Shown piece after piece: positions 1 through 64,000 of a stretch of DNA of 64,000 bases. The position numbers and the translations under genes are program-made. Origin of the DNA: Actinomycetota bacterium (GTDB lineage Bacteria; Actinomycetota; Thermoleophilia; Solirubrobacterales; Solirubrobacteraceae); assembly GCA_009699865.1 (NCBI GenBank), contig WLNJ01000004.1:1-64000 (forward strand). The letters run 5' to 3'. Below the pieces are notes generated by a model. It searched no databases, was not told the origin of the DNA, and saw nothing but the letters and a program-made list of their open reading frames with translations. Each line of letters begins with the position of its first letter. Position 1 is the stretch's first letter.

Positions 1-2560
1 AGGCCGGTCAGGTCAGCGTTGGTGAGGTTGGCTCCTGGTCCGATCAGGTAGCCACCTACAAGTTTCCAGTCGCCACCCAGTCCGGTTGGTGTGCCGGTGA
101 TGCCACCGGATTTGACGCCGGTGAGGGTTGCCCCAGTGAGGTTGGTGTTGAGGAGGTTCTTGCCGCTCAGGTCTGCGCCCGTGAGGTCAGCGTTGGTGAG
201 GTTGGCTCCTGGTCCGATCAGGTAGCCATCGGCGAGAGCCCAGTCAGATGGGAGCGCTGTTGGTGTGCCGGTGATGCCACCGGACGTCACATTTATGAGT
301 GTTGCTGCGGTGAGGTCGGTGTCGGTGAGGTTTGCTGAGCTGAGGTCGGCATTCGTGAGGTCAGCGTTGGTGAGGTTGGCTCCTGGCCCGACGAGGTAGC
401 CATTCACAAGTGACCAGTCAACGGGCAGGGTGGGCGCCGTCCCGACGGCCGTGACACCCCCGGACCGGACTCCTGCCAGCGTGGCCCCCGTCAGGTCGGT
501 TCCGGCGAGGTTGGCTTGCCCGAGGTCAAGTCCCGTGAGGTCTGCTCCAGAGAGGTCGGCGCTTGGGCCGACGAGGAAGCCGCCGACTGCTTTCCACGAG
601 GCAGAGAGGCCGGTTGGCGTGCCTGTGGTTCTCCCTGACTTGAGTCCTGTCAGGGTCGCGCCGCTTAGGTTTGTCCCGTCAATGCTCAGGCCGGTGAGGT
701 CAAAGCCTGTGAGGTTGGCGTTTGTGAGGTCTGCGCCTGGTCCAATCAGGTAGCCGCCCTGGATGTCCCAGCCCTCACCGAGGCCAGTTGGGGTGCCGGT
801 GATGCCACCTGACTTTACGCCTACGAGGGTTGCGCCCGTGAGGTCAGTTCCGAGCAGGTTGATCCCGTTCAGGTCAAAGCCTGTGAGGTTGGCGTTTGCG
901 AGGTCAGCTCCTGGTCCAATCAGGTAGCCGCCAAGAAGATTCCACCCGGTTGGGAGGGAGGCCGGGGTGCCAGTGATTGAGTCACCCTTGACTCCAGCGA
1001 GAGTCGCCCCCGTCAAGAGCGTCCCGTCAAGGTCTGCTCCTGTTAGGTCAAGGCCGGTCAGGTCTGCGTTTGTGAGGTCAGCGCCAGGGCCTATGAGGTA
1101 GCCGCCGATGAGGAGCCAGCCGGCAGGCAACCCTGTTGGAGTGCCAGTCACTCCGCCTGATTTTGCACCGGTGAGCGTCGCGTTTGTGAGGTTGACTCCA
1201 GCGAGGCTCTTGCCGGAGAAGTCGTAGTTGGTCAGGTCAACTGTCGTGCTGATCAACATCCCGCCGAGGAGGCTCCATCCGGTTGGGAGCGCAGTTGGTG
1301 TCCCGGTGATTTCATCCCCGTGGGCTCGTGTGAGTGTTGCCGAGCCAAGGTCGACGCCGTCAAGGCTGAGACCAGAGAGATTCGCGTCCGTCAGGTTGGC
1401 GGTGGGCCCGAGGAGGTAGCCGCCAACGATGGACCAATCAGCCGGCAGCTCACTTGGAGACCCGGTTATGCCCCCTGAACGCACTCCTGTCAGCGTTGCC
1501 CCACTGAGGTCTGCGCCGGTGAGGGTCTTGCCTGCGAGGTTGACATTGGTCAGGTCTGCTCCTGACAGGTCTGCGCCTGGTCCGATCAGGTATCCGCCTG
1601 CCACGCTCCAGTTTGTCGGAAGCCCAGCAGGCGTCCCTGTGAGGGTCCCGGACCTCACGCCTGTCAGGGTCGCCGTAGTGAGGTCGACGCTGGTCAGGCT
1701 CTTGCCTGAGAGATCCGCCCCCGTGAGGTCAGCGTTGGTGAGGTTTGCGCCGGGGCCGATCAGGTAGCCGTTGATCAGACTCCAGTTTGTTGGCAGGTCA
1801 GTGGGCGTCCCGGTCACCGCTCCCGACCGAACGCCCGTGAGGATCGCGTCGGTGAAGATCGTTTCATCAAGGTCTTTGCCTGAGAGGTCAAGCCCGGTCA
1901 GGTCTGCTCCGGTCAGGTCTGCTCCTGGTCCGATCAGATAGCCGCCCTGAACGGCCCACCCAGTTGGCAGACTGGCAGGGATGCCGCTAAGGCCGCCTGA
2001 CTTGATACCCGTGAGTGTCGCCCCTGAAAGGACCGTCCCGGTGAGGTCGGCCCCGCCGATGTCAAGGCCGGAAAGATCGGCTCCGGTCAGATCTGCTCCA
2101 GGACCGACAAGGAACCCGCCCTGCAGAACCCAGCCTGTTGGCAGTCCTGTTGGCACTCCGCTGATCCCACCCGACTTGACTGCGGTGAGCGTTGCTGTTG
2201 TGAGCGAAGCTCCGTCGAGGCTGGTGTCCTTCAAGTCAAGGCCTGTGAGAGCCGCTCCACTTAGGTCAGCTCCAGGTCCGATCAGGTAGCCGCCGATGAT
2301 CTTCCAGTCAGAGGAGAGGCCGATCGGGCCTGTACCGGTGATACTTCCCGACCTAACGCCAATCAGGGTGGTGCCTGTCAGGTCTGTCCCAGTCAGGTTG
2401 ACTCCAAAAAGGTCGTAACCGCTGAGGTCCGCGTAGCCAAGGTTTGCTCCAGGGCCAATCAGGTATCCATCGACCATCTTCCACCCGGTTGGCAAGCCAG
2501 TCGGGCTGCCGGTGATCAGCCCGGACGTTACCCCGGTCAGCGTGGCGTTGCTCAAATTCG
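1..2560 (-). repeat. 15 tandem 174-bp units inside the pentapeptide gene
   Basis: The YLIGPG-coding segment (plus strand gatcaggtagcc and variants) recurs near 41, 216, 390, 570, 744, 918, 1092, 1250, 1410, 1584, 1758, 1932, 2106, 2280 and 2457. Spacing is 174 bp in most cases. Two intervals near 1092-1410 are about 15 bp shorter, which equals one pentapeptide. The 390-570 interval is 180 bp because two residues are inserted in the linker. Copies diverge at base level but keep the period, which fits old tandem duplication of a 58-codon module followed by drift. Confidence 0.9.
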
Positions 2561-2969
2561 TTGAGCTGAGGTTCGCGCCGGCAAGGTCAGCGCCCGTCAG
2601 GTCGGCGCCCGTTAGGTCCGCGCTCTGGAGCTCTGCCCCGGTCAGCTTGGCCCGGTTGAACTTTGCACCTGCGGCTGAGGCGGTGTGGAACTGCGCGTTC
2701 GTCAGGTCCGCATCAGTGAAGTCGGCGCCTGTCAGGACGGTCTGATTGAACAGGCAGGACTGGAGATCCAAGCCTGCAAAGGACGCCGAGGGGAGGGTCT
2801 GGTCGGTGTAATCCGTGTCGGTTGGGCATGCGCCCGTGAGGGTCTGAGTGTGCGTTGAATGGAAGGGGTCAAACGCGCCAGGACGCTGCACCGCCGAAGC
2901 AGTGTTGGTGGGAATCATGAAAATGGCCAGAATGAGGGCCGTTGTACCTACCCTCTTGCGCGAAAACAC
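1..2969 (-). CDS. Secreted giant pentapeptide-repeat protein with 58-residue super-repeat (C-terminus beyond window)
   Basis: About 989 codons are visible and the frame is still open at base 1, so the C-terminus is missing. The GTG at 2969 directly follows an in-frame TAG (2972-2970), so it is the most upstream start possible. It gives a classic signal peptide of about 26 residues, ending near TNTASA. Next comes a short segment with two cysteines, then about 16 plain A(D/N)LxG-type pentapeptides. From about residue 140 a repeating unit takes over: a linker like SGGITGTPTGLPTGW, the motif GGYLIGPGA, then about six pentapeptides. Fifteen such units are visible. Pentapeptide repeats fold as a right-handed quadrilateral beta-helix; the regular Trp-containing interruption is unusual. 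The product should be exported, because it has a signal peptide and no membrane segment in the visible part. Function is unknown; adhesion or an envelope-structural role is inference. No Shine-Dalgarno sequence is obvious. Confidence 0.9.
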   Translation of the reverse strand, partial: MFSRKRVGTTALILAIFMIPTNTASAVQRPGAFDPFHSTHTQTLTGACPTDTDYTDQTLPSASFAGLDLQSCLFNQTVLTGADFTDADLTNAQFHTASAAGAKFNRAKLTGAELQSADLTGADLTGADLAGANLSSTNLSNATLTGVTSGLITGSPTGLPTGWKMVDGYLIGPGANLGYADLSGYDLFGVNLTGTDLTGTTLIGVRSGSITGTGPIGLSSDWKIIGGYLIGPGADLSGAALTGLDLKDTSLDGASLTTATLTAVKSGGISGVPTGLPTGWVLQGGFLVGPGADLTGADLSGLDIGGADLTGTVLSGATLTGIKSGGLSGIPASLPTGWAVQGGYLIGPGADLTGADLTGLDLSGKDLDETIFTDAILTGVRSGAVTGTPTDLPTNWSLINGYLIGPGANLTNADLTGADLSGKSLTSVDLTTATLTGVRSGTLTGTPAGLPTNWSVAGGYLIGPGADLSGADLTNVNLAGKTLTGADLSGATLTGVRSGGITGSPSELPADWSIVGGYLLGPTANLTDANLSGLSLDGVDLGSATLTRAHGDEITGTPTALPTGWSLLGGMLISTTVDLTNYDFSGKSLAGVNLTNATLTGAKSGGVTGTPTGLPAGWLLIGGYLIGPGADLTNADLTGLDLTGADLDGTLLTGATLAGVKGDSITGTPASLPTGWNLLGGYLIGPGADLANANLTGFDLNGINLLGTDLTGATLVGVKSGGITGTPTGLGEGWDIQGGYLIGPGADLTNANLTGFDLTGLSIDGTNLSGATLTGLKSGRTTGTPTGLSASWKAVGGFLVGPSADLSGADLTGLDLGQANLAGTDLTGATLAGVRSGGVTAVGTAPTLPVDWSLVNGYLVGPGANLTNADLTNADLSSANLTDTDLTAATLINVTSGGITGTPTALPSDWALADGYLIGPGANLTNADLTGADLSGKNLLNTNLTGATLTGVKSGGITGTPTGLGGDWKLVGGYLIGPGANLTNADLTG

Positions 2970-3030
2970 CTAATGGAGACTAGGGATTCTCCCCCTAAAG
3001 TGCAATCTCTGACGGCTGGGCGTTCTGGGT

Positions 3031-3456
3031 TCAGCGGGAGGTGCCGACCGAGCCGTCAATCAGCCACTTACCGTCAATTTTCACCACACGGGTTGGCTTG
3101 GCTCCAGGACCAGCGGGTTCAATGATCACGCCGGCCTCATTTCCATCGATGACGACCTTCCCAGCGTGGAGTTTGGCGACCTGTCGGGCCTGCTCGCCAG
3201 TAGGCAGATTACTGACCATCGTCAGGGTTGCCCCGCAGTCCTTTCCGCGCAGGATTCCGGCCCCTGCTTGGATCTTCTTTTGGGCGACTTGCGTCAATCG
3301 GCCGCAGGCCGCGTCGCCTTTGTGGGCGGCAAAATCAGTGATGTAACTGTTGACAAGATCGCGAACCTGCGTTGTTGCGCTGGGCCCACCGCACCCTGAG
3401 ATTGCCGCGCAAGAGAGGGCGGCACAGAGAGCGAGTTGGGGTGTCCTGCGGTCCAC
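3031..3456 (-). CDS. Putative small lipoprotein
   Basis: The product has 141 residues. The frame is open to 3624, but the GTG at 3456 fits best. It gives a lipoprotein-like N-terminus (MDRRT, then a hydrophobic stretch to AISGC|GG), and an AAGG sequence lies about 9 bases upstream. The longer form would start with an implausible charged, cysteine-rich leader. The mature part contains two cysteines (in GDAACG and GKDCG) and ends with a sheet-like segment, VVKIDGKWLIDG. This resembles small extracellular proteins of the NTF2-like/DUF4878 type that carry 'V...DGKWKI' endings, but the family is not certain. It is divergent from a small membrane protein, with about 60 bases between the starts. Confidence 0.7.
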   Translation of the reverse strand: MDRRTPQLALCAALSCAAISGCGGPSATTQVRDLVNSYITDFAAHKGDAACGRLTQVAQKKIQAGAGILRGKDCGATLTMVSNLPTGEQARQVAKLHAGKVVIDGNEAGVIIEPAGPGAKPTRVVKIDGKWLIDGSVGTSR

Positions 3457-3519
3457 GGATTGGACCTTACCGGCGAACGCGACTTCACCACTGCCTGCCA
3501 GTGCGATAGTTTCCCCGCC

Positions 3520-3834
3520 GTGAACACAGTTATCGCAACCAGCCCACATCTTCCGTTCTATCTTGCGGCAGGCGCGCTTGCGCTCTGGGCGCTGACCATC
3601 GGTGGTCTCGGGATTGTCAAGCACAACCTTCCCAAGTCCGACGGGCTCTACACGCTCGGTGTTGTCTTTACGGTTCTTCTAGTGATCACCACGATGGGCG
3701 CGGCGATTGGGACGGGCGAGACGCCTGATCTCAACCAGACTCGCCCTGACGCAAAGCTTGGGGTTGTTCCCCAGCCTGGTGACGCAGCAGCCGGCGGGGC
3801 CGCAGAAGCCCCCAAGCCAGACGCCACCAAGTAG
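3520..3834 (+). CDS. Small two-TM membrane protein, unknown function
   Basis: The product has 104 residues from the GTG at 3520; the frame opens at 3436 but the extra residues overlap the divergent lipoprotein gene. Two hydrophobic segments are visible (around residues 12-32, LPFYLAAGALALWAL..., and 45-63, LYTLGVVFTVLLVITTMGA). They are joined by a short loop with KHNLPKSDG. A low-complexity Ala/Pro/Gly tail follows, rich in AAGGAAEAP. The layout suggests an inner-membrane protein with a flexible soluble tail. No catalytic motif is visible and I do not recognise the family. It lies between the lipoprotein and the convergent P450 gene. Confidence 0.6.
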   Translation: MNTVIATSPHLPFYLAAGALALWALTIGGLGIVKHNLPKSDGLYTLGVVFTVLLVITTMGAAIGTGETPDLNQTRPDAKLGVVPQPGDAAAGGAAEAPKPDATK

Positions 3835-3853
3835 ACCTACCGGAGTTGAGTCT

Positions 3854-5344
3854 CTAGCCTTGGCTGTTGGCGCTCGAATGGGCGCCGCGAGCCCGGACCA
3901 TCATCGGCATGCCGTCGCGTGGCGACAATGTGGGCATCTGCCGGATTTCAACACTTCCGTCAGCCTGGCCTTCTAGGCGCCAACGGCGAAGGATGGTTGT
4001 CGCAATGGCGCGGACCTCCATCTGCCCAAATCTCATGCCAATGCAGGTCCTCGATCCCCCGCCAAATGGGACATATGCCCCCTTTGGGATGAGGGGCTTG
4101 TTCTCCTTTGAGAATCGCTCGGGCCGGAACTCCTCGGGGTCTGGCCAGACATCTGGGAGGTGGTGACTGGCCCAAGATGAGTAGGACAGCGGCACTCCCT
4201 TTGGAACCTTGATTCCGTTGAACTCAAACTGCTCTGTAACCCGACGCGGGCCAATCCATGCTGGTGGGTAGAGGCGCAGGATCTCGTCAACAACCATCTC
4301 CAGTTTGGGAAGTGCTTCTCCGGTCAGGTCGGCCGGTGTCAGTGGCCGGTTACCAAGAACTGCCGATTGCTCTTCAAGTAGGGGAACAAGCGCCTCCGGG
4401 TTCTTGGCGAGCTCGTGGAAGAGGAAGGTGACTGTCGAGGTTGTCGTGTCATGGCCGGCGAAGAGGAGGGTCATGACTTGGTCTCGAATTTCTCTTGCGG
4501 ACAGGCCTGATCCGTCTTCTGCGTCGGTGGCGGCGAGCAGCATCCCGAGTAGGTCGCCGCTGTTCTGGTTGGCTGTGGTGGAGGCAGATCGGCGGTCGGC
4601 GATCTCGCCGAGAATCAGCTCATCAAGCCGTGCGCTTGCCTTGGTTAGGCGGTTGAAGGGGGATCCTGGCCCGCGCAGCATCTGACGGAAGTAATCATTT
4701 GAGTAGTAGGCCAGCGCGGCTTCGAAGTCGCTGGCAGTGCGGCCTTCCCGCCCATCCGGGTCGAAGCCAAATAGGGCCCGCATCGCGATTCTCAGGGCAA
4801 GGTGACGCGTCCAGTCGTAGATGTCGATTTGCTCATCCTGTTCCCAGCCACCGACCGCGGTTTCGATTTCCTCGAGCATCACATTTCCTGCCATCGCGAT
4901 CCGGTCGCGGTGGAACGCGGGCAACATGATCTGCCTGCCGCGGCGGTGATAGCGACCATCTGTGGTGAGGAGTCCGTCGCCAAGGAGGGGAGTTAGGTCA
5001 CCCAGAGAGCCTTCGCGCCAGGAGAACTTCTCTGCGTCGCTGACGAGCACGAAGTGGTTTGCCTCTGGTCCAAGCATGAACACAACGGGCACGCTCATCA
5101 GACGGAGTGTGAAGACCGGACCGAACTTTTCGTAGCCCTCTAGAAGATGGCTGAGCGGGTCCCTTTGAAAGCCGAGTGTTCGTTTGAGCGATGGGCGCAT
5201 ATCACCAGGCGGGTAAGCACAATCCTTGTCTCGCTCCGCTCTGAATTCGCGCATGAGACGGGAGATCGGTGAGAAAGAAAGAGGGGCCGGTGACTCTGGT
5301 TTGGAGGTGTCAGGACGCGTTCTCTTTAGGGGGGTTGCTGACAT
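3854..5344 (-). CDS. Cytochrome P450
   Basis: The product has 496 residues from the ATG at 5344; three more codons are possible upstream, but an AGGA sits about 7 bases before this ATG. All P450 landmarks are present: the I-helix oxygen-binding motif AGHDTT near residue 298, the K-helix ExxR (EILR, about 354-357), the 'FRPERF' segment, and the heme-binding loop FGGGSRTCIG with the ligand Cys at about residue 434. There is no N-terminal membrane anchor, so it should be a soluble bacterial mono-oxygenase that needs a ferredoxin or other redox partner. No partner gene lies beside it. The sequence style (long N-terminus, 'PAFHRDR') is like the larger bacterial P450s that resemble fatty-acid or terpene hydroxylases. 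The substrate cannot be told from sequence. Confidence 0.95.
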   Translation of the reverse strand: MSATPLKRTRPDTSKPESPAPLSFSPISRLMREFRAERDKDCAYPPGDMRPSLKRTLGFQRDPLSHLLEGYEKFGPVFTLRLMSVPVVFMLGPEANHFVLVSDAEKFSWREGSLGDLTPLLGDGLLTTDGRYHRRGRQIMLPAFHRDRIAMAGNVMLEEIETAVGGWEQDEQIDIYDWTRHLALRIAMRALFGFDPDGREGRTASDFEAALAYYSNDYFRQMLRGPGSPFNRLTKASARLDELILGEIADRRSASTTANQNSGDLLGMLLAATDAEDGSGLSAREIRDQVMTLLFAGHDTTTSTVTFLFHELAKNPEALVPLLEEQSAVLGNRPLTPADLTGEALPKLEMVVDEILRLYPPAWIGPRRVTEQFEFNGIKVPKGVPLSYSSWASHHLPDVWPDPEEFRPERFSKENKPLIPKGAYVPFGGGSRTCIGMRFGQMEVRAIATTILRRWRLEGQADGSVEIRQMPTLSPRDGMPMMVRARGAHSSANSQG

Positions 5345-5388
5345 CACAACCATCCTATGGGTCCGGGTGCGCTAGTTTCCGAGCCATC

Positions 5389-5462
<74 letters not shown>

Positions 5463-5494
5463 CTCCCGTTGTCGGCTGTGAGGTTGGAAGTCGG

Positions 5495-6208
5495 CTAGTG
5501 GACAATGTCCACTGGGGTGCCATTGGGCACTCGGTGAGCCAGCCAGCCAGCGTCGCTGTCTCGCGCCCGCATGCATCCGTGTGAGGACGCACTTCCCAGT
5601 GCCCCTAGGAGCCGGCCGCGAGCGTGGATGGCAACTTGGCCCTGTCCGCCGTCGAAGTGCTTGAGGACATTTGAGAAGGCTGACAGCGCGAGCGCCCATC
5701 CTGTGTGAGACCAGGTCGCACCGAGCCGGACCTTTTCGACAACGAAGAAGTGGCCGGTTGGGGTGGGTGTGGAAGGAGCGCCGATCACGACGGTGATCCT
5801 TTTGACCATCCGGCCATCGTGGAACGCGACAAGCTTTCTGTTGCTCAGATCAACTCGGATTCGCCAGTGGAGCCGGACGACTTCCGCAGATGCCGCGGGG
5901 ATCAGTGCCGATCTGCCATTAGGACGGCCGCTGAGGCGCACCCTCAGCCATTCAGTGCCTTCGACAAGCTTGCGTCCGATGATCGGCGTGACTGATTTGC
6001 TTCCGGTTATCGGAGTGAACGGGGCGATCGTCTGAACAAGAGTTCCTCCCGGTGATTTGAGGGCGTGAATTGATGTGGAGACCGAGGCTCCTTCTGTTGC
6101 CTGGGCGGCAGAGGCCGCCGGGGCGAGCATCAAGAGTGCGCAGAAGGCTGCCGCGGTCGCGTACTTGTGTCGGTGTAGCTCTCGTCTCACACCGTCAGTG
6201 TGCCGCAT
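5495..6208 (-). CDS. Secreted L,D-transpeptidase (YkuD domain)
   Basis: The product has 237 residues from the ATG at 6208; an upstream in-frame start at 6259 would add 17 residues before a good signal peptide. An N-terminal basic region and hydrophobic stretch end in APAASAAQA. The middle part looks like an SH3-like module. The C-terminal half is a YkuD catalytic domain with the conserved HARG histidine and the SSHGCMRAR active-site motif containing the catalytic cysteine. Enzymes of this family make 3-3 cross-links in peptidoglycan or attach proteins to it, outside the membrane. It faces away from metY, with about 130 bases between the starts. Confidence 0.93.
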   Translation of the reverse strand: MRHTDGVRRELHRHKYATAAAFCALLMLAPAASAAQATEGASVSTSIHALKSPGGTLVQTIAPFTPITGSKSVTPIIGRKLVEGTEWLRVRLSGRPNGRSALIPAASAEVVRLHWRIRVDLSNRKLVAFHDGRMVKRITVVIGAPSTPTPTGHFFVVEKVRLGATWSHTGWALALSAFSNVLKHFDGGQGQVAIHARGRLLGALGSASSHGCMRARDSDAGWLAHRVPNGTPVDIVH

Positions 6209-6335
6209 CGCCGGAAGGTTGTCGCCGTTCAACGGACTGGCAAGACGGCTTTGCTGCAAAGGTGAGTGGTTTTAGGGTATTTTGGGATTCCCCTACACTT
6301 GCATTGCAACTCAAAGAACAAAGAGGACCAAACAC

Positions 6336-7619
<1,284 letters not shown>

Positions 7620-7627
7620 CAGGTCAG

Positions 7628-8788
7628 TTGACCACCGCTGACGGCCCTTTGGGCTTAGTCGAAACGCAGCGGGTTGTCCTCTTCGAGGAGGGCAGCCCGC
7701 TCGTTCTCGCTTCGGGGCGGGAGCTCGCACCCGTTGAGGTTGCCTTTGAGACCTACGGAACTTTGTCCCCTGAGCGCGACAATGTTGTCTTCCTCTGTCA
7801 TGCGCTGACAGGTGACGCGCACGCTGCGGGGCACCACGGTGACTCCTCTGAGCGGGGCTGGTGGGACAACATCATCGGCCCGGGCCGGCCGGTTGACACC
7901 GACCGCTATTTCGTCGTCTGCCCGAACCTCCTCGGGGGCTGTCAGGGGACAACCGGGCCGGCATCCACCGACCCACGCACTGGCAAGCCCTACGGACTTC
8001 GGTTCCCCGCGATCACCGTCAAGGACCTTGTCGCCGTGCATCGGGCCCTACTGAGTCATCTTGGGATCGAACGGCCGATGGCTGTACTTGGTGGATCCTT
8101 GGGTGGGATGCAAGCCCTGCAGTGGGCGCTGGACTACCCGACAGAGGTTCCCGGCGCGGCAATGGTCTGCGCCACATCCCGGCTGACCGCCCAGAACATC
8201 GCGTTCAGTGCCGTAGCCCGGGAGGCGATCATGCGCGACCCTGACTTCAACGGCGGCGATTTTTACGATCAGGAGAAGGGTCCAGAGTTGGGCTTGGCAC
8301 TTGCCCGCATGACAGCGCACATCACCTACCTCTCGGAGGAGGCGATGAGGCAGAAGTTTGGTCGGCGCCGCCAAGACCCATCGGCGCCCACGCCAGACCC
8401 GGACGCACCCGAGAGTGATTTCGAGGTGGACTTTGAGGTCGAGAGCTATCTACGGCATCAGGGCACAGCCTTCCTTGACCGTTTTGATGCCAACACCTAC
8501 CTCTACTTCTCAAGAATGATGGATCGGTTTGACCCGTTCGCTGACAACCAGGTCTTTGAGCGGCTGAAGACGCTCGTCACAAGATTTCTACTGGTCTCAT
8601 TTGACACTGACTGGCGCTTTGACTCAAGCCATTCTCGGGTTATTCAACGGCAGCTTGCTCGCGCCGGCGTTCCGGTCTCCTTCCGTGAGATCGAGTCCCC
8701 GTGGGGGCACGACTCGTTCCTCCTTGAGGTACCCGAGTACCACCGCACTGTGGACACCTTCCTCGACAGCCTCTGGCGGGAGCGCTAG
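7628..8788 (+). CDS. metX: Homoserine O-acyltransferase MetX
   Basis: The product has 386 residues from a TTG start 8 bases after metY; the sequence AGG lies just upstream. It is an alpha/beta-hydrolase-fold enzyme with the nucleophile elbow GGSLGG (Ser about 157), an acidic residue in SFDTDWRF (about D328) and the C-terminal His in ESPWGHDSF (about H361), the catalytic triad of this family. It also carries the family motif NLLGGCQGTTGP and an Asp/Glu/Pro-rich insertion around residues 250-270. It acylates homoserine to supply the MetY substrate. Whether acetyl- or succinyl-CoA is used cannot be read safely from sequence; the MetY partner favours acetyl. Confidence 0.95.
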   Translation: MTTADGPLGLVETQRVVLFEEGSPLVLASGRELAPVEVAFETYGTLSPERDNVVFLCHALTGDAHAAGHHGDSSERGWWDNIIGPGRPVDTDRYFVVCPNLLGGCQGTTGPASTDPRTGKPYGLRFPAITVKDLVAVHRALLSHLGIERPMAVLGGSLGGMQALQWALDYPTEVPGAAMVCATSRLTAQNIAFSAVAREAIMRDPDFNGGDFYDQEKGPELGLALARMTAHITYLSEEAMRQKFGRRRQDPSAPTPDPDAPESDFEVDFEVESYLRHQGTAFLDRFDANTYLYFSRMMDRFDPFADNQVFERLKTLVTRFLLVSFDTDWRFDSSHSRVIQRQLARAGVPVSFREIESPWGHDSFLLEVPEYHRTVDTFLDSLWRER

Positions 8789-8791
8789 GCC

Positions 8792-9412
8792 GTGACCCTG
8801 CGCCCTGACCTCCGCTTGGTTGCTGATTTGATCGGAGCGGACTCACGCGTGCTCGACCTTGGCTGCGGTGATGGTGCCCTCCTTGATGAACTGATCACTA
8901 ACCGCTCATGTTCTGGCTGGGGTGTTGAGTTGAGTGATGACGGCTTCTACGGCTGCCTCGCCCGTGGGGTGCCTGTTGTGCAGGGCGACGTTGACCGTGG
9001 ACTTGAAGATGTTGAGGACGATGAGGTGGATGTCGTCGTCTTGTCAGAGACAATCCAAGCCCTGCGTCGCCCTGAGCTTGCGCTCCGCGAGATGCGCCGG
9101 GTTGCACAACGCGGGATTGTTTCACTGCCCAACTTCGGCCACTGGCGCTTGCGTCTGGAGTTGCTCACGCGGGGGAGGATGCCCACCAGCCCTGAGCTGC
9201 CAAACCAGTGGTATTCCACGCCGAACATCCATCTCTGCACACTGAGTGACTTTGAGGACCTTGTCGGGGAGAGCGGGCTGACGATCGTTGACCGGATCCC
9301 ACTTGATGGCAGCCAGAGGCGAGCGTCAGGCTTGGCGGGCGCTAGGCCCAACCTCTTCGCCGCGGGCGCGGTCTATTCGCTCGAGCGCAACAGCGACATA
9401 CTCAACCCGTAA
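8792..9412 (+). CDS. metW: MetW methyltransferase-fold protein
   Basis: The product has 206 residues, with a GTG start 3 bases after metX. It is a SAM-dependent methyltransferase fold with motif I, VLDLGCGDGALL, at about residues 19-31. MetW signatures follow: QGDVDRGLED, ETIQALRRPE, SLPNFGHWRLRL and the NQWYSTPNIHLCT stretch. MetW commonly sits directly after metX. Work on other bacteria indicates that MetW binds and activates MetX, so a support role in methionine synthesis is the likely one. The last 11 bases overlap the tail of the convergent zinc-ribbon gene. Confidence 0.93.
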   Translation: MTLRPDLRLVADLIGADSRVLDLGCGDGALLDELITNRSCSGWGVELSDDGFYGCLARGVPVVQGDVDRGLEDVEDDEVDVVVLSETIQALRRPELALREMRRVAQRGIVSLPNFGHWRLRLELLTRGRMPTSPELPNQWYSTPNIHLCTLSDFEDLVGESGLTIVDRIPLDGSQRRASGLAGARPNLFAAGAVYSLERNSDILNP

Positions 9413-9905
9413 CCGCCTCGTGCTTGTCCGCGTTGCGCCGCTCCGGAACACGCGATGAACAAACAGGGCAGATCCGGGGCCGCAGGCCTCTAATCCGCGA
9501 CCGGGCAACGTCATCCATTGACAGGTGCTCGAGGGGAATCACCCCACAGGTTGGGCACTCTGCGACTTCAAGGTCATCCGGGTGAGGAACTAGATCGCAG
9601 TCAAGCTCGACAAGTCGGTCTGGCAGCCAGACACGGCCGCAGCCGGTCAGCTTTGCCCATTCGAGGATTGTCTCAACGGCCTCCTCGGTCTGGGATCCCT
9701 CCGGAAGGAAACGGATACTCAGCTCCTTCTCGCCTGAGGGACTGAAGTCCAGTTCGAGGTCGCACATTGTCGTGCCTGCCTCGCGTAATGCAGCTGCGTA
9801 GGCCACGGTCATCCGGCCCATCAGGCTCAACGGCCGCTGAGTGATCGTCACCCGGCCGTTACGGATCACTGCACGGCTTGTCTGTGTGTCGAATGGTTCC
9901 CTCAT
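9402..9905 (-). CDS. Hypothetical protein with C-terminal zinc ribbon
   Basis: The product has 167 residues from the ATG at 9905; an in-frame start at 9935 would add 10 residues that are not needed. The N-terminal two thirds are acidic and mixed alpha/beta with no family I recognise. Near the C-terminus a CPTCG...CPVCSSR arrangement forms a likely four-cysteine zinc ribbon, about 25 residues apart. A basic tail follows. The gene converges on metW with an 11-base overlap and diverges from the thioredoxin-fold gene, about 50 bases away. Function unknown; the ribbon could bind nucleic acid or protein. Confidence 0.65.
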   Translation of the reverse strand: MREPFDTQTSRAVIRNGRVTITQRPLSLMGRMTVAYAAALREAGTTMCDLELDFSPSGEKELSIRFLPEGSQTEEAVETILEWAKLTGCGRVWLPDRLVELDCDLVPHPDDLEVAECPTCGVIPLEHLSMDDVARSRIRGLRPRICPVCSSRVPERRNADKHEAVTG

Positions 9906-9958
9906 GCGTACTGAGGACGCTGCGTCTACCGCCAACCTGACACGGCGCTAATCTCGCG

Positions 9959-10546
9959 GTGAAGATGGTTGCAGTCGAATCCACAATGCTCGCGATCGGC
10001 ACCCCAGCGCCGGATTTCTCGCTGCCTGACGCCAGCGGAGCACTACACAGCCTTGACTCGATCGCGACACGTGCCGATGCGCTGGTGGTCGCGTTCATCT
10101 GCAATCACTGCCCGTATGTGAAGTTGATCGCCGACAAGTTCGCTGAGATCGGCAACGACCTTGTGGCGCGGGGCGTTGCCGTTGTCGCAATCAACTCCAA
10201 TGACTATCAGGCCCACCCCGATGATTCGCCTGATGCGATGGCAGCCGAGGCCGAGCTGCGCGGGTACGCCTTCCCCTACTTAGTGGATGGGAGTCAAGCG
10301 GTAGCGCTTGCGTATCGAGCTGCCTGCACCCCAGACTTCTTTGTCTTCGACAGCCAGAGGCAGCTCGCCTACCGCGGCCGCTTCGACTCAGCTAGGCCTG
10401 GCAATGGTGAGGCTGTGACGGGAGCTGATCTGCTCACAGCAGTTGAGGAGATCGCCGGCAGGGGCACGGTCCCAGCGCAGCAGCATCCGTCGATGGGTTG
10501 CAACATCAAGTGGAAGCCGGGAGCAGCCCCAAGCTGGTTTGCCTGA
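9959..10546 (+). CDS. Thioredoxin-fold protein of the AhpC/TSA-like class
   Basis: The product has 195 residues from a GTG at 9959; an ATG at 9965 is an equally good start. The opening AIGTPAPDFSLPDASG is the usual start of peroxiredoxin/TlpA-like domains. The redox centre is FICNHCPYVK (about residues 49-58), a CxxC with the cis-proline pattern seen in a bacterial family annotated as thioredoxin family or redoxin proteins. Further conserved pieces are AINSNDYQAHPDDSP and PDFFVFD. There is no signal peptide, so it should act in the cytoplasm as a thiol reductase or peroxidase. The substrate is unknown. Confidence 0.85.
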   Translation: MKMVAVESTMLAIGTPAPDFSLPDASGALHSLDSIATRADALVVAFICNHCPYVKLIADKFAEIGNDLVARGVAVVAINSNDYQAHPDDSPDAMAAEAELRGYAFPYLVDGSQAVALAYRAACTPDFFVFDSQRQLAYRGRFDSARPGNGEAVTGADLLTAVEEIAGRGTVPAQQHPSMGCNIKWKPGAAPSWFA

Positions 10547-10601
10547 CCCGCCCGGGCTAGTAATAGAAGTTCACCGGTTAAGGGTGAGATAGGGTGAGTA
10601 A

Positions 10602-10940
10602 ATGCTTGATGACGGAAATGGTTCCAACGGTTCCAACGGCCACGGTGTGACCCCTCTCCCACCGGACGAGGACGGCAACAAATCCCTGACTGTCCATTGG
10701 GAGAACATGATGTCGTTCAGGTATTGGGGTGGAGCACTGGGATTCGGACTATTCCTGATGTTCGTTGGAGCGTTCGCCGGACTAGGGACCGGCACAATCC
10801 AGGCCTTCTTCATCTTCGGCGTGGCCGTGTCTCTGCTCGGCGGCCTTGTCGGCCGGCGGTACTGGTGCCCCTACTGCCGGGGCATGGTCAAGGCCGGCGC
10901 GACAGTCTGCCGACACTGCGGCCGGGACTTCGAGATCTAA
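10602..10940 (+). CDS. Small membrane protein with C-terminal zinc ribbon
   Basis: The product has 112 residues. The N-terminus is a Gly/Asn/Ser-rich soluble stretch (GNGSNGSNGHG). Two hydrophobic segments follow at about residues 44-62 and 67-85. The protein ends with a zinc-ribbon-like pair, CPYC and CRHCG, about 16 residues apart. The ribbon should face the cytoplasm if both termini do. The family is not recognised. The stop codon overlaps the stop of the convergent MOSC gene by 4 bases. Confidence 0.65.
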   Translation: MLDDGNGSNGSNGHGVTPLPPDEDGNKSLTVHWENMMSFRYWGGALGFGLFLMFVGAFAGLGTGTIQAFFIFGVAVSLLGGLVGRRYWCPYCRGMVKAGATVCRHCGRDFEI

Positions 10941-11407
10941 GCGATCGGAGGCCGGGTTGTTGGTGACGGGACTATTTCGTCACCAACATTGATGATCCCG
11001 CCGCTGACAATCTCAGCGCGCAGACCACCACGCATCACGAGCGCTTTGAGAACCCCGGGATGCGTGAGTGATTCGATGTAGTGACAGGGATGGCACAGCT
11101 CAGAGCCTCTGCACTGGACGGGGCCAATCATGAAGTCACGACCGACCAAGTCATTCAGGTCAATTCCTGTGACGACGAGGTTCCTTCGCAGGAGGGGTTC
11201 CTCCACCGCTAGCCCCTCGGCGGCAAGGTGCTCGTAGGCCTCGCGTTCGATCAGGGTGATGTTGTCTCCTGAGTGCGGGCCTGGTTCATCAAGCAGGTAT
11301 CGGTCCCCAGCTAGGCCACGGCCGGTAATTGCCTCGACGGACTCAAGGATCGTGGGTTCGTCGCCTGATTCCAGCGAGACCATCAGCACCTCCACCCGAC
11401 CCGGCAT
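10937..11407 (-). CDS. MOSC-domain protein
   Basis: The product has 156 residues. The start is fixed by the overlap with the upstream gene: TGATG places the ATG (11407) on the last base of the stop codon, so the two are translationally coupled. The frame stays open to 11518 but that part lies inside the upstream gene. MOSC features are GRGLAGDRY near residue 30, ITLIEREAYEHL, the cysteine pair in GSELCHPCHYIES, and the C-terminal RGGLRAEIVSGG..NVGDEI. MOSC domains use a conserved cysteine in molybdenum-cofactor sulfur chemistry. Stand-alone short forms like this have no settled substrate. Confidence 0.88.
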   Translation of the reverse strand: MPGRVEVLMVSLESGDEPTILESVEAITGRGLAGDRYLLDEPGPHSGDNITLIEREAYEHLAAEGLAVEEPLLRRNLVVTGIDLNDLVGRDFMIGPVQCRGSELCHPCHYIESLTHPGVLKALVMRGGLRAEIVSGGIINVGDEIVPSPTTRPPIA

Positions 11408-12687
11408 CAGCTTGTTTGGGTTAGAGCGGCGACGGCCTGTTCGCCCGCATGCCGGCCGGTCGATAGAGCGCCTTCGATTGAGGCAGTGGCCTGGTGATCG
11501 CCTGCGACCCAAAGCCAAGGCTTGAGGCGTAGGTCACGCTCGAGAGGATTGAGTGATCCAACCGGCTGGGTTGGAAGAGCACGCTTGATTCGATCAACAC
11601 GCAGCGTTCGCCAAGCGTTGACCTGCGGGCCATACCACTGGCCAAGTTGAGTACGGACCTGAAGGTCAAGTTTCTCGTCGTCGTCGTGCAGGTCCGGCTC
11701 GAGGATGGAGCAGGTCACGAGTGAACTACCGGTTGGGGCATAGCCGGGTGCCACAGCAGACATCACCTGAAGGTTGTTGACCGGCCCTGAGTTCTCACCG
11801 TCGAGCACCAAGATCGGCTCGCTGTGCGGCGCCCTTGACCCTGTGTCGAATGCGATCTGCCCGACACGGCTCCACTCAGGAGCTTCAAGACCGGCAACAA
11901 GCTTGGCCGCCCTCCGCCCGTCAGTGGCGACAACGACAGCGTCAGCGTCAAGCCAGCCTTGGCCCTTTATCTTGACCCGGCCCTTCTCAACGGCAGTCAC
12001 CTTGGCGCCCAGCCTGACTGTTCCAATTGGCAAGGCCCCGAGCATCATCTGTGGCAGCCTCCTCATCCCGTCCCCAGGGACTGTTGCTACCCCACGGGAG
12101 AAGTGTTCAAGCAGAAATTCGAGGAATCGCGAGCTGGTCTGCAGGTGTGGGTCAAGGGTTATCCCGGCCAGGAACGGCCTCCAGAACGACTCCAGCATTG
12201 ACTCGCTGACCCCAGCCACTTCAAGGGCTGTGAGGATCGTTGTGTCGCCGTCTTCGGGCGGCTCGCTGGCGGCGCTGCGTGCCTGCCTCAGGAGTCGCAC
12301 CACGGCGATCAGATCACGCGGGCGAACCAGTCCACCACCGAGCATCTTCGGCGCGCTCGCCGGCTTGCGCAGTGGGTCTGCCAGGCGAAGAAATGAGCCA
12401 CCGCGGCGGACCAGCGCACCAGGCTCAAACCGATAGAGGCCAAGTGCGTTCATGTCTACATGTCTGTGCACTTCGTCGTAGGAGTCGAGGATGACCTGGA
12501 AGCCATGGTCGATCAGGAATCCGTCGACCTCGTCGGTCCAGACGCGCCCGCCTGGCCTGTCGTTTGATTCCAAGACGGTGACCCGCGCCCCAGCTTCAAC
12601 GACCGCCCTTGCGCAGGCGAGCCCTGCGAGTCCTGCTCCAATGACAACTACATGCTTGCCGGTTGTATTGCCCACGCCGTCAATCAT
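11407..12687 (-). CDS. FAD-dependent oxidoreductase (amine oxidase / phytoene desaturase / PPO type)
   Basis: The product has 426 residues. The FAD Rossmann motif VVVIGAGLAGLACA is at residues 13-26, followed by VTVLESNDRPGGRVWTDEVDGFLIDHGFQV, the standard N-terminus of NAD(P)-binding Rossmann flavoproteins of the amine-oxidase superfamily. A C-terminal FAD-contact segment is seen in WLWVAGDHQATASIEGALSTGRHAGE. It resembles protoporphyrinogen-oxidase- or carotenoid-desaturase-like proteins of actinobacteria and cyanobacteria, but lacks a motif that names the substrate. The downstream MOSC gene is coupled through TGATG. About 100 bases separate its start from the divergent DUF11 surface protein. 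Confidence 0.88.
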   Translation of the reverse strand: MIDGVGNTTGKHVVVIGAGLAGLACARAVVEAGARVTVLESNDRPGGRVWTDEVDGFLIDHGFQVILDSYDEVHRHVDMNALGLYRFEPGALVRRGGSFLRLADPLRKPASAPKMLGGGLVRPRDLIAVVRLLRQARSAASEPPEDGDTTILTALEVAGVSESMLESFWRPFLAGITLDPHLQTSSRFLEFLLEHFSRGVATVPGDGMRRLPQMMLGALPIGTVRLGAKVTAVEKGRVKIKGQGWLDADAVVVATDGRRAAKLVAGLEAPEWSRVGQIAFDTGSRAPHSEPILVLDGENSGPVNNLQVMSAVAPGYAPTGSSLVTCSILEPDLHDDDEKLDLQVRTQLGQWYGPQVNAWRTLRVDRIKRALPTQPVGSLNPLERDLRLKPWLWVAGDHQATASIEGALSTGRHAGEQAVAALTQTS

Positions 12688-12787
12688 GACGAGATGCGCC
12701 GGCCATAGTGAACTTGCATGCGCTCTATCGGGGGAGGTGGTGTCAATTGGCGGAAACTCCTGATGCGTTTGCTAACAATTACGGATA

Positions 12788-15700
12788 ATGCTCGTCTGTA
12801 TGCAGCGAATTTCCAAGTTTCTTGTGCTGTCAGTTTCGCTCTGTGCGCTGTTGGTGGTAGTGCCGTCTGCGAGCGCGGAGAGGGAGTTTTCCCAGCGGTT
12901 CGGCGAGTCAGCGCCGGGCAACATCACGATGGCGTCCAACACGCTGATGACCTGCAACTCCATTCTGGGTGGCGCGGGTTGTTTGGCATCAGCGGCAGAC
13001 CGTTCACTCGGGACGACGGCGCTGCCAAGCCTCAACAACAACGGTTGGCTCGGCGCCCATGTGGACATCGACGGTGACCCATCAACGAGCAATTCGTCAA
13101 GTGCCAGGCTGACAATGCCCTCGGGCGCCAAGGTGCTTTGGGCCGGGCTGTACTGGGTTGCCAGCGCACCGGCCGGCATGACCGTCCCCCAGGCCAAGGC
13201 GGCGAAGTTCCAAGGGCCAGGAGAGAGCGGTTACACAGACATTCTGGCAACCGATTATGACGCGGCACCTTCGGCTTCCTACGGTTACAGCAGCTTCCTC
13301 GAGGTCACCGACAAAGTCCAGGAGCTTGGCTCCGGCACGTACACGCTTGGCGGGGTTCAGGCCCGGATTGGCGCTAGCAACGTTGGCGCCGGGTGGTCCC
13401 TAGTGGTCGCCTATCAGGCCGCAGGTGAGCCACTCCGCGACCTCGCGGTCTTCGACGGCAGCCGGAGCATCGGCGGCACAAGCCTCGTATCCATTCCAAT
13501 CAGCGGCTTCAAGACCCCGGCAACAGGCACCGTCAAGAGTGATGTTGGAATCGTCGCTTTTGAGGGTGATCGCGGCGTCAAGGGTGACTACGCCCAAGTA
13601 GACAACACGGTGCTGGCAGATGCTCTGACGCCAGCAACAAACTTCTTTAATTCGTGGATTTCAGATCGCGGCGTGGCCACTCCCGGCCGGATTCCCAATC
13701 AGGGCAACCAGCTTGGCTTCGACGCCAAGATCGTCAAAGCAGACGGGGTCCTTGGTAATGGCGCGACCTCAGCCGTGATTCGCGCCAAGACTGATGGCGA
13801 GGGATACCAGCCGATCGTTGCGACCTTCGCGACTGACCTTTACGCGCCGAATCTTGAGGTCACCAAGACAGTCAAGGATGTAAATGGCGGAGAGGTTCGC
13901 GTCGGTGACGAGCTGGAGTACACGTTGACCGCAAAGAACACAGGTGGCGATGGTGCTGTCGCGACCAGAATTGTTGAGCGCTCAATGCCCGCCAATACTT
14001 CTTATGTGGATGGCTCGATGACGGTCGATTCCTCAAGTCTTAGCGACTCAGTCAACGCGGACGTAGGCGACGCTGATGGCGGCTCAGGCCCCCTGCAGGT
14101 CCGGCTTGGCGCTGGAGCAGACGGCGTCAGCGGCGGCTTGATCGCCCCAGGAGCGTCGCACACCGTCAAGTTCAGAGTGCTGGTCACCAGCATTCCCGAG
14201 GGTGGTGGGATCATCAGCAATGTCGCAGCGATCAACTACGCAGCCCAGACCTTGGGAACGCCCGTATCGGTTGACAGCCCTCGGGCTGACATCCGTGTGA
14301 ATGTCCCGGATCTGAAAATCACAAAGTCGATCAGCTCTTCCGACTTCAGCAACGGATTGAGCGCCAGCTACAGGATTTCTGTCAAGAACGTTGGCACTGC
14401 GGCCACGTCGGGAACCACGACGGTCACGGATCAGCTCCCTGCTGGTTTCCTAGTGGGCCCAGTGGTGTCAGGGACGGGGTGGTCCTGCTCCACGAGCGGC
14501 TCAGGGCTCGTCACCTGCACCCGCTCAGACACTGTTGCCGCTGGGGCCTCCTACCCCAATATTGGGATCACAGTCCCCAGCCTTGATAAACCGGCCCACG
14601 CCGTGATCAGCAACACAGCGGCGGTCTCAACCCCACTCGATGGTGATCCGACCAATGACGAGTCCACCGTCTCCACTGTGTCCGGTGCCGGGGTGTCAAC
14701 GATCCCTGTCTCGGTGATTGCCGACTACCCAGAGGTACTGCCAGGCAACACGGTTGGCGTAACCGCCCAGTTCACAAACAATGGACCGTCGACAGCAACC
14801 AACCCTGTACTCAAGATGGAAGCGATGTCACCCGAGGGAGATGTGCGTGCCACTGGCTTTACCGTCACATCATCTGACGGCAGTGTGGTCAAGGCCGACT
14901 GCGTGCTCTCCCAGCTGGATGGTCAGCCCGCTGTGGTGACCTGCAGTCCAGATTCACTTGATCGGGGAGTGAATGTGGATATCCGGATCATCTTCCGGCC
15001 GACTCCCGCCACAGCGCTCGATTCGTTTGATGTGAAGGGCACCAGCACGGCGGACAACTTCACCTCAGGGCCTTCGACTGCGACTGACACGGTCAATCTG
15101 ATCCCAACATCAGACCTGCAGGTCACCAAGACCTCGGATGTCAGTGAGGTTGACCCTCTGGGCACCGTGACCTTCACGGTTGAGGTGACCAATAACGGCC
15201 CCAAGGCCACCGATGCCACCGTGGACATCCGTGACGCACTTCCGCTTGGGCTGACGGCGGTCTCGGCCGTCTGGGCTGATGACGGATCTGGCTCAGGCGT
15301 CTGCTCAACCATCGGCAGGAGCATTGAGTGCGCCAACGCTGCTGGTCCGATTGAGCCATCCTCCGGTTCAGGGATCAAGAAGATCACGCTCACAGTTGTG
15401 GCAACCGCCACCGCGGGAACCCACGGCCTGCTGGTCAACACTGCTACCGCTGAAGCTGGGCCACGTGATGTGGATCTCAGCAACAACGTGGCAAGCGCTT
15501 CCGTCACGGTCCTCCCATGGGCTGACCTGGCGCTGAGCAAGGTTGGTCCAACGGTGATGAAGCGAGGAGGAACCGGTGCGTTCACCCTCAGGGTTGTCAA
15601 CCGTGGACCGTCGACGGCAACCTCAACGACGGTCACGGACACAATCCCCACTGGGCTGACCCCTGTGGCTCCATTGCCAACGGGATGCGCCGCGGTCCAT

Positions 15701-16243
15701 CAGATAGTCACCTGCCATGCGGGTGACCTGACTTTGGGACAGGAAGCGACCTATGTGATCACCACAAAGGCCGCTTCAAACATCACTCCAGGCGCCCACT
15801 TGCGGAATGTCGCAGCAGCACACTCGACCGTGCCTGGCCATTCAGCCAGCGCAGACGACCTGGTGAAGATCCTTGTCGCAACGCCAGCAAACTACGGTCT
15901 GGGATTGAGGATCTATGCCCCCAAGACCTCCGTCCTTGTTGGGGAAGTTACGAAGCTGTGGGTCAAGGTCGGCGCCGGGCGCGCAGCGGGCGCCAAGGGG
16001 ACAGTGGCATGCATCAACCTGCCAAGCAACGTTTCTTATCTTTGGTCCAGCGGTTCCTCGCGCGGTAACCGCGTCTGTTGGCGAGTAGGAACCCTCGCGG
16101 CCGGAAAGAGCAAGTGGCTACCAGTCACGGTTATCGCCGTCGCATCCGGACGGCGCTCGGCGACCGCGGCAGCTGATGCTTCAAACCTTCCGCGGGTGAC
16201 CGACAGCGCGGTCGTGCGCACGCACTACCCCTTCACGGGCTGA
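12788..16243 (+). CDS. Large secreted DUF11-repeat surface protein
   Basis: The product has 1151 residues. An N-terminal signal peptide ends near PSASA|ER; a start at the second Met (12800) is also possible. Residues about 35-350 form a distinct extracellular module (SGAKVLWAGLYWV, SFLEVTDKV, GWSLVVAYQ, LAVFDG) of the kind that often precedes DUF11 in bacterial surface proteins. At least five DUF11/CARDB-like beta-sandwich repeats follow, starting near residues 354, 506, 638, 774 and 911. Each begins like 'DL.VTK' and carries 'Y.LTAKN.G' or 'F.VEVTNNGP' plus a 'V.D.LP.G' strand. A sixth, divergent one starts near 1034. I see no LPxTG or other anchor at the C-terminus, which ends THYPFTG. Likely secreted or loosely wall-associated. 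The neighbouring GT-C genes make glycosylation possible, but this is inference. Confidence 0.9.
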   Translation: MLVCMQRISKFLVLSVSLCALLVVVPSASAEREFSQRFGESAPGNITMASNTLMTCNSILGGAGCLASAADRSLGTTALPSLNNNGWLGAHVDIDGDPSTSNSSSARLTMPSGAKVLWAGLYWVASAPAGMTVPQAKAAKFQGPGESGYTDILATDYDAAPSASYGYSSFLEVTDKVQELGSGTYTLGGVQARIGASNVGAGWSLVVAYQAAGEPLRDLAVFDGSRSIGGTSLVSIPISGFKTPATGTVKSDVGIVAFEGDRGVKGDYAQVDNTVLADALTPATNFFNSWISDRGVATPGRIPNQGNQLGFDAKIVKADGVLGNGATSAVIRAKTDGEGYQPIVATFATDLYAPNLEVTKTVKDVNGGEVRVGDELEYTLTAKNTGGDGAVATRIVERSMPANTSYVDGSMTVDSSSLSDSVNADVGDADGGSGPLQVRLGAGADGVSGGLIAPGASHTVKFRVLVTSIPEGGGIISNVAAINYAAQTLGTPVSVDSPRADIRVNVPDLKITKSISSSDFSNGLSASYRISVKNVGTAATSGTTTVTDQLPAGFLVGPVVSGTGWSCSTSGSGLVTCTRSDTVAAGASYPNIGITVPSLDKPAHAVISNTAAVSTPLDGDPTNDESTVSTVSGAGVSTIPVSVIADYPEVLPGNTVGVTAQFTNNGPSTATNPVLKMEAMSPEGDVRATGFTVTSSDGSVVKADCVLSQLDGQPAVVTCSPDSLDRGVNVDIRIIFRPTPATALDSFDVKGTSTADNFTSGPSTATDTVNLIPTSDLQVTKTSDVSEVDPLGTVTFTVEVTNNGPKATDATVDIRDALPLGLTAVSAVWADDGSGSGVCSTIGRSIECANAAGPIEPSSGSGIKKITLTVVATATAGTHGLLVNTATAEAGPRDVDLSNNVASASVTVLPWADLALSKVGPTVMKRGGTGAFTLRVVNRGPSTATSTTVTDTIPTGLTPVAPLPTGCAAVHQIVTCHAGDLTLGQEATYVITTKAASNITPGAHLRNVAAAHSTVPGHSASADDLVKILVATPANYGLGLRIYAPKTSVLVGEVTKLWVKVGAGRAAGAKGTVACINLPSNVSYLWSSGSSRGNRVCWRVGTLAAGKSKWLPVTVIAVASGRRSATAAADASNLPRVTDSAVVRTHYPFTG

Positions 16244-16246
16244 GGG

Positions 16247-17668
16247 TTAGCGACAGCGGACGAAGGCGCTGAAGGTGTCGTTGCCTGCCAAGTACTTGAA
16301 GCCGGGTGGCCTAGCCTCGTCAATTGGCAGGTCAATACCCGGGTGGCTGTAGCGGTCAGCGATCTGCTGGCCAGCAGCCTCGACGAAGATGGTCAGGGCA
16401 ACCCCACGGCTCGGCGCAGGCTTCTGCCCTCTTCCCCGAACGATTGCTTCCGGGTCACCGAGCAACAGTTTTGCGTCGGGAACCAATCGGAACGATGGAA
16501 AGGTCAGCGGACCACAGGCAAGGCTCTTACTAACGGCCCTACGATCGAGGAGGTCAGCTAGGTCCGCATGGACCTTGCGATCAATCTGGATTTCGTCCCG
16601 CAACTTGAAGCCAACTCCAACCACGGCAATCAGTGATCCGGCGATAAGGCAGGTGACTCCGGCTGCACGCCATGAGCGGTTGAGCTGAGGCGACCCATTC
16701 GCCCAGCCTCCGAGCGCATAGCCGGCAAGAAGGGCCAACCCGAGGTCGCAGAGCAACAGGTACCGAGGAAGCAGAGTCAATCCGCCTAGGGCGATCAACA
16801 CTGCCATTGCGACACCGGTACCGATCAGCGCCACTGGAATGGCGAGGCTCGCGCGTGGAACACGGGTCCAGGCAAGCCAGAGTCCAAGCAGGCCCAAGAG
16901 GGTTACTGGCCCGCGGATTCCTCCAAGCAGCACCGTGCCCACAACACTGAGTGCCCCGCCGCTTCCGTCAACAGCAAGGTTGTGGGCTGTGCGTAGGGAG
17001 AGGAATGCGTCTCCTGTTAGGGACCAGTCAAGTCCAAACCAGATCGCCGGGGGAGCCAAGACAGCTGCGACCAGCAGCATTCGCCTACCTCGCGTTGCCC
17101 CGCGCCAACCTAGGCCGGCGGCAAGTGCGGCCAAGAGCCATGCCTCTGGCCGCAGCAGACCTGCCAGCAGCAGTGGCAGCCAACCAGCTGTAGGCGATCG
17201 CCTCTGTGCGATGAGAAGCCCAGCACTACTGACCAGCAGCAGGAACCACACGTCTAAGTAGCCCCGCATGGCCTGGAGCAGGAGCCCATAGGAGCCGATC
17301 ATCAAGAGCCAGGCGACTACCCCGGCAAGGCCAGCTCCAAAAATCTCGCGACCCAGTTTCCAGAGAACTGGGAGGAGGAGGAACAGTGCCGTCAGCGTCA
17401 GTGTTAGAAACGCGGTGTTGGCACCTCCCGTCAGCCCAAATGGGGCAGACACCATGGCGACTGCCAAGAGCAGTGGGTGTTCCGTTGGGGCAGCCCAGAC
17501 ATCAAGGCTTGGTGACAGACCATGCTCGATCTGATCTGCCCAGAGCAGATGCCATGAGGAGTCGTATCCGGTCTGCGCGCCGCTCAGGGTGACTATCAGC
17601 CAGGCAACCCCAGCAACCAGCAAGCCTCCGCAGCCGACTGTCGCAACTTTGCGGCGTGAGTCGGTCAT
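16247..17668 (-). CDS. Polytopic membrane protein, GT-C-like putative glycosyltransferase
   Basis: The product has 473 residues and about 11 hydrophobic segments. After the first TM there is a loop with TGYDSSWHLLWADQIEHG and later PTEHPLL; acidic residues in this first extracytoplasmic loop are typical of lipid-sugar-dependent GT-C enzymes. A second marker is LLRPEAWLL in the middle, which recurs as LLRPEVWVF in the protein at 20699-22252, so the two are related. A soluble C-terminal part follows the last TM. The start ATG overlaps the O-antigen-ligase-like stop by 4 bases, so the two genes are probably co-translated. The donor and acceptor are unknown. Confidence 0.75.
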   Translation of the reverse strand: MTDSRRKVATVGCGGLLVAGVAWLIVTLSGAQTGYDSSWHLLWADQIEHGLSPSLDVWAAPTEHPLLLAVAMVSAPFGLTGGANTAFLTLTLTALFLLLPVLWKLGREIFGAGLAGVVAWLLMIGSYGLLLQAMRGYLDVWFLLLVSSAGLLIAQRRSPTAGWLPLLLAGLLRPEAWLLAALAAGLGWRGATRGRRMLLVAAVLAPPAIWFGLDWSLTGDAFLSLRTAHNLAVDGSGGALSVVGTVLLGGIRGPVTLLGLLGLWLAWTRVPRASLAIPVALIGTGVAMAVLIALGGLTLLPRYLLLCDLGLALLAGYALGGWANGSPQLNRSWRAAGVTCLIAGSLIAVVGVGFKLRDEIQIDRKVHADLADLLDRRAVSKSLACGPLTFPSFRLVPDAKLLLGDPEAIVRGRGQKPAPSRGVALTIFVEAAGQQIADRYSHPGIDLPIDEARPPGFKYLAGNDTFSAFVRCR

Positions 17669-19230
17669 GTAGCTGGAGCTGGTTGTGCAGCGACGGCTGG
17701 GTCGTCCCCTTCGGACCGGCGGGCCTCGCGCCCGGCTCTCCGCTGCTCACGCGTCAGCGGGATCGGGAGCGCGACTCCGAGACCTAGGATGACCCACATG
17801 CTCGGGTCCTCAAAGAAAGCCGCGTAAGTCATGGAGTGCACGACCAGAGCAGCGAGTCCAGCTGTGGCGGCCGTCCTAGCCGTGGACCGCCTGGCTCCCT
17901 GAGAGACCCGGAGGAACCCTGCGATAAGGACCAGAAGGTAAGCGATCAAGCCGAGGATCCCTTCCTCGGCAGCCGCGGTAACTGGGGTGGTGTGCGACGC
18001 TGAAACAGCTGTCGGCGCACCGGCCTTCTGCTCCTGCCTGTAGGCCTTGGAGAACGAGCCTGAGCCCCAGCCGGCGAGGGGCCGAGCCGTGAACAGGTCG
18101 ATCCCTCCGCTCACCAAGTTGGCGTGTCCGCTGGACTCGTTGTTGAGCACGCGCAGTGAGTGGATCTTGATTCCGTCCTTGGCCGGCGCAACGACGACTG
18201 CTGTCACGCCAATTGCTGCCAGAGCCAGAGTGATCACGCCCACCTTCCACCACGACCAGCGGAGCGCGGCAATAACGGCAAGCCCTGCGAGTAGACCAAC
18301 AAGGCTTGACTGGGAGAGTGTCATCACCATCGCGGCCAGCAGTACAGCTATCCCTCCCGCTAGTGCAGCGATGTCGCGTGCGCGGCGCGTGTCCAGCAGC
18401 GTTGCGCTGAGACCAACCAGCACGAGCATCAGGAACCGGCCAAAGATGTTCGGGTCAAAGAAGACGGAGTTGACGCGGAAGTAAGTGTGGAACTGGTTGC
18501 TGATCAGGAGCTTGGGGTTGAGCAGCAGTGTTTCTGTCCCGAACTCGTAGAACGCGATCGCACTGAACGCAAGTGCCAACCCAACCAGCACCATGGCGCA
18601 GCCGCGGATCAGTTGAGGCGTCCACTTCACCCGCACAATCAGCAAGTAGAGAATGCTGAACGGAATGTAGAAGAACACCGCTTGCTGCACCGCCTTGCTG
18701 GGGTCACTGGACCAGAGCGATCCGATGCCGTAAAGCAAGAGCCACCCGGCGAGTGCCCAGTCGATCAGGGTCGCAGGCCGCTCCTCGTCAGCAGATTTAC
18801 CCAGTACTAGTGGAGCCGCCCATGCAACCGCGCCCGCGGCGACCACAAGGTAAAGGGGGAGCAGCAGGTTGGCCGTGTCACCCCCGACTTGGATTGGCAA
18901 CCGGAACGGAAGGGCGATCGCTACGAGAATTGGAAACGCCCGGCTGTTCTTCTGGAGGACGAAAGCGAGCCCTGCGATAAGCCCAAGGCCCACGATTCCT
19001 AGCCCGATTGCTGCCAGCGGCGAGGTATGGATGAACGACAGCTGGGGCGAATCACTGAGGTCAAGTACGAGCAGAGCAGGCGCTAGGGCCAGGGCGATCA
19101 GAGCCAAGATTCCCCGCAGGCGCTCGTGTCCAACCACCAAAGCGGCAGCGCCTACCGTGGTGACGATGAGGACACCGGCTGTTGATATTGGTCCTGATAG
19201 CGCGGCTAGAAGTGGTGTCACGGCTCGCAT
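17665..19230 (-). CDS. O-antigen ligase / Wzy-like polymerase family membrane protein
   Basis: The product has 521 residues and about 12 TM segments. It shows the Wzy_C/WaaL pattern: a large extracytoplasmic loop preceded by NSVFFDPNIFGRFLM, then GWGSGSFSKAYRQEQ and a segment like SASHTTPVTAAAEEGILGLIAYL, which matches the usual 'SHN..l...aE.G..G' region of ligases and polymerases. The C-terminus is a charged cytoplasmic tail (TREQRRAGREARRSEGDD). Such proteins join or polymerise lipid-linked glycans outside the membrane. In an actinobacterium this points to an envelope or capsule polymer, or to protein O-glycosylation. It is first of a two-gene minus-strand unit with the GT-C-like gene. Confidence 0.85.
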   Translation of the reverse strand: MRAVTPLLAALSGPISTAGVLIVTTVGAAALVVGHERLRGILALIALALAPALLVLDLSDSPQLSFIHTSPLAAIGLGIVGLGLIAGLAFVLQKNSRAFPILVAIALPFRLPIQVGGDTANLLLPLYLVVAAGAVAWAAPLVLGKSADEERPATLIDWALAGWLLLYGIGSLWSSDPSKAVQQAVFFYIPFSILYLLIVRVKWTPQLIRGCAMVLVGLALAFSAIAFYEFGTETLLLNPKLLISNQFHTYFRVNSVFFDPNIFGRFLMLVLVGLSATLLDTRRARDIAALAGGIAVLLAAMVMTLSQSSLVGLLAGLAVIAALRWSWWKVGVITLALAAIGVTAVVVAPAKDGIKIHSLRVLNNESSGHANLVSGGIDLFTARPLAGWGSGSFSKAYRQEQKAGAPTAVSASHTTPVTAAAEEGILGLIAYLLVLIAGFLRVSQGARRSTARTAATAGLAALVVHSMTYAAFFEDPSMWVILGLGVALPIPLTREQRRAGREARRSEGDDPAVAAQPAPAT

Positions 19231-19282
19231 AGTTTATGCCCACCGCCTACGAAGGCCGAGCGATTGGCTACCGTCTTGCCTC

Positions 19283-19654
19283 GTGAAGCTTCCTCTCGCA
19301 GCAACCTTGGCAGCAGCCCTGCTTCTGTCCGGATGTGGCAGCGAGCGCACCCCCCTGCAATCAGGCGGGCAAAATGCTGTGGTCGGTGGGTCAGCTGGAT
19401 ACCAGCCCTACCAGACCCGCGATATCGCTCTCAACTGCATTAAGGGCCGCGGAATCAGCGCTACTCCGGTTGGCCGCGATCTGATCCTGCTGAGTGCGCC
19501 GGGGGCAAGGATTGTGTTTGAAGCTGACCGCGGCGTCTCCTCCGGGATGCAGGTAAGAGGCCAAGTTGAAGGTGCTGAAGTGATTGGTGGCGCCGTCTTC
19601 TATGTCGGCTCGGCGGATACGGCTGTGACCTCGGGCGTGGAAGGCTGCCTCTGA
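19283..19654 (+). CDS. Putative lipoprotein
   Basis: The product has 123 residues. The GTG at 19283 gives a textbook lipoprotein leader, MKLPLAATLAAALLLSGCGS, with the lipid-modified Cys at residue 18. The open frame reaches far upstream (18869), but that part lies antisense to the ligase gene and is not used. The mature protein has about 105 residues, is rich in beta-type sequence and contains two further cysteines (LNCIKGRG and the final EGCL), which may form a disulfide. The family is not recognised. It is the first gene of a plus-strand run with the flippase-like and GT-C-like genes and is divergent from the ligase, with 52 bases between the starts. Confidence 0.7.
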   Translation: MKLPLAATLAAALLLSGCGSERTPLQSGGQNAVVGGSAGYQPYQTRDIALNCIKGRGISATPVGRDLILLSAPGARIVFEADRGVSSGMQVRGQVEGAEVIGGAVFYVGSADTAVTSGVEGCL

Positions 19655-19676
19655 CCCTCAGGTCTGAGGCCCTCTG

Positions 19677-20699
19677 ATGTCACGACTCCGCAATCTTCAC
19701 AAGTCCAAGGTTCTACAAGGCATCCTTTGGCTCGTCCCGCTGGCCGCGGTCATCTACTGGGCCACCACCCAGCAAGCGCCCAAGTGGCCAGATACTCAGA
19801 GTGAATGGGCCTGGCTCGCCGGTGCCCTCGGGGCTTATGCGGTCGTGACCTTGATGCGAGGGGAGAGGTGGCACAGCATCCTCTGGACTTCAAGGATTGA
19901 AGCGACGCGGAGTGACGCCTACGGGCTGACGGTTGTTGGTTACGCCGGCAATAACGTCCTTCCCGCCCGTGGTGGCGAGCTATTGAGGGTCTTCCTTCTC
20001 TCGTCGCGAACTGATGCCAAGCGCAGAACTGTGATCGGGACGATCTTGGCCGAGCGCATCTTGGACGCGATCGCTCTGGGCGGAATCCTCCTAGTAGTGG
20101 CTTACGACTTGATCAAGAAGTTGGGAAGTCCCTCCCCACTTCTGGTCCTGATTGGGCTGGTTGCTCTTGGGGTCATGGCATTGGCCGCGGCTTACGCTTG
20201 GTGGCGTCACCGACATCACGCCCAGCGGTTGCTTGACGCCGTCCTGCCGATACTGCTTCCGCTCAAGCCATTGTTGAGTGTTAAGGGCCTTGTCCTGCTG
20301 GTAGGTTCGGTGTTGATCTGGCTGGTTGAGGCCTCGGTCTACGGGATGGTCGCCGAATCCGTTGGGATCCACCTCGGCGCTACTGGCTCAATGTCGGTTG
20401 TTGCGTTCGCAAACCTTGCGGCGCTGGTACCTGCCGCACCTGGGTATATCGGCACGTATGACGCGGCCGTGATCTTTGCGACAAATGCTGTGACCCACGC
20501 GAAGGTGCCGGTTTCATTCTTGATTCTGCTCCGGTTCGTGGTGTTCGTTCCGATCTCGATCGTTGGGTTTGCTCTCCTCTTCCTCCGTTACGGGGGCCTC
20601 TCACGGTTGAGGGCAGCCCGCCAAGCTGGGCCTGAGGTCCCAAGTCTTGAACTCCCCGTGGTACCGGTGGACGGGGCCCCTCAGGGGGAGCCTGCTTGA
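19677..20699 (+). CDS. LPG-synthase TM region / UPF0104 (flippase-like) membrane protein
   Basis: The product has 340 residues and about 8 hydrophobic segments. The conserved signature of the lysylphosphatidylglycerol-synthase transmembrane family is visible: GNNVLPARGGELLRVFLL (about residues 83-100), followed by the AERILDA motif. Stand-alone members have been linked to flippase-like roles and to glycan-lipid handling. The extra soluble LPG-synthase catalytic domain is absent. Its TGA overlaps the next gene's ATG by one base (TGATG), so translation is coupled to the GT-C-like protein. Confidence 0.85.
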   Translation: MSRLRNLHKSKVLQGILWLVPLAAVIYWATTQQAPKWPDTQSEWAWLAGALGAYAVVTLMRGERWHSILWTSRIEATRSDAYGLTVVGYAGNNVLPARGGELLRVFLLSSRTDAKRRTVIGTILAERILDAIALGGILLVVAYDLIKKLGSPSPLLVLIGLVALGVMALAAAYAWWRHRHHAQRLLDAVLPILLPLKPLLSVKGLVLLVGSVLIWLVEASVYGMVAESVGIHLGATGSMSVVAFANLAALVPAAPGYIGTYDAAVIFATNAVTHAKVPVSFLILLRFVVFVPISIVGFALLFLRYGGLSRLRAARQAGPEVPSLELPVVPVDGAPQGEPA

Positions 20700-22252
20700 T
20701 GTCGGCGATCGCCAGCGCTTTGCCCACCAGGCAGTCGTTTACAGCAGCACGTCTTGCGCAGCCGGCTGTCTTGGTCGTCCTCGGCGCGCTGGTGCTGGCA
20801 GCTGTATCCCTTCTTTACCCATCTACCCCGACCTACGATCCGTGGGCGTGGATTGTCTGGGGCAGGGAGACACTTGAGCTCAACCTGACGACCACCGGCG
20901 GGCCATCGTGGAAGCCGCTGCCGATGCTGTTCACCGTCCCGTTTGCACTCTTTGGTCAGGCCAGCCCGGACCTGTGGATCATTGTTGCCCGAGCCGGGTC
21001 GATCATCTCGCTAGTGCTGACCTTTCTGCTCGCCGGGCTGCTGTGCGAGCGAGCCTTTGATGAAGCTGAAGCACCGAGGTTTGGCTGGGTCGCAATCTTG
21101 GCCGGTGGAGTCGCTGTCGTTGGAGTTCTATTCCAGACGGGCTTCATCCGAGTCACCATGCTGGCCGACTCCGAGGGTCTCGTCAACGCGACCGCGTTCG
21201 GGGCGATCTACTACCACCTGCTCAACCGGAGGAAGGCAGCTCTTGTTCTGGCAACAGGCGCGGCCCTGTTGCGGCCCGAGGTCTGGGTATTCCTTGGGCT
21301 CTACGGCGTCTGGCTGTGGTTTGCCAATCCGGAACTGCGCCGGCTACTGATCGGTTGCGCTATCACCGTGCCAGTGCTGTGGCTGGTCCCGGAGTACATC
21401 GGGTCCGGCAATCTGTTCCGCGCGGCGGCTCGAGCACAGCACCCGAACGAGTACTCGCCGGCATTTGCCGACAACCCCTTCTTTCAGACTCTGAAGGAGA
21501 CACGCCCCAACATTCCGTCGGCAATCAAGCCTGCGATTCAACTTGGCGCGCTGTTTGCCCTGTGGGCAGCCTGGCGCCGCCGCTTCGCGCCCTTGGCAGT
21601 CCTTGTGGCAGCTCTCGGGTGGATCACTCTGATTGCTGGGATGACCAACTTCGGCTTTGCTGGGAACCCTCGCTACATGATGCTCGGCACCTCGCTTCTC
21701 GCGGTGATCGCAGGGTTTGGAGCCGGTAGTGCCTTGGCTACCGTGAGGAACCTTGCCCGCCGGGTTGACCCGCTCTTGGTCACCCTAGTCACCTTGGTTG
21801 GCTTTGCTGCACTGCCCACCGCGCTATGGGTACGGGGCATTGACGAGCGCGTTCATCGGCTCCAGCACCTTGATGTAGTTCTGCATCAGGAGGCGCAGCG
21901 CCGCGACATGTTGCCCGCCGCTATTTCGATTGGTGGCGGATCCAAGGCGCTCCTTGCCTGTGGTGAGGTGACCACCGAGCGCTTCCAAGTGCCGCTCGTT
22001 GCCTGGTATTTGCATACCCGCCTGTCCCGTGTGGGAATGGGAGTTGAGGAAAGCGGGAAGCCGGGAGGCTGGACTTCGCCTCCGATCCCGGGGACAGCAC
22101 TTCAGACATCCTCACCAGGCAATCCGCCCAATCCCATCGCCGGTCCCCCCGGCAGCCGGACCCTTGGCAAGTCTGGCCCGTGGACTGTGCTCCAAGCCTG
22201 CTCTACACCCAAACAAGGGTCCGTCCTTGCGGGCGCGAATAGGTCCAGATGA
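20699..22252 (+). CDS. Polytopic GT-C-like putative glycosyltransferase
   Basis: The product has 517 residues from the ATG at 20699 (a TTG one codon earlier is possible). About 11 TM segments are visible. The first extracytoplasmic loop contains TPTYDPWAWIVWGRE, comparable to YDSSWHLLWADQ in the protein encoded at 16247-17668. LLRPEVWVFLGLY also matches that paralogue. A long loop follows (GSGNLFRAAARAQHPNEYS). The C-terminal 130 residues are soluble and Pro/Gly-rich near the end, with two cysteines (LLACGEV, LQACSTP). Likely a lipid-phosphosugar-dependent enzyme acting outside the membrane. The stop overlaps the next gene's start by 4 bases (ATGA). Confidence 0.75.
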   Translation: MSAIASALPTRQSFTAARLAQPAVLVVLGALVLAAVSLLYPSTPTYDPWAWIVWGRETLELNLTTTGGPSWKPLPMLFTVPFALFGQASPDLWIIVARAGSIISLVLTFLLAGLLCERAFDEAEAPRFGWVAILAGGVAVVGVLFQTGFIRVTMLADSEGLVNATAFGAIYYHLLNRRKAALVLATGAALLRPEVWVFLGLYGVWLWFANPELRRLLIGCAITVPVLWLVPEYIGSGNLFRAAARAQHPNEYSPAFADNPFFQTLKETRPNIPSAIKPAIQLGALFALWAAWRRRFAPLAVLVAALGWITLIAGMTNFGFAGNPRYMMLGTSLLAVIAGFGAGSALATVRNLARRVDPLLVTLVTLVGFAALPTALWVRGIDERVHRLQHLDVVLHQEAQRRDMLPAAISIGGGSKALLACGEVTTERFQVPLVAWYLHTRLSRVGMGVEESGKPGGWTSPPIPGTALQTSSPGNPPNPIAGPPGSRTLGKSGPWTVLQACSTPKQGSVLAGANRSR

Positions 22253-23874
22253 GTAGCCCGATCAGCTCCACTGGCAAGCGCGAGGACAGGATCCTCAAGC
22301 GGGCGATCTCGCCTCCTATGGCAGCAGCCGTGTTCGTCGCTGGCCTCGTTGTCTTCTCGGCCTGGCTGCGGTCGCGGTCCATCAGCACATCGTTCTGGAT
22401 GGACGAAGCGCTCTCGGTTGGGATCTCGTCCCACGACCTGATGGACATTCCCCATGCCCTCCGGCACGATGGCTCCCCGCCCCTCTATTACATGTTGCTG
22501 AGCGTCTGGATGGGTGCGTTCGGGCGCACCGAGTCAGCCACTCATGCCCTTTCTCTTGTTGCTGCGCTGGCGTGCATCCCGCTGGGTGCTTGGACTGGCT
22601 GGCGGCTGTTTGATCGTCGAACCGGGCTGATCCTCGCGACGCTGCTGGCTGTATCCGTGTTCATGACTCAGTACGCGGAAGAGACGCGTATGTACACCCT
22701 GATGGCCTTGCTTTCGCTTGGTGCCGTGGGAGCGTTCTGCCTCGCCTTTGTAGACCGGCAGAGGCGCTGGCTTCCAGTTTTCTCAGTGCTTCTAGCGGGA
22801 ATGCTCTACACACACGGTTGGGGAATCTTCTTTGGAATCAGCTGCGGAATCGCCGGCCTGTACCTAGTCACTAAGTCCACTGACCGCAAGTCGCTGATTA
22901 TCGACGGGCTGATGGCATTCGGGTTTACGGCGCTGCTCTACCTGCCATGGCTCCCAACGCTGCTCTACCAAGCAGGCCACACGGGAGCCCCGTGGTCTTC
23001 GTCCCCCCGACTGGGCGTCTTCAGCCAAGTGGCCACTCTCCTTGGCGGTTGGGGAACAGCCGCCGCGCTTCTCGTTGGCGCCACTGTAGGTATCACCGCA
23101 ATCCTCCTTCGCCGGCCAGTTCTAGAAGGACCTGGGGTCCTGCCAACTGACACAAATCCTGACCGGACCAAGACTTTGCTCCTTGCCATCGTGGTGATCA
23201 TCACCGGCACCTTGGCGATCGCCTGGACCGCGTCACAGTTCAACCCAGCTTGGACGCAGCGTTACATGGCAGCCGTTATTTGCCCGATCCTTCTTGTGCT
23301 TGCCGTAGGAGCAGCCCGGTCCGGGGTTGTAGGGCTCGTTGGCACCTTGGCCGCAGTTAGCTTGGCCCTAGTTGCTCCCACCAATGCCACGCTCCACATC
23401 AAGAGCAATGTGCGTGACATTGCAGCGGGCGTGCGCAGTGACCTGCGACCAGGGGATTTGGTCATCAACGGTCAGCCTGAGCAGGTGCCACTCTCCTGGT
23501 ACTACATGCCCGGGGGACTTCACTTTGCGGATCCAATGGGGCGAACCTCTGACCCGCGGATGCTCAACTGGGTTCACGTCGTCGCGCGCCTTCAGGCGGC
23601 TGAGCCAGCCAAGACTTATGAGCGGCTGATGGCAACGGTTCCGAACGGCAGCCGCATTCTCTTGGTCCGCCCGTTGACGATCACGCGCTCCAACTGGGTT
23701 CAGTCTTGGACCCAGTTGATCCGCCTGCGGTCAGCGCAGTGGAGTGGCTTACTTGCCCACGACCCTCGCCTAGTAAGGTTGAAAGCCGTTCCGTGGTTCT
23801 ACATTTCGCCGTCTGCGGTTGGCAACTCGGCAGTTCTCTATGAGAAGAGGACTCCGGCAGGTACCAAGCGATAA
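22249..23874 (+). CDS. GT-C (PMT/GT39-like) glycosyltransferase
   Basis: The product has 541 residues. It has the clearest glycosyltransferase features of the cluster. After TM1 comes SFWMDEALSVGISSHDL, with the Asp-Glu motif of PMT/ArnT-type enzymes, then RHDGSPPLYYMLLSVWM, the usual second half of the catalytic loop. QYAEETRMYTLMALLS is another family mark. About 10-12 TM segments precede a soluble C-terminal domain of about 150 residues. These enzymes move a sugar from a polyprenyl-phosphate to protein or glycan on the outer face of the membrane. It is the last member of the overlapping run and is followed after 57 bases by a flavoprotein gene. Confidence 0.85.
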   Translation: MSSPISSTGKREDRILKRAISPPMAAAVFVAGLVVFSAWLRSRSISTSFWMDEALSVGISSHDLMDIPHALRHDGSPPLYYMLLSVWMGAFGRTESATHALSLVAALACIPLGAWTGWRLFDRRTGLILATLLAVSVFMTQYAEETRMYTLMALLSLGAVGAFCLAFVDRQRRWLPVFSVLLAGMLYTHGWGIFFGISCGIAGLYLVTKSTDRKSLIIDGLMAFGFTALLYLPWLPTLLYQAGHTGAPWSSSPRLGVFSQVATLLGGWGTAAALLVGATVGITAILLRRPVLEGPGVLPTDTNPDRTKTLLLAIVVIITGTLAIAWTASQFNPAWTQRYMAAVICPILLVLAVGAARSGVVGLVGTLAAVSLALVAPTNATLHIKSNVRDIAAGVRSDLRPGDLVINGQPEQVPLSWYYMPGGLHFADPMGRTSDPRMLNWVHVVARLQAAEPAKTYERLMATVPNGSRILLVRPLTITRSNWVQSWTQLIRLRSAQWSGLLAHDPRLVRLKAVPWFYISPSAVGNSAVLYEKRTPAGTKR

Positions 23875-23931
23875 ACGGCGAAATGACACCGAACACGTCC
23901 ATTTTCGCCCCGCCTACGTAGACAAAGAGAT

Positions 23932-25440
23932 ATGACTCCACCCAACCCTCCCATCACCCCTGAAAACCCAGTCGTAGTGCTTGGCGGCGGACCCGCTGGT
24001 TTGACTGCCGGATACCTGATGGCCAAGCGCGGTCAGCCAGTACTCGTTCTTGAAGCCACCGACATGCTTGGTGGCATCGCGCGCACCGAGATCCGCGATG
24101 GCTACCGGTTTGACCTTGGTGGCCACCGCTTCTTCACCAAGGCCACGGAAGTGAACGAGCTTTGGGACGAGATCATGGGCGACGAGTTCCTCCAGCGTCC
24201 TCGTATGTCCCGGATCTACTGGAACAAGAAGTTCCTTGACTATCCCCTGCAGGGAATGGATGTCATCAAGAAGCTTGGGCCGTTTGAGCTGATGCGTGCA
24301 GGCCTTTCATACCTTTGGGCTGCGATCACGCCAAAGGGCCCTGAGGACAACCTTGAGCAGTGGGTGTCAAACCGTTTCGGCAAGCGCCTTTACACACTGT
24401 TCTTCAAGTCCTACACCGAGAAGGTCTGGGGTGTGCCATGCACGGAGATCCAAGCGGAGTGGGCTGCCCAGCGCATCAAGGGCCTTTCGTTCTTCTCAGC
24501 GGCCAAGGCCGCATTCCTTGGCAACAAGGACAACAAGATCAAGTCACTGATTGACAGCTTCAACTACCCACGCTTCGGCCCAGGCCAGATGTGGGAGCGG
24601 ATGAGCGAGAAGATCGTTGAGCGCGGCGGCGAGGTGCGGATGAACGCTCCTGTCTCCAAGATCAACGTCCGTAATGGTCAGGTTGTCAGCGTTATCGCCG
24701 GCGGCGTGGAGATTCCATGCAGCCATGTTGTCTCGTCACTCGCCCTGCGCAACACCGTTGGGTTTGCTGACCCTGAGCTCTCACCTGAGATCCGCGATGC
24801 CGCGAAGGGCTTGCGCTACCGCGACTTCCTCACCGTTGGCCTTGTGCTTGAGGTGGACGATGTTGTCAACGAGCCTTTCCCGGACAACTGGATCTACATC
24901 CATGACCCCGAGGTAACCGCAGGGCGTATTCAGAACTTCCGTTCATGGAGCCCATGGATGGTTCCCGATCCAGACGTCAACGAGACCTGCATTGGACTTG
25001 AGTACTTCTGCTTCGAGGGCGACGAGCTGTGGGAGATGGCTGATGAGGATCTTGTCGAGCTTGGCAAGCGTGAGCTCACGCAGCTTGGCCTTGGCGACTC
25101 AAGCCGTGTCAAGCAGGGCTTTGCGGTCCGCGTTGAGAAGGCCTATCCGATGTACGACCCGGACTACGACGTCCGTGTCGGTGTCATCCGCGACTGGCTT
25201 GAGACAGTTCCAAACCTTGTCCAGGTTGGGCGTAACGGCCTCCACCGCTACAACAACTCGGATCACTCAATGCTTACCTCAATGCGCGCGGTGGAGAACA
25301 TCCTCGACGGCGCTGGCCATGACATTTGGGCGGTAAACGCTGAGAGCGCTTACCACGAGGAGGACGAGGACGCCAAGGAGATTCAGCCTTACATCAACGT
25401 CCCAACTCCCAAGTCGATGGATAAGCCGCTCTCCGAGTAG
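23932..25440 (+). CDS. FAD-dependent oxidoreductase (UGM / protoporphyrinogen-oxidase-like)
   Basis: The product has 502 residues. The FAD motif [18 protein letters not shown] begins near residue 14 and is followed by [16 protein letters not shown] and the [10 protein letters not shown] signature. That signature is shared by UDP-galactopyranose-mutase-like flavoproteins and 'protoporphyrinogen oxidase' annotations in glycan clusters. Other conserved stretches are [13 protein letters not shown] and [13 protein letters not shown] near the C-terminus, where FAD and substrate are held. Its place beside the GT-C genes favours a role in sugar or glycan modification, but a true mutase activity is not shown by the sequence. 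An AAAGAG lies just before the start, and a palindrome CTACGTAG sits at 23914-23921. Confidence 0.85.
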
Positions 25441-25463
25441 GTCAAACGAGTTTCAGCAGTGTC

Positions 25464-25486
25464 AAGGGCCGCCATGCGCGGCCCTT
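25464..25486 (+). terminator. Hairpin after the FAD oxidoreductase gene, likely terminator
   Basis: A perfect 9-bp stem AAGGGCCGC (25464-25472) pairs with GCGGCCCTT (25478-25486) across the loop CATGC. It lies 24 bases after the stop codon. There is no long T-run, only scattered Ts downstream, so termination may be partial. The hairpin separates the glycan-related block from the aconitase operon. Confidence 0.6.
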
Positions 25487-25508
25487 CGTCTGCGCCTTTC
25501 GTGTCAAG

Positions 25509-28190
25509 ATGGGGGAGATGTCACTCAATTCATTCAATGCACTCAGGACCTTTAGTCACGGCGGTCGTGACTGGGAGTACTTCGATGTGCAGGCCCTGAG
25601 TGACAGGTTTGACATTGCCCGCTTGCCCTTCGCGCACCGGGTTCTGTTGGAGAACCTGCTCCGTAACGAGGACGGCGTGTCAGTCCGCGCGGCTGACATT
25701 GAGGCCCTGGCTGGCTGGGATGCGACAGCCGAGCCGTCGAAGGAGATCGCTTTCGCACCCGCGCGCGTTGTGATGCAGGACTTCACCGGAGTGCCTGCGG
25801 TTGTGGACCTCGCCGCAATGCGCGACGCCATGGCAGACCTCGGCGGCGACCCGCAGAAGATCAACCCACTCGTCCCTTCTGAGCTGGTCATTGATCACTC
25901 CGTTCAGGTTGATTCCTTTGGGGCAGCGAGCTCATTTGCGCGTAATGCCGAGCTTGAGTTTGAGCGCAACCACGAGCGCTACTCGTTCCTGCGCTGGGGA
26001 CAGGGCGCCTTTGATGGCTTCGCGGTCGTGCCACCCGACACGGGGATCGTCCATCAGGTCAATCTTGAGTTCCTCTCCCGTGTTGTCTTCCGTGATGAGG
26101 AGACCGGGCGCGCATGGCTAGACACACTTGTTGGTACTGACTCCCACACGACGATGGTCAATGGGCTTGGCGTACTGGGCTGGGGCGTTGGTGGCATTGA
26201 GGCCGAGGCGGCCATGCTCGGGCAGGCCATGCCAATGCTTATCCCCCGGGTGGTTGGCGTCAAGCTTGTTGGCACGCTGCCTGAGGCCACGACGGCAACA
26301 GACCTCGTGCTCACCCTCACCGAACAGCTCCGTAACCACGGTGTTGTTGGCAAGTTTGTTGAGTTCCACGGTGACGGGCTTGCCAGCCTGCCGCTGGCAG
26401 ACCGGGCAACGATCGGCAACATGTCACCGGAGTTCGGGTCAACCTGCGCGATCTTCCCCGTTGACGGCGAGACGCTGCGTTACCTCAACTTCACCGGTCG
26501 TGACCCTGAACAGGTTGAGTTTGTTGAGGCATATTGTCGCGCCCAAGGCATCTTCCACGAGCACGGACAGGAGTCGCCGACCTACTCTGAGGAGCTGGTG
26601 CTTGACCTCAGCACAGTGGTCCCCTCAATTGCTGGCCCTAAGCGTCCGCAGGACCGCGTGCCACTGACCGAATCCCGCGAGGCATACGGCCGGGCACTGT
26701 CAGCTCGTAATGAGGTTTCCGGTGGCGGAACAGCTGTCAAGGAGGCCGTGGCGGTCAAGCTTGCCGACGGCACCGAGTTTGACCTTGCCAATGGCGCTGT
26801 TGTCATTGCCGCGATCACGTCCTGCACCAACACTTCCAACCCGTCGGTCATGGTCGGCGCCGGTTTGCTTGCCCGCAATGCCGTCGCCAAGGGGTTGACT
26901 GCCAAGCCGTGGGTCAAGACCTCACTGGCCCCGGGGTCAAAGGTAGTCACGTCATATCTGGACAAGGCTGACCTGACCGGTGACCTGAACGCGCTGGGCT
27001 TCAACCTGGTCGGTTATGGCTGCACCACCTGCATTGGTAACTCTGGCCCGCTTCTGCCCCAGATCAGCGCCGCAGTTGCTGATGGCGGGCTTGACGTCAG
27101 CGCAGTGCTGTCAGGCAACAGGAACTTCGAAGGCCGAATCAACCCGGATGTAACGATGAACTGGCTTGCCTCGCCGCCGCTCGTCGTTGCGTATGCCCTG
27201 GCTGGCTCAATGGACTTTGACCTCTACACCGACCCGCTCGGCCAGGACGCTGATGGCAATGACGTGATGCTCGCCGATATTTGGCCAACGCCCGCTGAGG
27301 TGGCCAGGACAGTTGAGTCGTGCCTGGCTTCTGACATGTTCCGCAGCGGTTATGACGGTGTGTTTGAGGGCGATGAGCGCTGGCAAGGCCTCCAGTCCCC
27401 AGCCGGCGACCGGTTTGACTGGGATGGCGACTCCACCTACATTCGCAAAGCGCCGTACTTCGACGGTCTCTCCCCAACTCCGGCGGCAACCGAGCCGATT
27501 GAGGGCGCACGCGTACTCGCCATGCTTGGTGATTCGGTCACCACTGACCACATCAGCCCCGCTGGCGCAATCCGCAAGGATGGGCCGGCCGGTAAGTGGC
27601 TTCAGGACAATGGGGTTGAACCAGTTGACTTCAACTCCTACGGTTCCCGGCGTGGCAACCATGAGGTGATGGTCCGCGGGACATTCGCAAACATCCGCCT
27701 CCGCAACCTTCTGGCCCCAGGCACTGAGGGCGGCGTGACGCTGCACCTTCCCGAGGGTGAAGAGATGTCGATCTACGACGCTTCGATGAAGTACGAAGCA
27801 GCCGGTGTCCCGCTTGTTGTCCTTGCCGGATCTGAATACGGATCGGGGTCATCACGCGACTGGGCAGCCAAGGGCACTCGCCTGCTCGGCGTCCGGGCTG
27901 TAATTGCCCGGTCCTACGAGCGGATCCACAGGTCCAACCTTGTTGGCATGGGCGTTCTCCCGCTCCAGTTCCTTGAGGGTGAAACACCTGAATCACTTGG
28001 GCTGACAGGCCACGAGACTTTCGAGATTCCCGACATCGGTGACGGCGATGTACCCACGACTTTGGACATCACTGCTGACGGCAAGGCAATCACCGTCAAG
28101 GTCCGGATTGACACACCCAAGGAGGCGGATTACTTCCGCCATGGGGGCATCTTGCCGTATGTTCTCCGTAACCTCGCTGGTGTCTCATGA
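25509..28190 (+). CDS. acnA: Aconitate hydratase A
   Basis: The product has 893 residues from the ATG at 25509; an ATG at 25518 (MSLNSF) is equally likely. This length and order match the AcnA/IRP1-type aconitases. The 4Fe-4S cluster cysteines are in ITSCTNTSN (about residue 438) and [11 protein letters not shown] (about 504-507). The C-terminal swivel domain has [16 protein letters not shown] and the [19 protein letters not shown] signature. It interconverts citrate and isocitrate in the TCA cycle. The stop overlaps the M42 peptidase start by 4 bases, so it leads an operon with that gene and the HAD gene. Confidence 0.97.
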
Positions 28191-29245
28191 CTGCTCCTGA
28201 CACTCTCCTCCAACTTCTCCGCGCACCCGGCCCTTCAGGTCGTGAAGCTGCGGCTGCCGCGGTCTTCCGCGAGGCGGCGTCCAAGTTCACTGACGACGTT
28301 GAGGGTGACCTTGTTGGGTCTTCGACCGCACGGGTCAAGGGAACGGGCAGTGGCCGCACACTCGCCATCGTTGGGCACATTGACGAGATCGGGTTGATTG
28401 TCAGCCACATTGATGACAAGGGCTTTCTCCGCTTTCAGCAGGTTGGCGGCTGGGACCCAGTTGTCTTGATCGGCCAGCGGGTTGAGATCGCGGGCCGCAA
28501 CGGCAAGATTGCCGGCGTGATTGCCCGCAAGCCAATCCACCTGATGGAGACTGAGGAGCGCGGTAAGTCCGCCAAGATCAAGGATCTCCACATCGACATT
28601 GGTGCCAAGGATGCTGACGACGCCAAGACCTATGTCCGCGTTGGCGATGTTGGCGTGATTGCCGTTGAGCCGCTTGAACTGCCCAACGGACGGCTTGCCT
28701 CCCGCGCAATGGACAACCGGATCGGCTGCTTCGTTGCCCTTGAGGCTGCGCGACTTGTTGCCGAGGCCGGCGGCGCCGCGTTTGATGTTGTTGCTGTGGC
28801 CGCAAGCCAGGAGGAAACAACTTTTGGTGGCTCCACAACCGTGACCCACAGACTGCGCCCTGATGTTGCAATCGCCGTTGATGTCACCTTCGCAACTGAC
28901 CAACCTGGTGTTGAGACCGGCGCGTTGAGCGAATCCCCACTGGGATCAGGGCCATCGATCACGCGCGGCACAAACCTGCACCCTGTTGTCAGCGACGGCC
29001 TTGTTGATGTGGCAGAGGCGAAGAAGATTGACCATACGATCGCCGCTGATGGCCGCACGACCAGCACTGACGCCGACGCGATCAACATCTCACGGGATGG
29101 CGTTCCAACTGGCCTTGTCTCAGTTCCACTGCGTTACATGCACTCCCCGGTTGAGGTTGTGCAGCTGAGCGATATTGAGCTCTCAGCCAAGCTGATCGCC
29201 GAGTACGCGTTGAGCCTCGCGGCTGACGTTGACTTCAACCGTTGA
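28187..29245 (+). CDS. M42-family metallopeptidase
   Basis: The product has 352 residues. All M42 landmarks are present: [10 protein letters not shown] (first metal His/Asp), RAMDNRIGC (bridging Asp), SQEETTFGG (catalytic Glu pair), AVDVTFA (Asp ligand) and the C-terminal LRYMHSPVE His. The family comprises dinuclear-metal aminopeptidases, often multimeric and active on short peptides, sometimes labelled endoglucanase. It overlaps aconitase upstream and the HAD gene downstream by 4 bases each. That coupling is odd for unrelated activities and may simply reflect compact genome organisation. Confidence 0.93.
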
Positions 29246-29940
29246 CCGAAACACGCCTGCTGATTCTTTGGGATGTGGATGGGACGCTTCTGCGCGGGGC
29301 AGCCGAAGCGCACGGCCGTGCGTTGGAGATGGCCACGGCGGACGCCATCGGCCGTGAGGTGCCCACCGTGCAGAGCATCGACCCAGGCGGTCGTACCGAC
29401 AGGGAGATAATCCGCGTGCTGGCAGGTGAGGCTGGGGTGGACGCCGAGTCCTTCGAGCCTCTTGCTGATCGGGTTATTACGAAGGCCGTGGAGATCTACG
29501 GTGCGACGGTGGAACCAGACCTCTCCCACTGTGTCCTGCCAGGCGTGGCTGAGCTTGTGTCAGGGCTGTCCCCGCGCGACGACCTCGTTATGGGCTTGCT
29601 GACCGGAAACATTGACCGTGTAGCCGCGCTGAAGCTTGGCGCTGCCGGGATCTCACGCCACTTTGACTTTGAGGCTGGGGCATTTGGGTCAGACCATGAA
29701 GACCGTGCTGTCCTGCCTGGCATAGCCCGGGCCCGTGCAACACGGGGTCGTGTTGCATGGCCTCGCGAACGCACGGTGATCATCGGCGACACGCCCAGGG
29801 ACATCGCCTGCGCGCGGGCTGACCGGGTTGGAGTCATTGCCGTTGCCACAGGTCCGCATCAGGCCAGCTCGCTTGGTGAGGCTGATGCTGTGGCGGACTC
29901 AGCGGCAGATTTGCTCGCGCTGATCGAACCGCTGGTCTGA
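29242..29940 (+). CDS. HAD-family hydrolase (phosphoglycolate-phosphatase-like)
   Basis: The product has 232 residues from a TTG that overlaps the previous stop codon (TTGA). HAD motif I is ILWDVDGTLL (Asp11 and Asp13), motif II is in the LLTGN segment, and the C-terminal motif is TVIIGDTPRDIACARA. A helical cap sits between motifs I and II (about residues 20-100). The family dephosphorylates small metabolites; the cap resembles phosphoglycolate- or beta-phosphoglucomutase-type HADs. It ends the acnA operon. The next gene is convergent, 5 bases away. Confidence 0.88.
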   Translation: MTETRLLILWDVDGTLLRGAAEAHGRALEMATADAIGREVPTVQSIDPGGRTDREIIRVLAGEAGVDAESFEPLADRVITKAVEIYGATVEPDLSHCVLPGVAELVSGLSPRDDLVMGLLTGNIDRVAALKLGAAGISRHFDFEAGAFGSDHEDRAVLPGIARARATRGRVAWPRERTVIIGDTPRDIACARADRVGVIAVATGPHQASSLGEADAVADSAADLLALIEPLV

Positions 29941-29945
29941 GGGAA

Positions 29946-31598
29946 CTACCGGGTCAGCTTCTTGTAGCTGATGCGATGTGGCCGGTCAGCAGCTTCGCCG
30001 AGGCGCTCGCGGCGGTTTTCCTCGTAGGCCTCGAAGTTACCTTCAAACCAAACGACCTCTGAGTCACCTTCGAAGGCGAGGACGTGGGTAGCTACGCGGT
30101 CAAGGAACCACCGATCGTGCGATGTGACCACGGCGCAGCCGCCGAATGAGAGCAGTGCCTCTTCGAGCGCACGGAGAGTGTCGACATCAAGGTCATTGGT
30201 CGGTTCGTCAAGGAGAAGCAGGTTGCTGCCCTCTTTGAGGAGCTTGGCGAGGTGAACGCGGTTGCGTTCACCGCCGGAGAGCTTGCCGACCTTCTGCTGC
30301 TGGTCTCCACCGCGGAAGTTGAATGAGGCGGTGTACGCGCGGCTGTTGACCTTCTGGTCGCCAACCATGATGTGCTCGTCGCCACCGCTGATTTCCTCCC
30401 AAACATTCTTCTCGGGGTCAAGTGAGTCGCGGGACTGGTCAACGTAGCCAAGCTCGACTGTCTCGCCGAGAGTGAGCTTGCCTGCGTCAGGCTCCTCTTG
30501 CCCGGTGATTAGCCGCATCAGGGTGGTCTTGCCTGCGCCGTTGGGGCCAATCACGCCAACAATGCCGCCTGGCGGAAGGGTGAATGAGAGGTTTTCAAAG
30601 AGGAGCTTGTCGCCGTAGCCCTTGGTCAGGCCGTCAGCCTCAACGACAATTCCGCCAAGCCGTGGGCCGGCCGGGATGTGGATTTGGACGCTGCCGAGGT
30701 CGACATTGCGGTCCTCTGCCAGGAGGGCTTCGTAACGGTTGAGTCGGGCTTTTGGCTTGGCCCGGCGGGAGGAGGAGTTCATCCGAACCCACTCCAGCTC
30801 CTGCTGGATTGTCTTCTGGCGGGCGGAATCCTCACGCTCCTCTTGGGCCATGCGCTTCTGCTTCTGCTCAAGCCACCCGGAGTAGTTGCCCTCGAACGGG
30901 ATGCCCTTGCCGCGGTCAAGTTCCAGGATCCAACCGGCGACGTTGTCGAGGAAGTACCGGTCGTGGGTTACGGCGACGATGGTTCCCGGGTATTCGGCAA
31001 GGTGTTGCTCAAGCCATGCCACGGATTCGGCATCAAGGTGGTTGGTTGGCTCATCTAACAGCAGCAGGTCAGGCTTCTTCAGCAGGAGCTGACAGAGGGC
31101 CACACGGCGCTTCTCGCCGCCGGAGAGCTTGCTGACATCAGCATCAGCGGGCGGGAGGCGCAGAGCGTCCATTGCAACGCTGAGGGTTGTGTCGAGGCTC
31201 CAGCCGTCGACTGCGTCGATCTGCTCCTGCAGGCGGGCAAACTCGTCAGCGGTTTCGTCAGAGTAGTTGGCGGCAAGTTCGTTGAATCGGTCAAGCAGAG
31301 CCTTTGTTTCGCCCATGCCTTCTTCAACATTGCCAAGCACATCCTTGGTTTCGTCAAGCTGTGGCTCTTGCTCGAGGATTCCTACGGTGGCGCCCGCTAG
31401 GAGGGTTGCGCTACCGCGGTAGTCGGTGTCCATGCCGGCCATGATCCGAAGCAGACTTGACTTGCCTGAGCCGTTGTATCCGAGCACGCCAATCTTGGCG
31501 CCTGGGTAGAACGCAAGGGTGATGTCCTCAAAGACCTTGCGGTCTGGGAGATGGGTCTTGGAGAGACCCTTCATGGTGTAGATGAACTCGCCGGCCAT
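29946..31598 (-). CDS. ettA: ABC-F protein EttA (energy-dependent translational throttle)
   Basis: The product has 550 residues from the ATG at 31598, giving MAGEFIYTMKGLSK, the typical EttA opening; the frame runs to 31637 without need. There are two ABC domains with Walker A motifs GYNGSGKSS and GPNGAGKTT, signatures LSGGEKRRV and LSGGERNRV, and Walker B motifs LLLDEPTNHLD and LLLDEPTNDLD. A long linker between them includes the basic stretch MNSSSRRAKPKARLNRYEALL. There are no membrane segments. EttA binds the ribosomal E site and regulates entry into elongation. It is divergent from the J-domain/TPR gene, with about 97 bases between the starts. Confidence 0.95.
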   Translation of the reverse strand: MAGEFIYTMKGLSKTHLPDRKVFEDITLAFYPGAKIGVLGYNGSGKSSLLRIMAGMDTDYRGSATLLAGATVGILEQEPQLDETKDVLGNVEEGMGETKALLDRFNELAANYSDETADEFARLQEQIDAVDGWSLDTTLSVAMDALRLPPADADVSKLSGGEKRRVALCQLLLKKPDLLLLDEPTNHLDAESVAWLEQHLAEYPGTIVAVTHDRYFLDNVAGWILELDRGKGIPFEGNYSGWLEQKQKRMAQEEREDSARQKTIQQELEWVRMNSSSRRAKPKARLNRYEALLAEDRNVDLGSVQIHIPAGPRLGGIVVEADGLTKGYGDKLLFENLSFTLPPGGIVGVIGPNGAGKTTLMRLITGQEEPDAGKLTLGETVELGYVDQSRDSLDPEKNVWEEISGGDEHIMVGDQKVNSRAYTASFNFRGGDQQQKVGKLSGGERNRVHLAKLLKEGSNLLLLDEPTNDLDVDTLRALEEALLSFGGCAVVTSHDRWFLDRVATHVLAFEGDSEVVWFEGNFEAYEENRRERLGEAADRPHRISYKKLTR

Positions 31599-31695
31599 TA
31601 AGCAATGGAGCATAGGACGCAAAGGCGCGCTTCGCATATTGGATCGGAGGTAGGTGGTTGTCTGACTGACAGCGGGCGCGGTACCTTTGTGGGCT

Positions 31696-32949
31696 ATGGC
31701 CTCCGAGATCCTTGACGTTGAACAGTCGCTTCTGCTCCTAGAGCTTGAGGCCCCGTTCGATAAGCGGCAGGTTCAGCTTGCCCGTCGAAAGATGGCGAAG
31801 CGCTGGCATCCAGACATTGCACCGAAGGGCAAGCAGATGGAGCATGAGCATCATCTCCAGGCCATCAATCGGGCCGCTGACCAGTTGGAGTCGTTGGCGG
31901 AGGACTCTCGCGGCGGTTTGGTCTCACGTAATGCTGTGCGGGCTTCCGCGGCAGCAGCCAGAAAGGCCCGCGAGGAAGCCGGTCAGAGGGCTTATGAGGC
32001 AGAGGAGCGCGCAAGGGCAGCTGCCAAGGACCAGGCCGTGCACGACCCGTTCCGTTCGCGCGTGCCGGACCGTTCAGTTGTTCATCGTTATGCCCGCTGT
32101 CTTTCGTATCCGGAGTGGGGTGTTGGTTCGGTCAACGGCATTTACTTCACGGGTGAGGGCGGACCGAGCGACCAGTGGGCAAGGGCAACTTTTGCAGTGG
32201 GAATCAGGACTGTCCCGGCCGGTTCGCTTCAGTACGTCGAGTTCGGTGTGCCGGATGAGGCTGCCGACCGTGTTGAACGGTTTATGACTGCTGCCGCGCA
32301 TGCCTTGGCTGAGGGCGACCCTGACCTCGCAGCCAAGCGCTTGGTGTACGCCCGCAACGCCTCTCCGCACGATCCTGTGGTCTTGCGCCAACTCGCCTCA
32401 GCCTTCCTCCAAGCCAGTAACTACCCGGCGGCTGCCCGTGCAGCACGGGACTGGGTCAAAGTTGAGCCTGACAGCCCTGGCGCGCACAGATTCACCGCTC
32501 GCATCTACGAGGCGATGGGGTCGTGGGGTCCAGCGTTGGACAGTGCCCGCCTTGTTTGTGACCTGAGGCCAGCTGACCCTGATGCGTGGGCCCGGGTTGG
32601 GCGGATCAGCCTCAAACGCCATGACCGGGCGCTTGCGAGGGAGTCGTTTGAGCGGGCCCGCGCTGAGGGCGCTGGGGCGGAGATCCTGCTTGACCTCGCG
32701 CTGGTTCGTCAGCTCGAAGGCGATGTTGGTGGTGAAGTGCAGGCATGCCATGAGGCAACGCTGATTGACCCGGATTGGCCAACAGCATGGTCGCGCTACG
32801 CCCATGCCCTTGCCAAGACTGACCGCAGGACTGACTGCCGCACAGCTTGCGAGAAGGCCCTCTCGTTCGGCCCTGACCGCGAGGTCAGTCAGCTCGTGCA
32901 GTGGTTGGATGACAGTGAGCCCAAGGCAATCACCGCATCAGCGGCATAG
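31696..32949 (+). CDS. J-domain protein with TPR-like repeats
   Basis: The product has 417 residues from the ATG at 31696; two earlier in-frame codons (MWA) are possible. The first about 60 residues form a J-domain with the essential HPD tripeptide in KRWHPDIAP (residues 38-40), which would stimulate an Hsp70. A short charged, Ala-rich helical stretch follows (about 75-115). From about residue 200 to 400 there are helix pairs of TPR type (AEGDPDLAAKRLVYA, ASNYPAAARAARDWVKVEP, HDRALARESFERARAEG). The combination suggests an adaptor that delivers clients to DnaK. nucS follows after 9 bases, which implies co-transcription. Confidence 0.85.
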   Translation: MASEILDVEQSLLLLELEAPFDKRQVQLARRKMAKRWHPDIAPKGKQMEHEHHLQAINRAADQLESLAEDSRGGLVSRNAVRASAAAARKAREEAGQRAYEAEERARAAAKDQAVHDPFRSRVPDRSVVHRYARCLSYPEWGVGSVNGIYFTGEGGPSDQWARATFAVGIRTVPAGSLQYVEFGVPDEAADRVERFMTAAAHALAEGDPDLAAKRLVYARNASPHDPVVLRQLASAFLQASNYPAAARAARDWVKVEPDSPGAHRFTARIYEAMGSWGPALDSARLVCDLRPADPDAWARVGRISLKRHDRALARESFERARAEGAGAEILLDLALVRQLEGDVGGEVQACHEATLIDPDWPTAWSRYAHALAKTDRRTDCRTACEKALSFGPDREVSQLVQWLDDSEPKAITASAA

Positions 32950-32958
32950 GCTGACAGC

Positions 32959-33639
32959 GTGCGTTTGATCGTTGCCCAATGCGAAGTGCGGTACACGGGC
33001 CGGGCCGAGGCCTTCCTTCCTGACGCGCTGCGTCTGTTGATGATCAAGGAGGACGGGTCGGTGATGGTCCACGCAGACACGGGTGGTTACAAACCTCAGA
33101 ACTGGATGACCCCTCCAACCGTGATTGAGGAGGACGGTGACCCTGTCACCAAGATCGTGATCCGTAAGAAGGCCGGCAAGACTGAGGATCGGCTTGAGAT
33201 CACCATCACCAAGGTCCATTCCGACGTCACCCATGACATGGGGCAGGCTGGATCACTTGAGAAGGACGGGATTGAGAAGGACCTTCAGGCCGCGCTTGCC
33301 GAGGCGCCCCACTGGTGTGGCGAGGGCTTCCGCCTTGTCAGGCGCGAGTGGGCAACAGACATTGGGCCAGTTGACCTGATGTGTCGTGATGGCGAGGACG
33401 GTTGGATTGCTGTTGAGGTCAAGCGCCAGGCGACCATCGATGCGGTTGAGCAGCTCAGCCGCTATCTGGAACGCATCCGCCTTGACCCGGCTATGGCCGA
33501 TTGCCGTGGCGTGTTGGTTGCCGAGAAGATTCGTCCTCAGGCCGCGGTGCTTGCTGAGAGCCGAGGGATTGCCTGCGTTGAGGTTGACCTAGCCGTGGTG
33601 CGCGGTGAGCGCGAACCTGACCTGACGCTGTTTGGCTAG
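32959..33639 (+). CDS. nucS: Mismatch endonuclease NucS
   Basis: The product has 226 residues from the GTG at 32959. The N-terminal half (MRLIVAQCEVRYTGRAEAFLP, GGYKPQNWM) is the beta-sandwich DNA-binding domain typical of NucS/EndoMS. The C-terminal half is the PD-(D/E)xK nuclease domain: GPVDLMCRD (D139) and WIAVEVKRQ (E153, K155, Q157). The last residues (DLTLFG) look like a DNA sliding-clamp-binding tail. NucS cuts mismatched DNA and replaces MutS/MutL in many Actinobacteria and archaea, which makes this the best lineage marker in the window. It converges on the TetR gene with a 4-base overlap. Confidence 0.95.
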   Translation: MRLIVAQCEVRYTGRAEAFLPDALRLLMIKEDGSVMVHADTGGYKPQNWMTPPTVIEEDGDPVTKIVIRKKAGKTEDRLEITITKVHSDVTHDMGQAGSLEKDGIEKDLQAALAEAPHWCGEGFRLVRREWATDIGPVDLMCRDGEDGWIAVEVKRQATIDAVEQLSRYLERIRLDPAMADCRGVLVAEKIRPQAAVLAESRGIACVEVDLAVVRGEREPDLTLFG

Positions 33640-34262
33640 TTGGTCAGGGCGGGCAGGGTTGTTGCGAACAGGCTCGTGAAGCGCAGGACAGCTGCCGCCT
33701 CGCAGTCCTCGCGGGAGATGTGGCCAGTCCGCCATGCGTGGATCAGGACTTCAAGTGCACGCAGCTCCGCGTAGATCACAGTCCTGGTCAGTGGCGAGTC
33801 ATCAAGCCCAAACGGCGGGTACGAGGAAATCATGGCGGCGATGGCCTGCTGGGTCTCTTCCCAGCGCTGTCCAATCCCCGATCCGGCAAGGTCCCGGCCC
33901 GGTCCAAAGATCCAAGCGCCAGGCGTTGCCTCAGCCCAATCCAGACCACGGTTAACGATGACCTCCACTCGGGCACGGGTTTGGTCGGGCGTGGACCTGA
34001 TCCCTTCGGGCAGGTCAGCGAGGAGCCAAGGGGCTTGCGTAACGAACTCGTCAAAGAGCACGTTGGCCACAGGCCCGACGCCACCACCGGGGAAGTAGAG
34101 CTGGACCAGCTGGCGCGAAACTCCGGCCTCGTCTGCGATGTCGCGGAGCGAGCAGTCTGGGTCCCGCGCGAAGCATCGGTTGGCCGCATCAAGGATCAAC
34201 GCGCGGCGTTGAGGCGGTGAAAGCCTTTCTCGGTCTTCGATTGGCTTGGAGACGCGTGCCAT
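33636..34262 (-). CDS. TetR/AcrR-family transcriptional regulator
   Basis: The product has 208 residues. The N-terminal helix-turn-helix is clear: ILDAANRCFARDPDCSLRDIADEAGVSRQLVQLYFPGG, roughly residues 23-60. The rest is an all-helical ligand-binding region with no recognisable ligand marks. The gene is divergent from the crotonase-mmsA pair with 52 bases between the starts, so it is a good candidate to repress that pair and possibly itself. I could not pick out a convincing palindrome in the short intergenic region. Confidence 0.88.
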   Translation of the reverse strand: MARVSKPIEDRERLSPPQRRALILDAANRCFARDPDCSLRDIADEAGVSRQLVQLYFPGGGVGPVANVLFDEFVTQAPWLLADLPEGIRSTPDQTRARVEVIVNRGLDWAEATPGAWIFGPGRDLAGSGIGQRWEETQQAIAAMISSYPPFGLDDSPLTRTVIYAELRALEVLIHAWRTGHISREDCEAAAVLRFTSLFATTLPALTN

Positions 34263-34314
34263 AGCCCGATCCTAACCCTTACCCCAAGCGGCTGATTCCC
34301 GTACCCTCCAATTC

Positions 34315-35088
34315 ATGACCGAAACCCCAGAGGCAGTACTTACAGAGGAGCGCGATGGCGTTCTCATCATCACCATCAATCGTCCAGAGGCCCGCAACGC
34401 CGTAAACGGCGCTGTTGCCCAAGGTTTGGCTGACGCTGTTGCCCATCTTGATGCCACGGAATCACTCCGGGTTGGCGTGCTCACCGGTGCCGGTGGCGCG
34501 TTCTGCTCAGGCATGGACCTGAAGGCTTTCATGCGTGGCGAGCTTCCTTTCCTGGAGGAAGGCGGCTTTGCCGGTATCGCTAAGAAGGGACCCAAGAAGC
34601 CACTTATTGCAGCGATCGAAGGATTCGCTGTTGCTGGAGGCATGGAGATCGCACTTGCCTGCGACCTGATCGTTGCTGCCAAGGGCGCAAAGCTAGGTAT
34701 TCCAGAGGCCAAGCGCAACCTTGTTTCCGCCGGTGGAGCACTCCTGCGACTCCCTAACCGCATTCCGTTCCACATTGCGATGGAGATGGCCCTTACGGGT
34801 GATCCAATCAGTGCAGAGCGCGCCTATGAGGTTGGCTTGGTCAACCGTGTTGCTGAGGCTGGCGGCGCTGTTGACGCAGCTATTGAACTGGCCGGCGCGA
34901 TTAGCGTCAACGGTCCACTTGCCGTCTGGGCAAGTAAGGAAATCCTCACCAAGGCAGTTGACTGGTCTGAGGCTGAAGGTTGGGACGGGCAGGAAGCAAT
35001 CGTCGGCCCAGTCTTCACCAGTGAGGATGCCCAAGAGGGCGCTCTTGCTTTTGCGGAGAAGCGCAACCCAGTTTGGAAAGGTCGCTGA
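34315..35088 (+). CDS. Enoyl-CoA hydratase/isomerase family protein (crotonase)
   Basis: The product has 257 residues. The crotonase fold is clear: INRPEARNAVNGAV near residue 21, the oxyanion-hole segment GGAFCSGMDLKAF, and the second hole AIEGFAVAGGMEIALACD. The C-terminal helical part has the usual 'EGWDGQEAIVGPVFTSEDAQEGALAFAEKR' type of ending. The family acts on acyl-CoA thioesters. With mmsA 30 bases downstream it fits branched-chain amino acid or acyl-CoA breakdown. The catalytic glutamates of classic hydratases are not obvious to me, so isomerase or hydrolase activity cannot be excluded. Confidence 0.9.
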   Translation: MTETPEAVLTEERDGVLIITINRPEARNAVNGAVAQGLADAVAHLDATESLRVGVLTGAGGAFCSGMDLKAFMRGELPFLEEGGFAGIAKKGPKKPLIAAIEGFAVAGGMEIALACDLIVAAKGAKLGIPEAKRNLVSAGGALLRLPNRIPFHIAMEMALTGDPISAERAYEVGLVNRVAEAGGAVDAAIELAGAISVNGPLAVWASKEILTKAVDWSEAEGWDGQEAIVGPVFTSEDAQEGALAFAEKRNPVWKGR

Positions 35089-35118
35089 TACCGAGCATCG
35101 CGCGGGTATCGTGGACAC

Positions 35119-36591
35119 ATGGCCACAACAGCACCTGAAACAGGCAAAGTGATTGGCAACTATGTTGGCGGCCAGTTCGTTGACGTTGACCCTTCACGCG
35201 ACCGCCTTGAGGACCGCAATCCTGCAACCGGCGAGGTCCTTGCCCAAGTACCGCTCTCAGGCGCGGTGGAGGTTGAGGCAGCCGTAGCGGCAGCGCGGAC
35301 AGCGTTCCCGGCGTGGCGGGCAACAAGCCCGATGGTCAGGGCCCGTGCGGTGATGAAACTGCGTGAGGTGCTTGATGCTCACCGGGAGGAACTAGCTCGG
35401 TTGGTTACAACCGACATGGGGAAGACCTTTGATGATGCGTTCGGTGAGGTTGGCCGCGGGATCGAATCAGTTGAGCACGCGTCTGCCATTCCAGTTCTCC
35501 TAAAAGGCGAGAACTTGGAGGGCATTGCCACCGGTGTTGATGTTGAGCTGGTGCGCCAGCCAGTAGGAGTGATCGCAGCGATCACACCGTTCAATTTCCC
35601 GGCAATGATCCCGCTCTGGTTCCTTCCTTACGCGATCGCTTGTGGCAACACCTTCATCCTCAAGCCAAGCGAGCAGGACCCACTTGTCTCAATGCGGATC
35701 ATGGAGCTGATTGATGGCATTGATGAGATCCCCAAGGGCGTAGTCAACCTTGTCAACGGTGGACGCGATTGCGTAGAGGCAATTCTTGAGAGTCCTGGCA
35801 TCAACGGTGTTTCCTTTGTTGGCTCTGCAACAACGGCGCGGATCATCGCAACCCGCTGCGCTGAGGTTGGCAAGCGTTGTCAGGCCCTCGGTGGTGCCAA
35901 GAACTCAATGGTCCTGATGCCCGATGCGGACCCGGATGTAATGACCCAAGGCGTTCTAGGGTCAGCTTTTGGCGCAGCAGGGCAGCGCTGCTTGGCCGGT
36001 TCAGTCGCAGTACTCGTTGGCAGCAAGGACGAGCAGGACAGAACTCTTCAGCTTGTTGTTGAGGCAGCATCGAAGCTTGTAACTGGCGATGGGGCTGACC
36101 CTGCCACGGATGTCTGCCCGGTTGTTACGCCTGCTTCTCGTGAACGGATTGAGGCTGAGATTGCCGCCGCTGAAGCTGGCGGTTGCGAGATCGTGCTGGA
36201 TGGCCGTAGGGAGGGCGGCCCTGGCGGCGCCGAGCTGGCCCCAACAATTATTGATGGCGCCGGCCCTGACCACAATGTGATCCGCGAAGAGCTGTTTGGC
36301 CCTGTTCTGGCAATCACCCGGGCTGCTGACCTTGCCGAGGCACTTGAGCTGGTCAACGCATCCCGCTATGGCAACGCATCTGTGATTTTCACTTCTTCAG
36401 GCAAGGCCGCTCGTGATTACCGCTACGGCGTTGAGGCAGGCATGGTTGGCGTCAACGTTGGTGTGGCAGCGCCTGTTGCCTGGTTCCCATTTTCTGGTTG
36501 GAAGGACTCCATTGACGGGGACCTTCATGCCAACGGCAGTGATGCTGTGCGGTTCTACACGCGCAGCAAAGTAGTTACTAGCCGCTGGTAG
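35119..36591 (+). CDS. mmsA: Methylmalonate-semialdehyde dehydrogenase (CoA-acylating)
   Basis: The product has 490 residues. ALDH-superfamily motifs are present, with the catalytic cysteine at about residue 291 in GQRCLAG. Instead of the usual ELGGKSP with its general-base Glu, it has ALGGAKNSMVLMPDAD. That replacement is the hallmark of CoA-dependent methylmalonate-semialdehyde dehydrogenases. It would convert methylmalonate semialdehyde to propionyl-CoA, or malonate semialdehyde to acetyl-CoA, in valine, beta-alanine or inositol degradation. It follows the crotonase closely and both are likely under the divergent TetR regulator. Confidence 0.94.
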   Translation: MATTAPETGKVIGNYVGGQFVDVDPSRDRLEDRNPATGEVLAQVPLSGAVEVEAAVAAARTAFPAWRATSPMVRARAVMKLREVLDAHREELARLVTTDMGKTFDDAFGEVGRGIESVEHASAIPVLLKGENLEGIATGVDVELVRQPVGVIAAITPFNFPAMIPLWFLPYAIACGNTFILKPSEQDPLVSMRIMELIDGIDEIPKGVVNLVNGGRDCVEAILESPGINGVSFVGSATTARIIATRCAEVGKRCQALGGAKNSMVLMPDADPDVMTQGVLGSAFGAAGQRCLAGSVAVLVGSKDEQDRTLQLVVEAASKLVTGDGADPATDVCPVVTPASRERIEAEIAAAEAGGCEIVLDGRREGGPGGAELAPTIIDGAGPDHNVIREELFGPVLAITRAADLAEALELVNASRYGNASVIFTSSGKAARDYRYGVEAGMVGVNVGVAAPVAWFPFSGWKDSIDGDLHANGSDAVRFYTRSKVVTSRW

Positions 36592-36695
36592 CCCACCGAG
36601 GGCTTAAGGCTGACGTTCCCTTAGCGGCGCCACGACCAGACCACAGGTTCCCTGTTGCAGAAGTAGTTTCCATCAACTATCCTTCCGCGCGTCTG

Positions 36696-36713
36696 TTCTA
36701 ACCACCGTTAGAA
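36696..36713. promoter_or_regulatory. Perfect inverted repeat upstream of the RCC1/Ig protein, candidate operator
   Basis: TTCTAAC (36696-36702) and GTTAGAA (36707-36713) are exact inverted copies around CACC. The right arm overlaps TAGAAT (36710-36715), a fair -10-like hexamer, though no clear -35 is seen. The repeat lies about 40 bases before the start codon. The rest of the 160-base gap (36592-36751) holds only an AGGAG about 11 bases before the ATG. A dimeric regulator site is the natural reading. A terminator for mmsA is less likely, because the stem is short and no T-run follows. Confidence 0.5.
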
Positions 36714-36751
36714 TTCTCCGGATTCATCCAACAACAGGAGCCCCCGCCCAG

Positions 36752-39700
36752 ATGCGCACCCGCACATTCCGCAAGTTCAGCCTCGTTCTCGCAGCGGTTC
36801 TCTCCTTCTCTGCGCTTGGGGCGGTGGGTGCCACGCCGGCTTCGGCTGACACTGCGACTTGGCTTGGCCAGTCAGGCGGCGGGCAAGTCCACGAGTGCGC
36901 GGTGCGCACGGACGGCAGGGTCAAGTGTTGGGGTTACGACAACCCTAGCGGGTACCTTGGTGGACCTCGGGACTTGGCTGCTTATCCGTTCACAGTAAAC
37001 TTTGTTACCGGCATTACTACCGCTACCAAGGTAGCTGTCGGCGGCTACAACACCTGCATCCTCCTCGCCGACACGACCGTCAAGTGCATGGGCGACAACA
37101 CAGCGGGCCAGATCGGTGACGGAACAAACATCGCCAGGAACAACACGCCGACCACAGTCACAGGCCTGAGCGGGGTCAAGGATGTTGTCACCGGTGGCTC
37201 CGTGTCTGGAGACCAACACGCCTGTGCGCTCCTGCTTGACGGCAATGTCAAGTGCTGGGGGGCTAACCGTTACGGACAGCTCGGTGACGGCACCTCAACC
37301 GACCGCTGGGTTCCGGTCAGTGTCAGTGGAGTCACCAACGCAGTCAGCATCGCAACGACTGACCAGACAGTTTGCGCAGCGCTTGCAACAGGCGCCGTCA
37401 AGTGCTGGGGGTATGGCGGCCTGGGTCTTCTAGGCAACGGTAACGGCGCCTACACGACCGCCAATTACTCGCGGACACCTGTAACAGCCAACGGTGTCAC
37501 CAATGCAGTCAGCGTCGCAACGGATTGGGTTAACCGAACGGTATGCGCGACAACTACCATCGGCGAGGCCTACTGCTGGGGTGGCGTCGCTAGCTCCGTT
37601 CCCGGGTTCAACGGGCCTGGCCCGGTCAAGATCACCGGAGTCACCGGCGCAAAGCAGTTCATCCCGGGTGGGTGCTGGATCACCTCCACCAACACCGTCA
37701 AGTGCTTCAGCAAGTTGAACAACTACGGCGAGCTGGGCGCCGGCGCTGTCTGCCAACCTTGGCCTGGCGTTACCTGCCCGGCTACAAACGCTCCAGGGGC
37801 CGTGGTCCCGAGCCTTTCCAATGTCGTGCAGCTTTCAGGCTTCGACTCGAGGCAATACTGTGCCCGGCTTGCCGACGGTTCGATCTACTGTTGGGGCGAC
37901 AACATCTACGGGATTGTTGCCAACAAGAGTGCGCCGACACCATCGGGATCCATCCAAGACCGCCAGGTACCTACACCGCTGAGGATCTTTGAACTCAGCG
38001 CGCCACCTGTCATCACATCGGCCCCGGCAACTCCGTCCAATGCGACGAGCGGCACGGTCTCCTTCTCGGCAGACGCTGCGGCCACAGCGGAATGCAAGGT
38101 GGGCACGGGCGCATGGACTGCCTGCACCAGCCCGTACTCGTACTCGGGCCTTGCCGGCGGGTCACACACCTTCTCGGTGCGTACTACCGAGACGGGCGCA
38201 AGTGCCTCACCAGAGGTCAGCACCACCTTCGCGATTGACATCACAGCTCCGGTCGCGCCGACGATCAGCGCTGGGCCGCTGGCTAACAACATCGCAATCA
38301 ACACCACCTCGGGCAGCTTGACCTTCACAGGAGAATCCGGTGCCAGGCTGGAGTGCCATCTCGACAGCGGTGCTTGGGCAACCTGCACCAGTCCGTTCGC
38401 GTTCAGTGGACTGGCAGACGGAGCTCACACATTCGGCGTTCGTGCGATTGACGCGGTAGGCAATGTTGGTGCCGTAACTACCCGCAGTTGGACGGTTGAC
38501 ACGACAGTCGCCCCGCCTGTTATCACGCAGAAGCCACCAGTGTTGGGGCCGGGTGGCGTTGCGCAGTTCCGCTTCACTGGCGAAGCTGTCAGCTCCTACC
38601 AGTGCTCAATCGACAACGGTGTTACCTACCAAGCCTGCGGCACAAACACCAGCAACTACTGGATGAATTACTACTTCAACGGCACCGGCGGTACGTACAC
38701 TTTCCTTGTCAAGCAGAAGGACCAGGCAGGAAACGTAAGCGAGCCCGCCAGCTGGACTTTCACCCTTGACAGTCTCGCCCCGGTCGCACCGGTAATCACC
38801 AGTGGCCCGGATGCCGTGACAAGCAGCACCACCGCCACCTTCACCTTCACCGGCGAGGAGGGAGCAACCTTTGAGTGTCACGTTGACGGCGGGCAATACT
38901 CACCTGGCACGGCCTGCACCAGCCCGGTCACTTACTCGAATGTGCGCCCCGGTTTCCACACGTTCTACGTGACTCAAAAGGACGCCGCCGGCAACATCGG
39001 CTGGACGGCTGCTTCGCGGTCGTGGACAGTTGGCTCAGTCAATCCGCCACTCATCAGCAGCGTGCCGATCGGCACCGTCGGCGACACGTCGGCCTCGGTC
39101 TTGTTTTCAATTGGTGCCGGCAACACGGCTATCTGTTCAGTGGATGGGGCTGCCTATGCCCCGTGCACCAGCCCGCTTGCATTGACAGGACTTGCAGACG
39201 GGGTTCACAGAGTGCAGATCAAGCAGGTAAGCCCAACCCTTGGAACAAGTAACCCTGTGACTGCCAGCTGGACAGTTGACAACACAGCCCCGTTGGAGCC
39301 CCACGTCACAAAGGTTCCCGCTGACCCGAGTAACAGCTCCTCGGCTTCGATCGAGTTCACAGGCGAGGCAGGATCAACCTTTGAGTGCCAGCTTGACGGC
39401 GGCACCTGGGGCGCCTGCACCAGCCCGTTTACGACCTCGGGTCTTTCTGAGGGTGACCACAACATGAAGGTCAGGGCGATTGACGCGGTCGGGCACGAGA
39501 GTCCTGAATCGGAGGTCGACTGGATTGTTGACCTCACTGCGCCTGACGCTCCTGCAATCACTGCGCATCCGGCAACACTTGCCAACAGTGCAACGGCCGA
39601 CTTCTCGTTCACTCCGGAGGAAGGCGCGACGACTGAGTGCCAGATCGACGGCGGTGTTTGGACTGCCTGCACGGCACCCGCTTCTTACAGTGGCCTCACC

Positions 39701-41407
39701 GATGGGGACCACACCTTCTCAGTGCGGCAAACTGACGCCGCGGGCAATGTCAGTGACCAGTCCGATTTCGCATGGGCGGTCGACACAACTGCACCTGCCG
39801 CTGCCACGATCACCTCGCCTGCTGACGGATCGACCACGGCCAGCAACGCAGTCACCTTTGACCAAGTTGAGGGCTTGACCTACAAGTGCCAGATCAATAC
39901 TGGTGACATTGTTGACTGCACGAGCCCACTTGACTTGAGCAACACCCAGGATGGTGAGGTGACGGTCAAGATCTGGGCGGTTGATCCTGCTGGCAACGAA
40001 AGCCCTCTTTCTGAGGTCGCCTTCACCCTCGACACAACTGCGCCTGCTGCACCGATGATCGGTGGCATTCCAGGTAACGGCACAACCGATTACACGGCAA
40101 GCCTGACTCTGGACGGAGCAGGCGAAGGTGAGGAGTACCAATGCTCAATCAACGGGGGCGCATGGGCAACCTGCGCCAGCCCACTGGAGCTGAGCGGACT
40201 GACCGACGGCCCGCAGAGCGTCAAGGTCCGCATCGTTGATGCTGCCGGCAATGTCGGCGCAGAGACTGAGGCCAAGTGGTCAATCGGCCTGTTCGTAACT
40301 GATCCAGTTGTTACCTCTCCGGCTTCTGGTGATGTCACTGCTGACAGTGCCATCGAGTTCACAGTCCAGGCAGACACGACGACGACCTGCTCGCTCGACG
40401 GCTCACCGCCGTTTGCCTGCAGCAGCCCATACGACACATCAGGGCTGCCAGAGGGCGTCCACACACTGGACATCACCTCAACTGACGCTGATGGTCACTA
40501 TGCGACCACCCATTTCGAGTGGACGATTGATCGCAGCGCGCCAGGCACGCCGGAGATTGCCAATGTCCCACCAAGCGGCACTCCCGATCCGACGGCCGTA
40601 TTGGACCTCAATGGTGCGAACCCAGGCGACACCTACGAGTGCTCAGTCAATGGTGCTGACTACGCCACCTGTGCTGACCCGCTCAACCTGAGTGGACTCG
40701 GCGATGGTCTCAATACCGTGACCGCACGGCTTAAGGATCAGGCCGGCAACATCGGCCAGCCTTCACAGGCGATGTGGCTGATCGGCGACAAGATGGTTAT
40801 GCCGCCAGCTGGCGAGACGGGCACAATGACCCTGAGCGGCCCAGCGTCGTTCAATTTCGGGTCGCCTGCCGTTCAGACGTTCGGTCTTTCGACCTTCAGC
40901 TTCAACACGGCCTGGCCCGCCGGTGCGAGGACAGTCGTGGTGTCGAACTCGCGGACGTTCGCCAACTCGAAGCATTTCCCCGTCTACAGCACTTCGCCGT
41001 GGGGTAACCCTGTCGCGAAGCCGGGCACCTTTGGTTCCCGCACTGTGTACTTCAAGTACATCGGCAGCGGAATTGACCAAACTCAGGTCTACACCACCAC
41101 CTACCGTTGGGACCGGGCGGCTCCGTACGTCGTCATGGCTGCCCGCAAGCACCTGCTTGGTTACAAGCCGGACGCTTGGAAGGTCCGCCTTACAGGTAAG
41201 GACCGTGGGCCAGCTGGCATTGACAAGGTCCAGTTCTGGATGCGTAAGGACAAGATGCCCAAGGCTGCACCAATTCAAGGCGCCTGGCATTCAGGCTACG
41301 TAACCAATTGGGCCCCAGTCGTAACGGTGCCTGGTGGATTCCAGCCAAACTGGGTCCGCGCTTCGGACCAGGCGGGTAACTGGTCTCGCTGGTACCTCAT
41401 CAAGTAG
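36752..41407 (+). CDS. Giant secreted protein: RCC1-like propeller plus eleven Ig-like repeats
   Basis: The product has 1551 residues. The signal peptide ends near TPASA|DT. Residues about 45-400 hold seven copies of a cysteine pair spaced Cx9C, most followed by WG (for example CAVRTDGRVKCWG, CALLLDGNVKCWG, CARLADGSIYCWG). Linkers such as GQLGDGTSTDRWVPV are typical of RCC1/ATS1 propellers, so this is a likely seven-bladed propeller. From about residue 416 to 1350 there are eleven repeats of about 84 residues, each with an 'EC..DGG.W..CTSP' pair, 'SGL.DG.HTF.VR..DAAGN' and 'W.VD.TAP..P'. They look like bacterial Ig-like or FN3-like beta sandwiches. A distinct C-terminal region of about 200 residues, rich in Trp and aromatic residues, ends RWYLIK. 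No cell-wall anchor is seen. A strong terminator follows, so it is probably transcribed alone. Confidence 0.92.
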   Translation: MRTRTFRKFSLVLAAVLSFSALGAVGATPASADTATWLGQSGGGQVHECAVRTDGRVKCWGYDNPSGYLGGPRDLAAYPFTVNFVTGITTATKVAVGGYNTCILLADTTVKCMGDNTAGQIGDGTNIARNNTPTTVTGLSGVKDVVTGGSVSGDQHACALLLDGNVKCWGANRYGQLGDGTSTDRWVPVSVSGVTNAVSIATTDQTVCAALATGAVKCWGYGGLGLLGNGNGAYTTANYSRTPVTANGVTNAVSVATDWVNRTVCATTTIGEAYCWGGVASSVPGFNGPGPVKITGVTGAKQFIPGGCWITSTNTVKCFSKLNNYGELGAGAVCQPWPGVTCPATNAPGAVVPSLSNVVQLSGFDSRQYCARLADGSIYCWGDNIYGIVANKSAPTPSGSIQDRQVPTPLRIFELSAPPVITSAPATPSNATSGTVSFSADAAATAECKVGTGAWTACTSPYSYSGLAGGSHTFSVRTTETGASASPEVSTTFAIDITAPVAPTISAGPLANNIAINTTSGSLTFTGESGARLECHLDSGAWATCTSPFAFSGLADGAHTFGVRAIDAVGNVGAVTTRSWTVDTTVAPPVITQKPPVLGPGGVAQFRFTGEAVSSYQCSIDNGVTYQACGTNTSNYWMNYYFNGTGGTYTFLVKQKDQAGNVSEPASWTFTLDSLAPVAPVITSGPDAVTSSTTATFTFTGEEGATFECHVDGGQYSPGTACTSPVTYSNVRPGFHTFYVTQKDAAGNIGWTAASRSWTVGSVNPPLISSVPIGTVGDTSASVLFSIGAGNTAICSVDGAAYAPCTSPLALTGLADGVHRVQIKQVSPTLGTSNPVTASWTVDNTAPLEPHVTKVPADPSNSSSASIEFTGEAGSTFECQLDGGTWGACTSPFTTSGLSEGDHNMKVRAIDAVGHESPESEVDWIVDLTAPDAPAITAHPATLANSATADFSFTPEEGATTECQIDGGVWTACTAPASYSGLTDGDHTFSVRQTDAAGNVSDQSDFAWAVDTTAPAAATITSPADGSTTASNAVTFDQVEGLTYKCQINTGDIVDCTSPLDLSNTQDGEVTVKIWAVDPAGNESPLSEVAFTLDTTAPAAPMIGGIPGNGTTDYTASLTLDGAGEGEEYQCSINGGAWATCASPLELSGLTDGPQSVKVRIVDAAGNVGAETEAKWSIGLFVTDPVVTSPASGDVTADSAIEFTVQADTTTTCSLDGSPPFACSSPYDTSGLPEGVHTLDITSTDADGHYATTHFEWTIDRSAPGTPEIANVPPSGTPDPTAVLDLNGANPGDTYECSVNGADYATCADPLNLSGLGDGLNTVTARLKDQAGNIGQPSQAMWLIGDKMVMPPAGETGTMTLSGPASFNFGSPAVQTFGLSTFSFNTAWPAGARTVVVSNSRTFANSKHFPVYSTSPWGNPVAKPGTFGSRTVYFKYIGSGIDQTQVYTTTYRWDRAAPYVVMAARKHLLGYKPDAWKVRLTGKDRGPAGIDKVQFWMRKDKMPKAAPIQGAWHSGYVTNWAPVVTVPGGFQPNWVRASDQAGNWSRWYLIK
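38000..40800 (+). repeat. Eleven tandem repeats of about 250 bp encoding 84-residue Ig-like modules
   Basis: The protein-level period is about 83-86 residues, set by the recurring VDxTAPxxP boundary and the paired cysteines. The DNA copies are well diverged, so the array is recognised mainly in translation. Repeat 3 (near 38515-38790) is the most divergent and has an insertion with NYWMNYYF between the conserved cysteine and the HTF-type strand. Repeat 8 (near 39800-40045) keeps the cysteines but loses the DGG turn. Confidence 0.8.
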
Positions 41408-41432
41408 GCGCTAGCGACCAAACATTGGGCTT

Positions 41433-41471
41433 AAAAAACGCCGGTCTCCCGAACAGAGAGGCCGGCGTTTT
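41433..41471 (+). terminator. Rho-independent terminator after the RCC1/Ig gene
   Basis: AAAACGCCGG (41435-41444) pairs with CCGGCGTTTT (41462-41471). The intervening segment contains a weaker TCTC/GAGA continuation. The stem ends in a T-run on the 3' side and has A's on the 5' side, so it could also work in the other direction. It sits 25 bases after the stop codon. Confidence 0.85.
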
Positions 41472-41498
41472 GCGCCTGGGGAAAGTAGAGTCCCCGGG

Positions 41499-42593
41499 GT
41501 GCCAACACCGATCGCGCCAGATGACATTGTCCTGACCCACTCTGAGGGCGCGGACAACGACCGCGAGCCGCTCGTTGTCCTTGAGCCATTGGCAGAGTTC
41601 CTTGACTCCAACAACTTTGCCCCCGGAAGCGGGCTTCCCAACCTTGAGCCAGTCGGCGATGGCCATTCCAACATTACCTACCTCCTCAAGCGGGGCGACC
41701 GCACTGCTGTTCTCCGCCGTCCTCCCCGGGGACCGCTGCCGCCGACGGCTCACAATGTGCTGCGGGAAGCGAGGCTTCTCTCCGCCCTTGAGGGGACGAT
41801 CGCTAGGACACCAAAGGTGTTTGCTTCCTGCAGCGACCATGCGGTGATCGGCTCTGACTTTTACGTAATGGAGTGCGTTGATGGGGATGTAATTCTTGAC
41901 ACCGTCCCAGAGGGCCTCAACACACCGGAGGAGCATCGCCGGATTGGCGACGAGCTTGTGGATGCCCTTGTAGAGGTGCATTCCGTGGATTGGGAAGCTG
42001 CGGGTCTTGAGGGCTTCGGCAAGCCAACCGGCTACCTTGAGCGCCAAGTCAGCCGCTTCCTTGGGCTATGGGATCACAACAAGACCCGCGAGATCGCTGC
42101 CGTCGAACAGGTTGGTCAGTGGTTGAGGGAGAACCTTCCCGAATCCGGTCCCGCGACGATTGTCCACGGGGACTACCGGCTTGGAAACACAATGTACGCC
42201 CATGGCGCTCCAGCCCGCTTGGTTTCAATCTTTGACTGGGAGATGGCGACAATCGGTGACCCGCTGGCTGATGTTGGCTACCTATGCACGCTCTGGAGTG
42301 ACCGGGCCGACCCGGACCGCGGGATGTTTGAACTCGGCGCAGTTACGCGCAATGAGGGGTTCGCCTCACGGGCTGACCTGGTGTCACGCTATGAGGAGAA
42401 GAGCGGTCGGTCCATGCACAACCTCAACTGGTACACGGCTTTAGCCATCTGGAAGGCCGTCGTGTTCATGGAGGGCAACTACAAGCGCGCGAGCTCAGGC
42501 TCCAGTGACGATGAGTTCCTCAAGGGCTTTGGCGATGGGGTTGTCCAACTTGCACAGCGAGCATTGGATATCTCTGAGGGTGCCAGTGTCTGA
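41499..42593 (+). CDS. Phosphotransferase-family (APH / ACAD10-like) protein
   Basis: The product has 364 residues from a GTG at 41499. It has a kinase-like fold: an N-lobe with GDGHSNITYLL and RTAVLRRPPRGPLPPTAHN, a catalytic loop TIVHGDYRLGN, and the metal-binding SIFDWEMATIGDPLADVG. The LRRPPRGPLPPTAH segment is characteristic of the ACAD10/ACAD11-type phosphotransferases, which work together with acyl-CoA dehydrogenases on hydroxylated fatty acyl-CoAs, rather than of antibiotic-resistance kinases. No acyl-CoA dehydrogenase is adjacent. The HAD gene that follows overlaps it by 8 bases. In animal ACAD10 a HAD domain is fused to the same kinase domain, so this gene pair is notable. Confidence 0.9.
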   Translation: MPTPIAPDDIVLTHSEGADNDREPLVVLEPLAEFLDSNNFAPGSGLPNLEPVGDGHSNITYLLKRGDRTAVLRRPPRGPLPPTAHNVLREARLLSALEGTIARTPKVFASCSDHAVIGSDFYVMECVDGDVILDTVPEGLNTPEEHRRIGDELVDALVEVHSVDWEAAGLEGFGKPTGYLERQVSRFLGLWDHNKTREIAAVEQVGQWLRENLPESGPATIVHGDYRLGNTMYAHGAPARLVSIFDWEMATIGDPLADVGYLCTLWSDRADPDRGMFELGAVTRNEGFASRADLVSRYEEKSGRSMHNLNWYTALAIWKAVVFMEGNYKRASSGSSDDEFLKGFGDGVVQLAQRALDISEGASV

Positions 42594-43200
42594 GCAGAAG
42601 ACAGCACTCCTCGTTGACTGGGGCGGGGTCATGACGACCGACCTGTTCGCCTCGTTCCGCGCCTTCTGTGAGGAGAACGATGTTGATGCCGAGGCGATCG
42701 GAACTGCTTTCAGGACTGACCCTGAGGCCCAGTCGCTCCTCTTTGACCTTGAGCGTGGACTGATCGACGAATCTGAGTTTGAGCCCCACTTCGCCCAGCT
42801 GATCGGCGTTGAACCGGAGGGATTGATTGACGGGCTGTTCGGGCTGGTCGGCCCTGACGACGCAATGATTGACGCGGTCCGCACAGTCCGCGATAGCGGC
42901 ATCCGCACCGGGCTTGTCTCCAACTCATGGGGGACCCGTCGTTACCCACAGCACCTTCTGGATGAACTGTTTGATGGGGTTGTGATCTCCGGCCATGAGG
43001 GAATGCGCAAGCCTGCCCCGGAGATCTACCTGCTTGGGGCTGAGCGCGCAGGCGTCGAGCCTGCCGAATGTGTCTTCGTGGACGACCTGCACTTCAACCT
43101 TGACCCTGCCCGCGAGCTCGGCATGGCTGCCATTCATCACACCGACGCTTCCGAGACGATCATTGAGCTAGAGCAACTGCTTGGAGTGAAGCTGAGGTGA
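42586..43200 (+). CDS. HAD-family hydrolase (ACAD10/epoxide-hydrolase N-domain-like)
   Basis: The product has 204 residues from the GTG at 42586; the frame opens at 42505 inside the kinase gene. It has a HAD core with motif I LLVDWGGVMTTDL (the second position is Gly instead of the usual Asp), motif II GLVSNSWG, the lysine in MRKPAPEIY, and motif III VFVDDLHFNLDPA. The WGGVM variant is typical of the HAD group related to the N-terminal domain of soluble epoxide hydrolase and ACAD10. The missing second Asp may reduce or change phosphatase activity. It overlaps the phosphotransferase upstream and a lipoprotein downstream. Confidence 0.87.
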   Translation: MSEQKTALLVDWGGVMTTDLFASFRAFCEENDVDAEAIGTAFRTDPEAQSLLFDLERGLIDESEFEPHFAQLIGVEPEGLIDGLFGLVGPDDAMIDAVRTVRDSGIRTGLVSNSWGTRRYPQHLLDELFDGVVISGHEGMRKPAPEIYLLGAERAGVEPAECVFVDDLHFNLDPARELGMAAIHHTDASETIIELEQLLGVKLR

Positions 43201-43649
43201 CTTACCGCCGGATTGCCCTGGGCATCGCGGCGATCATGCTGGCAACGGCTGGCATGGGGTGTGGGAGCAACACGCTCGACTCAGGCGAGCTCCACGACAA
43301 GGTCTCCGGTGCCTGTGATGTCGCCCATAAGGCGCTGACCCTGGTCGCGGATCCCAGCGGCGCCGACCAAGTGCGTCCTTTCCTGAACCAGTCATCGGCG
43401 ATCAGCAACCAGCTGACCCGGAGCCTGAAGGCCCTCAAGCCACCGTCTGACACCCAAGCCAGCTACGGACTTGCAGTCCAACTGGTGGGCGAGCAGGCCG
43501 CCATCCTTTCAAAGGGTGCCAAGGACCTAACCCTTGGCGGGGATCCAGTGATCGTCATGCGTAGCGTTGCGGACCAGACCACGGAGATCGCTCAGCGCGA
43601 GCGCGTGACGTGGGAATCGCTTGGCATTGACGCTTGCGCCAACCGCTGA
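43197..43649 (+). CDS. Putative lipoprotein, unknown function
   Basis: The product has 150 residues, from a GTG that overlaps the HAD stop codon (GTGA). The leader MTYRRIALGIAAIMLATAGMGCGS has a lipobox-like ending with the Cys at about residue 22. The mature part is largely helical (HDKVSGACDVAHKAL, QSSAISNQLTRSLKALKPPSD, QTTEIAQRERVTW) and has two cysteines that could pair. The pattern 'L...KPP.....Y' is common in secreted helical-bundle proteins of actinobacteria. No enzymatic motif is seen. Confidence 0.75.
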   Translation: MTYRRIALGIAAIMLATAGMGCGSNTLDSGELHDKVSGACDVAHKALTLVADPSGADQVRPFLNQSSAISNQLTRSLKALKPPSDTQASYGLAVQLVGEQAAILSKGAKDLTLGGDPVIVMRSVADQTTEIAQRERVTWESLGIDACANR

Positions 43650-43663
43650 GCCCGAGGGCTCGC

Positions 43664-44506
43664 TCAGACGGCGATCAACGCGACGCCTGCGAGTGCAACA
43701 CCGACGCCAATCGCTTGGTGTCGCTCCAGAGTCTCGTTGAGAGTTGCTCGCGCTAAGAGCACAGTCGTGACTGGATAGAGCGAAGCCAGGACGCCGACCA
43801 TCGACATCATGCCGTGCTGGCGGAATGCGTAGATGTAGAGAGCGTTGGCCGTTGTGTCAAAGACGCCGACGGCAATCATTGGCCACAGGCCTCTCATCTG
43901 GCTGCGCCCCATCTGCCCCATGACCAGCGCCAGCGGCAATGTAATGGCGCTTGTTGCGATTCGGTCAGCCACAAGGACCGGCATGGCCCCACCAGGTGCG
44001 GCATAGCCGAGAAACACCAAGCCGGTGCCCAGTGCGACTGCACTGAACAGAGCAAGGGTTACTGACTCTTTGAACTTCTCTCGCGGTACATGGGCGTGGG
44101 AGGGCTCCCTAGCGGCCAGCAATGCCCCCAGGAGCGCTATGCCGGCGCCCACAAGCTGAAGGGTGTGGGGACTATCACCACGGACCATTCCCCAGACAAA
44201 TGGAACGCCGGCGGCAAGGGCACTGATTGGTGCTGCGATGCTCATGATGCCAATCGACAATGCTCTGTAAAGGGCCAGCAGGCCGAAGCCACCACAGACG
44301 CCAGCTCCCATGGAGTACCAGAGCGGAGCACCTGTGGGCAGGTGCTGGCCAAGCGCCAGCATCAGCAGGGTGCCAAGCAGGAGACTGGAGACCTGCGAGA
44401 CGGCAGCAACCGTCAGGACAGGGCGCGACCGCCCAAGGTAGCCGGCGAGAAAGTCACCAGCCCCCCAGACAATCGACGATGACGCTGCAAACGCGAGCGC
44501 GAGCAG
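43664..44506 (-). CDS. EamA/DMT-family transporter with non-standard start
   Basis: This is a membrane protein of about 280 residues with about ten TM segments, the usual size of EamA permeases. The first ATG in the frame (44362) falls inside TM2 and would remove the conserved first helix. Upstream codons read LLALAFAASSSIVWGAGDFLAGYLGRS, plainly EamA TM1, back to an in-frame TAG shortly before. The only candidates for a start there are CTG at 44506, which has AGGGAG 5 bases before it, or GTA/ATT. I therefore place the start at the CTG. EamA proteins export small metabolites or act as drug/metabolite permeases. The gene follows the aldehyde dehydrogenase stop by 12 bases, so it is probably in the same operon. 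Confidence 0.75.
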   Translation of the reverse strand: MLALAFAASSSIVWGAGDFLAGYLGRSRPVLTVAAVSQVSSLLLGTLLMLALGQHLPTGAPLWYSMGAGVCGGFGLLALYRALSIGIMSIAAPISALAAGVPFVWGMVRGDSPHTLQLVGAGIALLGALLAAREPSHAHVPREKFKESVTLALFSAVALGTGLVFLGYAAPGGAMPVLVADRIATSAITLPLALVMGQMGRSQMRGLWPMIAVGVFDTTANALYIYAFRQHGMMSMVGVLASLYPVTTVLLARATLNETLERHQAIGVGVALAGVALIAV

Positions 44507-44518
44507 CGGTACTCCCTA

Positions 44519-46078
44519 CTACTGACTCTTGTTGCGGCCGCGGCCGTAAAGGAAACCGAGCAGCTTGGCGAACATGTTGGTTGTCTTGGCGGAGTAGGGA
44601 TGCATGTACATGTCCTGCTTGCCAAAAGAGAACTTGGTTACGAGGATGGTCTGCGACTTGGTGTACTTGCGGATGCCCGGGGCGCCGTGGCGAACGCCAA
44701 CACCGGAGGTCTTCCAGCCGCCCATCGGGATCTCAAGTGCCGTGTAGTTGACCTGACAGTCATTCACACAGACCGCGCCTGCCTGAAGCTGCCTTGCGAC
44801 TGCCTCGGCCTTCTCCGTGTTGCCAGAGAACACTGATGCCTGGAGTCCATAGACCGAGTCATTGGCAAGACGGATCGCCTCGTCAACACTGTCGACCTTC
44901 ATGATCGGCAAGGTCGGACCGAAGGTCTCCTCGGTCATGCAGTCCATTGTGTGGTCAACATCAACGAGCACAGTTGGCTCAAAGAACCGGCCACCCTCTC
45001 GCTTGGCATGACCACCAGTAAGGACCTTTGCTCCCTTGGCAACAGCGTCGTTGACATGAGCCTCAACGATGTCGATCTGTGGCTGGAAGATCACAGCACC
45101 GAGGTCAATCGAACCCGGTCCAGTTGACTGTCCCTGGCGGAGAGTCTTGACCTTGTCAGTGACCTTCTGGACGAACTCGTCGTAGATCGGCGCCTCAACG
45201 TAGACACGCTCCACTGAGATGCAAACCTGTCCAGCATTGTTCATTGAGAAGTAGGAAGCAAAGTTCGCGGCCCGCTCGACATCAGCGTCGGCCATCACGA
45301 TCATTGGGTCCTTGCCACCCAGCTCGAGGCCGTAAGGGATCAGATTCTCGGCGGCCTTGACGGCGACCTTCCGGCCCGTACGGGTAGAGCCCGTGAACAT
45401 GATGAAGTCGACGTTGTCGATCAGCGCAGCGCCGGTCGTTCCGTCTCCGGTTGCGACCTGGAATACACCCTCGGGAATGCCACAGGCCTTCATGCCCTTG
45501 GCAACCACAAGCGAAGTGAGCGGTGTGATTTCGCTTGGCTTCAGGATGACGCTGTTACCGGCTGCCATGGCAGGGATGCAGTCGCCAAAGGAGTTGGTCA
45601 TTGGGAAGTTCCATGGACCAATCACGCCAACAACGCCAACTGGGGCGTGACGGACAATTAGCTTCCTGCCCTTAACCAGTGGGGATGAGGTCTTGACACG
45701 CTCATCAGCGAGGAACTCTGGGGCTTCCTTGGCCCAGTACTTGAATGCTCCGGCCGTGTAGCTGATCTCAGCGAGGAGAGCGTCTTCGTAAGTCTTACCA
45801 GTCTCGGAGATGATCGTCTCGATCAGCTCTTCCTTGTTGTCCATGATCCACTTCTGGCAGCGCGCGAAAACCTCGGCGCGGCCTGCAAAACCAAGGGCTT
45901 CCCAGCCAGGCTGAGCTGCTCGACCGCGGGCGGCCATTTCGGCAAGCTGGTCGGCTGTTGTGATGTCGATTGTGCCAACGATTTCGCCTGTGGCGGGGTT
46001 GTCAACGTTGATCGTGCTGGCAGACCCGTAGGTGCTGCTGCTTCCGTCGGCTGCGGGTGCTTCGTGAGTGCTGGACAT
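44519..46078 (-). CDS. Aldehyde dehydrogenase (succinate-semialdehyde-dehydrogenase-like)
   Basis: The product has 519 residues; GGGAGGGG lies just before the ATG. Full ALDH machinery is visible: the general base E252 in LELGGKDP, catalytic C286 in NNAGQVCIS, cofactor motif FTGSTRTG, and the substrate/cofactor PWNFP loop. Its N-terminus carries an extra about 20 polar residues and its C-terminus a hydrophobic/basic extension (MFAKLLGFLYGRGRNK) seen in a group of actinobacterial succinate-semialdehyde-dehydrogenase-like enzymes. That tail could touch the membrane. The exact aldehyde is not determined. The 127 bases upstream hold short AGTCC/GGACT inverted copies near 46180-46200. Confidence 0.9.
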   Translation of the reverse strand: MSSTHEAPAADGSSSTYGSASTINVDNPATGEIVGTIDITTADQLAEMAARGRAAQPGWEALGFAGRAEVFARCQKWIMDNKEELIETIISETGKTYEDALLAEISYTAGAFKYWAKEAPEFLADERVKTSSPLVKGRKLIVRHAPVGVVGVIGPWNFPMTNSFGDCIPAMAAGNSVILKPSEITPLTSLVVAKGMKACGIPEGVFQVATGDGTTGAALIDNVDFIMFTGSTRTGRKVAVKAAENLIPYGLELGGKDPMIVMADADVERAANFASYFSMNNAGQVCISVERVYVEAPIYDEFVQKVTDKVKTLRQGQSTGPGSIDLGAVIFQPQIDIVEAHVNDAVAKGAKVLTGGHAKREGGRFFEPTVLVDVDHTMDCMTEETFGPTLPIMKVDSVDEAIRLANDSVYGLQASVFSGNTEKAEAVARQLQAGAVCVNDCQVNYTALEIPMGGWKTSGVGVRHGAPGIRKYTKSQTILVTKFSFGKQDMYMHPYSAKTTNMFAKLLGFLYGRGRNKSQ

Positions 46079-46205
46079 TGGTTCGCCCCTCCCTTGTTGG
46101 GTGAATCTTGTTGGACGCAGCCAGAGGGCAACGCCACCTGCGACTAAAGCTACCGCAGCGGTGTTGCCTTGAACAGTCCGACTAGGTCTGGACTAGAAGT
46201 CCGGG

Positions 46206-46664
46206 TCAGTCGGCGAGGGTGATGCTGATGATGCCCTGCGGCTCAATTGGAGCATCGCGACCGTCGGTCTCGACAGCTTCGATTGAGTCCATTACGTCCA
46301 AGCCGCTTGTTACTTCACCGAAGACGGTGTGCTTTCCGTCCAACCAAGGTGTTTCTGCGGCTGTGACAAGGAAAAACTGTGAACCGTTGGTGTTCGGGCC
46401 AGCATTTGCCATTGCGAATGCGCCGCGAACGACCTTGTGGTCATTGAACTCATCCTCAAAGGTGTAGCCGGGGCCACCGGTGCCATTGCCGTCTGGGCAG
46501 CCGCCTTGGATCATGAAGTCCTTGATGACTCGGTGGAAGTTGAGGCCGTCGTAGAAACCTTCGGCCGCAAGCTTGCGGAAGTTTTCAACTGTCTTTGGTG
46601 CGTCCTCGTCGAAGAACTCGATTTCGATTACGCCCTGTGTGGTGTTCATGGTTGCTTTTGACAT
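46206..46664 (-). CDS. Cyclophilin-type peptidyl-prolyl cis-trans isomerase
   Basis: The product has 152 residues with no signal peptide, so it should be cytoplasmic. Cyclophilin signatures are [25 protein letters not shown], the [16 protein letters not shown] active-site stretch, and [11 protein letters not shown]. The length is that of the minimal bacterial PpiB-like form. It catalyses proline isomerisation in folding proteins. It starts 10 bases after the DEAD-helicase stop on the same strand. Confidence 0.95.
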
Positions 46665-46674
46665 GAATGGCAGT

Positions 46675-48111
46675 CTAGCCGGCTGAGCGTTCGAGCTTCA
46701 GTTCGCCGTTGCCGACCTTGGCACCAGAGGCTTCGCGGCAGACGCGCTCAGCTTCACTGGCGGGGACTTCGAGCATGCTGAAACGCTCCAGAACCGTGAC
46801 GTTCTTGATCTGCTCGCCTTCAAGCCCAAGCTTCGTCAGGGCGCTGATTAGGTCGCGGACTTCAACATTGTCCGCCCGGCCGACGGAGGCGATCAGCTTG
46901 ACGCTGGGCTCCTCTGGCTTTGGCGGCGTACCGTTTTCCGGCTCGCGCTTTGGCTTCTCGTGACGCTTGGGTGGGGCGGTTGTTGTCTGCGGCTTCGTCT
47001 TGGCACCAGCCTCCCAAGGGGTCATCTTGGTTGAGGTGTGCTTCTCGATGGCAGCGAGGTCTGAGGCTTGCTTTGGCTCGTAGAAGGTCACGGCGCGACC
47101 TGATCGCCCAACGCGGCCAGTTCGGCCGATGCGGTGAACGTAAGTGTCAGGGGAGTTGGGAACATCAAAGTTGATGACATGCGTGACGGTGCTGACGTCA
47201 AGTCCGCGGGCAGCAACATCAGTGGCAACAAGGACTGGCACACGGCCACCCTTGAAAGCGAGCATCACTCCATCGCGGGATCCCTGGCTCATATCCCCGT
47301 GCAATGCGCGGACATTCATGCCCTCGTCCTTGAGCTTCTTGAAGAGGCGATCGCAACCGATTTTGGTGCGGACAAAGACAATTGCCTGATCTGGCCGTTC
47401 CGCCTTCAGGACCTTGGCAAGGGCATCCGGCTTTTCCTTCTGGGGAACTTCAAGGCAGAACTGCTCGACGGTGTCCACGGTCAGGGTGTCTGACTTGACC
47501 TTCACATGGACTGGGTCATATAGGTACTTCTCTGACAAGCGCTGGATCTCGGCGGGCATCGTTGCTGAGAACAGTGCGGTCTGGCGGCTACCAGGGGTAA
47601 GGCTCAAGATCTTCTCAACGTCTTCAAGGAATCCAAGGTCAAGCATTTCGTCGGCCTCGTCCAAGACAACAAAGCGGCAGGAGTGCAGAACAAGGGAGTG
47701 GCGGGAGATCAGGTCCTTGACGCGCCCAACTGTGCCGACGACAACCTGTCCGCCAGCGCGAAGCTGTGCTTGCTGAGTCTTAATTGGCGCGCCGCCGAAT
47801 ACGGCAACGACATCAATGCCCTTCTTGGATCCGTAGGAGCGGATGGCCTGAGTGACCTGAATGCAGAGTTCGCGGGTCGGAGTGAGCACCAGTGCTTGGA
47901 CGTCGCGGTCGCTTGGATCCACATACTGAAGGAGGGGGAGACCGAAGGCTGCGGTCTTGCCTGAACCGGTCTGGGCTTGGCCGATCATGTCGGAGCCGCC
48001 GAGGAGTGTGGGGATCGCCTGCTCCTGAATTGGAGATGGCGTCTCGTAGCCGACCTCGGTCAGCGCCTCAAGAATGTCAGGCGCAAGGCCAAGGTCTGCA
48101 AATGTCGTCAC
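46675..48111 (-). CDS. DEAD-box RNA helicase
   Basis: The product has 478 residues from the GTG at 48111. The frame is open to 48381, but that leader is Arg-rich, overlaps the quinone-oxidoreductase gene and does not look like protein. In order: Q-motif ([10 protein letters not shown]...[12 protein letters not shown]), Walker [31 protein letters not shown] in [13 protein letters not shown] in LFSATMP, and the second RecA domain with [11 protein letters not shown] and [13 protein letters not shown]. The C-terminal 100 residues include a Pro/Lys/Glu-rich linker and a DbpA-like RNA-binding domain ([22 protein letters not shown]). Such helicases act in ribosome assembly or mRNA turnover, often in the cold. 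Confidence 0.94.
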
Positions 48112-48133
48112 TTCGAAGGAGCATAGGGGGGAA

Positions 48134-48158
48134 CCGCCGCCAAGGCTTTGGCGGGCGG
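48134..48158 (-). terminator. Hairpin between quinone oxidoreductase and helicase genes
   Basis: On the plus strand CCGCCGCCAA (48134-48143) pairs with TTGGCGGGCGG (48148-48158) with one bulged base and loop GGCT. It lies in the 59-base gap between two minus-strand genes, after the oxidoreductase stop. Read on the minus strand, the hairpin is followed by TTCCCCCC, not a T-run, so it may be a partial terminator or an element in the helicase leader. Confidence 0.45.
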
Positions 48159-48170
48159 ACCTTCCCCGTC

Positions 48171-49124
48171 TTACTTGGTCGGGTCGATGAAGACTTTGCC
48201 CGTGGTGCGCCGCTCCTGAAGGGCGGTCTGTGCCTCTGCGGCTTGGTCTAGTGGGTAGACCTCGCCGACGACTGCCTTGAGCTCGCCACGACCGGCGCGG
48301 GCAAACAGGTCGCCGAGCGCCTCGCCGATCATCTCGGGCTTGGTCAGGCAGTGCATCAGCCAGAAGCCGGCAACAGTCCATGACTTCTGCATCAGCCTGC
48401 CATTGCTTACCTCGTTGGGCTCACGTGAGGCGAGTCCGTAGGCGCAGATTCGGCCGAAGGGAGCTAGAGCGTTGAGGCTTTCCTCAAAGACCTGACCGCC
48501 AGCCATTTCAAAAACAACATCAACCTTCTTGCCGTTGTTGGCTTCGATGATCCGGTCGCGCATGCCTTCAGGCTCGGAGGAGATCGCAGCGTCAGCGCCA
48601 AGTTCAAGACAGAGTGCGCGCTTCTCCTCGGTCGAGGCGACGGCGATCACACGGCCCGCACCGAGTGCGTGCCCGAGTTGACAGGCAAGGGTTCCAACGC
48701 CACCCGCACCGGCCTGGATCACCACTGACTCCCCTTCGGCAACGCGGCCGATCGTCTTGTAGAGGTGCCAGGCAGTCATGCCCTGGACCATCATCGCGAC
48801 GGCTGTTTCGTCACTGACCCCTTCGGGGATCGGCACAGCCATCATCGCTGGGACCTTGACGTACTCGGCATAGCCACCGGTTCCGCACATCGATACAACC
48901 CGCTCACCCGTGTCCTCACGAACGCCGGCAACTTCAACGCCCGGGATCATCGGTAGTTCCGATGGCGCGAGGTAGTCGTTCTGGCGCTGATGCGTGTCAG
49001 CAAAGTTCAAGCCTGCGCGCGTGACACGGATCAGTACCTCGCCTTCGCCAGCTTCAGGGATGGGCAGCTCGACGACCTTGAGTACTTCGGGTCCGCCGAA
49101 TTCAGTGATTTGGATGGCTCTCAT
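48171..49124 (-). CDS. NADPH:quinone oxidoreductase (zinc-independent MDR, zeta-crystallin type)
   Basis: The product has 317 residues from the ATG at 49124 (MRAIQITEFGGPEVLKV); the frame extends to 49568 but antisense to the kinase gene. Features are the N-terminal GroES-like part with TRAGLNFADTHQRQ, the absence of zinc-ligand cysteines, and the Rossmann motif AGAGGVGTLACQLG with GADAAISSEP. The quinone-oxidoreductase ending QAAEAQTALQERRTTGKVFI is present. It reduces quinones or alpha,beta-unsaturated carbonyls with NADPH. It is divergent from the PfkB kinase, with 73 bases between the starts that include GGGTACCC. Confidence 0.92.
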   Translation of the reverse strand: MRAIQITEFGGPEVLKVVELPIPEAGEGEVLIRVTRAGLNFADTHQRQNDYLAPSELPMIPGVEVAGVREDTGERVVSMCGTGGYAEYVKVPAMMAVPIPEGVSDETAVAMMVQGMTAWHLYKTIGRVAEGESVVIQAGAGGVGTLACQLGHALGAGRVIAVASTEEKRALCLELGADAAISSEPEGMRDRIIEANNGKKVDVVFEMAGGQVFEESLNALAPFGRICAYGLASREPNEVSNGRLMQKSWTVAGFWLMHCLTKPEMIGEALGDLFARAGRGELKAVVGEVYPLDQAAEAQTALQERRTTGKVFIDPTK

Positions 49125-49197
49125 GTTGGGGAGGGTACCCATGGTGCGCGCGTTGCGGCACTCCGCGAACGCACCGCCACAGGTAGCCTCTGGGTCC

Positions 49198-50133
49198 ATG
49201 GCCCTTACCGTCGTTGGATCAATCGCATATGACAGCGTCCGAACTCCGTTCGGGCACCGCGAGCGCATGCTCGGTGGGGCAGCCACCCACTTCGCTCTTG
49301 CCGCCTCATTCTTTGACGAGGTTCGTGCAGTTGGCCCTGTCGGTGACGACTTCACCGACGCAGACCTCGCGATCCTCGCAACCCGCGGAACGAGCACCGA
49401 CGATGTCGAGCGCGTCGCTGGCGGCGAGACATTCTTCTGGGCTGGTGAATACGGCTGGGACCTCAACTCCCGCGACACACTTGAGACGCGTCTTGGCGTG
49501 TTCGAGACTTTCGAGCCCAAGCTCAGCGACGCCTCACGCGACGCTGACACCGTCTTCCTCGCCAACATCCAGCCTGATATTCAGCAGGCAGTGCGCGACC
49601 AGTGCACCAACGCCCGCTTCGTGGCGATGGACTCAATGGACCTTTGGATTGACATCGCCAAGGAATCACTTGAGAAGGTCATCTCCTCAGTTGACTGCGT
49701 GATTCTCAACGATGCAGAGCTGCGTCAGCTGACCCGCAAGCCAAACCTTGTTGCCGCAGCGCGCGAGGTGCTCTCATGGGGCCCCAAGGCAGTCGTCGGC
49801 AAGCAAGGCGAGTACGGAGCCGCGCTGTTCACGAAGGACGGATTCTTCTCCCTTCCGGCCTACCCACTTGAGAACGTGATTGACCCAACCGGAGCAGGGG
49901 ACACTTTCGCCGGCGGCTTTGTTGGCTATGTCGCAGCCCACACTGACCAGGAGATCAACCACGACCTTCTCGTTCGCGCCATGGCATACGGAACTGCTCT
50001 CGCATCCTTCAACGTTGAAGAGTTCGGCACTGAGCGCGTTGCGCGCCTTGCCCCACGTGAAGTGCTCGTGCGGGTTGCTGAACTGGAGCGGATCACCCGC
50101 TTCACAGACGTCCCGCTTGAACTCCGCGGCTGA
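49198..50133 (+). CDS. PfkB-family sugar kinase
   Basis: The product has 311 residues from the ATG at 49198 (MALTVVGSIAYDSVRTPFG). The frame extends upstream over the oxidoreductase start and is not used. Ribokinase-fold marks are GGAATHFALAASFF, AVGPVGDDF, the ATP-site ILNDAELRQL, KQGEYGAALF and the catalytic DPTGAGDTFAGGFVGY (the Asp in GAGD). The ASFNVEEFGTER tail is typical of a PfkB subgroup found in actinobacteria and other phyla whose substrate is not well known; adenosine/nucleoside or sugar kinases are the candidates. Confidence 0.9.
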   Translation: MALTVVGSIAYDSVRTPFGHRERMLGGAATHFALAASFFDEVRAVGPVGDDFTDADLAILATRGTSTDDVERVAGGETFFWAGEYGWDLNSRDTLETRLGVFETFEPKLSDASRDADTVFLANIQPDIQQAVRDQCTNARFVAMDSMDLWIDIAKESLEKVISSVDCVILNDAELRQLTRKPNLVAAAREVLSWGPKAVVGKQGEYGAALFTKDGFFSLPAYPLENVIDPTGAGDTFAGGFVGYVAAHTDQEINHDLLVRAMAYGTALASFNVEEFGTERVARLAPREVLVRVAELERITRFTDVPLELRG

Positions 50134-50181
50134 GTCACCCGCGAGTCTCCTCAACCGGGCGCACAGGCAACCACTATTCGC

Positions 50182-50463
50182 GTGACGAAAGTCACCCTGA
50201 CCTCTAAGATAAACGGCTCAATGACCGCGACAATGTTCTTCATGATGGTGGTTCTCAAGATTCCGATTCTGATGCTGCTCGGCATCGTCAGGTGGGCAAT
50301 CAAGGCCGTCCCGGAGGATGAACACTCCGATAACGGCGGTGGAAGTAAGAGTCCTGACCTACCACGGCGCCCCCGCGGCCGCGGTCCGCACGGGGAACCG
50401 CAGCCACCCGCTCCAGCCCGGGTTCGCTCAGGTCCACCACGCCAAACCGTTTCGGTCGACTGA
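50182..50463 (+). CDS. Small single-TM protein with basic Pro/Arg-rich tail
   Basis: The product has 93 residues from the GTG at 50182, or 80 from the ATG at 50221. One strong hydrophobic segment (MTATMFFMMVVLKIPILMLLGIVRWAI) is followed by a short acidic stretch (PEDEHSDN). The tail of about 45 residues is full of Pro, Arg and Gly (DLPRRPRGRGPHGEPQPPAP). The tail should be cytoplasmic, judging from the positive charges. No family is known to me. It stands alone between pfkB and dcd. The 42 bases downstream hold no signal. Confidence 0.5.
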   Translation: MTKVTLTSKINGSMTATMFFMMVVLKIPILMLLGIVRWAIKAVPEDEHSDNGGGSKSPDLPRRPRGRGPHGEPQPPAPARVRSGPPRQTVSVD

Positions 50464-50505
50464 CCGGGCGGCGTAACCGACCCTTTCCCTGTCAGACTGC
50501 CCCTT

Positions 50506-51081
50506 GTGAGTCAACCAGTTTCAGTTCTTTCGGATGGAACGATCCGCCGCCTAGTAGAAGAGGGCCGGATCAAGATTGACCCGTGGGATCCAGCCAAGAT
50601 CCAGCCGGCGTCAGTTGACCTGCGACTTGGAGACTCATTCAGAGTCTTCAACAACCACCAGGTAACAGCGATTGACTTGCGCGAGCCGCCCGAGAACCTG
50701 ACCGAAGAGGTCATCGTTCCCGAAGGAGAAGCCTTCGTTATCCACCCCGGTGAGTTCTGTCTTGCGCGAACGCTCGAATGGGTGGAGATCCCTGATGACA
50801 TCGTGGCGCGGATCGAAGGCAAGAGTTCCCTCGGCCGCCTTGGGTTGATCGTCCACGCTACGGCCGGCTTCTGCGATCCCGGCTGGAAGGGCACACTCAC
50901 CCTTGAGCTCAACAACCTCACCCGCATCCCAATCAAGCTTTGGCCCGGTCTGCTGATCGCCCAACTCTCATTCATGACCTTGGACGCTGCAGCCGAGGCG
51001 CCATATGGCTCCGAAGGGCTTGGCAGCCACTACCAAGGGCAGCGCGAGGCCACCGAGAGCCGTTACCAGGGCGCTCCGTGA
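50506..51081 (+). CDS. dcd: dCTP deaminase
   Basis: The product has 191 residues from the GTG at 50506. Core motifs are KIQPASVDLRLG, GEFCLARTLEWVEIPDD, EGKSSLGRLGL, TAGFCDPGWKGTLTLELNN (catalytic Glu in TLEL) and the C-terminal GSEGLGSHYQGQ that closes the nucleotide site. It deaminates dCTP to dUTP, the main source of dTTP precursors. The length is like the actinobacterial enzymes, some of which also hydrolyse dUTP to dUMP; which form this is cannot be read directly. Its stop overlaps the citrate synthase start (GTGA). Confidence 0.95.
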   Translation: MSQPVSVLSDGTIRRLVEEGRIKIDPWDPAKIQPASVDLRLGDSFRVFNNHQVTAIDLREPPENLTEEVIVPEGEAFVIHPGEFCLARTLEWVEIPDDIVARIEGKSSLGRLGLIVHATAGFCDPGWKGTLTLELNNLTRIPIKLWPGLLIAQLSFMTLDAAAEAPYGSEGLGSHYQGQREATESRYQGAP

Positions 51082-52373
51082 GCGAAGGCTCCGGTCCGCA
51101 CCTCTCCGTCACAGACAGTCGCTCTGGCGAAACTGCCGAACTTGCAATCACGGATGGCACAATCCGTGCGACTGACCTGCTTGGCCTGAAGGACCCTGAG
51201 TCCGGTAGCGGGCTGAGGTCATACGACCCGGCCTTTATGAACACTGCTGCTTGCCGTTCTGCCGTCACATACCTCGACGGTGAGGCCGGAGTGCTCCAGT
51301 ACCGCGGCTATCCGATCGAGCAACTAGCGGAGCACTCGACCTACCTTGAGGTTGCCTACCTTCTGATCCACGGTGAACTTCCCACCCCGGACCAGCTTTC
51401 CAACTGGACTCACGAGGTAACCACGCATACCTTCGTGCACGAGAACCTCAAGAGCTTCATTCAGGGCTTCCGTTACGACGCGCACCCAATGGGGATGCTC
51501 CTCGCCTCGGTTGGTGCCCTCTCAACGTTCTATCCCGATGCGATCGAAATTCACGATCAGGAGATCCGGCGCAGTCATGTGGTCAGGCTGATCTCAAAGA
51601 TGCCGACGCTCGCAGCGTTTGCGTATCGCCACAACCGCGGAATGCCATACGTCTACCCCGACAACGACCTTTCCTACCCGGGCAACTTCCTCTCGATGGT
51701 CTACAAGATTGCCGAGCTCAAGTACCAGCCTGACCCGCGCTTGGAGCGTGCTCTGGATGTTCTGTTCATCCTCCACGCCGACCACGAGCAGAACTGCTCC
51801 ACAAGCGCCGTTCGGGCAGTCGGGTCATCACAGGTTGATCCATATTCGGCGGTGGCAGCGGGCGTAGCAGCGCTATACGGCCCATTGCACGGAGGAGCCA
51901 ACGAGGCTGTTCTCAGAATGCTCCGCAGGATCGGGTCCAAAGACCGCGTCGCCGACTTCATCGATGGGGTCAAGGCTGGCAACGAGCGCCTGATGGGCTT
52001 TGGTCACCGTGTCTACAAGAACTACGACCCCCGCGCAAAGATCATCAAGAAGGCCTGCGATGACGTCTTTGAGGTCACCGGAGTGAGCCCGCTGCTGGAG
52101 ATTGCTGTTGAGCTTGAGAAGATCGCCCTTGAGGACGACTACTTCATCAGCCGCAAGCTTTACCCCAATGTTGACTTCTATTCCGGGCTGATTTACGAGT
52201 CGCTTGGGATGCCGGCTGAGATGTTCCCCGTGATGTTTGCGATCCCTCGCACCAGTGGGTGGATCGCACAGTGGCTTGAGATGGTCGATGACCCTGAGCA
52301 GAAGATCGCCCGTCCACGGCAGATCTACACGGGCCAGCGCGACCTCAACTACGCACCCATCGACGCCCGCTGA
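51078..52373 (+). CDS. gltA: Citrate synthase
   Basis: The product has 431 residues from the GTG at 51078, which overlaps the dcd stop by 4 bases; the frame opens at 50940 inside dcd. This is the longer, hexameric-type bacterial citrate synthase: an N-terminal beta region (DGTIRATDLLGL), GEAGVLQYRGYPIEQLAEHS, and the catalytic histidines in LHADHEQNCSTS, GPLHGGANE and MGFGHRVYKNYDPR. The C-terminal catalytic Asp lies in NVDFYSGLIYESLG. It condenses oxaloacetate with acetyl-CoA. With acnA elsewhere in the window, two TCA-cycle steps are covered. Confidence 0.96.
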   Translation: MSEGSGPHLSVTDSRSGETAELAITDGTIRATDLLGLKDPESGSGLRSYDPAFMNTAACRSAVTYLDGEAGVLQYRGYPIEQLAEHSTYLEVAYLLIHGELPTPDQLSNWTHEVTTHTFVHENLKSFIQGFRYDAHPMGMLLASVGALSTFYPDAIEIHDQEIRRSHVVRLISKMPTLAAFAYRHNRGMPYVYPDNDLSYPGNFLSMVYKIAELKYQPDPRLERALDVLFILHADHEQNCSTSAVRAVGSSQVDPYSAVAAGVAALYGPLHGGANEAVLRMLRRIGSKDRVADFIDGVKAGNERLMGFGHRVYKNYDPRAKIIKKACDDVFEVTGVSPLLEIAVELEKIALEDDYFISRKLYPNVDFYSGLIYESLGMPAEMFPVMFAIPRTSGWIAQWLEMVDDPEQKIARPRQIYTGQRDLNYAPIDAR

Positions 52374-52382
52374 GCGGCGGCC

Positions 52383-52739
52383 ATGGCTGAACGCTGGCGG
52401 TTGGTGGTGCGCGACGGTGCCAAAGTGCGCCGTTCACAGTGGGACTCGCTCAAACGGGCTCTTGAACAGCTTCAGGCGGAGACTGCTGCTGCGGCGACTA
52501 GGACGCCGAGCGCGGCTGTTGATCTGAAGATCAGAGAGTTCCAGCCAGAAGACCTCGTCGCCATGCGGGTCCAGCTGAAAGGCCCGCAGAGGTTTGTGCC
52601 CAAGGTGCGCTGCGGCATGGATGTGCGGGGTGACGGCAGCCTGCTTCCATGGATCGGGGGCGCAGGGCGTAAGCAGGTTGAGTGCAAGGGCAAGGAAACC
52701 GCCTGGCAGGCCCTACGCCGCGAACTGGGAGTTCGCTAG
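52383..52739 (+). CDS. Hypothetical small basic protein
   Basis: The product has 118 residues and starts 9 bases after gltA. The N-terminus is a basic helical stretch (ERWRLVVRDGAKVRRSQWDSLKRALEQLQAE). The middle contains MRVQLKGPQRFVPKVRCGMDVRGDGS, and the end is GKETAWQALRRELGVR. No domain is recognised. Probably co-transcribed with gltA. The stop overlaps the stop of the convergent YgjP-like gene by 4 bases. Confidence 0.6.
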   Translation: MAERWRLVVRDGAKVRRSQWDSLKRALEQLQAETAAAATRTPSAAVDLKIREFQPEDLVAMRVQLKGPQRFVPKVRCGMDVRGDGSLLPWIGGAGRKQVECKGKETAWQALRRELGVR

Positions 52740-53398
52740 AGAACCAGCTCAGCAGCGTGGCTGGTCAGCCACGCGCGATGCTCACGGTGGCCCGGGCACC
52801 GTTGGTCCATCAGAGCCCAGAACCGAGCGGAGTGGTTTGGCTCGTCAAGGTGGCAGACCTCATGCCAGACGACTGCTTCGAGGACCTCGGCCGGCGCCAA
52901 CATCAGCCGCCACGAGAAGCTCATCCGTCCGCCCGGCGCACATGATGCCCAGCGCGTCTTCATGTCTCCAATTCGCAGCGATGTCCAGCTCTGCCCGCAA
53001 GCTTCGGTGATCCGGTCGAGGCGTTCGGTGAACTCCAAACGCGCGGCTCGCCGGTAGAGCGATTCAAGTGCTGCGGTGCTGTCGCCTTCGGGTACGAGTA
53101 TCCGGGCACTGTCACGGCGAGCGATGCTGCGGCCCTTCTCCGTGATCACGGGGATCAACTCGCCAAGCCATGGGACTCGCCCGCCCCGACCGCGGACAAT
53201 CTCCGTGGCGGCTTCCTGCTCTGAGAGCCGGTCGCGGATCCATGGGCCCAAACGTGCCACTGCAGTCTCAGCTGTGCGATCACTGGCCCCCTGGGGCAGG
53301 ATCACGGTTACGCCGTTGCGGTCAACTGTCACACGGACACGCTTTGCTCTCGCTGAGCGCCTGATCCCGTAGATCAGGTCGGAACTGGGACTGCTCAC
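52736..53398 (-). CDS. YgjP-like (DUF45) metallopeptidase-fold protein
   Basis: The product has 220 residues. A zinc-metalloprotease motif is visible in VVWHEVCHLDEPNHSARFWALMD, that is HExxH plus a third His, the exact pattern of the YgjP/UTP-pyrophosphatase family. The preceding MKTRWASCAPGGRMSFSWRLMLAP is also family-specific. The N-terminal half has basic beta strands (IRRSARAKRVRVTVDRNGVTV). The E. coli relative is poorly characterised, and both peptidase and nucleotide-hydrolase roles have been suggested. There is no signal peptide, so it should be cytoplasmic. Confidence 0.9.
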   Translation of the reverse strand: MSSPSSDLIYGIRRSARAKRVRVTVDRNGVTVILPQGASDRTAETAVARLGPWIRDRLSEQEAATEIVRGRGGRVPWLGELIPVITEKGRSIARRDSARILVPEGDSTAALESLYRRAARLEFTERLDRITEACGQSWTSLRIGDMKTRWASCAPGGRMSFSWRLMLAPAEVLEAVVWHEVCHLDEPNHSARFWALMDQRCPGHREHRAWLTSHAAELVL

Positions 53399-53405
53399 CG
53401 TCGGG

Positions 53406-53846
53406 TCAGCCGTTGTTGGAACTGCTGCCAGGCTGCGTGTAATACACGGGGGCTGGGGTGCCCGGTGCGAGAGAGCTGATCGGAACGATCACCTTGCCAA
53501 ATGGAAGCAGGGAGATTGGGATCATCTTGAGGTTGCCGATAGCGAGCGGAATGCCGATGATCGTCACGGCCAACAGACCTGCTGTGACGAGATGCATGAT
53601 CAACAACGGGACTCCACATACGAGCAGCCAGATGATGTTGCCAATCAGCGATGCGGCACCAGCAGTTGGCTTCTCAACCACGGTTCGGCCAAAGGGCCAG
53701 AGCGAGAAGTTCGCAAGCTTGAACGCTTGAAGTCCGAAGGGAATGGTGATGATCAGGACGCACATGATCACTCCCGCGACAAAGTAAGTAAGGGCAAGCC
53801 AGAAGCCCGAGAAGACGAGCCAGATCAAGTTTCCAATCAATCGCAT
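53406..53846 (-). CDS. YccF-domain inner-membrane protein
   Basis: The product has 146 residues. Two copies of a YccF-type unit are visible: LIGNLIWLVFSGFWLAL...IITIPFGLQAFKLANFSLWPFGR and LIGNIIWLLVCGVPLLIM...IIGIPLAIGNLKMIPISLLPFGK, each of about 55 residues with two hydrophobic parts. The tail is soluble and Pro/Ser-rich (PVYYTQPGSSSNNG). Function of YccF proteins is unknown. It is 7 bases upstream of the YgjP-like gene on the same strand. Confidence 0.9.
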   Translation of the reverse strand: MRLIGNLIWLVFSGFWLALTYFVAGVIMCVLIITIPFGLQAFKLANFSLWPFGRTVVEKPTAGAASLIGNIIWLLVCGVPLLIMHLVTAGLLAVTIIGIPLAIGNLKMIPISLLPFGKVIVPISSLAPGTPAPVYYTQPGSSSNNG

Positions 53847-53928
53847 CTCCCAATTATGACGGGTCCGGCGGCCGGACCCGTCGGCAGGCCAAAGCGCGTG
53901 GGGAGTCTGAGGTGGTGATAATCGACCT

Positions 53929-54216
53929 ATGAGCGAGACACGGATTCAGCTTCCAGCAGGAGTTAGGCCTCCGCTCGGCGTCTATGTCAATGGCGTGGAA
54001 CTCAAGGAGGGCATCGACTTTCGGGTCGCAGCCGACGAGCTTGTGGTTTCCCGTGAACTTGTGAAGGAAGGGAACCTCGGCTTCTGGCGTTGGTTCCTAG
54101 GGGCTTTCGGTATTGGCACCTATCGCAAGAACGATGTGGTTGACATCCGTTACCAGCGCGACGGCACGGCGAAGATCGCCCACGACGTCGAGTTCGCTAC
54201 ACCTACACCCAGCTAG
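53929..54216 (+). CDS. Hypothetical small protein
   Basis: The product has 95 residues. It is predicted mainly beta: IQLPAGVRPPLGVYVNGVELKEGIDFRV, then a helical or hydrophobic piece FWRWFLGAFGIGTYRKNDVVDIRYQRDG. The repeated turn-like 'G' pattern suggests a small beta-barrel. No family is recognised. The stop overlaps the metF stop by 4 bases. Confidence 0.55.
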   Translation: MSETRIQLPAGVRPPLGVYVNGVELKEGIDFRVAADELVVSRELVKEGNLGFWRWFLGAFGIGTYRKNDVVDIRYQRDGTAKIAHDVEFATPTPS

Positions 54217-55106
54217 GACTTCGAATTCTCCCAAGGCCGGTGAAGGCGCAGTGCGGAGAGGATTGCCCTCGTCGCGGGAGAGCGGTTGAGTGTGTAGAAG
54301 TGAATGCCTGGTGCTCCGCCGGCGAGCAGTTCCGCGCACTGCAGCGTGGCGTAGGCAACACCGAACTGGTGGACCGCTTCGGGATCGTCAGCTCGGGCGT
54401 TCAGTTCCGCCATCAGGTCGTGGGAAAGTGCCGCGCCGCAGAGTGACGTGATGCGGGTCAGCTGGGCGATGTTGGTGATTGGGAGGACACCTGGGACAAT
54501 CGGAACGGTGATTCCGGCTGCGCGCGCCCGGTCAACGAAGTCAAAGTAGACAGCGTTGTCAAAGAACAGTTGTGTAACGAGGAGATCCGTGCCAGCAGTG
54601 ACCTTCTCGGCGAGATGTGCAAGGTCGTCCTCTGGGCTGGTCGCAGCAACATGGGTTTCCGGGAAGCAGGCTGCGCCAATTGCGAACTGTGGGTACTCGC
54701 GGTTGATTAGCTCAACCAGCTCGCTCGAGTAGCTCAAGCCACCTTCCGTTGCCGTCCAATCGCCACCGTCGGGCATGTCACCACGGAGAGCGAGGACGTT
54801 TTCAACACCAATATCGGAGAGTTTGTCCAGTGTTGCGCGGAGTTCGTCAACGGTCGCTGCGACACAGGTGAAGTGGGCCATGGCCTCAAGCCCGTACTCC
54901 TTCTTGATTGTGTCAACAACCTCAAGGGTCTTATCGCGGGTAGAACCACCGGCGCCATAAGTCACTGAGACAAACGCAGGGTCAAGTTCGCGCAGGGCCG
55001 CAACCGCCTCGAGGAGGTTCTTTTCGCCCTCCTCAGTCTTGGGGGGGAAGAATTCGAATGAAAAGAGCGGCTCAGTGCGCTCTGCCAGCAGCGTGTCAAT
55101 CCTCAT
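54213..55106 (-). CDS. metF: Methylenetetrahydrofolate reductase
   Basis: The product has 297 residues, the standard bacterial MetF size. Key features are LFSFEFFPPKTEEGEKNL (with the catalytic Glu), FVSVTYGAGGSTRDKT, NVLALRGDMP, THVAATSPEDDLAHL and VTQLFFDNAVYFDFV. It uses FAD and NADH to make 5-methyltetrahydrofolate, the methyl donor for the last methionine step. It follows the MBL gene after 12 bases on the same strand. It is not next to the metY-metX-metW cluster. Confidence 0.95.
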   Translation of the reverse strand: MRIDTLLAERTEPLFSFEFFPPKTEEGEKNLLEAVAALRELDPAFVSVTYGAGGSTRDKTLEVVDTIKKEYGLEAMAHFTCVAATVDELRATLDKLSDIGVENVLALRGDMPDGGDWTATEGGLSYSSELVELINREYPQFAIGAACFPETHVAATSPEDDLAHLAEKVTAGTDLLVTQLFFDNAVYFDFVDRARAAGITVPIVPGVLPITNIAQLTRITSLCGAALSHDLMAELNARADDPEAVHQFGVAYATLQCAELLAGGAPGIHFYTLNRSPATRAILSALRLHRPWENSKS

Positions 55107-55118
55107 ATGAGGCGAAGT

Positions 55119-56147
55119 CTAAGCCGCAGCAGTTGCTTGCGACGCAGCGGGCGCTACCGCCCAACGCTCAACGGGCTCGCCGCCATCACGGACCACTTCG
55201 CCAAGGATGGCGAGGTGCGTCAGGTAGGCAAGAGTCTCAGGCAGGAACCAGCCGATCCGCGGCTCCTCAGGCATTCCCTCGTAGAGCAGGCTGGTGATCT
55301 CCCAAGCGCTCAGCGGCTCTGTCGCTAGCGACGAGCGGATTGCGCGCAGACGGCCTTCGACGGCCGCCTTGTTGGCTGCGGCCAGCTCAGGAATCGCGTT
55401 GACGGGCTTGCCATGGCCGGACAGGCAGAGACGAGCGCCAAGCGAGGCGACCTTGTCGAGTGACGCAAGGAACTCGCCTGCTGGGTCCGGGGTGTAGCCC
55501 ACGTCGTAATAGAGGGATACGCGTCCGAGGATGTGGTCGCCACTGAAGAGCAGACGACCCTCAGGTTGATGCAGGACAACATGCGATGGGGCATGTCCCG
55601 GGGTCTCGATGACGTTGAGGTCTCCGAGGTCACTGGGGATGGTCATGCCTTCAACCAAGTCGCGGTCTGGCTCAAGGACCCGGTCAAAGCCCGAGTTCAT
55701 TCCGCGGCGTGTTTCTCGCTGACGCTCGACTGCTTCTGGCGGCACTCCGCACAGCAGGGCGCGTGAGAGTCGGTAGTCCAAGGTGCCATCCGGGTCACTG
55801 ACATATCCGCGCATGTGCTCAAGCGCTGGGTTGATCAAGATCTCGGCACCCGTGCGGTCCTTGATTGACATGGCTTGACCTGCGTGGTCAGCGTGCGCGT
55901 GGGTACAGACAATGCGGTGGACCATGTCCACTGAGAGTCCGCACTGGTTGAGTGCGTCCTCAAGGTTGTCCATCGATTCCTCACTGTGAATACCGGTGTC
56001 AATCAGCAGCAGTCCGTCCCCGTCGGCAACAGCAAACGCATTGCCGTGCGGCACCAGCGGCCATGGCAGCGGAAGCTTCAGGCGCCAGAGGCCAGGAATG
56101 ACCTTCTCGCCACGGCTCAGGTTCGGTTTGCGGGGTGTCGCGGACAC
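55119..56147 (-). CDS. Metallo-beta-lactamase-fold hydrolase
   Basis: The product has 342 residues from the GTG at 56147; an in-frame GTG at 56219 would add 24 Arg/Ala-rich residues and crowd the divergent promoter. Metal motifs are CTHAHADHAGQ, ETPGHAPSHVVLH, LLFSGDHI and SGHGKP, giving a two-metal site. The C-terminal part carries a helical extension (MPEEPRIGWFLPETLAYLTHLAILGEV) found in the MBL group sometimes annotated as LACTB2-like or hydroxyacylglutathione hydrolase. It is the probable first gene of a unit with metF. Its substrate is unknown. Confidence 0.88.
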   Translation of the reverse strand: MSATPRKPNLSRGEKVIPGLWRLKLPLPWPLVPHGNAFAVADGDGLLLIDTGIHSEESMDNLEDALNQCGLSVDMVHRIVCTHAHADHAGQAMSIKDRTGAEILINPALEHMRGYVSDPDGTLDYRLSRALLCGVPPEAVERQRETRRGMNSGFDRVLEPDRDLVEGMTIPSDLGDLNVIETPGHAPSHVVLHQPEGRLLFSGDHILGRVSLYYDVGYTPDPAGEFLASLDKVASLGARLCLSGHGKPVNAIPELAAANKAAVEGRLRAIRSSLATEPLSAWEITSLLYEGMPEEPRIGWFLPETLAYLTHLAILGEVVRDGGEPVERWAVAPAASQATAAA

Positions 56148-56265
56148 GGATGCCCACGATAGAGCGACGCGCGCCCGGGCGCCGACCCAACCTGTCCCCA
56201 GCTTGGGATGCGCGGCCACTCATGACGACCTAGACTCCGAAAAGACCTAACTGGGAGGACGGGAC

Positions 56266-57474
56266 ATGAGCAGCAAGGACGCAGCAATCACTGAGGCACA
56301 GGCAGTAGCAATCAGCTACTTCGCGGCGGTTGCCGCACGCGATTCTGTGGGTATGGCTGCCTGCTGGGCCGATGATGGCGTGGACCACATTTTTGGCTTC
56401 GCTGATCTAAAAGGCCCCAAGGCCGTAGCGGACTACTTCGACGAACTCTTTGCGGCCTTCCCCGACCTTGAGATGAGCGTTGTTTCGACCACATCCGAAG
56501 CTGACCGCTGCGCAGTGCGCTGGCTGATGACCGGTACTTTCGCCGGACCGGGCAGCTTCCAAGGCGTGGACCCAACCGGTGCCCGCATTGAGATGGAGGG
56601 CTGTGATGTCCTCACCGTCGCTAGCGGGAAGATCACGGGCAACGCGGCCTATACCGATGGGGCTGAGTTCGCCCGTCAGATCGGCGCCTTGCCCGAGAGC
56701 GGGTCAAAGACTGAGGAGCGCCTCACTGCCCTGACCAACACGCGAACGAAGATTGGCCGCAAGTTTGCGGCATCGGAGCCTGAGGCTGTTGCCGATGGCG
56801 TCTGGGTGATCCGGGGTGGATTCCCATCCAAGACGATGAACGTCTACCTGATCGAAGAAGAGGGTGGCGTAACCGTCTTTGACGGCGGCATCAAGGCGAT
56901 GACGAACTCAGTCGCCGCAGCCGGGGCTCGCTTCGGAGGCATTAACCGGGTTGTCCTCGGCCATGCCCACGCCGACCACCGTGGTGTTGCGCCAGGACTC
57001 GCGGTCCCCGTGTTCTGCCATCAGGCAGACAAGGCTGACGCTGAGAGCGACGGCGGCGAGCATTACTTCCAGATGGACAAGCTCGACAGGCACGCACGCT
57101 GGTTGATGCCAAGACTTCTTGAGCATTGGGACGGCGGACCGGTTGATGTAGCCGGAACTCTTGACGAAGGGGATGAGGTCGCCGGCTTCAAGGTGATCCA
57201 CCTGCCCGGCCATGCTCCGGGCCTGATTGGCCTCTGGCGCGAGTCCGACCGCTTGGCTCTGGTCAGCGACTGCTTCTACACACTTGACCCTCAGACAGGC
57301 CGCAAGGGCTTTGCGCGTGTTCCTCACAGTGCGTTCAATCTGGACACTGACCAGGCTCGGGCGAGCATCCTCAAGCTCGCTGAGATGGAGCCGGCAGCGG
57401 CTTGGGCTGGGCACGCGGATCCACTCCTGGGCGATGTCCGTTCGCTGTTGGAAACCGCAGCCCGCGAAACCTGA
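56266..57474 (+). CDS. Fusion protein: SnoaL/NTF2-like domain plus metallo-beta-lactamase domain
   Basis: The product has 402 residues. Residues 1-135 form an NTF2/SnoaL-like cone (VAISYFAAVAARDSVGMAACWADDGVDHIF, VADYFDELFAAFPDLEMSVVS, RIEMEGCDVLTVASGKI), the fold of polyketide cyclases and small isomerases. After a linker of about 40 residues a full MBL domain starts (ADGVWVIRGGFPSKTMNVYLIEEEGG), with metal motifs GHAHADHRG, LPGHAPGLI, LVSDCFY and WAGHADPLL. Each domain keeps its own core, so this looks like a true fusion with no stop or frameshift. GGGAGGAC precedes the ATG. It is divergent from another MBL gene, about 120 bases away. Confidence 0.88.
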   Translation: MSSKDAAITEAQAVAISYFAAVAARDSVGMAACWADDGVDHIFGFADLKGPKAVADYFDELFAAFPDLEMSVVSTTSEADRCAVRWLMTGTFAGPGSFQGVDPTGARIEMEGCDVLTVASGKITGNAAYTDGAEFARQIGALPESGSKTEERLTALTNTRTKIGRKFAASEPEAVADGVWVIRGGFPSKTMNVYLIEEEGGVTVFDGGIKAMTNSVAAAGARFGGINRVVLGHAHADHRGVAPGLAVPVFCHQADKADAESDGGEHYFQMDKLDRHARWLMPRLLEHWDGGPVDVAGTLDEGDEVAGFKVIHLPGHAPGLIGLWRESDRLALVSDCFYTLDPQTGRKGFARVPHSAFNLDTDQARASILKLAEMEPAAAWAGHADPLLGDVRSLLETAARET

Positions 57475-57476
57475 GA

Positions 57477-57854
57477 ATGGGTAAACGTTCGCGACGGCGC
57501 GGAGGGGAGGACCTCCCCTCAATTCCCGATGCGGAGTACACGCTGGCGCTGGCCGATGGTGGGTCAATTCAGTTGCGCTGCGTCATGTCCCTCAAGACAC
57601 GGGAGCAGTACGCCAAAGCCGCGTCGGGCCTACATGACCGTCCCGGGGCTGCTCGAGAGGACGCATGGCAGCGGTCAGTTGAGTTCTTGTTTGAGCGCCT
57701 CGTCAACGGTTGGACTGTCGCTGGTGTTGAGTACCGCGAACAGAAGGAACTGCTGATGCGCTTCCGCGTGGCCTCGTCTGAGGAGCGCGCTGCCGTCAGG
57801 ACAGCAATGCGCGAGCACCTGGCTGAGTGGTTCCCGGACATGGAAGCTCCCTGA
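57477..57854 (+). CDS. Hypothetical protein, soluble
   Basis: The product has 125 residues from the ATG at 57477, 2 bases after the fusion gene; the frame opens earlier inside that gene. The N-terminus is basic (MGKRSRRRGGEDLPS). It continues as a mixed domain with YTLALADGGSIQLRCVMSLKTREQYAK and ends in helices (EERAAVRTAMREHLAEWFPDME). It seems to travel with the SnoaL-MBL gene. No family is recognised. The 77 bases to pyk contain CTGGCC/GGCCAG copies, which are too far apart to call. Confidence 0.6.
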   Translation: MGKRSRRRGGEDLPSIPDAEYTLALADGGSIQLRCVMSLKTREQYAKAASGLHDRPGAAREDAWQRSVEFLFERLVNGWTVAGVEYREQKELLMRFRVASSEERAAVRTAMREHLAEWFPDMEAP

Positions 57855-57931
57855 GCGAGAATCGGGCTTTGGCTGGCCGTTGACCTGCCGTTCACAGATT
57901 TAGGGCCAGTCAGCGGTACGGTCATAAGTAG

Positions 57932-59338
<1,407 letters not shown>

Positions 59339-59976
59339 GCCTGCGGCGCCGCTCTCTGATCAGGGGGGCCAAGCCGATCACTGCCATCAGGACGAGCACA
59401 ACCACGGCAATGATCGCCTCGGGGCTGTCGAGGTTGTCCAACGATCCGCCCAGTGCGGTGTAAGCAAAGGCCCTCGGGGAGCAGCCGATCATCGTCGCAA
59501 GGGCAAAGTCCCGAAGGCTGATCGGCGCCAAACCGGCCGCGTAGTTGACAAGGCTGTACGGAGCACCGGGCGCCAAGCGTGCGTAGAAAACACTCCGGAA
59601 GCCGCGGGTTCCAATCCATTCCCGAATGGCAGCAATCCGTGGCCCGGCAAGGTGCTCGACAGCGTCGTGACCCCACCAGCGGGCGATTGAGAACGCAAGC
59701 ACGGCGCCCAATGTCGCCGAGGCAATTGAGATTGGCACGCCAAGCGCCGTTCCAAACAGCAGGCCACTTGACGCCGCCAACAGTGGGCCCGGAACGAACA
59801 GGACGGTTAGGACCGCACTGACAACGATGAAGACCAATGGTGCCCATGGGCCCGCCTCGTGCACGCGGTCACGGACCTCACCGGCGCTAATGCCGCTAAC
59901 AAAGAAGAAGGTGACCCCAGCGCCCATCAGAGTGGCCAACAGGGCCAGTCGCAGAACGGCCGCGCGTCGGTTCAAT

Positions 59977-60723
59977 TCACTGCTCTACAACGGAGCCGGG
60001 GACGAGGTCGTCGCTCCCGTCAGGCCAGCGAACCCAAGCCTTGTGACCACCGTCGTAGTCGGGGCCGAGCAGGATCAGCTCGGCTTCCTCACCGTTGACA
60101 GTGCAACGCCCGGAACCTTCAGGGTCAAGGCCCTGCCAGATCCGCGCAAACTGGTTCGCTTCAAGTTCGGCTGCCACGGTTGATGACTCGCTGTGTCCAG
60201 GCCGGATAACCGTTGAGGGTGGCAGTGCCAGAAGCGTGTCCATAACGGAGGCGCGAAGGTCCTCAAAGGTTGTATGGCCTGGGGCTCTTACTCCGCCAAC
60301 TGAGCCGAGGAAGAGTGTGTCGCCCGTGAAGACCTCCAAGACTTCCCCGCGAAGTACGAGAGCGACCATGCCAGCCGTGTGGCCGGGGGTGTGGAGCAGG
60401 TCAAAGGTCATCTGACCAAAGGCGATCGCCTCACCGGGATTGAGGTCTCCGGTAGTGCCTTCGCACAGCTCGCGCTCAACCGGGTGAGCAAGGACAGGCG
60501 TTCCTGGGTGAGCTTCCAGCACTAGGGCAAGCTCAGCGACGTGGTCGTAGTGGTGGTGTGTCAACAGAACTGCTGCGAGGGTTGCCTCCAACTCCTCGAT
60601 TCGCGCGAGCAGCGGGGCCACGGGCCCGCCAGCGTCAATCAGCACCGCGGTCCCACCCGGCTCGTCAACTACGAGCCATGTGTTGGAAAGCCAGTCGGGA
60701 TGTTCAGAACGCTCGGTGATCAC
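59977..60723 (-). CDS. Metallo-beta-lactamase-fold hydrolase (glyoxalase-II-like)
   Basis: The product has 248 residues from the GTG at 60723; the open frame to 60882 overlaps the divergent glyoxalase gene. The motif THHHYDHVAE is the glyoxalase-II-type metal site (HxHxDH). It is followed by LLHTPGHTAGMVAL, EVFTGDTLFLGSVGG and IRPGHSESS. Size and order match bacterial GloB-like enzymes rather than beta-lactamases. It lies head-to-head with a glyoxalase-I-like gene (62 bases between the starts), which supports a role in methylglyoxal detoxification. Confidence 0.88.
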   Translation of the reverse strand: MITERSEHPDWLSNTWLVVDEPGGTAVLIDAGGPVAPLLARIEELEATLAAVLLTHHHYDHVAELALVLEAHPGTPVLAHPVERELCEGTTGDLNPGEAIAFGQMTFDLLHTPGHTAGMVALVLRGEVLEVFTGDTLFLGSVGGVRAPGHTTFEDLRASVMDTLLALPPSTVIRPGHSESSTVAAELEANQFARIWQGLDPEGSGRCTVNGEEAELILLGPDYDGGHKAWVRWPDGSDDLVPGSVVEQ

Positions 60724-60747
60724 AGGCGCATCGTACCTGTATGAGTT

Positions 60748-60767
60748 CCTGTGGCTTCCGCCACAGG
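60748..60767. promoter_or_regulatory. Perfect 8-bp inverted repeat in the glyoxalase divergent promoter
   Basis: CCTGTGGC (60748-60755) and GCCACAGG (60760-60767) are exact inverted copies around TTCC. Two more copies of the CCTGT half lie nearby: ACAGG at 60722-60726 and CCTGT at 60736-60740. The repeat sits in the 62-base gap between the two divergent glyoxalase-related genes, where an operator that controls both would be expected. It could also form a leader hairpin for either gene. Confidence 0.5.
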
Positions 60768-60785
60768 CAACCGTAGGCTGGGAGT

Positions 60786-61166
60786 ATGCGCCTGATCCAC
60801 ACTTGCTACCGAGTCCTTGACCTCGATCGGTCAAAGACCTTCTATGAGGCACTTGGCTTTGAGGAAGTCGGGCGCATCCCAATTGGGTCCGAGGCCACCA
60901 ACCTCTTCATGAACCTCCCTGGTGACGGTGACGAACCGCGGCTCGAGCTAACCCTCAACCACGACAGGACTGAGCCTTACGACATCGGCACGGGCTACGG
61001 GCACATTGCTCTTGCCGTCGGTGACATTGACCTTGCGCTGGAGCGGCTGTCAGGTCTGGGCATTGAGCCCGAGAAGCCGCCCTACACAATCCGCGAGGGC
61101 GGAACGCGCCTCTGCTTTGTCGCTGATCCGGATGGGTATCGGATCGAACTTCTCGGCCGTTCTTAG
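60786..61166 (+). CDS. Glyoxalase-I-like VOC-family lactoylglutathione lyase
   Basis: The product has 126 residues. The opening MRLIHTCYRVLDLDRSKTFYEALGFEEVGR is typical of GloA, and the metal site uses the His in LIHTCYRV, a Glu in ELTLNHD, the His in GHIALAV and the C-terminal Glu in PDGYRIELL. The FVADPDGYRIELLGRS ending is diagnostic. It isomerises the hemithioacetal of methylglyoxal and a thiol. In an actinobacterium the thiol may be mycothiol rather than glutathione. The Ppx gene follows after 8 bases with a good AGGAG. Confidence 0.92.
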   Translation: MRLIHTCYRVLDLDRSKTFYEALGFEEVGRIPIGSEATNLFMNLPGDGDEPRLELTLNHDRTEPYDIGTGYGHIALAVGDIDLALERLSGLGIEPEKPPYTIREGGTRLCFVADPDGYRIELLGRS

Positions 61167-61174
61167 GAGCGAGA

Positions 61175-62698
61175 GTGGAGCCCCGCCGCACAGTCGTGAA
61201 GGACCTTGGGTCCAACTCATTCCGCATGGTGGTCTACGAATGGGTTCCGGGCGAGTGGTGGCGCCGAGCCGATGAGCTGAACGAGACGGTCCGTATTGGA
61301 CAGGGGCTTGACGCCACCGGAAGCCTGAGCGACGATGGCATTGAGCGTGGCTTGCGGGCAGTTGAACTTTTCGACCATGCCCGGCGCGCGTTTGGCATCG
61401 AGGCCGCAGACACGATCACGGTGGCCACAAGCGCGATCCGCGATGCCCGCAATGGGCCGGAGTTCGTTGCCCTTGCAGAGGCCCTTGGATCGCCGGAGGT
61501 GAGGGTTCTCTCGACTGCTGAGGAGGCTCGCTACGGAATGCTCGCGGCCGTCAACTCCACTGCGCTGACAGACGGTTGGACATTGGACATTGGCGGGGGC
61601 AGCCTGCAGCTCTGTCAGGTGGAGGCCCGGGACTCCGTTAGCTGTGGCTCCTGGCCGCTCGGGGCTGTTCGCATGACCGAGCACTTCCTGTCGCCTGACC
61701 GCGACGAACCCGCTCGCCCGGAGGACATCAAAGCGCTCAGCCGACACGCGGTTGAGGCACTGCAGGAAGCTGGCATCGCCGATATCGGCGGGTCGATGGT
61801 TGCCGTGGGTGGCGCCATCAGAAATCTTGCAGCAGCAGCTAGGAATGAGGACGGACTTCCGTCTATTGGTGTTCAGGGCTACCTGCTGACGGCCGATCGG
61901 TTGGACGCGCTGATCACACGGATCGCCGAGCTTCCTCCATCCAAGCGTGGGCAGATCGCTGGCATCAAGACGGGGCGGGGTGAGATTGTCCTCGCGGCAG
62001 CTGTGGTTGTCCGGGCCGTCCTCACGGTGACCGGGATGGAAGCTGTCGAGGTAACGGAGTCCGGGTTGCGGGAAGGGCTGTTCTTCGAGCGGTATCTGGC
62101 TCCTGCGGACCCGCCACTGTTCCCTGATGTTCGCGGTGCGAGCGTGCGGAACTTGGCTTACCAACACCGAGTTGACCTGACGCACTCCGACAGGGTCAGC
62201 GAGCTGGCCTTGGGTATGTACGACTCATTGAGAGACACGGATGTCAAGTCCGGCAAGGGCAGGATGCGCGAACTGCTCTGGGCGGCGGCAGTCCTACATG
62301 ACGTGGGTAAGACCGTTGACTACGACGACCACCATCTTCACTCCAAGTACCTGATCCTCGGCGCCGGCCTGCCTGGCTACACCCCGCGCGAGCTCGCGCT
62401 AATCGCGCTGATCGCCCGCTACCACCGCAAGGGCAACCCGGAACCGAACGGATTGGGGAGCCTGCTCGTGGATGGAGACCGAGAGCGTCTGCGTCGCGCT
62501 GCCACGCTGCTTCGGATTGCAGAATTCCTTGAGCGCGGACGCGATGGGTCGGTCAAGTCAGCGGTACTTGTGCCCACTGACGGTGGCGTCAGGCTTGACC
62601 TTGAGGTTGACGGCAACCCAACGCTTGCCAAGTGGGGCGCCGAGCAACAGGCAGGCCTGTTTGCTGAGGCATTTGGCCGTCCGCTGACGGTTAGTTAA
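61175..62698 (+). CDS. Ppx/GppA phosphatase with HD domain
   Basis: The product has 507 residues from the GTG at 61175, with AGGAG 6 bases upstream. The N-terminal half is an ASKHA-type Ppx/GppA domain: VVKDLGSNSFRMVVYEW, ATSAIRDARN, LDIGGGSLQL and MVAVGGAIRNLA. After about residue 330 comes an HD domain, VLHDVGKTVDYDDHHLHSKYLI, with metal-binding His and Asp. Such proteins hydrolyse polyphosphate or guanosine pentaphosphate (pppGpp). This long form resembles exopolyphosphatases rather than the short actinobacterial Ppx1/Ppx2 forms. It is probably co-transcribed with the glyoxalase gene. Confidence 0.93.
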   Translation: MEPRRTVVKDLGSNSFRMVVYEWVPGEWWRRADELNETVRIGQGLDATGSLSDDGIERGLRAVELFDHARRAFGIEAADTITVATSAIRDARNGPEFVALAEALGSPEVRVLSTAEEARYGMLAAVNSTALTDGWTLDIGGGSLQLCQVEARDSVSCGSWPLGAVRMTEHFLSPDRDEPARPEDIKALSRHAVEALQEAGIADIGGSMVAVGGAIRNLAAAARNEDGLPSIGVQGYLLTADRLDALITRIAELPPSKRGQIAGIKTGRGEIVLAAAVVVRAVLTVTGMEAVEVTESGLREGLFFERYLAPADPPLFPDVRGASVRNLAYQHRVDLTHSDRVSELALGMYDSLRDTDVKSGKGRMRELLWAAAVLHDVGKTVDYDDHHLHSKYLILGAGLPGYTPRELALIALIARYHRKGNPEPNGLGSLLVDGDRERLRRAATLLRIAEFLERGRDGSVKSAVLVPTDGGVRLDLEVDGNPTLAKWGAEQQAGLFAEAFGRPLTVS

Positions 62699-63002
62699 AC
62701 GGGCCCGACGGAACTTCGGCCGGACCGGCCGGAATCGGCACTTCGAGTGGCTGAACGGGAGCTTCCACAAACGCTTCCATTGCCTCCTCAATCCCAAAGG
62801 CTGACCCGTCGCAGTGAATCCTGAACCGCTTGGGGGCGACGCGCTCGTCAGCCTCCACCGGAACGCCAAACAGCTCATCCCAGCCAAACAGCTCGAGGTT
62901 GCCGGGGTTGAGCAGGATTGCCTTGGCTGGCATTGGGCAGGTGGAATCGTGATGTGCGAGGCCCGCCTTAACGAACGCTCTCATTTCCTCTTCAAGTCCC
63001 AT
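62691..63002 (-). CDS. Hypothetical small acidic protein
   Basis: The product has 103 residues. Visible pieces are MRAFVKAGLAHHDSTCPMPAKAI, a hydrophobic middle (LLNPGNLELFGWDELFGVPVEADERV) and a proline-rich end (VQPLEVPIPAGPAEVPSGPFN). No family is recognised. It overlaps the ppx tail by 8 bases in antisense and ends a minus-strand pair whose upstream gene is the partial FAD-linked oxidase, with 41 bases between. Confidence 0.55.
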   Translation of the reverse strand: MGLEEEMRAFVKAGLAHHDSTCPMPAKAILLNPGNLELFGWDELFGVPVEADERVAPKRFRIHCDGSAFGIEEAMEAFVEAPVQPLEVPIPAGPAEVPSGPFN

Positions 63003-63043
63003 AGGTCAAGTGTGACAGCGACAGGCCGCTGTCACCAGTTTTG

Positions 63044-64000
63044 TCATGGGCCGATCAGAACGCCGGGGTTGAGGATCCCCGCCGGGTCAACAGATCGCTT
63101 TGCTGCTGCCAGAGCACCAGCGAATACTTCTGGCCGCTGCTTGTCGTACCAGGGACGGTGATCTCGGCCCACGGCGTGATGGTGGGTGATGGTGCCGCCG
63201 GAGGCGATCAGCGCGTCCCCTGCTGCCCGTTTGATCGCATCCCACTGCGCCACTTCGCTGCCACGCTCGGCTGGGGCAAGGACAGTGAAGTACGGGGCTG
63301 GCCCATCCGGGTAGACATGGGTGAAGCGGCAGCTGACTTGGCCTCCACCGCAGATGTCAGCCAGCGCTGCTTCCACGGCGGTTGTGACGTTGCCCATCAA
63401 GTCGGGCAGTTTGTCCCAAGTGATGGCGGTCTCGAAAGTCTCGGAGAGCACTCCCATCCGAACGAAGGTGTCGCGCAGGTATGGCGCTCTGAGGAACGCT
63501 TCACGCCATGCACCTGACGCGCCCTCGCGGCCACCACCGCTTACCTGTTCCCACTCGCCGCCGTGGGCCTTGCAGATAGCAAGCGCCTGATCCAGCTCAC
63601 CGCTGACATCGCGACCGGCTGACTCAAAGGCCACGACGAGAATCGCGGACTCGCCATCACCCGCACCGGTCAGTGAGGCCTCGGAGGGGTCAAGTAGCCG
63701 AAGGTTGGCTGGGCGGAGCCTGGCTTGGACTATCTCGCGGACGGCATCGGCGGCAATCGCGAAGGACCCAAACTTGACTGCGGTCTGCGCCCGTGTGTCC
63801 GGCTTGGGCCGAACGCGAACCCAGCTTGAGGTGATGACCCCAAGAGTTCCTTCGCTGCCGAGCAACATCCTGTCGGGGCTGGGTCCTGCTCCGCTGCCAG
63901 GCAGTCGGCGGGAATCCCACACCCCTGATGGTGTGACCGCCCGGACGGACTCAACAAGGTCGTCGATGTGTGTTTCTGCAGTCGCGAAGTGGCCACCGGC
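63044..64000 (-). CDS. FAD-linked oxidase (alkyl-DHAP-synthase / D-lactate-dehydrogenase-like), N-terminus beyond window
   Basis: About 318 residues of the C-terminal part are visible; the frame is open to the right edge, so the start lies beyond 64000. The visible portion begins with GGHFATAETHIDDLVESVRAVTP, then the FAD-site SRRLPGSGAGPSPDRMLLGSEGTLG. The FAD-oxidase C-terminal domain follows, with TAVEAALADICGGGQVSCRFTHVYPDGP and GTITHHHAVGRDHRPWY. The 'HHHAVGRDH' stretch is typical of alkyldihydroxyacetonephosphate-synthase-like flavoenzymes, common in actinobacteria outside ether-lipid synthesis. The substrate is not determined. Confidence 0.9.
   Translation of the reverse strand, partial: AGGHFATAETHIDDLVESVRAVTPSGVWDSRRLPGSGAGPSPDRMLLGSEGTLGVITSSWVRVRPKPDTRAQTAVKFGSFAIAADAVREIVQARLRPANLRLLDPSEASLTGAGDGESAILVVAFESAGRDVSGELDQALAICKAHGGEWEQVSGGGREGASGAWREAFLRAPYLRDTFVRMGVLSETFETAITWDKLPDLMGNVTTAVEAALADICGGGQVSCRFTHVYPDGPAPYFTVLAPAERGSEVAQWDAIKRAAGDALIASGGTITHHHAVGRDHRPWYDKQRPEVFAGALAAAKRSVDPAGILNPGVLIGP

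What the first reader, a model, noticed from the sequence alone, without database searches (positions are those of the whole stretch)
16247..23874. Compact glycan-assembly cluster of polytopic proteins without cytosolic glycosyltransferases
Two back-to-back units contain an O-antigen-ligase-like protein, three GT-C-like proteins (two of them related through YDxxW and LLRPExW motifs), an LPG-synthase/flippase-type protein and a lipoprotein. Every recognisable transferase is a membrane GT-C type; no GT-A/GT-B enzyme is present. All junctions within the two units are overlapping except those around the lipoprotein. This could be an extracytoplasmic glycosylation or arabinan-like polymer system serving the adjacent DUF11 surface protein.
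Basis: partly seen in the sequence, partly recalled or inferred. Interest (0 to 1): 0.65.

Follow-up and report, generated by a model that had tools for sequence, protein, structure and literature searches.

The report
Conserved GT-C surface-glycan locus with mutase
This is a conserved gene cluster of soil and freshwater actinobacteria that probably builds a surface sugar chain outside the cell membrane, and just past the reported end it carries a relative of the fungal and parasite enzyme that makes the unusual sugar galactofuranose, which suggests what one of its sugars may be.

Summary
The six genes are present as described. The GT-C calls hold: models of gtcB and gtcC (pLDDT 87 and 91) both match ArnT, then AglB/PglB, ALG9/12 and AftA; gtcA is a full-length homologue of gtcB. 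The next gene (23932-25440) is a flavin enzyme of the UDP-galactopyranose-mutase (UGM) superfamily, nearest to eukaryotic UGMs, with 11 of 14 compared ligand and flavin contacts kept. The gtcB-gtcC-UGM core recurs in at least 30 Thermoleophilia loci. wzyC-gtcA is a second module, found in relatives inside Wzx-type polysaccharide loci. 'No cytosolic glycosyltransferases' is true only locally: the genome has 12 GT2 domains, GT4, Wzx, initiating transferases and a Dpm1-like synthase elsewhere. The arabinan idea is contradicted: no Emb or DprE1-type family is detected in this genome, and a relative carrying the core has galactose but no arabinose. DUF11 is a neighbour only in the window's genus. 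Best explanation: extracytoplasmic GT-C addition of a furanose, probably galactofuranose, to a Wzy-type surface polysaccharide. It is a new variant of a known kind; no experiment supports the sugar or the acceptor.

The parts
16247..17668 (-). gtcA: GT-C-type membrane glycosyltransferase, homologue of gtcB (YDSSW, LLRPEAW)
17665..19230 (-). wzyC: O-antigen ligase/polymerase-like membrane protein (Wzy_C), about 12 hydrophobic segments
19231..19282 (.). 52-bp gap between the divergent wzyC and lipoprotein units; the divergent arrangement is kept in relatives. No sigma-70-like promoter match found
19283..19654 (+). small predicted lipoprotein (GTG start, lipobox LSGC), rapidly diverging family found with the locus in relatives
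19677..20699 (+). flp: LPG_synthase_TM / TIGR00374 flippase-like membrane protein; absent from several otherwise conserved loci
20696..22252 (+). gtcB: GT-C fold glycosyltransferase (nearest solved structure ArnT); invariant Y47-D48-P49 in the first loop after TM1
22249..23874 (+). gtcC: GT-C fold glycosyltransferase of PMT_2 type; invariant W50, D52 and E53 in the first loop after TM1
23932..25440 (+). UGM-like: FAD enzyme of the UDP-galactopyranose-mutase superfamily (NCBIfam PRK07208), active-site arginines and flavin histidine conserved
25464..25486 (+). 9-bp G+C-rich hairpin between the UGM-like gene and aconitase, likely end of the transcript (60-nt fold z = -3.0)

Best explanation
The locus assembles and decorates a surface polysaccharide on the outer face of the membrane. 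The proposed order is as follows. (1) The UGM-like flavoenzyme converts a UDP-hexopyranose into the furanose form in the cytosol, most likely UDP-galactofuranose. (2) A synthase encoded elsewhere, such as the Dpm1-like GT2 on contig C23, loads the sugar onto polyprenyl phosphate. (3) The lipid-linked sugar is flipped, with flp the local candidate. (4) gtcB and gtcC, the paired GT-Cs of the core, transfer sugars from the lipid donor to the growing glycan outside. (5) wzyC polymerises or ligates the glycan, with gtcA as a third GT-C contributed by a linked module. Shown here: gene order, its conservation, the GT-C folds, the UGM superfamily and its conserved contacts, and that cytosolic enzymes exist in trans. 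Inferred: sugar identity, lipid donor, acceptor, and the role of each GT-C.
For: gtcB-gtcC-UGM adjacency in at least 30 of 71 orthologous loci, mostly Thermoleophilia; many of the others are cut by contig ends. gtcB and gtcC are fused in one 983-aa frame in a sister species. GT-C folds for both, with ArnT (an undecaprenyl-phosphate-sugar enzyme) as top hit. The UGM-like profile hits A. fumigatus UGM at 1e-32 and T. cruzi UGM over its full length at 4.7e-25; the counterparts of H63, Y104, F158, W167, R182, Y317, R327, Y419, R447, Y453 and N457 are identical in 9 of 9 rows (roles from PMC3624792). No other gene passes the family cut-off and there is no canonical GLF in this genome. S. deserti, which carries the core (L127/L128), has cell galactose and no arabinose (PMC10722151). 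wzyC lies divergently next to the core in 17 loci. Dpm1-like GT2, GT4, Wzx and PF02397 enzymes in trans.
Against: AfUGM N207 (a galactose contact) and N163 are replaced by invariant I and T, and Q107 varies, so the substrate may differ. No lipid-phosphate furanose synthase is in the locus. The Dpm1-like candidate resembles pyranose enzymes. flp is missing from several otherwise intact loci, so it is not essential to the core. UDP-Galf could instead be used by cytosolic GTs. Whole-cell TLC cannot tell furanose from pyranose.
Confidence: 0.5

Rival explanations
1. The UGM-like enzyme makes UDP-Galf for cytosolic GT2/GT4 enzymes that build the lipid-linked repeat unit, while gtcA, gtcB and gtcC add unrelated sugars (mannose, glucose) from lipid-phosphate donors outside. 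The genes share a pathway but not a sugar.
For: Cytosolic GTs, Wzx and initiating transferases exist elsewhere in the genome. In well-known bacterial pathways UDP-Galf is used by cytosolic transferases (own knowledge). The Dpm1-like GT2 resembles AglJ and dolichyl-phosphate hexose enzymes.
Against: The most constant partner of the UGM-like gene here is gtcC, followed by gtcB, rather than a GT2.
Confidence: 0.27
2. The FAD protein is a redox enzyme (desaturase or oxidase of a carrier lipid or sugar) and not a mutase.
For: NCBI leaves the PRK07208 models as 'hypothetical protein', and Amino_oxidase is its best Pfam match.
Against: Best solved relatives are UGMs over the substrate domain, and UDP-sugar-contacting residues are invariant, which a redox paralogue would not need to keep.
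Confidence: 0.13
3. The cluster glycosylates the neighbouring DUF11 surface protein (protein O-glycosylation).
For: The DUF11 gene lies 3 bp from gtcA, convergent, and is kept next to it in two other species of the genus. GT-C folds resemble oligosaccharyltransferases and protein mannosyltransferases.
Against: DUF11 is absent beside the other wzyC-lipoprotein-gtcB-gtcC-UGM loci.
Confidence: 0.06
4. An arabinan-like polymer system as in Mycobacteriales.
For: AftA, AftB and AftD are among the structural matches of the GT-C models.
Against: No PF04602 (Emb) and no PF04030 (ALO) match in this genome, with positive control in C. glutamicum. No arabinose in the cell sugars of a relative that carries the core.
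Confidence: 0.03

Closest known systems
Multi-component (three-component) transmembrane glycosylation systems: GtrABC, GtlA/GtcA/GtlB, C. youngae GT136 pentofuranose system (PMC8035078, PMC11127046)
   Same: GT-C enzymes predicted to act outside the membrane on a surface polymer, with a flippase-like membrane protein; the GT136 system also delivers a furanose.
   Different: Two or three GT-Cs; no lipid-phosphate-sugar synthase in the locus; no GtrA detected in the genome; LPG_synthase_TM protein as the possible flippase; furanose would come from a flavin mutase instead of PRPP.
UDP-galactopyranose mutase, eukaryotic type (A. fumigatus, T. cruzi)
   Same: FAD fold and 11 of 14 compared contacts; domain-level homology at 1e-32.
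   Different: Bacterial; separate PRK07208 branch; N207, N163 and Q107 not kept; about 65% identical within the clade but distant from any characterised UGM.
Wzx/Wzy polysaccharide loci of Solirubrobacterales
   Same: wzyC-gtcA is embedded in such loci in ten relatives, with Wzx, CapD-like dehydratase, DegT and LytR_C among the neighbours.
   Different: In the window genus the pair sits alone beside the gtcB-gtcC-UGM unit.
Mycobacterial arabinogalactan/arabinan pathway
   Same: Membrane GT-C enzymes; a furanose-forming flavoenzyme of the UGM superfamily.
   Different: No Emb and no DprE1-type (ALO) family detected in the genome; no sequence hits of the GT-Cs to Emb/Aft chains in PDB.

Membership tests
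GT-C glycosyltransferase fold | Polytopic GT-C fold by structure comparison | tested here: met
   gtcB and gtcC: ArnT top hit, E about 1e-6, probability 1.00, TM about 0.5; gtcA by homology to gtcB only
GT-C glycosyltransferase fold | Conserved acidic residue in the first extracytoplasmic loop after TM1 | tested here: met
   D48 in gtcB and D52/E53 in gtcC invariant in 41 and 66 rows; D36 in gtcA invariant in 13 rows
Multi-component transmembrane glycosylation system | Polyprenyl-phosphate sugar synthase (GT-A) | tested here: inconclusive
   Absent from the locus; Dpm1/AglJ-like GT2 on another contig
Multi-component transmembrane glycosylation system | Dedicated flippase (GtrA, Wzx, SMR or MATE type) | tested here: inconclusive
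   No GtrA; flp is LPG_synthase_TM/TIGR00374 and not constant; Wzx exists in trans
Multi-component transmembrane glycosylation system | GT-C transfers from lipid-phosphate sugar | not testable with these tools
   needs a biochemical assay
UDP-galactopyranose mutase superfamily | FAD-binding GxGxxG and UGM domain homology | tested here: met
   G18-x-G20-x-x-G23 invariant; PDB profile hits
UDP-galactopyranose mutase superfamily | Substrate and flavin contacts of AfUGM (Table 3, PMC3624792) | tested here: met
   11 of 14 compared contacts identical in 9 of 9 rows, including R182 and R327 counterparts; N207, N163 and Q107 differ
UDP-galactopyranose mutase superfamily | UDP-Galp to UDP-Galf activity | not testable with these tools
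   enzyme assay needed
Canonical bacterial Glf (PF03275/TIGR00031) | Match above curated cut-off | tested here: not met
   13.4 bits against cut-off 26.3, and 37 against 303.75
Mycobacterial arabinan system | Emb-type PF04602 transferase | tested here: not met
Mycobacterial arabinan system | DprE1-type ALO domain (PF04030) | tested here: not met
Wzx/Wzy polysaccharide locus | Wzy-like polymerase/ligase in the locus | tested here: met
   Wzy_C 1.1e-13
Wzx/Wzy polysaccharide locus | Wzx, initiating transferase and cytosolic GTs in the same locus | tested here: not met
   They lie on other contigs

The most novel reading that the evidence does not exclude
A previously undescribed extracytoplasmic hexofuranosylation system of Thermoleophilia, in which a bacterial flavin mutase related to eukaryotic UGMs supplies a furanose that is carried as a polyprenyl-phosphate sugar and transferred outside the cell by a paired, sometimes fused, set of two GT-C enzymes of new families.
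Probability: 0.3. Interest if true: 0.65.

Novelty: new variant of a known kind. Interest (0 to 1): 0.42.

Why it matters
Envelope polysaccharides of Thermoleophilia, deep-branching soil and freshwater actinobacteria, are almost unstudied. A conserved core with a candidate furanose mutase gives a concrete prediction for their surface sugar. It also offers a GT-C family (gtcA/gtcB) with no database name above cut-off, and a bacterial clade of mutases near the eukaryotic enzymes. If the furanose is carried on polyprenyl phosphate, it would extend extracytoplasmic furanose transfer from pentoses to hexoses.

Tried and rejected
Arabinan system: rejected on missing Emb and ALO families and sugar data. 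DUF11 as the substrate: not conserved beyond the genus. Plasmid-borne origin: no plasmid match. PDB sequence searches with gtcA, gtcB, gtcC, wzyC and flp found nothing useful. A first gene-caller run mis-framed high-GC loci and was replaced. A first residue mapping onto AfUGM was off by three because the PDB chain index differs from the published numbering; it was redone. The tree of wzyC only weakly (82/72) joins the window genus with the wzyC-gtcA loci, so where the window's wzyC comes from is left open. Literature search for PRK07208 gave no paper.

Full report
Observation. Pfam identifies wzyC (Wzy_C, 1.1e-13), flp (LPG_synthase_TM, 1.9e-35) and gtcC (PMT_2, 1.1e-6); gtcA and gtcB match no family above its cut-off. 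LLRPExW is in both gtcA and gtcB, but YDxxW is exact only in gtcA.

Boundary. The gene 57 nt downstream of gtcC, 23932-25440, belongs to the locus. It is an FAD protein of NCBIfam PRK07208 (1.1e-193). It is followed by a 9-bp G+C-rich hairpin before the aconitase gene (z = -3.0, none of 200 shuffles as stable). So lipoprotein, flp, gtcB, gtcC and the UGM-like gene probably form one transcript that ends there (inference).

GT-C test. gtcB (pLDDT 87, 41 sequences) and gtcC (pLDDT 91, 66 sequences) both have ArnT as the top PDB fold match (E about 1e-6, probability 1.00), followed by AglB/PglB, ALG9/12 and AftA. TM-scores are about 0.5, so they share the fold class and not a close family. gtcA and gtcB are homologous over their full length (hhalign 99.7%, 3e-26). 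gtcC shows no convincing sequence relation to either. Acidic residues in the first loop after TM1 are invariant: D48 in gtcB, D52/E53 in gtcC, D36 in gtcA.

UGM-like gene. A nine-row profile hits A. fumigatus UGM (1e-32) and T. cruzi UGM over its full length (4.7e-25). Mapped onto the AfUGM contact list in Table 3 of PMC3624792, the counterparts of H63, Y104, F158, W167, R182, Y317, R327, Y419, R447, Y453 and N457 are identical in all nine rows; N207, N163 and Q107 differ. Mutation of R327 or R182 disables or strongly impairs AfUGM (PMC3893270). The protein is far below the cut-off of the canonical bacterial Glf models. The genome has no canonical GLF match and no second PRK07208 member above cut-off. 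It is therefore a UGM-superfamily enzyme whose substrate is probably, not certainly, UDP-galactose.

Synteny. Across 80 named loci, nearly all Actinomycetota and mostly Solirubrobacterales/Thermoleophilia with a few Acidimicrobiales, 71 carry a gtcC orthologue by score. Of 64 with room downstream, 44 have the UGM-like gene within 3 kb on the same strand by automatic gene ends. Of 65 with room upstream, 40 have gtcB directly before gtcC. All three occur together in at least 30 (four more, L099, L104, L108 and L109, show the gene). In a sister species gtcB and gtcC are one 983-aa frame (a draft assembly, so a sequencing frameshift is not excluded). wzyC lies divergently beside the core in 17 loci, with the small lipoprotein between in most. 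flp is absent in several such loci, so it is an accessory. gtcA is linked to the core only in the window genus. In ten other genomes wzyC-gtcA sits in loci whose neighbours include Wzx, a CapD-like dehydratase, DegT aminotransferase and LytR_C. The window is thus a junction of two modules.

Cytosolic enzymes. The genome (92% complete) has 12 GT2 domains, two PF02397 initiating transferases, two further Wzy_C proteins, and on contig C1 a locus with Wzx, GT2 and GT4. A 250-aa GT2 on contig C23 matches dolichol-phosphate mannose synthase over its length and AglJ-type models. The absence of GT-A/GT-B enzymes is a property of the interval only.

Arabinan and DUF11. PF04602 and PF04030 are not detected, with C. 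glutamicum positive. Solirubrobacter deserti CPCC 204708, which carries gtcB-gtcC-UGM (L127/L128, with about 2.4 kb between gtcC and the mutase gene), has galactose, xylose, rhamnose and ribose in cell hydrolysates, no arabinose (PMC10722151). DUF11 is a neighbour only within the genus.

Mechanism. The model follows multi-component transmembrane glycosylation (PMC8035078, PMC11127046). The mutase makes a UDP-furanose, a synthase in trans makes the polyprenyl-phosphate sugar, a flippase moves it, the GT-Cs transfer it outside, and wzyC polymerises or ligates. No GtrA is detected in the genome, which leaves flp or Wzx as candidate flippases. The sugar, donor lipid, acceptor and division of labour are inferred. 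The chief rival is that UDP-furanose is used by cytosolic enzymes and the GT-Cs add other sugars.

Verdict. It is a new variant of a known kind of system, of moderate interest because it makes a testable prediction about an unstudied envelope.

Noticed in passing
own genome contig C45:23721-26704 (locus L062, 8725-11699): Two tandem paralogues of gtcB (30-33% identical) lie elsewhere in the same genome; six gtcB-family matches in a 1.7 Mb genome is a lot.
   Followed up: partly
L087, L089, L092 (also L103, L105, L108, L112): In a second family of the order the core is preceded by a conserved pair: an uncharacterised 465-aa protein and a Sulfatase-domain (LtaS-like) protein, often with a GH2 glycosidase and a divergent copy of the small lipoprotein; a hint at the acceptor polymer.
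   Followed up: partly
L075:2602-3977 and L075:4035-7461: In same-genus draft genome G002 both gtcA and the DUF11 gene are split into overlapping frames, either frameshifts in the draft or decay.
   Followed up: no
L145:1855-5400: A gtcC homologue with an open frame of 1182 residues, about 650 longer than usual; possible fusion to an unknown domain.
   Followed up: no
L110:8075-14800: Locus with a second gtcB-like segment and a duplicated gtcC next to one UGM-like gene.
   Followed up: no
window 11407-12687 (-): A second flavin amine-oxidase-family gene stands upstream of DUF11 and is kept in the genus; not related to the UGM-like gene beyond the FAD domain.
   Followed up: no
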